Source of the DNA: Rhodospirillaceae bacterium Spongia-Bin9
Lineage (GTDB): Bacteria; Pseudomonadota; Alphaproteobacteria; Bin65
Assembly (NCBI GenBank): GCA_900197615.1
Contig: FZLR01000027.1
Coordinates: 1-34,773, forward strand
DNA: 34,773 bases
Direction: 5' to 3'
Notes under the pieces: model-generated
The model's input: the letters and a program-made list of their open reading frames with translations, nothing else
The model's database searches: none
What the model was told of the DNA's origin: nothing
In this document: positions 1 to 34,773 of the stretch, in pieces
Layout: each line of letters begins with the position of its first letter
Numbering within the stretch: position 1 is the first letter of the stretch
Made by a program: the position numbers and the translations under genes

Positions 1-1
1 G

Positions 2-364
2 TTCCGCGCCGAGCGCAACACCTGCCTGCTCGGCACCGATGCGGTGCGCGACGGCATCGACGTGCCGGGCGACGCGCTGCGCCTGATCGTGTTCGACCGG
101 GTGCCCTGGCCGCGGCCGGACCGTTTGCACAGGGCGCGGCGCGAGCGGTTCGGCGGCGCGGCCTGGGACGATATGCAGACGCGCCTGAAGCTGAAACAGG
201 CCTTCGGCCGGCTGATCCGCCGCAAGGACGACCGCGGGGTGTTCGTCCTGCTCGATTCGCGCCTGCCGACGCGCCTGACCGCGGCCTTCCCCGACGGCGT
301 GGACGTCCGGCGCGTCGGGCTTGCCGAGGCGATCGCCGGGACGCGCGATTTCCTGACCGGTTGA
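2..364 (+). CDS. DinG-type ATP-dependent DNA helicase, C-terminal end (5' truncated by window)
   Basis: The reading frame is open from the first bases, so only the last 120 residues are present. They carry the end of a superfamily 2 helicase: a GTDAVRDGIDVPGD segment followed by LIVFDRVPWPRPD, then QAFGRLIRRKDDRGVFVLLDSR. The last segment is the motif VI region, whose arginines contact ATP in DinG/XPD-like helicases. In that family the enzyme unwinds DNA 5' to 3', often guided by an iron-sulfur cluster located further upstream, which cannot be seen here. The protein ends with TRDFLTG. The next gene starts about 70 bases downstream on the same strand. Assignment to the DinG family is good; assignment to DinG itself rather than a paralogue is inference because the N-terminus is missing. 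Confidence 0.85.
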   Translation, partial: FRAERNTCLLGTDAVRDGIDVPGDALRLIVFDRVPWPRPDRLHRARRERFGGAAWDDMQTRLKLKQAFGRLIRRKDDRGVFVLLDSRLPTRLTAAFPDGVDVRRVGLAEAIAGTRDFLTG

Positions 365-437
365 CGGCCCCCTGCCGGCCCCCTAAGTGCCGGAGCACCG
401 CGCCGCCGGCGCCGGCGCCTTTGCGGAGTCCGCTTGC

Positions 438-842
438 ATGAGCCAGCATCACAACGCCCTGATCTACACCATGGTCATCGTTTCGGCGGCGGATCGGGAG
501 ATGACCGACGCCGAGTTGCGCCGCATGGGGCAGCTGGTGACGATCCTGCCGGTGTTCCGGGATTTTCCGGTCGACGATTTGCCGGCCGCCGCGCGGGATT
601 GCGCTGCGCTGCTGAGCGACGAGGACGGCCTGGAGAAGACTCTGGGCCTGATCGCCGAGGGCACGCCGCCGAAGCTGCGCGAAACCGTCTATGCGGTCGC
701 TTGCGACATCGCCGCGGCGGACGGCAAGGTCGAAGAGGAAGAGGCCTATCTCCTGCAGATGCTGCGCCACGCCCTCGGCGTGGACCGGCTCGCTGCGGCG
801 GCGATCGAACGCGCCGCCAGGGCGCGCCACGCGACGCTGTAG
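438..842 (+). CDS. TerB-family (tellurite resistance/stress) protein
   Basis: This 134-residue all-helical protein begins MSQHHNALIYTMVIVSAADREMT. It has the two acidic repeats typical of the TerB/DjlA fold: SAADREMTDAE near residue 15 and a second at about residues 94-105 reading DIAAADGKVEEEE. In TerB-like domains these A-A-D-G-x-(V/I) stretches bind divalent metal. I chose the ATG at 438. An in-frame GTG at 387 would add 17 low-complexity residues that do not resemble the family. The gene lies between the dinG-like end and an SPFH gene on the same strand. TerB-domain proteins often occur with membrane-stress genes, but no other ter genes are present, so tellurite resistance is not implied. 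Confidence 0.8.
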   Translation: MSQHHNALIYTMVIVSAADREMTDAELRRMGQLVTILPVFRDFPVDDLPAAARDCAALLSDEDGLEKTLGLIAEGTPPKLRETVYAVACDIAAADGKVEEEEAYLLQMLRHALGVDRLAAAAIERAARARHATL

Positions 843-1024
843 GCCGCGGTTCGGAATTTCCCGCCGACGGGGCCGCCTCCCGACCGGCTTGCGGGCAGCC
901 CGTCTTTCTCCCCGGGGATCGCTTCCGGGCCGGATTCTATTGTTTCGGCGCCGATTCTGCCAATATCCTGACGTAACGAACACGCGCGGCGGTTGACCGG
1001 AAGCCGCCCGCAGAGCGAGGCTTT

Positions 1025-2002
1025 ATGACTATGTTCGATCCCTTCTCGATTTTCGTCGTCGTCGTCATCGTGCTGGCGATCGCGCTCGTCTTCATGGGCG
1101 TGAAGACCGTAACTCAGGGTTTCGAATACACCGTGGAGCGGTTCGGCCGCTATACGCGGACGCTGTCGCCCGGCCTGCATCTCATCGTGCCGCTGGTCGA
1201 CCGGATCGGCCAGCGGCAAAACGTGATGGAGCAGGTCACGGACGTGCCCTCGCAGGAGATCATTACGCGAGACAACGCCATGGTGACGGTGGACGGGGTG
1301 GTGTTCTATCAGGTGCTCGACCCGGTCAAGGCCTCCTACGAGGTGCGGCGTCTCCAGATTTCCATTCTCAATCTCACGATGACCAATATCCGTACCGTCA
1401 TGGGCTCGATGGACCTCGACGAGCTGCTGTCGCAGCGCGACAAGATCAACGCCGAATTGCTCAAGGTTGTGGACGAGGCAACCTCGCCCTGGGGGGTGAA
1501 GATCACCCGCATCGAGATCAAGGACATCACACCGCCGATCCAACTGGTCGAGGCCATGGCGCGCCAGATGAAGGCCGAACGCGAGAAGCGGGCCACCATT
1601 CTGGAGGCCGAGGGCGTTCGCCAAGCCGAGATTCTGAAGGCCGAGGGCCAGAAACAAGCCCAGATTCTCGATGCCGAGGGGCGCCGCGAGGCGGCGTTCA
1701 GAGACGCCGAGGCCCGCGAACGCGAGGCGGAGGCCGAAGGCAAGGCGACGGTAATGGTCTCCAAGGCGATCGGCGAGGGCAATATCCAGGCGGTCAACTA
1801 CTTCGTCGCCCAGAAATATATCGGCGCGCTGGAGACCATCGGCAGCGCCCGGAACCAGAAGGTTATCCTGATGCCGCTGGAAGCCTCCGGGGTGATCGGC
1901 GCGGTCGGCGGGATCACCGAGATTGCCCGCCAGGCCTTCGGCGACGGGGACGGCGGCGGCAGTGCGCCGGGCGGTTCGGTGCCGAAATCCACCAAGAAAT
2001 AA
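1025..2002 (+). CDS. SPFH/Band 7 (stomatin-like) membrane protein, QmcA-like
   Basis: This 325-residue protein has one N-terminal membrane helix (about residues 7-25, rich in V/I/A). An SPFH domain follows, starting [36 protein letters not shown], which is the hallmark of the stomatin/QmcA group. Residues about 185-245 form a charged coiled coil with repeated AEG-(x)-(R/K)-QAEIL units. The tail is glycine-rich. Stomatin-like proteins form ring-shaped oligomers in the membrane and work with NfeD partners; the next gene, 24 bases downstream, is an NfeD protein, so the two very likely form an operon. The coiled-coil length and gene pairing favour QmcA/YbbK-type over HflK/HflC, which would lie in tandem. 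The ATG at 1031 is an alternative start. Confidence 0.93.
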
Positions 2003-2026
2003 CCGGCAGGCCGGGGGAGGCGACCG

Positions 2027-2506
2027 ATGATCGAATGGCCGGAGACGATCTCCATCTGGCACTGGCTGGCCCTGGGCGTCGTCGTCATGCTGATCGAAGT
2101 TCTGGTGCCCGGCGTCATCTTCCTGTGGCTCGGCATCGCCGCGGTCATTACCGGCCTCGCCTTCGCCGCCATCCCCTCGATGAGCTGGGAAATCCAGGCG
2201 ATCCTGTTCGCCGTGCTCTCGGTCATATCCATCTTCATCGGCCGGCGGATCGTCTCCGCGCGCCAGGCGCCGACCGACCATCCGACGCTCAATCGGCGCG
2301 GCCGGACGCTGATCGGCACGCAGCACACGCTCGATACGGCATCGTCCGGCGGGCGCGGCCGGGTAAAGATCGGCGACAGCGTGTGGCGGTTCACCGTCGC
2401 GCCCCAGGGCAGCGAGCTTGCCGCCGGAACCCGCATCGCGGTCGTCGATGTCGACGGCACGACGCTGGTCGTCGAGGCCGCCGCCGAGGCTGCGGCGGAA
2501 GGTTAA
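2027..2506 (+). CDS. NfeD family protein (short form, YbbJ-like)
   Basis: The protein has 159 residues. Two or three hydrophobic segments occupy about residues 12-75 ([20 protein letters not shown] and a later [15 protein letters not shown]). A soluble C-terminal beta domain follows, with the NfeD OB-fold signature [17 protein letters not shown] and a final [13 protein letters not shown] strong ribosome-binding site (ggggga) lies about 10 bases before the ATG. Short NfeD proteins lack the serine-protease domain and act as partners of SPFH proteins; the preceding gene is exactly such a protein, 24 bases away. The pair probably organises or quality-controls a membrane microdomain. The exact substrate cannot be read from sequence. 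Confidence 0.92.
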
Positions 2507-2556
2507 CCGGCGCGGCCCGGGCGCCTGTCCCTCGTTTCAACCGAGCGGAAAACCGG

Positions 2557-3078
2557 ATGCGCGAGCGGATCGAGATTTTCGAAGGCGACATCACGACGTT
2601 GCCGGTCGACGCCATCGTCAACGCAGCCAACAACGCCCTGCTGGGCGGCGGCGGGGTCGACGGCGCGATTCACCGGGCGGCGGGGCCGCGCCTGCTCGAG
2701 GAATGCCGCACGCTGGGCGGCTGCGATACCGGCGACGCGAAGGCGACCGGCGGCTACGACCTGCCCGCCCGCTATGTGATTCACACGGTCGGCCCGGTCT
2801 GGCAGGGCGGCGACTGCGGCGAGCCCGAGCTGCTGGCCCGCTGCTATCGCCGCTGTTTCGAGATCGCTGTGGAAATGAATGCAGGGTCCATCGCATTTCC
2901 GGCGATCGGCACCGGGGTCTATGGCTATCCGCTGGACCGGGCGACGCACATCGCCCTGGCCGAGACCCGGGCCCATCTCGAAAGCGGCAGCGCGCTGGAG
3001 CGGGTGATCTTCGCCTGTTTCGGCATCGAAGCGCGCGACGCGTACAAGGCCGGGATCGAGGAGATGTTCGGCGGCTGA
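2557..3078 (+). CDS. Macrodomain protein, O-acetyl-ADP-ribose deacetylase-like (YmdB-like)
   Basis: The protein is 173 residues, the usual length of a stand-alone macrodomain. It opens with [20 protein letters not shown], continues with [16 protein letters not shown] (residues 29-43) and has the second binding loop [12 protein letters not shown] (114-125). In the MacroD/YmdB class the Asn of NAANN (N25) and the Asp of GVDGAIH (D35) act on ADP-ribose esters, and both are present. Expected activity is hydrolysis of O-acetyl-ADP-ribose or removal of ADP-ribose from acidic side chains in the cytoplasm. I chose the ATG at 2557 because it begins exactly where the family begins; the longer open frame upstream is only an overlap with nfeD. 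A weak hairpin follows the stop (3077-3101). Confidence 0.93.
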
Positions 3079-3199
3079 ATTTCTCCTGCCCGAGGAAATT
3101 CCCCCGAATACCCGATCGTGCCACTCCGGCCGGCCGAAAGCCGAATCGAGGACCAGCGCCGACTGTTCAGCCGGCTTTGTGGGGGAGGGGTTTAGAACC

Positions 3200-5593
3200 C
3201 TACGCCCCTGGGGTTGGCTCCGGATCCCTGTCCGGCGCAGGCATCTCCGGGTCGCGGATCGCCGCCGCGTCGAGGGCGTCGAGCACCCGCTCCGGCGTCA
3301 TGGGAAGCGTGCGCAGGCGCAGGCCGGTAGCGTGGGCGACGGCGTTGGCGATGGCGGGCGCGGCGCCGACCAGGGGCGGCTCGCCGATGCCCTTGGCGCC
3401 GAACGGGCCGGAGGGCTCCGGGTCTTCGACGATAATCGGGTGGAGGCCGAGCGGCAGGTCGAGCGCGCCGAACACCTTGTAGTCCATCATGCTCGGGTTG
3501 ATCGGCTGGCCGTCCTCCCACAGCAGTTCTTCGAGCAGGGCATAGCCGGCGCCTTGGACGAAGCCGCCCTGGATCTGGCCCTCGACCTCGGTGGGGTTGA
3601 TCGCCCGGCCGACATCGTGGGCCATCCAGGCGCGCAGGATATCGACCTTTCCGGTCACCGTGTCGACCTCGACCTCGACGACATGGGCGCCGAACACATA
3701 GGTGCCGATGCGTTCGAACGGATAGTTCCGGATCAGCGCTTCCTTGGTGTCGAACGCCTCGCCATCGTAGACCAGCGCGCCGCTGCCGATGATCGGCCCG
3801 CCGCTCCGGTAGTGCGCCCGCAGCGAGATATCGCCGAAGCCGATCTCCTTTTCCGGTACGCCGACGATGCCGGCCCGGCCGCCCGGCCTGATCTCGATGT
3901 CGGCGGGCGCGCATTCGAACAGCTCGGCGGCGTGGCGCACGATCTGCTCGCGCACTGCCCCGGCGGCCTGAACCACCGCCCGCCCGGCCATGTAGGTCAC
4001 CCGGCTGCCGCCGGTGCTCCAGTTGTAGGGCGCTGCGTCGCTGTCGACCGGCGCCGAATTGATCCGCCCGATATCGAGGTCCAGCGCGCCGGCGCAGATC
4101 TGCGCCAGCACCGCTTCGGCACCCTGGCCGAGATCGACCGCGCCGGTGGCCAGCGTGACCGTGCCGTCTTCGAGCAGGCGCACGGTCGCCGAGGTGCCGA
4201 GCAGGCCGCAGATGTGCGCGAAGGCCGAGACGCCGATACCGCGACGCTTGCCGCCCGTTTCGGCGTCGGCCCCGGCCCCGGCCCCGGCACGATGCCGTTT
4301 CCCCGTCCAGCCCGAGGCGTCGCGCGCCTCGGTCAGGCATTCGCTCAGCCCGCAGGATGTAATCGTCTGACCGCCGATCCAGCGTCCGCCGGCTTCGACG
4401 GCATTCTTCAGCCGCAGCTCGACCGGATCGAGGCCCAGCCGGCCGGCCAGCTCGTCGATCTGGGCCTCGGTCGCGAAGGTCACCTGCGGGTTGCCGTAGC
4501 CGCGGAAGCCGGCGGCGCGCAGGCGGTTGGTGTAGACGGCGCGCCCGCGCAGCCGGCAGTGCGGGATAGTGTACGGTCCGCGCGCCATCAGCAGGCCGAA
4601 ACCGAGCACCGCCGGGCTGTCTTCGGCATAGGCGCCGCCGTCGTAGACGATGTCGAGATCGCGGGCGACCAGGGTGCCGTCGGTCTTCGCGCCGGTTCGG
4701 ACCCGGACGATCGCCGGATGGCGCCGGCGCATCGCCATGAAATCCTCCTCGCGGGTCAGCGTCAGCCTGACCGGCCGACCGGTCGCCCGGGCGAGATGCG
4801 CCACCAGCGGCTGGATCGTGACGCCGGACTTGCCGCCGAAGGCCCCGCCGATCGCCGGCGTGGCGACCCGGATATTCGACATGGGCAAGTCCAGGGCGCG
4901 GGAGAGGGTGGCCTGCACCTTGTAGACCGACTGGTTGGCGGATTGGACCGTCAGCTTGCCGGCGCGGTCGAACTCGGCAATGGCGGAGACCGGCTCCAGG
5001 TAAACGTGCGATTGCGACGGCACCTCGTAGACGCCTTCGACGACGACGTCGCAGTTTCCCCAGGCCGATTCGACATCGCCTTCGGAAAATTCCTGCCGGG
5101 CGATCTCGTTGACGCGCTCGAAGCCGAGGTCCGGGCGCTTCTCGTAGCCGTCGAAGTCCGGGTGGACCGGAATCGCCCCGTCCTTCAGGGCTTCCTCGAT
5201 ACTCAGGACCGGCGCCAGTTCTTCGTAGTCGACCTCGATCAGCGCCGCTGCCGCGCGCGCGGTGGCGAGGTCGGTGGCGGCGACCGCCGCGACCGGCTCG
5301 CCGACATAGCGCACGACGCCGGCGGCGAGCGGGGTCTCGTCGTAGACGAACAGGCCCCAGCGCCGCGCCGGCAGGTCGGCGCCCGTCAGCACCGCCTTGA
5401 CTCCGGGCAGCGCCCGGGCGGCGGCCGTGTCGATGGCGAGGATGCGCGCGCTCGGCCATGGGCTGCCGAGAATGGCGGCATGCAGCATACCCGGCCGGGT
5501 AAGGTCGTCGGTATAACGCGCCGCGCCTGCCAGCTTGTCGGCGGCGTCGCGGCGCGGCAGCCGCTTGCCGATGGCGTCGGGGGTGGCGGTCAT
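3200..5593 (-). CDS. Xanthine dehydrogenase-family molybdopterin-binding (large) subunit
   Basis: This 797-residue protein is the catalytic subunit of a molybdenum hydroxylase. The first 130 residues form the small a/b-hammerhead domain (KLAGAARYTDDLTRPGMLHAAILGSPW). The molybdopterin-binding part follows. GGAFGGKSG and RAAGFRGYGNPQ are cofactor-contact segments, and the catalytic glutamate lies in GAKGIGEPPLVGAAPA (E738), as in xanthine dehydrogenase. The active-site loop does not show the AYxCSFR motif of form I CO dehydrogenase, so CO is an unlikely substrate. An aldehyde, N-heterocycle or aromatic CoA ester is more likely but undetermined. The ATG at 5593 overlaps the stop of the iron-sulfur subunit by four bases (ATGA); the longer frame upstream only overlaps that gene. 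It is the last gene of a three-gene operon. Confidence 0.93.
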   Translation of the reverse strand: MTATPDAIGKRLPRRDAADKLAGAARYTDDLTRPGMLHAAILGSPWPSARILAIDTAAARALPGVKAVLTGADLPARRWGLFVYDETPLAAGVVRYVGEPVAAVAATDLATARAAAALIEVDYEELAPVLSIEEALKDGAIPVHPDFDGYEKRPDLGFERVNEIARQEFSEGDVESAWGNCDVVVEGVYEVPSQSHVYLEPVSAIAEFDRAGKLTVQSANQSVYKVQATLSRALDLPMSNIRVATPAIGGAFGGKSGVTIQPLVAHLARATGRPVRLTLTREEDFMAMRRRHPAIVRVRTGAKTDGTLVARDLDIVYDGGAYAEDSPAVLGFGLLMARGPYTIPHCRLRGRAVYTNRLRAAGFRGYGNPQVTFATEAQIDELAGRLGLDPVELRLKNAVEAGGRWIGGQTITSCGLSECLTEARDASGWTGKRHRAGAGAGADAETGGKRRGIGVSAFAHICGLLGTSATVRLLEDGTVTLATGAVDLGQGAEAVLAQICAGALDLDIGRINSAPVDSDAAPYNWSTGGSRVTYMAGRAVVQAAGAVREQIVRHAAELFECAPADIEIRPGGRAGIVGVPEKEIGFGDISLRAHYRSGGPIIGSGALVYDGEAFDTKEALIRNYPFERIGTYVFGAHVVEVEVDTVTGKVDILRAWMAHDVGRAINPTEVEGQIQGGFVQGAGYALLEELLWEDGQPINPSMMDYKVFGALDLPLGLHPIIVEDPEPSGPFGAKGIGEPPLVGAAPAIANAVAHATGLRLRTLPMTPERVLDALDAAAIRDPEMPAPDRDPEPTPGA

Positions 5594-6099
5594 GGCGCTC
5601 GCGCCTCGATATCGGCGCCGACGGAGCGCTGTCCGGCGCGAACGGCCGCCTCGACAATGCTGACATAGCCCGTGCAGCGGCAGATATTGCCGCCCAGCCA
5701 ATGGCGCACCGCCGCGGCGTCTGGCGGCACTGCGGTGCGGCGGAACAGGTCGGTCAGGGCGACGACGATGCCGGGCGTGCAGTAGCCGCACTGGACGGCG
5801 CCGGCCTTCGCCATTTCCTCGCCCAGGACTGCGGCGTGCGGGTCATCGTCCAGCCCTTCGATCGTCACGACGGTCCGCCCGGCGCAGTCGGCGGCCAGCA
5901 TCAGGCAGGCCCGCGCCGTCTTGCCGTCGACCAGCACCGTGCAGACGCCGCAGACTCCGCTGTTGCAGCCCTGCTTGCTGCCGGTCAGCTGCGCCCGGCT
6001 GCGCAGCAGGTCGAGCAGCGTCGCGCCCGGCCCGGCGAGCAGGGTCAGCGGTTCGCCGTTGACGGTGAGGTCGACCGGCGCCACGCCGCCGCCGGTCAT
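5590..6099 (-). CDS. Molybdenum hydroxylase [2Fe-2S] small subunit
   Basis: The protein has 169 residues and carries both expected clusters. The plant-ferredoxin type site is C45, C50, C53 and C65 (GCNSGVCGVC and ARACL). The second, helical-domain site is C104, C107, C140 and C142 (CGYCTPG and CRCTGY). It passes electrons from the molybdenum centre to the FAD subunit. Start and stop overlap the neighbouring subunits by four bases on each side, which indicates translational coupling and equal stoichiometry. All eight cysteines are present, so the enzyme should be functional. Confidence 0.95.
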   Translation of the reverse strand: MTGGGVAPVDLTVNGEPLTLLAGPGATLLDLLRSRAQLTGSKQGCNSGVCGVCTVLVDGKTARACLMLAADCAGRTVVTIEGLDDDPHAAVLGEEMAKAGAVQCGYCTPGIVVALTDLFRRTAVPPDAAAVRHWLGGNICRCTGYVSIVEAAVRAGQRSVGADIEARAP

Positions 6100-6950
6100 G
6101 CCGGGGCCTCCGCTTTGGCCCTGGCGGCCCCGATCGCGCGGGCGACCAGGCCGGGAACGATGCGCCGGCGGTAGTCGGCCGTACCGCGCATGTCGGCAAG
6201 CGGGTCGGCGGCCTCCTGCAACAGGGCGCCGGCGCGGGCGACGGAATCGGCGTCGAGGCCGGTATCGGCCAGCGCCGCGTCCGCCGCATCGAGGCGCAGC
6301 GGCCGGGCGGCGCAACTGCCGAGCGCGATCCGGGCCGCCCGGCAGACGCCGTTTTCGAGGGTCATCGTTACGGCGACCGACACGGTGGCATAGTCGCCGT
6401 CCACCCGGGCGAATTTGAGGTAGGCGCCGACGGAGCCGGGGGGTGGCGGGGGTAGGCGGATTTCCGTCAGAATTTCGCCGTCTGCCAGCGCCGTCGTCAG
6501 ATAGTCGACGAAGAAATCCCCGGCGGAAAGGCTGCGTTCGCCGTCCGGGCCGATGGCGGTCATCCGGGCATCGGCGGCGACGAAGGCGGGCGGCAGGTCG
6601 GCCGCCGGATCGGCGTGGCACAGTGCGCCGCCGACGGTGCCGAAATTGCGGATCGCCGGATGGGCGACCTGTTGCGCGGCCTCGCCGAGGACGGCGAGCG
6701 CGCCGGGCAGATCGGCGGCGGCGAGCGCTGCCTGGGTCACGGTCGCGCCCATCGTCACGCCGCCGTCGGCATGGCGGATCAGGCGGTCGAGGCCGGCGAC
6801 CTTGCGCAGCGAGATCAGGGCCGGCGGATCGAGCAGGCCGAGATTGAGCATCGCCACCAGCGTCTGGCCGCCGGCGAGGCAGCGCGCCTCATCATGGGCG
6901 GCGAGCAGGCCGATGACTTCGTCGACGGTGGTGGGATGGAAGATCTGCAT
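6096..6950 (-). CDS. Molybdenum hydroxylase FAD-binding (medium) subunit
   Basis: At 284 residues this is typical for CoxM/CutM-type subunits. The N-terminus MQIFHPTTVDEVIGLLAAH is characteristic. FAD is held by the LAGGQTLVAMLNLGLL loop (residues 25-40) and by a TVGGALCHADPAADLP loop near residue 105. The C-terminal CO-dehydrogenase flavoprotein domain ends with DYRRRIVPGLVARAI. The subunit oxidises the enzyme and hands electrons to an external acceptor. It is the first gene of the operon and diverges from the oxygenase gene at 7067. No molybdopterin-insertion chaperone or CoxD/CoxE-type genes lie next to it, so maturation factors must be encoded elsewhere. Confidence 0.93.
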   Translation of the reverse strand: MQIFHPTTVDEVIGLLAAHDEARCLAGGQTLVAMLNLGLLDPPALISLRKVAGLDRLIRHADGGVTMGATVTQAALAAADLPGALAVLGEAAQQVAHPAIRNFGTVGGALCHADPAADLPPAFVAADARMTAIGPDGERSLSAGDFFVDYLTTALADGEILTEIRLPPPPPGSVGAYLKFARVDGDYATVSVAVTMTLENGVCRAARIALGSCAARPLRLDAADAALADTGLDADSVARAGALLQEAADPLADMRGTADYRRRIVPGLVARAIGAARAKAEAPA

Positions 6951-7066
6951 TCGATTCCGCCGCTGTTGCGCCCGCCGGCGCGTTCGCGCGGCATGCTATC
7001 AGCGGCGGGTTTCTGACAGAAGGTATTTGAGATAGGATTTGAAACGACTCCAGCGGGGAAGGCACG
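6951..7066. promoter_or_regulatory. Divergent intergenic region between molybdenum hydroxylase operon and oxygenase gene
   Basis: This 116-base region must carry the promoters for both directions. Its right half is more AT-rich than the flanking genes and contains a perfect 11-base palindrome, TTCTGACAGAA, at 7011-7021. The palindrome could be an operator. I see no convincing -35/-10 pair, so only the regulatory role of the region is proposed. Confidence 0.4.
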
Positions 7067-8038
7067 ATGAACGGCGTTCGGGCGTCCGCAATACCCATTG
7101 TCGACCTGCGCGACTATCTCGCCGGAAGCGCGGCGGGCCGGGCTGCGGCGGCGGCGGATATCTGCGCGGCGCTGGAGGGGATCGGCTTTTTCGGCATCGC
7201 CAACCACGGCGTTCCGGGGCGAGCCGTCGAGGCGGCCTTTGCCGCGTCCCAGTGCTTCTTCGACCTGCCGCTCGCCGACAAGATGGCGGTGCGGGTCAAT
7301 ATGGGCCATCGCGGCTATCTGCCGATGGCGGACCAGCACCGCGCCGATGCGGCCAAGCCCAATCTCAGCGAATCCTACCTGATCGGCCCAGACCTGGCGG
7401 AGGACGACCCCGCGGTCGTGGAAGGGCGACCGCTGCACGGAGTCAATCCGTGGCCGGACGCGCCGGACGGCTTCCGGGACGCGCTCGGCGGCTTCCACGC
7501 GGCCATGTCGGCCCTCGGCCTGCGGCTGCTGCCCCTGTTCGAGACCGCGCTCGATCTGCCTGACGGTTACTTCGCCGCGTGCTACCGCAACCCGATGGGC
7601 TTTGTGCGCTCCCTGCATTACCCGCCGGCGCCGGCCGAAGCCGACCCGGACCGGTTCGGCGCAGCGCCGCACAGCGATTTCGGCTTTATCACCATTCTTG
7701 CGCAGGACGATGTCGGCGGCCTGCAGGTGCAGACCCGCGCCGGCGACTGGATCGACGCGCCCAACCGGCCCGGCGTGTTCCTGGTCAATATCGGCGATAT
7801 GCTGATGCGCTGGACCAACGACCGCTTCCGCTCGACCGTGCACCGGGTGCTCAACGCGCCGGGGCGGGATCGTTACTCGCTGCCCTTCTTCTTCGATCCG
7901 GATTTCGAGACCGAGGTTTCCTGCCTGGAAAGCTGCACCGGCCCCGGCAACCCGCCGCGCTACGATCCGGTGGTGTGGGGCGACTTCCTGACCGCCAGCT
8001 TCAACGCCAACCACGCCTACCGCAAGAAGGCCGGCTGA
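7067..8038 (+). CDS. 2-oxoglutarate/Fe(II)-dependent oxygenase, isopenicillin N synthase-like
   Basis: This 323-residue protein has a DIOX_N domain at the start (IPIVDLRDYL, then GFFGIANHGVP near residues 40-50). The double-stranded beta-helix core follows. The iron ligands are H202 and D204 (PHSDFGFITIL) and H259 (VHRVLN). The RxS pair that binds the 2-oxoglutarate carboxylate is R269/S271 (DRYSLPFFF). All key residues are present, so it should be an active non-haem iron oxygenase. This superfamily includes flavonoid, giberellin-type and small-metabolite hydroxylases and IPNS-like oxidases; the substrate cannot be inferred. It diverges from the molybdenum hydroxylase operon and converges with the LysR gene, only eight bases apart. 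A shared oxidative pathway with the hydroxylase is possible but unproven. Confidence 0.92.
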   Translation: MNGVRASAIPIVDLRDYLAGSAAGRAAAAADICAALEGIGFFGIANHGVPGRAVEAAFAASQCFFDLPLADKMAVRVNMGHRGYLPMADQHRADAAKPNLSESYLIGPDLAEDDPAVVEGRPLHGVNPWPDAPDGFRDALGGFHAAMSALGLRLLPLFETALDLPDGYFAACYRNPMGFVRSLHYPPAPAEADPDRFGAAPHSDFGFITILAQDDVGGLQVQTRAGDWIDAPNRPGVFLVNIGDMLMRWTNDRFRSTVHRVLNAPGRDRYSLPFFFDPDFETEVSCLESCTGPGNPPRYDPVVWGDFLTASFNANHAYRKKAG

Positions 8039-8046
8039 AGGGCGCG

Positions 8047-8976
8047 TCAGCGTCCGTTGTCGTCGACAGATTTCTCGCAGTCCTGCGTCTGGAGGATTGT
8101 CTCCAGCCTGTCGAGAAATCGGATAAAGACCTGCATGACCGGGGTTTCCGCGCCGGTCACCCAGGCGACCTCTGTCGGCAAGACCCGTTCTTCGGATTCG
8201 AGGTCTTTTATGACAATGCCTTTGCGGATGTAGTTCCGCGCGCATTCCGGGTGAATGGTCACGCCGATGTTGGCCGCGACAAATCCGAAAATACTTTCGC
8301 TGTTGAATGCTTCCTGGACGATTTTCGGGCGGAAACCGGCCGACTGGCAGAGCGCTTCCATGTGCCGTTGATAAAAGCTCCACCAGCGCACCGCCCCGGC
8401 CACGAACGGTTCGTCCCTCAATTCGGCTAACGGCACGGCCTCCCGCCCGGCAAGCCGGTGATTTTCCGGAAGGATGACGACGAACCGGTCCTTCTGCACC
8501 ACCACATGCGAAAGGTCGTTCGCGAGAACCGGCCCGGTCATGAAGCCGAAATCTATGGTCCCCTGGGCGAGCGCTTCGATCTGCGGCTCGGTGAACATGT
8601 GGCTGAGCTCGACGGTAATGCCGGGGAACTCGCGGCGAAACCGTCCCAGGATCTGCGGCAGAACCCCGCTGATCGCAAAGTCCGTATAGCCGATCGTCAG
8701 ATGCCCGACTTCGCCGGCCTCGGACTTGCGCGCCAGATGGGCCGCCGTTTCGAGCGATTCCACGGCGCGGCGGCATCCCTTGAGAAAAACTTCGCCGGCG
8801 ACGGTGAGCTCGACCCGGCGATTGGTCCGGTTCAGAAGGCGTACCCCAACCGAATTCTCGAGCTGCTGGACGGCGCGGCTGAGCGACGGCTGCGCGAGAT
8901 TGAGCCGTTCGGCGGCGCGGCGAAAATGAAGCTCCTCCGCGACGGCGATGAAATATCGGATGTGGCGGGTTTCCAT
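8047..8976 (-). CDS. LysR-family transcriptional regulator
   Basis: The protein has 309 residues. The N-terminal winged helix-turn-helix reads METRHIRYFIAVAEELHFRRAAERLNLAQPSLSRAVQQLE, the classic LysR pattern closest to the BenM/CatM group. The effector-binding domain starts at about residue 90 (GHLTIGYTDFAISGVLPQIL). The gene diverges from a ProX-like binding-protein gene across 201 bases that contain a T-N11-A dyad and a perfect TATAAT reading toward this gene. By LysR custom it should repress itself and activate the divergent gene in response to an effector, probably the transported compound or a product of it. Control of the convergent oxygenase is less likely because the two genes only share their 3' ends. 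Confidence 0.95.
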   Translation of the reverse strand: METRHIRYFIAVAEELHFRRAAERLNLAQPSLSRAVQQLENSVGVRLLNRTNRRVELTVAGEVFLKGCRRAVESLETAAHLARKSEAGEVGHLTIGYTDFAISGVLPQILGRFRREFPGITVELSHMFTEPQIEALAQGTIDFGFMTGPVLANDLSHVVVQKDRFVVILPENHRLAGREAVPLAELRDEPFVAGAVRWWSFYQRHMEALCQSAGFRPKIVQEAFNSESIFGFVAANIGVTIHPECARNYIRKGIVIKDLESEERVLPTEVAWVTGAETPVMQVFIRFLDRLETILQTQDCEKSVDDNGR

Positions 8977-9004
8977 CGCCCGATTGATGCTCGTGAGGCA
9001 TCAA

Positions 9005-9025
9005 ATAATGCGATTTCGATATTAT
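9005..9025. promoter_or_regulatory. Candidate LysR operator (ATAAT-N11-ATTAT)
   Basis: A perfect dyad of ATAAT, 11 bases and ATTAT has the T-N11-A spacing that defines LysR-type boxes. It sits 29 bases upstream of the LysR start codon, in the divergent region shared with the ProX-like gene. The right arm overlaps the -10 hexamer for lysR, which is the arrangement expected for autorepression. Confidence 0.6.
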
Positions 9026-9026
9026 A
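9021..9026 (-). promoter_or_regulatory. -10 element for the LysR gene
   Basis: Read on the minus strand this is TATAAT, a perfect sigma-70 -10 hexamer. It would give a transcript start near 9014 and a leader of about 38 bases before the ATG at 8976. The -35 position at 17-base spacing reads GCTACA, a weak match, which is common for regulated promoters. It overlaps the proposed LysR operator. Confidence 0.5.
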
Positions 9027-9177
9027 CATGTCAATCACTGCTCTGTAGCATGGAATCCGCTAACGGATTTGCGGTGCAGCTTTTCGGATTCCGCTGGAAT
9101 CGGGGCGGGCCGCGATCCAGCCGGGATTGGAGGCTCTATTCGCCCAAACGTCACCTGACAAACCGGAGGAGAAGACG

Positions 9178-10134
9178 ATGAAGATACGCAATTTGCGCCG
9201 CACCTTGTGGGCGGCCCTGCTTGTTGTCGGTATTTCGCCCGCTCATGCAGCCGATGTCGTCATCGGCGTTCCCAACTGGCCGTCGGCGGCGGCCACCGCG
9301 AACATCCTCAAAGTGGTGCTGGAGGACAATCTCGGGCTCGAAGTGGAGCTCCAGAACGGCACCAATCCGGTCATCTTCGAGGCGATGAATTCGGGCAGCA
9401 TGCATGTGCATCCGGAAGTCTGGCTGCCGAACCAGACCAACCTCCACAACAAGTTCGTCAAGTCCAGGGGCACCGTCAGGATGAGCCCGAACGGCGTGCC
9501 CTCGTTTCAGGGCATGTGCGTGACGAAAGCGACCGCGAAGCGGACCGGCATTGCCAGGGTGGCCGATCTGGCCGATCCCGATATGGCGAAGAACTTCGAT
9601 ACCAACGGCGACGGCCGGGGCGAAGTCTGGGTCGGAGCGTCGGGCTGGGCCTCCACGAATATCGAGAAGATCCGGGCCAAGAGCTACGGCTACGACGAGA
9701 CCATGGAACTGCTCGAAATGGACGAGGCATTGGCGATGGCCAATGTCGACTCCGCCGTCGCGAAGAACGCCAACCACGTCTTCTACTGCTACACGCCCAA
9801 CCACATGTTCGCGCTGCACGACCTGGTGATCCTGAAGGAGCCCAAATACGACGCCTCCAAGTGGAAGATCATTCAGCCGACCGACGACCCGCAATGGCTG
9901 GAGAAATCGAGCGCGCCGGTTGCCTGGGACCTGGCCCATCTGCATGTGCACTACGCGGCGTCCCTGGAAAAGAAACATCCGGAAGCCGCGGCCCTGCTGA
10001 GCAAGGTCAAGCTGACCACCGACCTGGTCTCCCGCATGACCTTCGCCCTCGTCGTCAAGAAGATGAGCGCGGCCGATTACGCCAAGCAATGGGCGAAGGA
10101 AAACGCCAAGCTCGTCGATTCCTGGATGAAATAG
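9178..10134 (+). CDS. proX: Glycine betaine/proline-type ABC transporter substrate-binding protein, ProX-like
   Basis: The protein has 318 residues with a Sec signal peptide (MKIRNLRRTLWAALLVVG, cleavage likely after AHA near residue 24). The mature part starts ADVVIGVPNWPSAAATANIL. An OpuAC/ProX-specific segment, LADPDMAKNFDTNGDGRGE, closely parallels E. coli ProX. Several Trp/Tyr residues suitable for a quaternary-amine cage are present (WLPNQTN, GASGW, YCYTPNH). The ATG at 9178 has a good ribosome-binding site (ggagga, 7-8 bases upstream); an earlier in-frame TTG would not give a signal peptide. The gene diverges from lysR. Its ATPase and permease follow 1.3 kb downstream, beyond an opposite-strand hydrolase gene. 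A terminator at 10242 ends this transcript, so the binding protein is transcribed separately from proVW. Confidence 0.92.
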   Translation: MKIRNLRRTLWAALLVVGISPAHAADVVIGVPNWPSAAATANILKVVLEDNLGLEVELQNGTNPVIFEAMNSGSMHVHPEVWLPNQTNLHNKFVKSRGTVRMSPNGVPSFQGMCVTKATAKRTGIARVADLADPDMAKNFDTNGDGRGEVWVGASGWASTNIEKIRAKSYGYDETMELLEMDEALAMANVDSAVAKNANHVFYCYTPNHMFALHDLVILKEPKYDASKWKIIQPTDDPQWLEKSSAPVAWDLAHLHVHYAASLEKKHPEAAALLSKVKLTTDLVSRMTFALVVKKMSAADYAKQWAKENAKLVDSWMK

Positions 10135-10241
10135 AATTCCGGGAGCCGTTGCACCCTTGGCGCACATATCCTCCGGGCGGCCGTGGCCTATCGGTGCGGA
10201 CCGTGGCGTTCGCTTCAATCGGCCAGACGGGTCCGAAACTC

Positions 10242-10269
10242 GGGCGATCCCTCGGGATCGCCCTTTTTT
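10242..10269 (+). terminator. Rho-independent terminator after the ProX-like gene
   Basis: Two perfectly complementary 10-base arms (gggcgatccc and gggatcgccc) fold with a tight loop and are followed directly by six T residues. It lies 107 bases after the ProX-like stop codon. There is no T-run on the other side, so it works for the plus strand only. Confidence 0.9.
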
Positions 10270-10401
10270 CTGCGGACCGGCTCCCGTTATCGATTCCGGC
10301 GCGCTCCGGCCGGCGGTGTCGGACCGGGCCCGGTCCCCGCCCTCGCGGTGCGTGGGCGACCGCCGCCCGGGTTCCGGTCCTGCGCGGCGTCTTCGGTTCG
10401 G

Positions 10402-11295
10402 CTACGCCTCGTCCCGGCAGAGCGCCTGGCACAGGCAATGGACGCCGCCGCCGCCCAGGGTGAACATCGACATATCCGGGTCGAAAACCTCGAAGCCCAT
10501 GGCCCGCATTCGTGCGTTCAGGTCTTCCGCCCCGCGCATCGACAGGACCCGGTCGTTGCCGAGCGCGACCAGGTTGACGCCGAGGTTCTTTGCTTCGGCG
10601 TAGCCGACTTCCACGAACTCGAAGCCGCGCCCGCGCAGCAGCGCCACCAGCCAGTCCTCCAGCGCGTCGACGCAGGCCACGAGCAACTTCGGCGCAAGCG
10701 GCACCACCAGGCCGTCCATATGGATGAACTCCCGCGAGATGGGCGCGACGACCGCCTCCCATCCCTGCTCCCGCATCCACTGCGCGACCTGCTCCGAGCC
10801 TTCGCGTTCGGACCGTTCGCCGCTGTAGCCGATCAGGACGAAACCCGGCTCCAGGATGTTGAAGTCGCCGCCCTCGAAATGGCCGGCGGTGGCGTAGCGC
10901 CAGATCGGAATGTCGTTTTCCCGATAGAAGCGGATGGCGGTCACATAGTCGGCGCGCCGGCTCTTGAGCTGCATGTGGCAGATAATGGCCCCCCAGGGCG
11001 TCATGGCGCTCGAATCGCGCGCGAAGAAGTTGCGATGCAGAACCTCGTCGGCGTCGAGGTAGTGGCAGCTGACTCCGTTCGACTCGAAGATCGAGACCAT
11101 CTCGGCATGTTGCGACATGGCCGTCTGCAAATTGAATTCGATGCCCGTGCGCTCCTGGTTGTTCAGTGTACGCATCGTGATCGGGCCGGCGTCGATCCAG
11201 CGGTAGAATGCCGGCGTGCCGAGAAGGACGTCCCTGAGCGGCCCGTAATCGTTCGGGAGACCCCATCGGCGCGGTGCGGAAGCGGTGCCGGTCAT
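10402..11295 (-). CDS. Arginine deiminase / amidinotransferase-superfamily hydrolase (guanidine-modifying)
   Basis: The protein has 297 residues with the five-bladed propeller signatures of the guanidine-modifying superfamily. It begins GLPNDYGPLRDVLLGTP. Catalytic residues are visible: D94 (FFARDSS), E141 in HFEGGDF, H192 in REFIHMDG and the nucleophile C287 in GGGGVHCLCQ. The family includes arginine deiminase, agmatine deiminase, dimethylarginine dimethylaminohydrolase and amidinotransferases. The C-terminal GGGxHC box resembles agmatine deiminases and amidinotransferases, while the overall length resembles dimethylargininase, so the exact reaction is open. The gene lies on the minus strand between a ProX-like gene and proVW. 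This suggests the imported compound may carry a guanidino group or a related substituted amidine; that link is inference. Confidence 0.85.
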   Translation of the reverse strand: MTGTASAPRRWGLPNDYGPLRDVLLGTPAFYRWIDAGPITMRTLNNQERTGIEFNLQTAMSQHAEMVSIFESNGVSCHYLDADEVLHRNFFARDSSAMTPWGAIICHMQLKSRRADYVTAIRFYRENDIPIWRYATAGHFEGGDFNILEPGFVLIGYSGERSEREGSEQVAQWMREQGWEAVVAPISREFIHMDGLVVPLAPKLLVACVDALEDWLVALLRGRGFEFVEVGYAEAKNLGVNLVALGNDRVLSMRGAEDLNARMRAMGFEVFDPDMSMFTLGGGGVHCLCQALCRDEA

Positions 11296-11442
11296 GTGCT
11301 TACTTTCTGGATTCGATCATGACCGTGAATACATCATCTCCCCGGCAAATCCAGCAAAAGCGAACGACCGGAAGGCCCGCCGCCCGGCCGGCCCGGCCGC
11401 GCCGCGGCGAGCGGCAATCCGGCCACAACGGAGCGATCCCGA

Positions 11443-12489
11443 TTGAGTGAACCGGTCATCAGATTGGACGGCGTGTGGAAGATCTTCGGCACGCGCGCCG
11501 GGGAAGCGATGCAGGCCATCGCGCAGGACGGCCTCACCAAGGCGCAGGTGCTCGAAGAGTTCGGATGCGTGGTCGGCATCGCGGATTGCTCCTTCGACGT
11601 TCCGAGGGGCGAAATCTTTTGCGTCATGGGACTGTCGGGCTCGGGAAAGTCGACGATGGTTCGTCATATCAACCGGCTGATCGAGCCGACTGCCGGCCGC
11701 ATCGAAGTGCTCGGAAGGGATGTGCTGGCGCTCGGAGAAGGCGAGTTGCGGAAGCTGCGCGCCGCCCAGATCGGCATGGTTTTCCAGCACATGGCGCTGT
11801 TTCCGCACCGCACGGTCCGGGACAACGTCGCCTTCCCGCTCCAGGTGCAGGGCGAGCCGAAATCGACGCGGTGGGAGGTCTCCCAGCGCTGCCTCAGCCT
11901 CGTCAATCTGGACGGTTACGAGGACCGCTTTCCGAGCGAACTGTCGGGCGGCATGCAGCAGCGGGTCGGCCTCGCCAGGGCGCTCGCGTCGGACCCCGAG
12001 GTCCTGTTGATGGACGAGCCGTTTTCCGCCCTGGACCCGCTGATCCGGCGGCAGCTTCAGGAGCAGTTCATGGCGCTGTCGGCCGAGCTGACCAAGACCA
12101 CGGTGTTCATCACCCACGATCTCGACGAGGCGATCCGTATCGGCAGCCGGATCGCGATCATGAAGGACGGGCGGATCGTGCAGATCGGCACGCCCGAGGA
12201 CATCGTCACCAACCCGATCGACGATTATGTGCGCGATTTCGTGGAGGGCATCTCCACGCTGAAGCTGATCTTCGCCCACACCGTCATGGAGCGGATCGAG
12301 GCGTACCGACCGCGTCCCGGCGAAGATTTGAGCCGGGCCCCGAGGGCGCCGCACGATATCGACCTCAGCGGACTCATCGACATTTCGACCACGACCGATC
12401 AGCCCATCGTCATCGCTGAAGGCGGCAGGGACGTGGGCGTGATCGACAAGGCTACGCTGCTCAAGGGAATCAAGGGCGGGGACAACTGA
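11443..12489 (+). CDS. proV: Glycine betaine/proline-type ABC transporter ATP-binding protein, ProV-like
   Basis: The protein has 348 residues and a TTG start preceded by ggag at good spacing. It has a ProV-type insert before Walker A (LTKAQVLEEFGCVVGIADCSF). Walker A is GLSGSGKST (63-71), the Q-loop is at Q115, the signature is LSGGMQQRVGLAR (167-179), Walker B is VLLMDEPFSALD and the switch histidine is in FITHDLDEA (H225). After the ATPase domain only a short, single-CBS-like tail remains (DISTTTDQPIVIAEGGRDVGVIDKAT), whereas E. coli ProV (400 residues) has two CBS modules for ionic-strength sensing. It overlaps the permease start by one base (TGATG), so the pair is translationally coupled. 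Confidence 0.94.
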   Translation: MSEPVIRLDGVWKIFGTRAGEAMQAIAQDGLTKAQVLEEFGCVVGIADCSFDVPRGEIFCVMGLSGSGKSTMVRHINRLIEPTAGRIEVLGRDVLALGEGELRKLRAAQIGMVFQHMALFPHRTVRDNVAFPLQVQGEPKSTRWEVSQRCLSLVNLDGYEDRFPSELSGGMQQRVGLARALASDPEVLLMDEPFSALDPLIRRQLQEQFMALSAELTKTTVFITHDLDEAIRIGSRIAIMKDGRIVQIGTPEDIVTNPIDDYVRDFVEGISTLKLIFAHTVMERIEAYRPRPGEDLSRAPRAPHDIDLSGLIDISTTTDQPIVIAEGGRDVGVIDKATLLKGIKGGDN

Positions 12490-14045
12490 TGCAACAGACC
12501 GAAAATCGCGAAGGGCCGGGCCGGCTCGCCAGCTCGGTCGGCGAATTCGTCGTTACCCGGCAAGGGTACTACAGCCGGGAGTTCGGGAAGATCCAGTCGG
12601 CCACCCGCTTCCCCTGGTCCTGGAATACGGCGGCCGCGCTCGCCGGCCCCTTCTGGGGCGCGTCCCGCGGCCTGTGGGGGTTCTTCTGGATGTTTCTGGT
12701 GCTGGAGGCGCTCGCCTTCGTCCAGATCGGCAGGGGCTGGTGGGGCGATCTCGGGGCGGACAAGCTGGCCCGGCTGGAGAGGCTCACCCTCAAGTCCGAC
12801 GAATTCATGGCAAAGTACGAGGCCGCGAAGCTCGCCGGCGATCCCGACGCCGCTTCATTCCTGAACCGCGCGGAGAACCTGAAGAAAATCGCCGTCCGCG
12901 TCGCCGAAGAAGCGGCGCTTGCGGCCGGGGGCGCGACGACGTTTCTGCTCGTCGGCCTCGCTCTGCTTGCCGGCCTGCGCCTCGTGCAGGGTTTCTACGC
13001 CAACACGCGCTACGAGAAGCAGTATCTGATCTGGCGCGCGAACCCGGCCGGAACGGCCGCCGGCATAAGCTGGACGAGGACCGGGCTGGCCGGCCTGCTG
13101 TGGCTGGCGATCGTGCCGCTCACGCTCTACCGCTTCACGGTCGGCAAGATCGATCCGGCGCTCGAACCCTATATCGCCGGCCTTCCGATCCGGAAAAAGC
13201 TCTATTACGCGCCCGTGTCGGACTGGCTGGACGCCGGCTTCGACTGGCTGTCGATCGAGGGCGCAGGCGTCTTCAACGGCGTCGTCACGGCAATCAGGAC
13301 GATTCTGGACGGTCTGGAAACGGTGTTGGTCGACGCGCCGTGGCCGGTGGTCATGACGGTCATCATCGTCGTTGCGTGGCGCCTGGCGGGTCCGCGGGTC
13401 GCAGTGTTTACCGCCGCTGCGCTCGCCTACCTCGCCCTGTTCGGCCTGTGGGAGACCAGCATGGTGACGGTCGCCCTGCTCGGCGCCGCCGCCTTCCTGT
13501 GCGTGTTGTTCGGAATTCCGCTCGGAATTTGGTTCGGCAAGAACCAGAAGGCCTATAACGCGGCCCTGCCGGTGCTGGATTTCATGCAGACGATGCCGGC
13601 GTTCGTCTACCTGATCCCGATCATCGCCTTTTTCGGCACCGGCAAGCCGCCCGGAGTGCTGGCGACGCTCGTATTCGGGATGCCGCCGGTCATACGCCTC
13701 ACAGCGCTCGGGATTCGCGGCGTGCCGGAAAATATCAAGGAAGGTGCAACCGCGTTCGGCTGCACCCGGTGGACCCTGCTCAAGGATATCGAGATTCCGC
13801 TCGCCATGCCGTCGATCATGACCGGGGTCAACCAGACCATCCTGATGTGCCTGTCGATGGTGGTGATCGCGTCGCTGATCGGCGCCAAGGGCCTGGGCCA
13901 GGACGTACTCATCGCGCTCCAGTACGCGGCCAAGGGCCAGGGGATGCTGGCCGGCCTCGCCATCCTGTTCTGCGCCATGGCGATCGACCGCATCGTCCAG
14001 GGACACTACAAGCGCTCGACCGCGCGCCACCGGCCAGGACAGTAG
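12489..14045 (+). CDS. proW: ABC transporter permease, ProW-like, with an extra N-terminal membrane domain
   Basis: The protein has 518 residues, well above the roughly 280-350 of ordinary ProW/OpuAB permeases. The ProW core occupies about residues 243-510 and includes the EAA loop EGATAFGCTRWTLLKDIEIPLAMP (from about 417) that docks on the ATPase. The first 215 residues form an additional region. A membrane helix begins FPWSWNTAAALAGPFWGASRGLWGF, a charged helical stretch spans 90-145, a second helix follows near 150-165, then QGFYANTRYEKQYLIWRANP and a third helix. The F-x-W-N-x-A-A-x-x-x-G-P-F-W pattern plus the ANxxY segment resembles DUF2628-type membrane domains. Its role is unknown; it could be sensory, replacing the reduced CBS region of the ATPase. 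Confidence 0.92.
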   Translation: MQQTENREGPGRLASSVGEFVVTRQGYYSREFGKIQSATRFPWSWNTAAALAGPFWGASRGLWGFFWMFLVLEALAFVQIGRGWWGDLGADKLARLERLTLKSDEFMAKYEAAKLAGDPDAASFLNRAENLKKIAVRVAEEAALAAGGATTFLLVGLALLAGLRLVQGFYANTRYEKQYLIWRANPAGTAAGISWTRTGLAGLLWLAIVPLTLYRFTVGKIDPALEPYIAGLPIRKKLYYAPVSDWLDAGFDWLSIEGAGVFNGVVTAIRTILDGLETVLVDAPWPVVMTVIIVVAWRLAGPRVAVFTAAALAYLALFGLWETSMVTVALLGAAAFLCVLFGIPLGIWFGKNQKAYNAALPVLDFMQTMPAFVYLIPIIAFFGTGKPPGVLATLVFGMPPVIRLTALGIRGVPENIKEGATAFGCTRWTLLKDIEIPLAMPSIMTGVNQTILMCLSMVVIASLIGAKGLGQDVLIALQYAAKGQGMLAGLAILFCAMAIDRIVQGHYKRSTARHRPGQ

Positions 14046-14056
14046 CGCGCGCGGCC

Positions 14057-15370
14057 TCAGAGCAACGACGGCACGAACAGCGACAGCGGCGGCACGAGGA
14101 CGATCAGGGTCAGCCGCAGGATATCGGCGCACCAGAAGGGCGTGACGCCGGCGAAGATGGTGCCGGTGCTGACATCCGGCAGCACGCCGCGCAGGACGTA
14201 GACGTTGAGGCCGACCGGCGGCGTAATCAGGCTGATTTCGGTCACCACCACCACCACGATGCCGAACCAGATCAGCACCTCCGGCTTGGTCATGCCGAGG
14301 CCGTCGGCCAGCGCCACGATCAATGGCACGAAGACCGGCACGGTGAGCAGCAGCATCGACAGGCTCTCGAACACGCAGCCGAGCAGGATGTATATCGCCA
14401 TGATGCCGAAGATCACGAACAGCGGCGCGATCTCCAGCGAGCGCACGAATTCCGCCAGTTGGTTCGGCATCCCGGTTTCGTTGATGAAGTTGGCGAAGAT
14501 CAGGGCGCCGATCAGCACCACGAACAGCATCGAGGTCGTGACGCCGGTCTCCGCCAGCACCCGGAACAGCATCCGCCGGTCGAGCACTTTCTTGAACAGG
14601 GTGAACAGCAGCGCGCCGAACGCGCCGATGCCCGCCGCCTCGGTCGGCGTGAAGGCGCCGACATAGATGCCGCCGATCACGACGACGAACAGCACCACCA
14701 CGCCCCACACGTCGCGCAGCGCCCGCCAGCGCGCCGGCCAGGCCGTCCGCTCGCCCGGCGGCCCCAATTCCGGCTTCAGGCGGATCATGAACTGCACTGC
14801 GCCGACATAGAACAGGATGCCGACGATGCCCGGCAGGATGCCGGCGGCGAACAGCTTGCTCACGTCGGACTGGGTGATCAGGCCGTAGATGACGAGCACG
14901 ACGCTGGGCGGGATCAGGATGCCGAGGGTGCCGCCGGCGGCGATCGAGCCGGTCGCGATGCTGTCGGCATAGCCGAAGCGGCGCATGGAAGGCATCGCTA
15001 CCTTGGCCATGGTTGCCGCCGTGGCCAGCGACGAGCCGCAAATCGCGCTGAAGCCGCCGCAGGCGACGATGGTCGCCATCGCCAGGCCGCCCCGGCGGTG
15101 GCCGAGGAAGGCGTTGGACGCGGTGTAAAGCTGTTCCGACAGGCCGGCCCGGCTGACGAAGTTGCCCATCAGGATGAACAGCGGCACGACCGACAGGGCG
15201 TAGGATTCCGCCGTGTCGCGGGCGATCTGCGCGATCAGCGAGAAGGCGGGCGGCCAGTCGATCAGGATCGCGTAGCCGACCGCGCCGACCAGCGCCATGG
15301 CGAAGGCGATCGGCAGGCGCAGGAAAACCAGGACCAGAAGGACGGCAAATCCCAGGGCGGCGGCGAGCAT
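14057..15370 (-). CDS. dctM: TRAP transporter large permease subunit, DctM-like
   Basis: This 437-residue, almost entirely hydrophobic protein has about twelve membrane segments. Family landmarks are the N-terminal LRLPIAFAMALVGAVGY, the GGFSAICGSSLATAATMAKVAMPSMRRFGY segment and GGTLGILIPPSVVLVIYGLITQ. It is the ion-coupled translocation subunit, taking substrate from the DctP protein using the sodium gradient. It is the last gene of dctP-dctQ-dctM, 22 bases after dctQ, and converges with proW with only 11 bases between the stop codons. Confidence 0.95.
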   Translation of the reverse strand: MLAAALGFAVLLVLVFLRLPIAFAMALVGAVGYAILIDWPPAFSLIAQIARDTAESYALSVVPLFILMGNFVSRAGLSEQLYTASNAFLGHRRGGLAMATIVACGGFSAICGSSLATAATMAKVAMPSMRRFGYADSIATGSIAAGGTLGILIPPSVVLVIYGLITQSDVSKLFAAGILPGIVGILFYVGAVQFMIRLKPELGPPGERTAWPARWRALRDVWGVVVLFVVVIGGIYVGAFTPTEAAGIGAFGALLFTLFKKVLDRRMLFRVLAETGVTTSMLFVVLIGALIFANFINETGMPNQLAEFVRSLEIAPLFVIFGIMAIYILLGCVFESLSMLLLTVPVFVPLIVALADGLGMTKPEVLIWFGIVVVVVTEISLITPPVGLNVYVLRGVLPDVSTGTIFAGVTPFWCADILRLTLIVLVPPLSLFVPSLL

Positions 15371-15392
15371 GGCTGGCTTTGGCGGCTTCGGG

Positions 15393-15926
15393 CTAGATCA
15401 GCCCCGGCGCCGGCTCGGTATGGCCGCGCAGATAGCGCCCGACGTTGGCGACGAAGATCAGCGCGCCGACCCCGGCCAGCACCGCCATGTAGTAGATCAG
15501 CGGCGCCTGGGGCAGGCGCAGATATTCCGTGACGTCGCCGTAATCGGCGATCTTGACGGCGTAGAGCCAGAGTTGCCAGGCGAGGACGGCGAGGATCGCG
15601 GCGCAGACCAGGTTGATCGCGATCTGGCGCGGCCGCACCAGGGCTTCCGGCGTCAGCGGATCGAGCAGGTCGATGGTGACGTGGCTTTCCTGCCGGCATA
15701 CCGAAGGCAGGCCGGCATAGATCAGCGCCGCCATCAGCACCTCGGTGATCTCCGAGCCGCCCGGCAGGGGCGCGTTGAGCAGTTCGCGGCCCAATACGTC
15801 GACCACGCTTACCAGCATGATGAAGAACAGGAACAGCCCCGCCAGCCCGCCGGAGACCCGGTGAATCCCCTGGGTGAAGCGGGCTGGCGGAAGCTGTGTC
15901 GCGGGTTCGGCCGAAGCGCTCGGCAT
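15393..15926 (-). CDS. dctQ: TRAP transporter small permease subunit, DctQ-like
   Basis: The protein has 177 residues with four predicted membrane helices. The first (GLFLFFIMLVSVVDVLGREL) runs into the typical N-x-P-x-P-G-G-x-E-I-T-E segment (NAPLPGGSEITEVLMAALIYAG), and VTIDLLDPLTPEA follows, as in most DctQ proteins. It lies between dctP (28 bases upstream) and dctM (22 bases downstream). The small subunit stabilises the large one and helps dock the binding protein. Confidence 0.93.
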   Translation of the reverse strand: MPSASAEPATQLPPARFTQGIHRVSGGLAGLFLFFIMLVSVVDVLGRELLNAPLPGGSEITEVLMAALIYAGLPSVCRQESHVTIDLLDPLTPEALVRPRQIAINLVCAAILAVLAWQLWLYAVKIADYGDVTEYLRLPQAPLIYYMAVLAGVGALIFVANVGRYLRGHTEPAPGLI

Positions 15927-15954
15927 GGCGGCGGGGCGCGGGTGCGCCGGCGGC

Positions 15955-16986
15955 CTACATGCCCTTCTTGACCTTCTGGACCTCGGCCCGCAGCGCCTTC
16001 AGCACGTCCGCGGCGTCCTTGGCGCCCTCGGCCACGGCCCGCTCGATCCACCAGTTGTCGAGACCGGCCAGCTTGGCCTTGACCGCCTTGGCGGTTGCGG
16101 CGTCGAAGGCGCCGACTTTGTTGCCGGCCGCGGTCAGCTTTTCAACCGCCAGCTTGTCGGCGCCGTCCCACGTCCGGCCCATGATGCCGGACATGTGCTC
16201 GCCGCCGACCTTGTTCAGCGAGGCTTTGTCCGCCGCGCTCAGGCTGTCGTATTTGCGCTGGTTCATCACCACTGCGAAGCTGGCGGAATAGAGGCCGCCC
16301 GGCAGCGCGTAGTGATTCTTGACCACGCCGCCCAGCTTGAAGCTGTAGATCGTCTCGATCGAGAAGAAGATGCCGTCGGCGACCCCCTGCTGCAGGATTT
16401 CCTGCGCCTTGGTCACCGGGGCGGACACGCTGACGATGCCGAGCCGCTTGGCGATCTGGCTCTGCACGCCGCCGCCGGTGCGCACCTTCATGCCCTTGAC
16501 CTGGCCGATGTTGGCGATCGGTCCGCGCGAATGCACCAGTCCGGGGCCGTGGGTGAACAGCGCCACCAGCTGCACGCCCTTGTGCTCGTCGCGCTTGCCG
16601 AAGCGGCCGGTGTAGGTGCGCCAGAAGGCGCGCGACATCTGCTCGGCATTGCCGTCGGCGCCGGGCAGTTCGATCATCTGGGTCAGCACGAAGCGACCGG
16701 TCGTGTAGCCGTGGGTGATCCAGGCCATGTCCGCAATGCCGTCGCGCACCCGGTCGTAGAGGACGCGCGGGTTGATCGGCGGGTAGGTCATCCGGACCTT
16801 GATCTTGCCGTTGCTGGCCTTGGTGAGATCCTTGATCCAGGTCGGCCAGCCGTTGGTGTTCATGGCGTGGCGCGGCCCGGCATAGGTTTCCAGCCGGATC
16901 GTGGTGTCCGCCTGGGCGACGCCGCTGACAGCCAGAACAGCAGTCGCGGCCGCTGCAGCCGCGACGGAAATCATCGTGCGAAACAT
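15955..16986 (-). CDS. dctP: TRAP transporter substrate-binding protein, DctP-like
   Basis: The protein has 343 residues with a signal peptide (MFRTMISVAAAAAATAVLAV, cleavage after AQA). The mature protein contains the DctP/TAXI-like core: WPTWIKDLTKASNGKIKVRMTYP, then the MKVRTGG segment (GQVKGMKVRTGGGVQSQIAKRLG), whose arginine normally binds the substrate carboxylate. I chose the ATG at 16986 because a strong ggagggag lies nine bases upstream; an in-frame TTG two codons earlier is too close to it. The ligand is probably an organic acid. The divergent crotonase/acyl-CoA synthetase pair suggests an acid that is then activated with CoA, which is inference. Confidence 0.93.
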   Translation of the reverse strand: MFRTMISVAAAAAATAVLAVSGVAQADTTIRLETYAGPRHAMNTNGWPTWIKDLTKASNGKIKVRMTYPPINPRVLYDRVRDGIADMAWITHGYTTGRFVLTQMIELPGADGNAEQMSRAFWRTYTGRFGKRDEHKGVQLVALFTHGPGLVHSRGPIANIGQVKGMKVRTGGGVQSQIAKRLGIVSVSAPVTKAQEILQQGVADGIFFSIETIYSFKLGGVVKNHYALPGGLYSASFAVVMNQRKYDSLSAADKASLNKVGGEHMSGIMGRTWDGADKLAVEKLTAAGNKVGAFDAATAKAVKAKLAGLDNWWIERAVAEGAKDAADVLKALRAEVQKVKKGM

Positions 16987-17133
16987 GTCCAAACTCTCCC
17001 TCCGTGATGTGAGGACAACCGCGGGAAGCCCGCTTGGGCTGTATTCGTAACCGTTTCATATGCTAGTCCAAAATGTGACGCCGTGAAAGATTTTCCGGCC
17101 GCCCGGCCGGATCGTGTGCAGGGAGACGGCAAC

Positions 17134-17988
17134 GTGGATTACCGGGACATTCTCGTCGAACGGCACAGTCTGGAGCGCGGCGGCACGGTCGGCCGGATCG
17201 TCATTAACCGGCCGGACCAGCTGAACGCGCTGCGCATGACGATTACCGATCGCGAGCTGATACACGCGCTCGACGGGTTCGAGGCCGATGACGATGTGCG
17301 CGCCGTGATCCTGACCGGGGCGGGCGCGCGCGCCTTCTCGACCGGTTGGGACCTGTCGCTGATCGAGGACACGTCGATCCCCGCCCTCGAAACCCTGATC
17401 CGCGCCAACACCGATCTGTTCCTCAAGATCTGGCACCTGCGCCAGCCGGCGATCGCGGCGGTCAACGGACACGCGGTCGGCACCGGGGCCGCCATCGCCA
17501 TGGCCGCGGACCTGACCATCGTGTCGGAGACCGCGCGGCTGGCGGAGCCGGAGATCCGCCACGGCGCTCTCTCGCCCTTCCTGATCCTGCCGTTCCTGAC
17601 CCATGCGAAGGCGGCGCACGAGTTCTACTACACCGGCGACGCGCTCGATGCGGCAGCGATGGTCCGCCTGGGTCTGGCGAACGCGGCGGTGGCGCCGGAG
17701 GCGCTGGCCGAAGAGGCCATGCGCACGGCGGCGCGGCTCGCGCTGGTGCCGCCCTGGGGATTGCAGATGAAGAAGCGCAGCCTGCGCGCCGCCTACGATG
17801 CGATGGGCTTCACCGCAGCGATCCGGCAGCATGCTTTGGCGGACGCTCTGGTGATCGGCGGCGATTTCCCCGAGCAGCGGGCGCTCCTGGAGATATTGGA
17901 GAAGGAGGGCATGCGTGCTTTTCTCCAGGCGCGGGACGGCCCGTTCAAGGAAACCGCGCCATCCGGCTCATCCTCCAAGACGCAGTGA
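17134..17988 (+). CDS. Enoyl-CoA hydratase/isomerase (crotonase) family protein
   Basis: The protein has 284 residues in the crotonase fold: RIVINRPDQLNALRMTI, then the oxyanion-hole segments GAGARAFSTGWDLS and VNGHAVGTGAAIAMAADL. Aligned by eye with rat mitochondrial enoyl-CoA hydratase, the second catalytic glutamate is retained (AEPEIRHG, matching QPE164). The first (GGGCE144) is replaced by alanine in GTGAAIAM. This points to an isomerase-, hydrolase- or lyase-like crotonase rather than a standard hydratase. I prefer the GTG at 17134, nine bases after ggag; a GTG at 17083 would add 17 residues. The last four bases overlap the start of the acyl-CoA synthetase gene. Confidence 0.88.
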   Translation: MDYRDILVERHSLERGGTVGRIVINRPDQLNALRMTITDRELIHALDGFEADDDVRAVILTGAGARAFSTGWDLSLIEDTSIPALETLIRANTDLFLKIWHLRQPAIAAVNGHAVGTGAAIAMAADLTIVSETARLAEPEIRHGALSPFLILPFLTHAKAAHEFYYTGDALDAAAMVRLGLANAAVAPEALAEEAMRTAARLALVPPWGLQMKKRSLRAAYDAMGFTAAIRQHALADALVIGGDFPEQRALLEILEKEGMRAFLQARDGPFKETAPSGSSSKTQ

Positions 17989-19562
17989 CCGATACCGGAG
18001 AAGAATCCGGCCCCGTGCCGACGGTCGGCGCCCTGCTGGAGCGCCGGGCGCTGCTCGACCGGGATACGCCGGGACTGGTGGCGGGATCGCTCCGCCTGAC
18101 ATTCGGACAACTGCAGGCCTGGGCCGTGGCGGTTGCCGATGCCTTCGCCGCTGCCGGGGTAGGGAAGGGCGACCGGGTCGCGGTCCTGTCCCGAAACAGC
18201 GCCGAGGGCGTGGCGCTGTACTACGGCGCGGCGCGCCGGGGCGCCATCCTGTGCAATCTCAATGTCCGGCTGAGCGAAGACGAACTGGCCTGGATTCTGG
18301 CGGACGCCGAACCGGCGCTGCTAATCGTCCATGCCGATTTCGCCGGGCTGGCCGATAGCCTCGCGGAGCGGGTCGGGATCGGGCAGGTCTGGCGCTTCGG
18401 CGAAGCGCCGATGCCGCTACCCCCGGATCGGCCGGCCGCCGGAAAGTCGGCGATCGCGGCCGGCGCGGTGTGCGGGCAAACGCCGGCGGTCGCCGACGAT
18501 CCGCTGCTGCTGGTCTACACCTCGGGCACGACCGGCCGGCCCAAAGGCGCGGTTATGACCCACACCGCCATGGTCTGGACCTCGGCGACCATGGCCTACA
18601 CCCTCGACTATCGCCGCCGCGATATCGGTCTGATTCCGGTGCCGATGTTCCATGTCGGCGGTATGTCCTTCGTCACCTTCTTCGTCCATATGGGCGCGAC
18701 GGCGGTCCTGCCGCCGGCCTGGCAGCCGGAGGCTATCCTCGCGCTGATCGCGGATGAGCGGATCGACCATTTCTTCGCTGTCGCCGCCATGCTCAAGGGC
18801 CTGCTCGACGCGCCGGGATTTGCCGAGTCGGATCTGTCGAGCCTGCGCTGGATCATGGCCGGCGGCGCGCCGGTGCCGGCGGAGCTTATCCGGGCCTTCG
18901 GGCGGCGCGGCGTGCCGGTCGTGCAGACCTACGGCACGACGGAGACCGGCGGGCCGGCCACGGTTGTCGACCTCGCCCATGCCGAGGCGAAGGCCGGCTC
19001 GGCCGGGCTGCCCTTTTTCCACACCGATCTGCGCATTGCCGACGGGGCTGGCCGGGCGCTGCCGGCGGACGCGGTTGGCGAGATCCAGGTGCGCGCGCCG
19101 CACCTGTTCGCCGGCTACTGGCGCAATCCGGCGGCGACCGCCGAGGCGTTCGCCGGCGACTGGTACCGCACCGGCGATGTCGGCAACCTCGACAGCGAAG
19201 GCTATCTCTGGATCAGGGGACGGAGCCGGGATGTCATCATCTCGGGCGGCGAGAACATCTACCCGGCGGAGGTGGAGGCGGTGCTGGAGGCCCACCCCGC
19301 AATCGCCGAAGCGGCGGTCGTCGGCCGGCCCGACGAGACATGGGGCGAGATCCCGGCCGCCGCGATCGTGGCGGTGGCGGGCGCCGTCGCCCCGGATGCG
19401 GCCGGACTGGCGCGGTTCTGCGCGGGCCGGCTCGCCCGCTACAAGATCCCGCAGCAGGTAGAGGTGTCGGAATCACCCCTGCCGCGCAACGCGGCCGGTA
19501 AACTGCTCCGGCACGAACTGGGCGCAGCAGTCGCTCAGTCCTCAGGCAGGTTGCCGGCATAG
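17985..19562 (+). CDS. Acyl-CoA synthetase (AMP-forming), class I adenylate-forming enzyme
   Basis: The protein has 525 residues. The P-loop-like A3 motif is YTSGTTGRPKG (178-188). A5 is TYGTTETGGP, A7 is YRTGDVGNLDSEGYLWIRGRSRD, A8 is IISGGENIYPAEVE, and the catalytic lysine of A10 is K506 (PRNAAGKLLR). It activates a carboxylic acid to its acyl-AMP and then to the CoA thioester in the cytoplasm. The GTG start at 17985 overlaps the crotonase stop codon (GTGA); the frame is open far upstream but only as overlap with that gene. The substrate range is undetermined; short-/medium-chain and aromatic acids are all possible. Its 3' end overlaps the convergent VOC gene by 28 bases. Confidence 0.93.
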   Translation: MTDTGEESGPVPTVGALLERRALLDRDTPGLVAGSLRLTFGQLQAWAVAVADAFAAAGVGKGDRVAVLSRNSAEGVALYYGAARRGAILCNLNVRLSEDELAWILADAEPALLIVHADFAGLADSLAERVGIGQVWRFGEAPMPLPPDRPAAGKSAIAAGAVCGQTPAVADDPLLLVYTSGTTGRPKGAVMTHTAMVWTSATMAYTLDYRRRDIGLIPVPMFHVGGMSFVTFFVHMGATAVLPPAWQPEAILALIADERIDHFFAVAAMLKGLLDAPGFAESDLSSLRWIMAGGAPVPAELIRAFGRRGVPVVQTYGTTETGGPATVVDLAHAEAKAGSAGLPFFHTDLRIADGAGRALPADAVGEIQVRAPHLFAGYWRNPAATAEAFAGDWYRTGDVGNLDSEGYLWIRGRSRDVIISGGENIYPAEVEAVLEAHPAIAEAAVVGRPDETWGEIPAAAIVAVAGAVAPDAAGLARFCAGRLARYKIPQQVEVSESPLPRNAAGKLLRHELGAAVAQSSGRLPA

Positions 19563-20170
19563 GCGGCCAGCCAGGCGGCGTCGACTCCGTCCAGGGTCAG
19601 GAGTTCGGCCGCAGCCTCGGCCTTCGTCTGGGTGACGGCCTCGATGTTGCGCTGGTCCGCGCCCTGGGCCGGCTGGCAAGCGAACTCGAGCCGGATATCG
19701 TTGGGATCGCGCAGATAGACGCCGACCATGCCCGGCAACTGCTCGATCGGGCCGCTGTTCGCCACGCCGTGCCGCTCCAGCCGCTTCAGGATGTCCCGAA
19801 AGCGCGCCGGCGTGCAGGAGATCGCGACATGCTGCATGCCGCCGATGGCGTTGCGGTCGGTCTGCGGCTCCGCACCCTTCGGAATTTCGAAAAAGGCCAT
19901 CAGGGCGTCGTTGCCCATATCGAAGAAATAGTGGCGGATTTCCTCGTAAGGCGGGTTGCCCCGGTTGCCCGGCCCGGTGCCGAGGCCCGGCGGCACCTTC
20001 ATGGCATGGACCAGCGGCATCCCCAGCACGCCGACATAGAATTCTACGGTGGCCTTCATATCGTCGGTGGTCAGCGCCAGATGATGCACCCCGCGAGTCG
20101 GCACATCGCCGGTGTGGCGGTGCGACGGCAGCGGTTTGAGTTGCAGGTTCATCGGTCTTTCCCGGCCCAT
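19535..20170 (-). CDS. VOC-superfamily (glyoxalase/extradiol dioxygenase-fold) protein
   Basis: The protein has 211 residues with two beta-alpha-beta-beta-beta modules. The candidate metal ligands are H30 (GVHHLALTTDD), E95 (MAFFEIPKG), H114 (GGMQHVAISC) and E162 (IRLEFACQ), which is the usual four-ligand set. Members include glyoxalases, extradiol dioxygenases, epimerases and resistance proteins; nothing identifies the substrate here. The start is uncertain: ATG at 20170 or ATG at 20152 (MNLQLKPLPSH), the latter preceded by gggaaag. The last 28 bases overlap the end of the acyl-CoA synthetase gene on the other strand. Confidence 0.88.
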   Translation of the reverse strand: MGRERPMNLQLKPLPSHRHTGDVPTRGVHHLALTTDDMKATVEFYVGVLGMPLVHAMKVPPGLGTGPGNRGNPPYEEIRHYFFDMGNDALMAFFEIPKGAEPQTDRNAIGGMQHVAISCTPARFRDILKRLERHGVANSGPIEQLPGMVGVYLRDPNDIRLEFACQPAQGADQRNIEAVTQTKAEAAAELLTLDGVDAAWLAAYAGNLPED

Positions 20171-20317
20171 GACGGATATCCGTCTCCCACCGTAGCGCTA
20201 TCGCCGCCAAGCCTAACTACCCCCTGCCGCCCGCGCCACCCGATTGTCCCGGCCGGGTTCAGGCGCATCCGGTGCGCCTGCCAAAAAACGATCGATGGCG
20301 TTGCTCCGATGTTTATT

Positions 20318-20338
20318 TGTAGTGCGAAGTGCATTACA
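20318..20338. promoter_or_regulatory. Candidate operator of the first toxin-antitoxin module
   Basis: This is an imperfect inverted repeat of two 8-base arms (TGTAGTGC and GCATTACA, one mismatch) around a 5-base centre, 26 bases before the antitoxin ATG. The surrounding 60 bases are AT-rich. Ribbon-helix-helix antitoxins usually repress their own operon by binding such repeats over the promoter. The function is inferred from position. Confidence 0.5.
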
Positions 20339-20363
20339 TACTGCTCGCAATAAAGAGGTAAGC

Positions 20364-20672
20364 ATGCTGAACTTGGACACCGGTCCGGGCGCTTCGGGCA
20401 AACGCGGCAAGACCACGCAACTGCGCCACGACGAGCGGTTGGCCGCGCTGATCGAGCGCGCCGCGCGCTCGCTCGGAGTCGACAAATCGACCTTCCTGCG
20501 CGCCGCGATCGAACGCGAGGCGATGCAGGTGCTCGAAAGGCAGTCCCGGCATGAGCTGACCGGGGAGGACGCCCGGCTTTTCGCCGCGGCGCTCGACGCC
20601 CCGCCCGCGCCGACGCCGCGCGCCCTGGAGGCGGCCCGGAACTACCGCGAACGCGTCGTCAGTGCCGACTGA
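20364..20672 (+). CDS. Type II antitoxin, DUF1778/ribbon-helix-helix (TacA-like)
   Basis: The protein has 102 residues. The N-terminal TTQLRHDERLAALIERAARSLGVDKSTFLRAAIEREA matches a ribbon-helix-helix DNA-binding domain in which a beta strand pairs in the dimer. The C-terminal helix and PPAPTPRALEAARNY would wrap the toxin. The ATG at 20364 follows an agagg ribosome-binding site at good distance. The 11-base overlap with the following GNAT gene is the usual arrangement of TacA-TacT pairs, in which the antitoxin is made first. Confidence 0.87.
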   Translation: MLNLDTGPGASGKRGKTTQLRHDERLAALIERAARSLGVDKSTFLRAAIEREAMQVLERQSRHELTGEDARLFAAALDAPPAPTPRALEAARNYRERVVSAD

Positions 20673-21210
20673 GCCGCCGGCGCTTCGGATCGAACGGTTC
20701 GATCCGGCGCGGCACGACCGCGCCGGTTTCGATTGCGGCGTCGCTCGCCTCGACAACTATCTCAAACTGAGCGCACGGAAGCAGCAGCGGGACGACATGA
20801 TCCGCGTCCATGTCGCGGTCGAGGACGGCAGTGTACGCATCCTCGGCTATCATGCGATCTCCCTGGGCACGATGAACGCGGACGAACTCGAACGCCGGCT
20901 CCGCGGCACGCCGGCCCACGGGGAGCTTCCGGTCCTGTTCCTGGGCCAGGTTGCCGTGGACCGGGCGGCGCAGGGCAAGGGACTCGGCGGCATCCTCATG
21001 CATCACGTCTTCGAAAAGGCGTGCGCGGTTGCCGACATGGCCGGCTGCCACGCGATCCTGCTCGATGTCGTCGCGGACGGCGGCGAAACCGCGTTCGCAC
21101 GTCGCAGGGGCTGGTACGAAGGTTTCGGCTTTACCGCTTTCGCCAGCAATCCGGCGCGGATGTTCCTGACGATGAAACAGGTGCGGGCGATGGTCGGCGC
21201 CGGGCGGTAG
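20662..21210 (+). CDS. GNAT acetyltransferase toxin (TacT-like)
   Basis: The protein has 182 residues starting at a GTG inside the antitoxin's last codons. It opens with the family pattern IERFDPARHDRAGFDCGVARLDNYLKLSARKQQRDD. The acetyl-CoA pyrophosphate loop is QGKGLGG, preceded by LGQVAVDRAA, and the fold closes with GWYEGFGFTAF. TacT-type toxins acetylate the amino group of aminoacyl-tRNAs and block translation. The closely overlapping DUF1778 gene supports this role over a metabolic acetyltransferase. Which tRNA is targeted cannot be read here. Confidence 0.9.
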   Translation: MPTEPPALRIERFDPARHDRAGFDCGVARLDNYLKLSARKQQRDDMIRVHVAVEDGSVRILGYHAISLGTMNADELERRLRGTPAHGELPVLFLGQVAVDRAAQGKGLGGILMHHVFEKACAVADMAGCHAILLDVVADGGETAFARRRGWYEGFGFTAFASNPARMFLTMKQVRAMVGAGR

Positions 21211-21467
21211 GCGGCGCCCGAGAGCCGGTCTTCGACGGAAAGTTCTGCGGGCGCAATCGAGGGGCGGAGGCAGATCACCGCTCGCTTCTGTCGGCGGCCA
21301 GTTCGTCCGGAATGTCTTGCAGTCGGGTGACCGGTCTCGTGCTCGGCACCAGTCCCGCAGCCGATAGGGCGGGCGGCGTCAGCAAGCCGCTGCGTGTCGC
21401 CTCGGCCAGTCGCACATCGAGCAGCAATCGATTTTTCTACTCTGGCGCCATTCCGGGAACGCCTTTC
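21211..21467. other. Intergenic region between toxin gene and Rieske oxygenase gene
   Basis: These 257 bases separate the ends of a plus-strand and a minus-strand gene. No terminator with a T-run is evident. On the minus strand a 50-codon frame (21427 to 21275, TTG start) reads LLLDVRLAEATRSGLLTPPA and ends LQDIPDELAADRSER. It looks protein-like but has no ATG or clear ribosome-binding site, so I do not call it a gene. Confidence 0.4.
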
Positions 21468-22754
21468 CTACTCCGCCGCCTGCCGGGCCGGGGAGCCGGC
21501 GGCGCTCAGGGTGCGCCAGTCCTCGTCCTTCGGGTAGATGCCTTCGAGGGATCGGATCGCGGCCTGCGGCGTGCGCGGCTCCGTCGTGCCGATGGCGGGT
21601 TCGCCGCGGGCGACGGCGCGGGCGGCATCGACCATCATCCTGCGGAACTCGACAACCGCCAGGTCGGACGCGCCGAGGATATCGTTCGTGCGGCCGACGA
21701 TCGGGCCGGGCGAGACCCACATGGCGACGTCCTGGTTGGGGATGCCCTCGATGCCGGTGAAGCTGCCCGCCTTCATCGCGTCGCGGTCCTGCAGGAAGCG
21801 GTTGTCCAGCGTGCCCCGCGGCGCCCAGCCGTCGGTCAGGTCGATGCCGCGCCTTGTATGGTGGAAGGCTCGCCATTCCTCCGTCGTCGGCACGTCCGGC
21901 CCATCCCAGGCGATGAAGTAGAAGACGCTGTTCACGTCGTCGACCGGCACGATAACGCTGGCGACCCGGTGCCGGTCGTTCGGCGGGATCAGCGAATAAT
22001 AGGGCGCGACGTATTCGGTGACGCGCAGATAGTTGTGGGTCGCCGCGTTCTTCACCGGCCGCCGGATCGCGACGTAGTGGAAGCCGTAGCTGGTGCGCTC
22101 GATCTGCATGCGCGGCGATTTGTCGGTCGACGGCCTGTACCAGGACTTGTCGTCGGCCGAGGCGCGCGTCACCCGGGCCGGGACCATGTCGGACGAATGC
22201 AGGCTGGAGGAATGGGCGCTGTCGATCTGGCCCTCGTGGATCTGCGCCCAGTTGCACGGCACCCGGATCTTCAGGATCGCGATGTCGATATCGTCCCGCG
22301 GCGCGAAGGCCGGCGGGTCGAAGGGTGGGGCGGCCTCGGGCTCGCCGAGCCAGGCCCAGACGAAACCGCCCCATTCGACGACCGGATACGCCCGCGCCCG
22401 GACTTTCTCCATCAGCATGCTGCCTTCGGGCTCGGAGCTCATGGCGACGCACTGGCCGTCCACCGCATATTTCCAGCCGTGATACAGGCAGCGCAGGCCG
22501 CATTCCTCGTTGCGGCCGAGCAGCAGCGAGGCGCCCCGGTGCGGGCATTTCTCGTCGAGCAGGCCGAGCCGCCCTTTGCTGTCGCGGAAGGCGACCATGC
22601 GCTGGCCCAGCGCCTCGACCGGCAGGGGCGTGCCGTCCGGCTCGGCGACTTCCTCGACCAGGCAGACCGGCGTCCAGTGCCGGCGCATCAGCCGGCCCAT
22701 CGGGGCGTCGCCCTCGACCCGGGTCAGCAGATCGTTTTCTTCTGCTGTCAACAT
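21468..22754 (-). CDS. Rieske [2Fe-2S] aromatic ring-hydroxylating oxygenase, phthalate 4,5-dioxygenase-like
   Basis: The protein has 428 residues. The Rieske cluster is held by C70, H72, C89 and H92 (EKCPHRGASLLLG and CLYHGWKY, C-x-H-x16-C-x2-H). The mononuclear iron ligands are in QIDSAHSSSLH: H181 and H186, with D178 as the bridging/coordination aspartate. The QIHEGQIDSAHSSSLHS segment and the absence of a beta subunit are typical of the single-component phthalate-dioxygenase/vanillate-demethylase group. It needs an electron supply, provided by the divergent reductase gene starting 132 bases away. The neighbouring dihydrodiol dehydrogenase- and dihydroxyphthalate decarboxylase-like genes favour a phthalate-type substrate. 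An O-demethylase role is the main alternative. Confidence 0.93.
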   Translation of the reverse strand: MLTAEENDLLTRVEGDAPMGRLMRRHWTPVCLVEEVAEPDGTPLPVEALGQRMVAFRDSKGRLGLLDEKCPHRGASLLLGRNEECGLRCLYHGWKYAVDGQCVAMSSEPEGSMLMEKVRARAYPVVEWGGFVWAWLGEPEAAPPFDPPAFAPRDDIDIAILKIRVPCNWAQIHEGQIDSAHSSSLHSSDMVPARVTRASADDKSWYRPSTDKSPRMQIERTSYGFHYVAIRRPVKNAATHNYLRVTEYVAPYYSLIPPNDRHRVASVIVPVDDVNSVFYFIAWDGPDVPTTEEWRAFHHTRRGIDLTDGWAPRGTLDNRFLQDRDAMKAGSFTGIEGIPNQDVAMWVSPGPIVGRTNDILGASDLAVVEFRRMMVDAARAVARGEPAIGTTEPRTPQAAIRSLEGIYPKDEDWRTLSAAGSPARQAAE

Positions 22755-22885
22755 GGGGCGGTCAGCATGGGGCGCTCAACACGGCATTGCCCGAAAACGT
22801 GGATCGAATATCCGGCGGCATGCTAGGTCGGGCAACGCGCGCCGTCCAGTTCGATGGCGCTGTCGGACTCCCAGCGCGATCCGAG

Positions 22886-23836
22886 ATGGCCGAACCGAAC
22901 GCCCTCATCCGCCTGACAATCGCCGGCAAGCGCAGGCTCACGCCCGATATCTGGGAATTCACCCTCACGGCGGCGGACGGCGCGCCCTTGCCGCCCTTCG
23001 AGCCGGGCGCGCATATCGGGGTGGAGACGCCTTCGGGCGCCATGCGCCAGTATTCCCTGGTCAACGACGGGCGTGCACCGGACCGCTATGTCATCGCCCT
23101 GAAGCGCGAGCCGGAGTCGCGCGGCGGTTCGCGTTCGATGGTCGAGGAAACGGAAGTCGGCGGCCTCTTGCGCGCCGATGCGCCGGCCAACAGTTTTCCG
23201 CTGGCCGAAGCGCCGGGCTATCTGCTGATCGCCGGCGGCATCGGCATTGCGCCGGTCCGCGCCATGGCCGACAGGCTCGACGAGGAGGGCCGGCCCTTCC
23301 GCCTGATTTACTGCACCCGCAGCGCCGCGGAGTCGGCTTATCTCGACGAAATTCGGGCCCGCTTCGGCGCGCGGCTGACCGTGCATCGCGACGGCGGCGA
23401 TCCGGACGCCTTCTACGATTTCTGGGACGATTTCGCCGAACCGCGGGACATCCGGGTCTATTGCTGCGGCCCGAAACCATTGATGGAAGAGGTCCGGGCG
23501 GTCTCGGGCCATTGGCCGGAAGGACGGGTGCAGTTCGAGGATTTCAAACCGGTCGAAGCCGTGCGGCCCGACGACCGCCCGTTCGAGGTCGTGCTCCACC
23601 GCACAGGTCGGACGGTGGCCGTGCCGGCCGATCTGCCGATCCTGGAGGCGTTGCGCGGCGCCGGAATCCGCGTGCCGAGCTCCTGCGAGAGCGGCGTCTG
23701 CGGTACCTGCAAGACGGGGCTGATCGCCGGCGAGGCCGACCATCGCGATAGGGTGCTGATGGACGAAGAGCGCGGGGAATTCATTATGCTGTGCGTATCG
23801 CGGGCGAAGAGCGGAGCGCTGAGTCTTGACCTCTGA
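22886..23836 (+). CDS. Oxygenase reductase (FMN / NAD(P)H / plant-type [2Fe-2S]), phthalate dioxygenase reductase/VanB-like
   Basis: The protein has 316 residues in the domain order of class IA oxygenase reductases. The flavin domain carries RQYSLVN (54-60), the nucleotide domain GGIGIAPVRAM (117-127) and YCCGPKPLM (192-200), and the C-terminal ferredoxin holds its cluster with C267, C272, C275 and C303. It carries electrons from NAD(P)H to the Rieske oxygenase encoded divergently. I used the ATG at 22886 (MAEPNALIRLTI), which fits the family length; an ATG at 22820 in frame would add 22 residues of poor match. It overlaps the next gene by 11 bases. Confidence 0.93.
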   Translation: MAEPNALIRLTIAGKRRLTPDIWEFTLTAADGAPLPPFEPGAHIGVETPSGAMRQYSLVNDGRAPDRYVIALKREPESRGGSRSMVEETEVGGLLRADAPANSFPLAEAPGYLLIAGGIGIAPVRAMADRLDEEGRPFRLIYCTRSAAESAYLDEIRARFGARLTVHRDGGDPDAFYDFWDDFAEPRDIRVYCCGPKPLMEEVRAVSGHWPEGRVQFEDFKPVEAVRPDDRPFEVVLHRTGRTVAVPADLPILEALRGAGIRVPSSCESGVCGTCKTGLIAGEADHRDRVLMDEERGEFIMLCVSRAKSGALSLDL

Positions 23837-25016
23837 GCCGGTCCGCCTCGGAATCGTCGGGCTGGGCCGGGCCTTCGCCCTCACCGCGCCGGCCCTGCGC
23901 GCCGACCGCCGGATCGATCCCGTCGCGGCCTGCGCGCCGCGCGCGGAATCCCGCGCCGCCTTCGAGGCTGAATTCGGCGGCCGGAGTTACGCCGATCTCG
24001 ACGGGCTGCTGGCGCATCCCGGTCTGGAGGCGGTCTATATCGCCACTCCCCACGAACTCCACGCCGAACAGGCGATGGCTACGGCAGCGGCCGGCAAGCA
24101 TGTGCTGGTCGAGAAGCCGCTGGCCGCGACCCTGACCGACGGCGAAGCCACGGTCGAGGCGTGCGAACGCGCCGGGGTCGCCCTGATCGTCGGGCCGAGC
24201 CACAGCTTCGACGCGCCGGTCGCGCAGGCGCGCGCGCTGATCCGGAGCGGCGCGCTCGGCCCGGTGCGCATGATCCACGCCTTCGCCTACACGGATTTCC
24301 TCTACCGGCCGCGCCGCCCGGAGGAATTGCGGACGGAGGAGGGCGGCGGCGTGCTGTTCAGCCAGGCGGTCCACCAGGTCGATGTCGTGCGCCTGCTCGC
24401 CGGTGGGCTGGCGACGCAGGTCAGCGCCCATACCGGGGACTGGGACCCTGCGCGACCGACCGAAGGCGCCTACAGCGCGCTGCTCGCGTTCGACGGCGGC
24501 GCCTTCGCCAGCCTGACCTATTCCGGCTACGGCCGCTTCGACAGCGACGAGTGGATGGGCTGGACCGGCGAACTGGGCCACAAGAAGGATCCGGACGACT
24601 ACGGCCGGACGCGCCGGGCGCTGGCCGCCGCACCGACTCCCGAAGCGGAATCGGCCCTGAAACGAGCGCGCACGTTCGACGCAGCGGCGGCCCCGGTGGC
24701 CGCGCCGCATCACGAGCATTTCGGCCCGGTCGTCGTCTGCTGCGAGCACGGCGACATCCGCCTGACGCCGGACGGTATCTGGGTCTATGGCGACGAGCGG
24801 CGCTTCGAGCCGGCCCCGCGCACGCCCGATCCGCGCACGCCGGTGCTCGATGCATTGGTTGCGGCGGTGCGGGATGGTATTGAGCCGGTCCAGACCGGAC
24901 GCTGGGGCCTGGCCAGCCTGGAGGTGTGCCACGCCATTCTGCGCTCGGCCCGCAACGGCGCGCCAGTCCAACTCACGCGGCAGGTGGCCGCCGAGCCCGG
25001 AGGAAACCCGAAGTGA
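23826..25016 (+). CDS. Gfo/Idh/MocA-family dehydrogenase, phthalate dihydrodiol dehydrogenase-like
   Basis: The protein has 396 residues. The Rossmann nucleotide site is RLGIVGLGRAFALTAPAL at the N-terminus. It is followed by VYIATPHELHAEQAMATAAAGKHVLVEKPLA, where the EKP lysine is the family's catalytic/cofactor residue, and GGVLFSQAVHQVDVVRLLAGG in the second domain. Phthalate 4,5-cis-dihydrodiol dehydrogenases (Pht4/OphB type) belong to this family rather than to short-chain dehydrogenases. The context of oxygenase, reductase and decarboxylase supports that role. It overlaps the reductase by 11 bases and the decarboxylase by four, so the three are one operon. The family is broad, so a sugar-type substrate cannot be excluded from sequence alone. 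Confidence 0.88.
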   Translation: MTSEPVRLGIVGLGRAFALTAPALRADRRIDPVAACAPRAESRAAFEAEFGGRSYADLDGLLAHPGLEAVYIATPHELHAEQAMATAAAGKHVLVEKPLAATLTDGEATVEACERAGVALIVGPSHSFDAPVAQARALIRSGALGPVRMIHAFAYTDFLYRPRRPEELRTEEGGGVLFSQAVHQVDVVRLLAGGLATQVSAHTGDWDPARPTEGAYSALLAFDGGAFASLTYSGYGRFDSDEWMGWTGELGHKKDPDDYGRTRRALAAAPTPEAESALKRARTFDAAAAPVAAPHHEHFGPVVVCCEHGDIRLTPDGIWVYGDERRFEPAPRTPDPRTPVLDALVAAVRDGIEPVQTGRWGLASLEVCHAILRSARNGAPVQLTRQVAAEPGGNPK

Positions 25017-26005
25017 GCGATCTGCGCCTGTCCATCGCCATGGGCGACTACGACCGCACCCGCCCGATCGCGGACGGCCGGGCGAGGATCGACGGCGTCG
25101 ATCCGGCGGTCATGCTGCTGACGCCGGAGGAGATGTTCTTCCGCGCCATGCGCCACCGGGCCTTCGATATCTGCGAACTGTCGCTGTCCTCCTACGTCAT
25201 CTCCGTGGCGCGCGGCGACCCGCACTACATCGCCGTGCCGGTCTACCTGTCGCGCGCCTTCCGCCACACCTCGATCTATATCCGCACCGACCGGGGCATA
25301 GAGCGGCCGGAGGACCTGCGCGGCCGGCGCATCGGCATCGCCGAGTACCAGCTCACCGCGAACGTCTGGGCCCGCGGCATCCTCGAAGAGGATCACGGGG
25401 TCCGGCCCTCGGACATCCATTGGGTGCGCGGCGGCATGGACACGCCGGGCCGGCCGGAGAAGATCGCGCTCGACCTGCCGGCGGATGTGACCGTGGAGCC
25501 GGCCCCTGAAGGCGCAACGCTAAATGGAATGCTTACGGCAGGCGAAATCGACGGCTTCATCGGCCCGCGGTCGCTGCGCTGCTTCGACGAAGGGCATCCG
25601 CAGGTCGGCCGCCTGTTCGGCGATTCCTTCGCCGCCGCCGAGGCGTATTACCGGCGCCACGCGGTGTTCCCGATCATGCATGTGCTGGCACTGCGGCGGT
25701 CGCTCGCCGACGATCATCCCTGGCTGCCCGGCGCGCTCCTCAAGGCCTTCACCCGCGCGAAAGGCATGGCGCAGGACGCGCTGCACGACACCTCGGCGGC
25801 CAAGGCGACCCTGCCGTTCCTGGAAGACAGCCTGGAGCGCGCGCGTTCGCTGATGGGCGCGGATTTCTGGAGCTACGGCCTCGCCGGCAACGAGAAAACC
25901 CTCGACACCTTCCTCGGCTACCACCGCGCCCAGGGCCTGTCGCCGCGCCGCGTCGGCGTCGACGACCTGTTCCATCCCGCGACGCTCGAGGCGTTCAGTT
26001 TGTAA
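25013..26005 (+). CDS. 4,5-dihydroxyphthalate decarboxylase-like protein
   Basis: The protein has 330 residues in a periplasmic-binding-protein-like fold but without a signal peptide, as in Pht5-type decarboxylases. Characteristic stretches are LSIAMGDYDRTRPIADG, FDICELSLSSYVI, FRHTSIYIRTDRGIERPEDLRGRRIGI and YRRHAVFPIMHVLALRRSL. The GTG start at 25013 follows ggagga with eight bases of spacing and overlaps the dehydrogenase stop by four bases. The expected reaction is removal of one carboxyl group from 4,5-dihydroxyphthalate to give protocatechuate. Homologues of unknown substrate exist, so the assignment rests on family plus the neighbouring genes. Confidence 0.88.
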   Translation: MSDLRLSIAMGDYDRTRPIADGRARIDGVDPAVMLLTPEEMFFRAMRHRAFDICELSLSSYVISVARGDPHYIAVPVYLSRAFRHTSIYIRTDRGIERPEDLRGRRIGIAEYQLTANVWARGILEEDHGVRPSDIHWVRGGMDTPGRPEKIALDLPADVTVEPAPEGATLNGMLTAGEIDGFIGPRSLRCFDEGHPQVGRLFGDSFAAAEAYYRRHAVFPIMHVLALRRSLADDHPWLPGALLKAFTRAKGMAQDALHDTSAAKATLPFLEDSLERARSLMGADFWSYGLAGNEKTLDTFLGYHRAQGLSPRRVGVDDLFHPATLEAFSL

Positions 26006-26217
26006 GGCGAGACACCGGGACGGCGCCCTCCAGGAGAATCCGCGGCACACGATCGCTCGCGTTCGCCCTGTTCGTCCTTTGCCGTCATGTCGACCGAAGC
26101 GGTGCGGAGGGACGCGCAGTCGGGAAATCTCCCTTCCTGCGGCATCCCCTGACCGTGAGCTGCCGCCGAAGGTGGCGTTCCGAAAGCCTGCCCCGAGCCT
26201 GTCGAAGGGCGCGCGCC
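26006..26217. other. Intergenic region with dispersed-repeat sequence
   Basis: These 212 bases lie between convergent genes. They hold a copy of the repeat also found near the window end (26082-26130). Further on is a ccgagcctgtcgaaggg stretch (26193-26209), a motif I know to be frequent between genes in alphaproteobacteria. I see no gene. Confidence 0.5.
26082..26130 (+). repeat. Dispersed intergenic repeat, copy 1
   Basis: The 19 bases ccgtcatgtcgaccgaagc (26082-26100) recur exactly at 34634-34652. In both copies gaaatct follows a short distance later (26124-26130 here). Both copies lie outside genes. It looks like a short extragenic repeat family rather than an insertion sequence. Confidence 0.7.
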
Positions 26218-27363
26218 TCACATGCGCTTGGCGACTTCCTCCAGCATCACTTCCGTCGCGCCGCCGCCGATCGCGGCGACCCGGGCGTCGCGGCTCATGC
26301 GCTCGATCGGGCTTTCGCGCATATAGCCCATGCCGCCGTGCAGCTGGACGCAATCGTACATCACCCGGTTGACCAGCTCGCCGCCCATCGCCTTGATCAT
26401 GGAGACTTCCTTCACGCAGTCCCGGCCCCGGGAGACGAGCCAGGCGCAGTGATAGGTCAGGTGGCGGAAGGCCTCGGCCTGGGTCGCCAGCGTCGCCAAC
26501 TTGTGGCGCACCACCTGCTTGTCCCACAGCGTGCCGCCGAACGCCTTGCGGTCCTTGACATATTGCGTCGTGATCGCCAGCGCGCTCTCCATCGAGCCCG
26601 CGTTCATAGCGCCGGCGACCAGCCGCTCGTTCTGGAAATTCTCCATCACCGCGTAGAAGCCCTTGTTCTCCTCGCCGAGGATGTTCTCGTACGGGACTTC
26701 GCAATCCTCGAAGACCAGTTCGGCGGTGTCCGAACAGCGCCAGCCGTGCTTGTCGAGCTTCTTGGCGACCTTGAATCCCGGCGCGCCCTTCTCGACGATG
26801 AACATGGAAATGCCGCGCGATCCCTTGGCGTGCGGATCGGTGCGCGCGGCGACGAAATAGACGTCGGACAGAACCCCGTTGGTGATGAACACCTTGCTGC
26901 CGTTCAATACCCAGCGGTCGTTGCCCCTGCGCCTGGCCCTTGTCTTGAGCGCGGCGACGTCGGAGCCGCCGTCCGGCTCGGTGACCGCGATGCTGCTGAC
27001 CTTGCGGCCGGCGATCAGGTCGGGCAGCAGGCGCTCTTTTTGCTCGTCGGTGCCGGCGTTGATGAGATGCGGCACCGCCATCTCGGCATGGGCCGAGGTG
27101 CTGCCGGCGAAGCCGCCGAAGCTGGTTTTGCCCAGTTCCTCCCACTGGGCGACCATGGCGACCGGTCCCATGTCGGTGCCGCCATAGGCCTCCGGCGCCT
27201 GGACGCCGAAGAAGCCGAGATCGCCCATGCGGGCGAACACGCCGCGCGGGATCTCCTCGGCCGCCTCCCAGGCGTCGCCGTGCGGCTCCACCTCGTCCTC
27301 GATGTAGCGGCGCGCGGTCTCGCGCAGCATGCGGTGCTCTTCGTTGAGATAGACGGGATCCAT
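26218..27363 (-). CDS. Acyl-CoA dehydrogenase
   Basis: The protein has 381 residues, the normal length. Features are SIAVTEPDGGSDVAALKT (127-141), VLNGSKVFITNG (152-163), YVKDRKAFGGTLWDKQ and the C-terminal LHGGMGYMRESPIERMSRDARV. At the place where medium-chain enzymes carry the catalytic glutamate (YEGT) this protein reads IGGGATEV. The base is instead likely E246 in FQNERLV, the long-chain/isovaleryl-CoA dehydrogenase position. I chose the ATG at 27363 (MDPVYLNEEHRMLRE); the ATG at 27414 would add 17 residues translated through an inverted repeat. It oxidises an acyl-CoA to the 2,3-enoyl-CoA and passes electrons to ETF. It stands alone, with no adjacent thiolase or hydratase. Confidence 0.92.
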   Translation of the reverse strand: MDPVYLNEEHRMLRETARRYIEDEVEPHGDAWEAAEEIPRGVFARMGDLGFFGVQAPEAYGGTDMGPVAMVAQWEELGKTSFGGFAGSTSAHAEMAVPHLINAGTDEQKERLLPDLIAGRKVSSIAVTEPDGGSDVAALKTRARRRGNDRWVLNGSKVFITNGVLSDVYFVAARTDPHAKGSRGISMFIVEKGAPGFKVAKKLDKHGWRCSDTAELVFEDCEVPYENILGEENKGFYAVMENFQNERLVAGAMNAGSMESALAITTQYVKDRKAFGGTLWDKQVVRHKLATLATQAEAFRHLTYHCAWLVSRGRDCVKEVSMIKAMGGELVNRVMYDCVQLHGGMGYMRESPIERMSRDARVAAIGGGATEVMLEEVAKRM

Positions 27364-27389
27364 GGCGGGCGGCGGGGATGTTGTTGGGC

Positions 27390-27412
27390 GGCGGGACGTT
27401 TGTAGTCCCGCC
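27390..27412. repeat. Inverted repeat upstream of the acyl-CoA dehydrogenase gene
   Basis: Two perfect 8-base arms (ggcgggac and gtcccgcc) flank a 7-base loop (gtttgta). It lies 27 bases upstream of the acyl-CoA dehydrogenase ATG and downstream of the surface-protein gene's terminator. It may be an operator or an extragenic palindrome. Confidence 0.6.
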
Positions 27413-27422
27413 ATCCGCCGTT

Positions 27423-27443
27423 GAAAAGCCGCGCCTCGCGGCT
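27423..27443 (-). terminator. Rho-independent terminator of the surface-protein gene
   Basis: Read on the minus strand, seven paired bases (AGCCGCG / CGCGGCT) with a three-base loop are followed by TTTTC. It begins eight bases after the stop codon of the barrel-protein frame. The T-run is short, so efficiency may be moderate. Confidence 0.65.
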
Positions 27444-29570
27444 CACGCCGTTACCAGCGGGCGTTCGCCCGGAACAGGATCGAGTGCGCCGCCGGCTCGG
27501 GCCCGCGCGTCACGTCGCGGGTTCCTTCGAACCCGAACACTGTCTGCGGCGCAATCCGCCACCGGGCTCCTGCCCGCCACTGCTGCGTACCGCGCATCGA
27601 CAGCGAAAGTCCGGCATGGGGGGTCAGCAGTCCTGCGCCGACGGGCGCGCGAAGGCCGTAGCCGATTTCCGTGTTAAGCCGGCCCTCGGCCGCGAAGGCC
27701 TGCGCACCGTCGACGCCGGGCGCCCCCCCGGGCGCCGACTGCATCCGTTCGATACCGCCCGGCCCGGCGCCCCAGCCCGGCGCGACGGTCAGGAAGAAAC
27801 CGCGGCCGAGTTGACCGGGATTAATCCGGACCTCGCCGGTAATCCCCCACTCGCCGAAGCCCTTTTCCGCATGGGCCAGAACGCCGTGCGCATGGCCACG
27901 GACCGTGTAGCCCCGGGCCCTGTAGCGCACGCCGCCGCCGACCAGGATCCCGACGCCTTTATCGGCATCGCCGCCGTCGTGGCGCAGGCCGCCTTCCCCG
28001 GTGAGGGTCAGCGTCCCACCGCCGACCTCGAAGGCGCGCGAGCCCTCGCCGATGAGCCGCAGCCGCGTCGCTTCGCCCTGCGCGGCCACGAGGTCCCCGG
28101 CAGCGTCCGATTCGGCCTGCACCCACATCGCGTCCGCCTTGACGGCAAGGTCGATGCCCAGGCCCCAGTCCGGCGACGGCAGCCGGCCGCGCACGCCGCC
28201 CGACACAATGCGCATGCCGATATCGGTCCTGCCGGCGGCATCGTCCTCCTGCCGGAAATTCAGCTTGCCCTTGCCGGAGCCGACAATCCCCCAGACGTCG
28301 ATCGTTTCCGTCAGCCGGTAGCGGGCAAAGCCGTAGAGGTTCACGAGGCGGCCCTTGGATTTTCCGGCGACCTCGTCCCCGGCCAGTTCGAATACCCCGG
28401 CGCCCTCGCTGATCGAAACCGCAAGCCCGCCGAGCCATCTGTCCTGCGCAACGTCCGCCCCGATGACCGCCGTGCTCACATCGCCGAACAGGGGGACCGG
28501 CTTCTTCCTGGCGTCGAACCGGGCGATCCCGAATCGGCCCCAGGCGGTCCAGGTCGCCTCGCCCTTTTCGTCGTCGCCGGCGCCGATCTGGAACGAACTG
28601 CCGGGCGGCAGACCGGAGCGGGCCCGTCCCGGCATCGCCCCCCGAAAACCGGCCCTGTCCCATCCAACCTGGGCGCCGAAATTCCCGGAGGAACCCCAGC
28701 CGAAACCCGGGCCGGGATAGGCCGCGCCGCCGGCGGACATTCCGGCCACGGAGACTTGCGTCTCCGACCCGCCGTCGAAGCGTCCGTCCAGCGCATTCAG
28801 CATCTGGCTGCCGACCGTGCGCGCGAACCGGACGATCCAGGATTTCTGGACAGTATCGCCCTCGAGCCCTCTGCCGAGCCGTCCCGGCGGCGACCAGTCG
28901 CTGTCGCCATCCGCGTTGGTGGCCCGCACTCGAACCTCGTAGGGCAACTCCTCGTCGAAATCCTGAATGTTCAGGATTAGCGCGCTCGTCTCCGTCACGT
29001 CCTGCGGGCCGTCGATCCAGGCGTCGTCGGGACCGGCCCGGTACTGCAGGTCGTAGCTTTCGATTGGCGGACGGCCGCGGTTGGACGGCGCGGTCCAGCT
29101 GACCGACAGGCCGGTCCGGTCTTCCGGCGCCAACCGGACCTTGGGCGCCGCCGGCGCGCGCGGCCTCTCGGAAACATCGGTAACCGAGATGGTCGCGTCG
29201 ACGGTGTCGCTCGCTCTCCCGTCGCTCACCTTGACCGTGACCGTATAGCTCTCCTTGGCCTCGCGGTCGTAGACGGCGCCGGACCGGGTCATGATCTGGC
29301 CGCTGGTCCGGCCGATGGAGAAGAACCGCGCTTCCGCGCCTTCCAGGGTGAAGGTCAGCGGATCGTTGTCGGCGTCGGATGCTGTGACCGGACTGCCGAC
29401 ATTCTCCCCCGGCCTCGTCGTGTAGCCGACATTCTCCTCGAATCGTCAGCGTGCCGGGATCGTCCAGGACCGGTGCATTGTTCTGCAAGGAGTCGGTGCC
29501 GACGCCATCATTCCCGCCGCCACCGGTGTTGTCTCCGCCGGTGTTGCCGCCGCCGGTGTTGCTGTTGCCG

Positions 29571-29690
29571 TCGTTTCCGCCGCCGTCGTTTCCGCCGCCG
29601 TCGTTTCCGCCGCCGTCGTTTCCGCCGCCGTCGTTTCCGCCGCCGTCGTTTCCGCCGCCGTCGTTTCCGCCGCCGTCGTTTCCGCCGCCG
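29571..29690. repeat. 15-base tandem repeat, eight perfect units, encoding GGGND
   Basis: Eight identical units of tcgtttccgccgccg are bracketed on both sides by gtgttgctgttgccg. On the minus strand they encode a flexible Gly-Gly-Gly-Asn-Asp linker in the surface protein. Unit identity without silent changes suggests recent expansion by slippage. Unit number can change without breaking the frame. Confidence 0.95.
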
Positions 29691-30041
29691 GTGTTGCTGT
29701 TGCCGTCGTTTCCGCCGCCGCCGTTGCCGTTGTTGCTGCCCGAATAGACCGTAAGGAGCCCGACATTGTGGACCGGGCATTCGGCCTCGTGATCCCATAC
29801 TTCGTGGCTGAAGGTCAGCGATGTGGGGCGGGCCCTTTCGTCATCCGCATCGACATCGCCGTCTCCGTCGACATCTTCCAATTTTCTGACAGTGACTTTG
29901 CGCCAGGGCGTCGGATCGTCGAGGTTGTCGAGGTTGTCGGGTTTGTCGAATTTCCAACCGATCGATGGCACCCACTCGACGCCCTTGTATTTGCCGCCGG
30001 CACGCGCCGCGCCGTCGACATGGATCTTGACCCACCAACCT

Positions 30042-30209
30042 TCGGCATCTTCGTTGTCTGGCTGCTCGGCATCTTCGTTGTCTGGCTGCTCGGCATCTTC
30101 GTTGTCTGGCTGCTCGGCATCTTCGTTGTCTGGCTGCTCGGCATCTTCGTTGTCTGGCTGCTCGGCATCTTCGTTGTCTGGCTGCTCGGCATCTTCGTAG
30201 ACTGGCTGC
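30042..30209. repeat. 24-base tandem repeat, six perfect units plus one variant, encoding EDAEQPDN
   Basis: Six exact 24-base units (30042-30185) are followed by a seventh with two base changes (30186-30209), which reads QPVY in place of QPDN. The encoded acidic octapeptide lies just after the mature N-terminus of the surface protein. The antisense reading gives a hydrophobic WLLGIFV repeat that I regard as a shadow. Confidence 0.95.
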
Positions 30210-30457
30210 TTCGAAAGCCTCATCCAGTAGGTTACACTGTTCCCGTTGTTGAAATTCAGCGGGACGGACGATCCCGAGGTCGGGTTCACGCCATCGAGCG
30301 ACACCTCGACCGTACCGTCCCAGGAGGAGGTCTGCGCGCGGGCCGGTGGCGCCGCGACGGCGCACAGGAAGGCCGCCAGCAGGGTCGCGCAGACAGCGGG
30401 AATCGGACGCCGCCGAGCGGGACGTCCAAGCCATCTCCACAGGGATGGAAGCACCAT

Positions 30458-30991
30458 ATTCGGACGGCTTAAATCGGCGCCGAACCGTCAGACGGCGGAA
30501 AGCGTAGCTTTACCGCGGTCGGCGTTCGTGACCGGAAAGATGTCATGTGGATTCGCCATGTTCCTTGACGTCGGATTTTGCCAGGCGGTAAGTCTAGTTT
30601 GAAGCGCTGACAGACTCAGTTTATAACACTATTTGGTAGTTACAAGTAAAGGAAATACATTCCCTTGATTGGATGAGAGCAAGATTCAAATATTTTTTTA
30701 TAATAAGAATTATTCATTTCGTAGACATTTTCGCTACCGATCCGATTATCGCCGTTGGGGCGGGCGCCGATGGCGGATGCGCCGCAGCGGAGCCGGCATT
30801 CCGCGCGCTCCGTCATGCCCTCGGGCAGCGTGACGAAATGCCGAACATGCGGATTGTCAGCGGGCCTGGCGCCGGTATCATCGCCGCCGCCGCACAGCGC
30901 CAGCATATTCCGAGCCGGATCGCAACCGATCCGTTCCCCGCGCATCCTGACGCAGAAGATTCGGACTGCGCCGCCGACCGAAGCCGAAACC
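30458..30991. other. AT-rich intergenic island with candidate promoters
   Basis: This 534-base gap separates the start of the surface-protein gene from that of the ThDP enzyme. Bases about 30590-30730 are far more AT-rich than anything else in the window and include a run of seven T and a TATAAT at 30699-30704. A minus-strand frame from ATG 30945 to 30640 (101 residues, MRGERIGCDPARNMLAL to MYFLYL) is open but unlike any family I know, and plus-strand frames are open there too. I do not call it a gene. Confidence 0.5.
30599..30627 (+). promoter_or_regulatory. Candidate sigma-70 promoter toward the ThDP enzyme gene
   Basis: TTGAAG (30599-30604), a 17-base spacer and TATAAC (30622-30627) match the sigma-70 consensus in four and five of six positions. 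Transcription would start near 30634 and leave a leader of about 360 bases before the ATG at 30992. The base composition of the region supports a promoter; which of the nearby elements is used is unknown. Confidence 0.4.
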
Positions 30992-32620
30992 ATGCCCGAA
31001 ACCGTCGCAGAACTCGTTGTCGAAACCCTGATCCGGAACGGGATCGAGAATCTGTACTGCCTGCCCGGCGTCCAGAACGACGACTTCTTCGATGCCCTGT
31101 ACGACAAGCAGAACCGGCTGACACCGATTACCGGGCGGCACGAGCAGGGCGCGGCCTACATGGCGCTCGGCGCCGCGCTCGCGACCGGCCGGCCCCAGGC
31201 CTTCGCGGTTGTGCCCGGACCGGGATTCCTGAATACCGGCGCCGCGCTCGCCACGGCCTATGCAACCAACGCTCCGGTGCTGGCGCTGGCCGGCCAGATT
31301 CCGCTGCGCGCCATCGGGAAAGGGTTCGGGCTGCTCCACGAGCTGCCGGACCAACTCGGTGTCATGGCCGGGCTGACCAAGCAGGCCGCCAGGATAACCG
31401 GCGGCGACAATGCCCATGCCGTCCTGCAATCCGCCCTCGCCGCCATGCTGTCCGGCCGGCGCCGGCCCGTCGGGATCGAGGTTCCGGTCAATGTCTGGAA
31501 GTCGCCGGTAGCCGGCGCTCCCGCCGATCTCGTCGCCGCACCGGAAGCTCCGCCGGAGATCGACGCGGAAGCGGTCGAACGCGCCGCCGGCCTGCTCGAA
31601 CGGGCGGAGCGTCCGCTCATCGTCGTCGGCAGCGGCGCGGCGGATTGCAGCGAGGCCGTGACGCAGCTGGCGGAAATGCTGTCCGCCCCGGTCATCGCCT
31701 ACAGGACCGGCCGGGGCGTCGTTTCGAGCGAGCACGCGCTGAGCGCCGGTGCGCCGGTCGGGCATGCACTGTGGCCGGCCTGCGATGTCGTGCTCGGTAT
31801 CGGGACGCGGCTCAACCAGCAGATGCTCTGGGGCGCCGACGACGCGATGAAGATCGTCCATATCGATATCGACAGCGAGGAACTCGGCCGCGTGCGCGCG
31901 CCCGATGTCGCCATTCACGGCGACACGCGCGATGCCGTCCCGCTGCTGGTCGCCGCGCTGGAAGGCCGGGAAACGAACCGCAGCGACTGGCGCGAGCGGA
32001 TCGCTGCAGAAAAGGCGCACTTTGCGAAAGCCTACCGGGACAGGCTCGGTCCGCAGATGGCCTGGCTGGACGCGATCCGGGCCGAACTGCCGCGCGACGG
32101 CATCTTCGTCGACGAACTGACCCAGGTCGGCTACGTCGCGCGCCTGGCGTTCCCCAGCTACCGGCCGCGCACCCATCTGACTTCGGCCTATCAGGGCACC
32201 CTGGGCTGGGGTATCCCCTCGGGTCTCGGCGCGGCCCATGCCCGCCCCGATGTGCCGGCCGTCGCGATCGCAGGCGACGGCGGCGCGCTGTTCGGCATTG
32301 CCGAGCTGGCGACCGCCGTCCACTACGGCATTCCGCTCACCGCCATCGTCTTCAACGACAACGCCTACGGCAACGTCAGACGCTTCCAGATCGAGAACTA
32401 CAACAACCGGCCGATCGCCTCCGACCTGACCAGCCCGGACTTCGTGCGCCTCGCCGAAAGTTTCGGCGCCCGCGGCCTGCGCGCCGAGACGCCGGAAGAA
32501 CTGCGGCAACGCCTGCGCGAGTCGTTCAGGGGCGGCGGACCGACGGTCGTCGAAGTCCCGGTCGGCGATTTTCCCTCGCCCTGGGACTTCCTGATGCTGC
32601 CGAAGGTGCGGGGGGTGTGA
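30992..32620 (+). CDS. Thiamine diphosphate-dependent enzyme, acetolactate synthase/benzoylformate decarboxylase-like
   Basis: The protein has 542 residues in three domains: PYR, central and PP. The activating glutamate is E51 (TGRHEQGAAYMALG). The PP domain has the ThDP/Mg motif beginning GDGG (428) and ending NDNAYG (from 455). There is no FAD-specific feature that would prove acetolactate synthase, and no regulatory-subunit gene adjoins it. A catabolic decarboxylase, lyase or oxalyl-CoA-decarboxylase-like role is therefore as likely as branched-chain amino acid synthesis. I chose the ATG at 30992 (MPETVAELVVETLIRNGI), which is exactly where the family starts, although its ribosome-binding site is weak. 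Upstream in-frame starts would add a basic, unfamily-like extension. Confidence 0.88.
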   Translation: MPETVAELVVETLIRNGIENLYCLPGVQNDDFFDALYDKQNRLTPITGRHEQGAAYMALGAALATGRPQAFAVVPGPGFLNTGAALATAYATNAPVLALAGQIPLRAIGKGFGLLHELPDQLGVMAGLTKQAARITGGDNAHAVLQSALAAMLSGRRRPVGIEVPVNVWKSPVAGAPADLVAAPEAPPEIDAEAVERAAGLLERAERPLIVVGSGAADCSEAVTQLAEMLSAPVIAYRTGRGVVSSEHALSAGAPVGHALWPACDVVLGIGTRLNQQMLWGADDAMKIVHIDIDSEELGRVRAPDVAIHGDTRDAVPLLVAALEGRETNRSDWRERIAAEKAHFAKAYRDRLGPQMAWLDAIRAELPRDGIFVDELTQVGYVARLAFPSYRPRTHLTSAYQGTLGWGIPSGLGAAHARPDVPAVAIAGDGGALFGIAELATAVHYGIPLTAIVFNDNAYGNVRRFQIENYNNRPIASDLTSPDFVRLAESFGARGLRAETPEELRQRLRESFRGGGPTVVEVPVGDFPSPWDFLMLPKVRGV

Positions 32621-32659
32621 GAACCGACCGCCTAAGGGCCCAAAGCGGCGCAATCTTGT

Positions 32660-32673
32660 TTTCGGCACCGAAA
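32660..32673. promoter_or_regulatory. Candidate operator of the second toxin-antitoxin module
   Basis: Perfect 6-base arms TTTCGG and CCGAAA around a CA centre lie 36 bases before the antitoxin ATG. The position suits autoregulation by the ribbon-helix-helix antitoxin. It differs in sequence from the operator candidate of the first module, so cross-regulation is not expected from it. Confidence 0.4.
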
Positions 32674-32709
32674 CGACGTACATGACGAACGCGGAAGGAG
32701 AACGGCATC

Positions 32710-32997
32710 ATGGCTCCTGCGAGCACGGCCCGAAGCGAGCGGATCAACCTGCGGCTGAGCGGAACGGCAAAGCGGCGGATCGAACAGGCCGCCGCCGTCG
32801 AAGGAAAAACCGTCAGCGGCTTCATCGTCTCCAGCGCGCTGGAAAACGCGGAGAAGGCTGTGCGCCGGCACGAGGCCATGGTGCTCGATCGCGAGGACGC
32901 GATGCGGTTTTTCGACGCCATCGCCGATCCGCCGCCGCCGAATGACCGTCTCGGCACCGCCCTGGAGGAACACCGGCGGCTGGTCGATTCGCGTTGA
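32710..32997 (+). CDS. Type II antitoxin, DUF1778 (TacA-like), second module
   Basis: The protein has 95 residues. The ribbon-helix-helix part reads RSERINLRLSGTAKRRIEQAAAVEGKTVSGFIVSSALENAEKAV, the standard DUF1778 pattern. The C-terminal ...REDAMRFFDAIADPPPPNDRL segment is the toxin-binding tail. A strong ribosome-binding site (ggaaggag, nine bases before the ATG) marks the start. The stop overlaps the toxin start by four bases (TTGA). This antitoxin is closer to textbook TacA than the one at 20364. Confidence 0.92.
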   Translation: MAPASTARSERINLRLSGTAKRRIEQAAAVEGKTVSGFIVSSALENAEKAVRRHEAMVLDREDAMRFFDAIADPPPPNDRLGTALEEHRRLVDSR

Positions 32998-33524
32998 CCG
33001 ATTTTGGAGCGCTGGTTATCGAGCCGCTCGACAAGCGGCACGACCGGACAGCCTTCTCCTGCGGCCTGCCCGAACTGGATCGCTACCTGTCGCGCCAGGC
33101 CGGTCAGGATGTGCGGCGCCGGATCGCTCGGGTGTTCGTCTGCACTGCGAGAAGCGCCGACGCCGTACTCGGCTTCTACACGTTGAGCGCGCTGTCGATC
33201 GATTTGGCCTCGCTGCCTGAGGCGCTTTCCCGGAAACTGCCCCGCCATCCGGTGCCTTGCGCCCTGATCGGCCGGCTGGCTGTCGATGCGTCCGCTCAAG
33301 GGCGCGGTCTGGGCGGCATGCTGCTTGCCGACGCAGTCAGGCGCGTCGTGGCCGCCGGCGAAACCGTCGCCATTCATGCCCTTGTCGTGGACGCCGCAAA
33401 CGAAGGCGCGAAACGATTTTACGAAGGGCTCGGCTTCGCGCCGCTGCGGGACCGCCCGATGCGGTTGTTCCTGCCGCTCGGCCACCCCGGTCTGCGCGGA
33501 CCGGCGTATCCGGCACAGACCTGA
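32994..33524 (+). CDS. GNAT acetyltransferase toxin (TacT-like), second module
   Basis: The protein has 176 residues from a TTG start inside the antitoxin stop. It has the family opening IEPLDKRHDRTAFSCGLPELDRYLSRQAGQDVRRR, the acetyl-CoA loop SAQGRGLGGMLL and the C-terminal FYEGLGFAPL. As a TacT-type toxin it would acetylate charged tRNA and stop translation until neutralised by its partner. The rare TTG start and translational coupling keep toxin below antitoxin, a common design. It shares its architecture with the module at 20364-21210 but differs clearly in sequence. Confidence 0.92.
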   Translation: MTDFGALVIEPLDKRHDRTAFSCGLPELDRYLSRQAGQDVRRRIARVFVCTARSADAVLGFYTLSALSIDLASLPEALSRKLPRHPVPCALIGRLAVDASAQGRGLGGMLLADAVRRVVAAGETVAIHALVVDAANEGAKRFYEGLGFAPLRDRPMRLFLPLGHPGLRGPAYPAQT

Positions 33525-33592
33525 TCCGCAGGGACAGCCCGGCCAAAGGCGTGCTACCGTCCCGCCGCCATCGCAGCAAGGGACGGACGATC

Positions 33593-34621
33593 ATGGACTT
33601 GGAACGCCTGCCGCGGGTTCGTCTCGCCCATCTGCCGACGCCGTTGGAGCCGCTGGAACGGCTGAGCGCGGCGCTTGCCGGACCGGGGGGCGGGCCGGAG
33701 GTCTGGATCAAGCGCGACGACTGCACCGGGCTGGCGACCGGCGGCAACAAGGCGCGCAAGCTGGAATACCTGATGGGCGCGGCGCTGGATTGCGGCGCCG
33801 AAGCCGTCGCGACCCAGGGCGCGACCCAGTCCAACCACGCCCGCCAGACCGCCGCGGCGGCAGCACGCCTCGGCCTCGAATGCCACGTCCTGCTCGAAGA
33901 CCGGACCGGCTTTGCCGACACGGCCTACAACGAGAACGGCAACGTGCTGCTCGACCGGCTGTGCGGCGCCATCGTCCACCGCTGCCCGGCGCGCGACGAT
34001 ATGGATACCGCGCTCGACGACCTGGTCGCCGGCCTGCCCGGCGGGGCGGACCGGGTGTTCGCCATTCCGGGCGGCGGCTCGAACGCCATCGGCGCGTGCG
34101 GCTATGCCAACGCGGCGGCCGAGCTTGTGGCGCAGGCGGAAGAGGGCGGCCTGGACATCGACGCCATCGTGCTCGCCAGCGGCAGTGCCGGCACCCACGC
34201 CGGCATGGTGACCGGTCTGCACGGCATCGGCTCGCAAATTCCGGTCTACGGCGTCAGCGTGCGGGCCGGATCGGCGGCGCAGGAAGCGAAGGTGCTGGAC
34301 CTGGCGCAGGCGACGGCTGACCGTATCGGCCTGCCAGATCCTGTCGAAGCGGCCGGCATCCGGGTCGACGACCGCTTCGTCGGCCCCGGCTACGGCATCC
34401 CGGCGGAGTCCACGGTCGAGGCCGTCCGGACAATGGCGGAGCTGGAGGGCATCCTGCTCGATCCGGTCTATACCGGAAAATGCTTCGCCGGCCTGCTCGG
34501 CATGGTCCGCGAGGGTGTCTTCCGCTCCGGCGAGCGTGTGGTGTTCCTGCATACCGGCGGATCGTCCGCCCTGTTCGCCTATCCGGGCTGGTTCGAGGCG
34601 AAGCGGGCACAGGCGGCCTGA
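33593..34621 (+). CDS. PLP-dependent D-cysteine desulfhydrase / ACC deaminase-family protein
   Basis: The protein has 342 residues, fold type II. The PLP lysine is K53 in LATGGNKARKLEYL. QSNHARQTAAAAARLGL contacts the substrate carboxylate, and the glycine-rich PGGGSNAIGACGY and LASGSAGTHAGM loops hold the cofactor phosphate. Family members are D-cysteine desulfhydrase, ACC deaminase and L-cysteate sulfo-lyase (CuyA). Length and these motifs fit the first and last best, and sequence alone does not separate them. I chose the ATG at 33593 with an upstream aaggga; the longer open frame overlaps the toxin gene. No sulfonate-uptake genes adjoin it in the window. Confidence 0.88.
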   Translation: MDLERLPRVRLAHLPTPLEPLERLSAALAGPGGGPEVWIKRDDCTGLATGGNKARKLEYLMGAALDCGAEAVATQGATQSNHARQTAAAAARLGLECHVLLEDRTGFADTAYNENGNVLLDRLCGAIVHRCPARDDMDTALDDLVAGLPGGADRVFAIPGGGSNAIGACGYANAAAELVAQAEEGGLDIDAIVLASGSAGTHAGMVTGLHGIGSQIPVYGVSVRAGSAAQEAKVLDLAQATADRIGLPDPVEAAGIRVDDRFVGPGYGIPAESTVEAVRTMAELEGILLDPVYTGKCFAGLLGMVREGVFRSGERVVFLHTGGSSALFAYPGWFEAKRAQAA

Positions 34622-34639
34622 CGGGGATTGCCCCCGTCA
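34619..34639. other. Hairpin overlapping the desulfhydrase-like stop codon
   Basis: Perfect 8-base arms (TGACGGGG and CCCCGTCA) with a five-base loop include the stop codon itself. No T-run follows, so it is at best a weak terminator or a 3'-end stabiliser. The right arm merges with the start of repeat copy 2. Confidence 0.6.
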
Positions 34640-34662
34640 TGTCGACCGAAGCCGAGAAATCT
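34634..34662 (+). repeat. Dispersed intergenic repeat, copy 2
   Basis: This shares 19 identical bases with 26082-26100, followed by gaaatct at 34656-34662. The two parts are three bases apart here but 23 apart in copy 1, so this copy is a shorter version of the element. Confidence 0.7.
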
Positions 34663-34729
34663 TTGGGTAATATATACCTGACTATGCGGTGCCGGGTTTC
34701 CGGCCGACGGCGCGGACAGTCCGGTGGAC

Positions 34730-34773
34730 ATGAGCGATCGCCGCACCCTCACCCCCATCGACCCCGGATTTCA
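34730..34773 (+). CDS. Start of an unidentified gene (truncated by window end)
   Basis: An ATG at 34730 opens a frame reading MSDRRTLTPIDPGF that runs off the window. Only 14 residues are visible, so neither the product nor the reality of the gene can be established. A GTG two codons earlier is an alternative start. Confidence 0.35.
   Translation, partial: MSDRRTLTPIDPGF

Follow-up and report, generated by a model that had tools for sequence, protein, structure and literature searches.

The SD repeat of staphylococcal adhesins acts as a flexible neck, and the passenger of type Va autotransporters is usually a β-helix. Published systems close to the locus described here are the periscope proteins SasG, Rib, Sgo_0707, and CdrA, for which PMC8201768 describes near-identical DNA repeats beside a distal domain, the SD-repeat adhesins (PMC3324548), and Bartonella adhesin A, which PMC8859334 reports to have been studied with long reads. 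Frame-preserving length change is a known kind of variation; here it occurs in a protein whose outermost domain is missing from the searched catalogues. The locus lies in the window, the whole stretch of 34,773 nucleotides that was analyzed, and belongs to a sponge-symbiont-type alphaproteobacterium. We conclude that it probably encodes an autotransporter-like surface protein, likely adhesive, whose neck and head loop were lengthened by recent in-frame repeat expansion.

The gene spans positions 27451–30457 on the minus strand, and its frame begins at 30457. Two perfect tandem arrays lie within it, both on the minus strand. The first consists of eight exact copies of the 15-base unit GGCGGCGGAAACGAC at 29570–29689, which encodes G-G-G-N-D (GGGND), and GNSNT stands on either side of the eight units. 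The second consists of six exact copies of the 24-base unit GCCGAGCAGCCAGACAACGAAGAT at 30047–30190, which encodes EDAEQPDN, and a seventh, diverged unit (QPVYEDAE) adjoins its N-terminal side at 30191–30214. The sequence-only reading of this DNA had reported these unit counts, including the single variant, and had called the units frame-preserving; the counts are exact and both unit lengths are multiples of three. It had also placed the arrays about 350 bases apart in one gene. The spacing is 357 bases and both arrays share the frame of an open reading frame at 27959–30457 (minus strand), but the gene is not a single open frame as assembled. On the plus strand, an open frame of GIFVVWLL units (29768–30472) also crosses the 24-base array; it was set aside because conservation, domains, and the ortholog all point to the minus strand. 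Its openness is uninformative, since repeating a unit of a length divisible by three introduces no stop in a frame where the unit itself has none.

Both arrays are far above chance and the genome background. Tandem Repeats Finder scores were 324 for the 24-base array and 271 for the 15-base array (reported with a 15-, 30-, or 45-base period), compared with a top score of 70 in 100 dinucleotide shuffles of the window and of 106 in a sample of the same genome (20 contig pieces, 179,787 bases). Calculated from codon frequencies in 16 other genes of the window, the probability of coincidental full codon agreement is P = 1.9e-8 for the six 24-base units and 1.0e-5 for the eight 15-base units. The rare codons CCA (3%) and GGA (7%) recur in every array unit. 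Identity of the units at synonymous sites, rare codons included, argues that the arrays arose by DNA copying and not by protein-level selection alone. The recent expansion proposed from the sequence agrees with these identical synonymous codons and with a same-genus ortholog that has neither array; it is well supported at the between-species level, with one genome representing the window's species, and the length variation between cells that the sequence-only reading had also proposed is a prediction.

The translated gene is organized into a series of domains, all on the minus strand. The N-terminus (30332–30457) has an Arg-rich start and a hydrophobic core, ends in PPARAQ, and looks like a typical Sec-type signal peptide, as judged by eye from the translation alone. 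It precedes a head domain (29738–30331; WDGTVE ... GWWV ... HEVWDHxxxCPxH) that is conserved in seven other loci and modeled as a β-sandwich (pLDDT 59.8), followed by a Gly/Asn-rich neck of 86 residues (29483–29740). A cadherin-like domain (PF00028, 29182–29391) scores 27.2 bits, just under the 28.8-bit cutoff, and a fibronectin type III (fn3) domain (PF00041, 28885–29142) is detected with E = 9.4e-11 and 42.2 bits against a cutoff of 25. The last ~470 residues (27451–28860) form a long helix and an autotransporter-like C-terminal β-barrel ending in FRANARW (pLDDT 60.5). Model confidence is low for both the head and the barrel, at a pLDDT of about 60. Within the head, the stretch DVDGDGDVDADDE (29837–29875, minus strand) is common only to the window and the bin65 ortholog among eight aligned head domains, and we take it to resemble a calcium-binding loop motif. 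This layout supports the surface-type protein that had been proposed, with a predicted surface location, and the domain types suggest an adhesin role. Genes for fn3 and cadherin domains are enriched in sponge-associated MAGs, according to PMC8163846.

The ortholog (G005:C57, MPMX01000070.1) belongs to Rhodospirillaceae bacterium bin65, a member of the same genus. It is a single frame of 944 residues from which both arrays are missing, and it lies near the same flanking enzyme gene as the window gene, which presumably encodes a thiamine-pyrophosphate-type enzyme. The head is 75% and the C-terminal part 67% identical between the two copies; the repeat stretches thus vary while their flanks are conserved, the pattern for which the sequence-only reading had suggested a check. 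The flanking enzyme gene is also present in four other genomes (G001–G004), where the surface gene is not beside it in the 10–11.5 kb covered per genome. In one of these (G003:C63, L089 619–1337), an acetyltransferase-like gene has beside it a further, partial copy of the enzyme gene that covers the last 66 residues at 85% identity, apparently a sign of local duplication near the locus in another species.

Comparison with the ortholog locates a one-base reading-frame shift in the window copy at ~29436–29443 (minus strand), outside the repeat arrays and homopolymers. The shift follows LDDPGTLTI and sits between the neck and the cadherin-like domain, downstream of both arrays, and the cadherin, fn3, and barrel portion is read in another frame. 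The continuous frame from passenger to barrel that is present in the ortholog is absent here. With the shift between the repeats and the rest, the gene copy reads as broken as assembled, both repeat stretches being separated from the membrane anchor, and it may make no anchored protein. Such a break could mark a recent pseudogene, in which the arrays expanded neutrally in a decaying sequence, the frame shift having preceded them or followed shortly. Its position between the arrays and the anchor fits this explanation, as does a barrel paralog in the same genome that ends at a repeated sequence resembling a mobile-element end. No frame break occurs across 19,515 bases in the 16 further genes of the window that were checked, so random assembly error is not the default. 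However, identity to the ortholog by codon position is 0.818/0.892/0.736 before the shift (148 codons) and 0.767/0.836/0.602 past it (648 codons). Persistence of the coding constraint pattern past the shift indicates either a recent break or a mistake in the assembly, and both arrays hold the frame and read stop-free. We consider a decaying gene unlikely.

The copy numbers and the shift could instead have arisen from short-read or hybrid assembly through the repeats, in which case the true gene is intact with another unit count. The arrays measure 120 and 144 bases, near or above common assembly k-mer lengths, and the genome is a 316-contig draft in which copy number may be wrong. Tandem repeats are described as a cause of assembly errors in PMC6868369. 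Against this origin, collapse removes copies and so cannot create arrays, and some 125 bases separate the shift, which does not fall in a repeat run, from the nearer array. An assembly artefact is less likely than not, and it is not the explanation we favor.

Both arrays fall in naturally variable places, the head loop and the neck. Residues 48–96 of the head model, which hold the 24-base array, all have pLDDT <50 and lie between strands 32–39 and 99–105. Counted by eye on the alignment, the loop from RLS/T to WW has 58 residues in the window and 7, 11, 12, 12, 14, and 17 residues in six relatives, the eighth row being without the loop region. None of the six relatives covering this region has a long loop, so an acidic loop of 58 residues is unusual. 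An already variable head loop, acidic in several relatives, has thus been multiplied. In the bin65 ortholog, this loop reads KQPDKQPSDQK and the neck is 52 residues of different sequence, against 86 in the window. Necks in other relatives also differ: L052 has a Gly-rich repeat after the head with a 15-base period and ~32 copies, L053 has poly-G followed by GGD/GGN, and the L054 contig ends within GGN repeats after the head. In L098, L099, and L100, there is no Gly-rich neck and the head passes directly into Calx-beta-like sequence (called by resemblance in these three and by Pfam, E = 3.4e-18, in L052). The absence of a neck from these three more distant relatives shows that it is not essential to the head domain.

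Variable linker sequence among relatives is also what would be seen if the arrays were ordinary low-complexity linkers under relaxed constraint, their length having no functional consequence. Two other genes likewise carry low-complexity insertions, one of them RpoD-like and in the same genome, the other reductase-like and from another species. What weighs against this account is the absence of such arrays from other barrel genes of the genus and the shortness of the head loop in the six relatives. The 16 barrel ORFs in the examined genus loci, ortholog included, have varied passengers, and the 15 besides the ortholog have short-period repeat scores of 110 or less and lack such arrays; two of them carry domain repeats of 315–357 bases. 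Length without consequence is less likely than not, and expansion at two length-tolerant sites of a surface protein is preferred.

The barrel model comprises a helix at residues 2–28 and then a run of strands, at the low confidence given above. VIA-align placed the autotransporter EstA (3kvn_A) first, with Z = 18.0, an rmsd of 3.4, and 226 aligned residues, and the top 20 also included EspP, NalP, AaaA, Hbp, and AIDA-I, every alignment starting at the leading helix. Barrels that are not autotransporters (CymA, Tom40, FadL, and VDAC) reached Z = 16–17, within 1–2 Z of the autotransporters. TonB-type receptors led the Foldseek matches, with the autotransporters BrkA and Hbp in the top six. Pfam searched at E up to 5 gave no family for the barrel (27454–28860), and NCBIfam at E up to 1 gave no match. 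Because other barrels are close in score and there is no Pfam or NCBIfam match, the barrel is termed autotransporter-like and not filed; its model most resembles autotransporters and is placed in no catalogued family.

Three further barrel genes were noted. At the start of G000:C138 (L026 1–48), a barrel paralog in the window's genome is cut near the end of the contig by a 31-base sequence. This sequence occurs four times in that genome, three times or more near the end of a contig, and is therefore probably a mobile-element end. A relative of the 820-residue barrel protein of L028 stops early in the barrel region at 523 residues (G004:C43, L072 834–2402), so frame loss may occur elsewhere in the barrel family. 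A perfect 7-base repeat of 7.9 copies lies at the start of a 1542-residue barrel-protein ORF (G002:C119, L065 5025–5079) and is a candidate on-off tract because its unit is not a multiple of three.

Phase-variable contingency loci have a unit that is not a multiple of three in the coding frame, or a promoter repeat. On-off phase variation of the window gene through repeat slippage is very improbable, since its 15- and 24-base units are in frame and the shift lies outside the arrays; copy-number change with such units alters length and does not switch the gene off. A switching tract is conceivable in the lineage of the spirochaete relative L053, whose neck has runs of 35 and 16 G residues with frame loss. 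There the frame is lost within the G runs (L053 6345–6409, Spirochaetaceae bin103) and a different frame takes over for the Calx-beta and barrel part, explained either by an error of assembly or by phase variation of the poly-G tract.

Most interesting at this locus is the head domain, which is uncatalogued and patchily distributed across several phyla. In none of its eight members did Pfam assign the head to a family; two chance matches, Sigma70_ner and Nop14 (E ~0.5), were dismissed because they are confined to the acidic repeat. Foldseek with the head model found no match at E ≤ 0.001, and PDB sequences searched with a profile yielded a single chance match (E = 0.26). VIA returned general immunoglobulin-like sandwiches, chaperones, and pilus parts with Z up to 8.5 and indicated no family. 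Among the titles listed on sponge-symbiont autotransporters with cadherin domains and on tandem-repeat or glycine-rich surface proteins, none describes the protein.

The head profile matched 1 of 385 genomes in the class sample, the window's own (G000). A fuller profile matched 2 of 386 relatives and a search of the order 2 of 11 genomes, in each case G000 and G005. Around the genomes of L052, L053, and L054, the matches were 1 of 143, 1 of 297, and 5 of 298 relatives, with the center genome counted among them. Four true relatives were found among 26 matches in a pattern scan of genome contigs, namely an alphaproteobacterium (bin65), a gammaproteobacterium (Immundisolibacterales), a spirochaete (bin103), and an acidobacterium (277c_4); 43 pattern-matching stretches in viral contigs included no relative. 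The scan patterns contained HEVWDH, so the constancy of this motif in the first five alignment rows is partly a search effect, and later rows carry HELWDH or HEVRDE as well at this position. A weak partial match in G854 (L101, E = 3.1e-5) was excluded from head alignment A6. Two low-complexity matches to the repeats were dismissed as relatives: G000:C129, with an Asn/Gly-rich insert in a gene that we take to be RpoD-like, and G026:C2, with QPTQEIAA repeats in a presumably ribonucleotide-reductase-like gene. The latter gene enters this repeated 8-residue stretch at L029 ~4060–4190, and the contig ends inside it. According to PMC5649159, bin65 and the spirochaete bin103 are both bins from the sponge Aplysina aerophoba. 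Specimen 277c is a Petrosia ficiformis sponge in PMC8941161, and acidobacterium 277c_4 would come from it, as judged by the name; a search for the host of L052 (APA_bin_69) found none.

These distributions allow a broader and rather speculative reading, which we hold to be improbable as a whole. The head would be a laterally exchanged β-sandwich module that sponge symbionts from several phyla use in their surface proteins; where the sequence is visible, a barrel would anchor the Calx-beta or cadherin/fn3 stalk that carries it. Each lineage would use fast DNA repeats (24- and 15-base in the window, 15-base in L052, poly-G in L053) to tune the acidic loop and the Gly-rich neck and so vary contact with the host or with other symbionts.

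The narrower explanation, a lengthened autotransporter-like protein, predicts the following course. The signal peptide would direct inner-membrane crossing and the C-terminal barrel would insert in the outer membrane, displaying the fn3 domain, the cadherin-like domain, the neck, and the head outside. Whole sets of codons would recently have been gained, through slippage during replication or through unequal recombination of identical units, at two length-tolerant sites, the neck, where length may affect reach and flexibility, and the acidic head loop, where it may affect charge and possibly metal or ligand contact. For fast surface variation in uncultured sponge symbionts, the locus provides a concrete candidate defined at the sequence level, and it bears on how sponge hosts and bacteria recognize each other. 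Long reads give the unit counts directly, and the HEVWDH...CP.H head is a searchable marker for sponge metagenomes. A further caution from this locus is that repeat-rich genes in draft genomes may have a broken frame.

Known systems share parts of this design. Bartonella adhesin A is likewise an outer-membrane adhesin whose repeat number varies, but it is a trimeric autotransporter with long folded stalk repeats. The SD-repeat adhesins are cell-wall anchored in Gram-positive bacteria and have a different repeat. They resemble the window protein in having a short acidic in-frame minisatellite in an adhesin (PMC3324548). Type Va autotransporters (EstA, EspP, NalP, and AIDA-I) provide the best structural matches and have the same order of N-terminal passenger, helix, and C-terminal barrel, whereas the window barrel is without a Pfam or NCBIfam match and its passenger consists of fn3, cadherin-like, and uncatalogued head domains. 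Periscope proteins are surface proteins with near-identical DNA repeats and frame-preserving length change; according to PMC8201768, their repeats are mostly folded stalk domains with counts shown to vary between strains. The window units encode 5 and 8 residues instead of a folded domain that forms a stalk, the 8-residue array is modeled as disordered (pLDDT <50), and one array lies inside the head. Highly identical DNA repeats are present in the window gene (six and eight perfect units, at a predicted surface location). By analogy, the protein would work like a periscope protein, with identical DNA repeats setting its length, and it is best called periscope-like.
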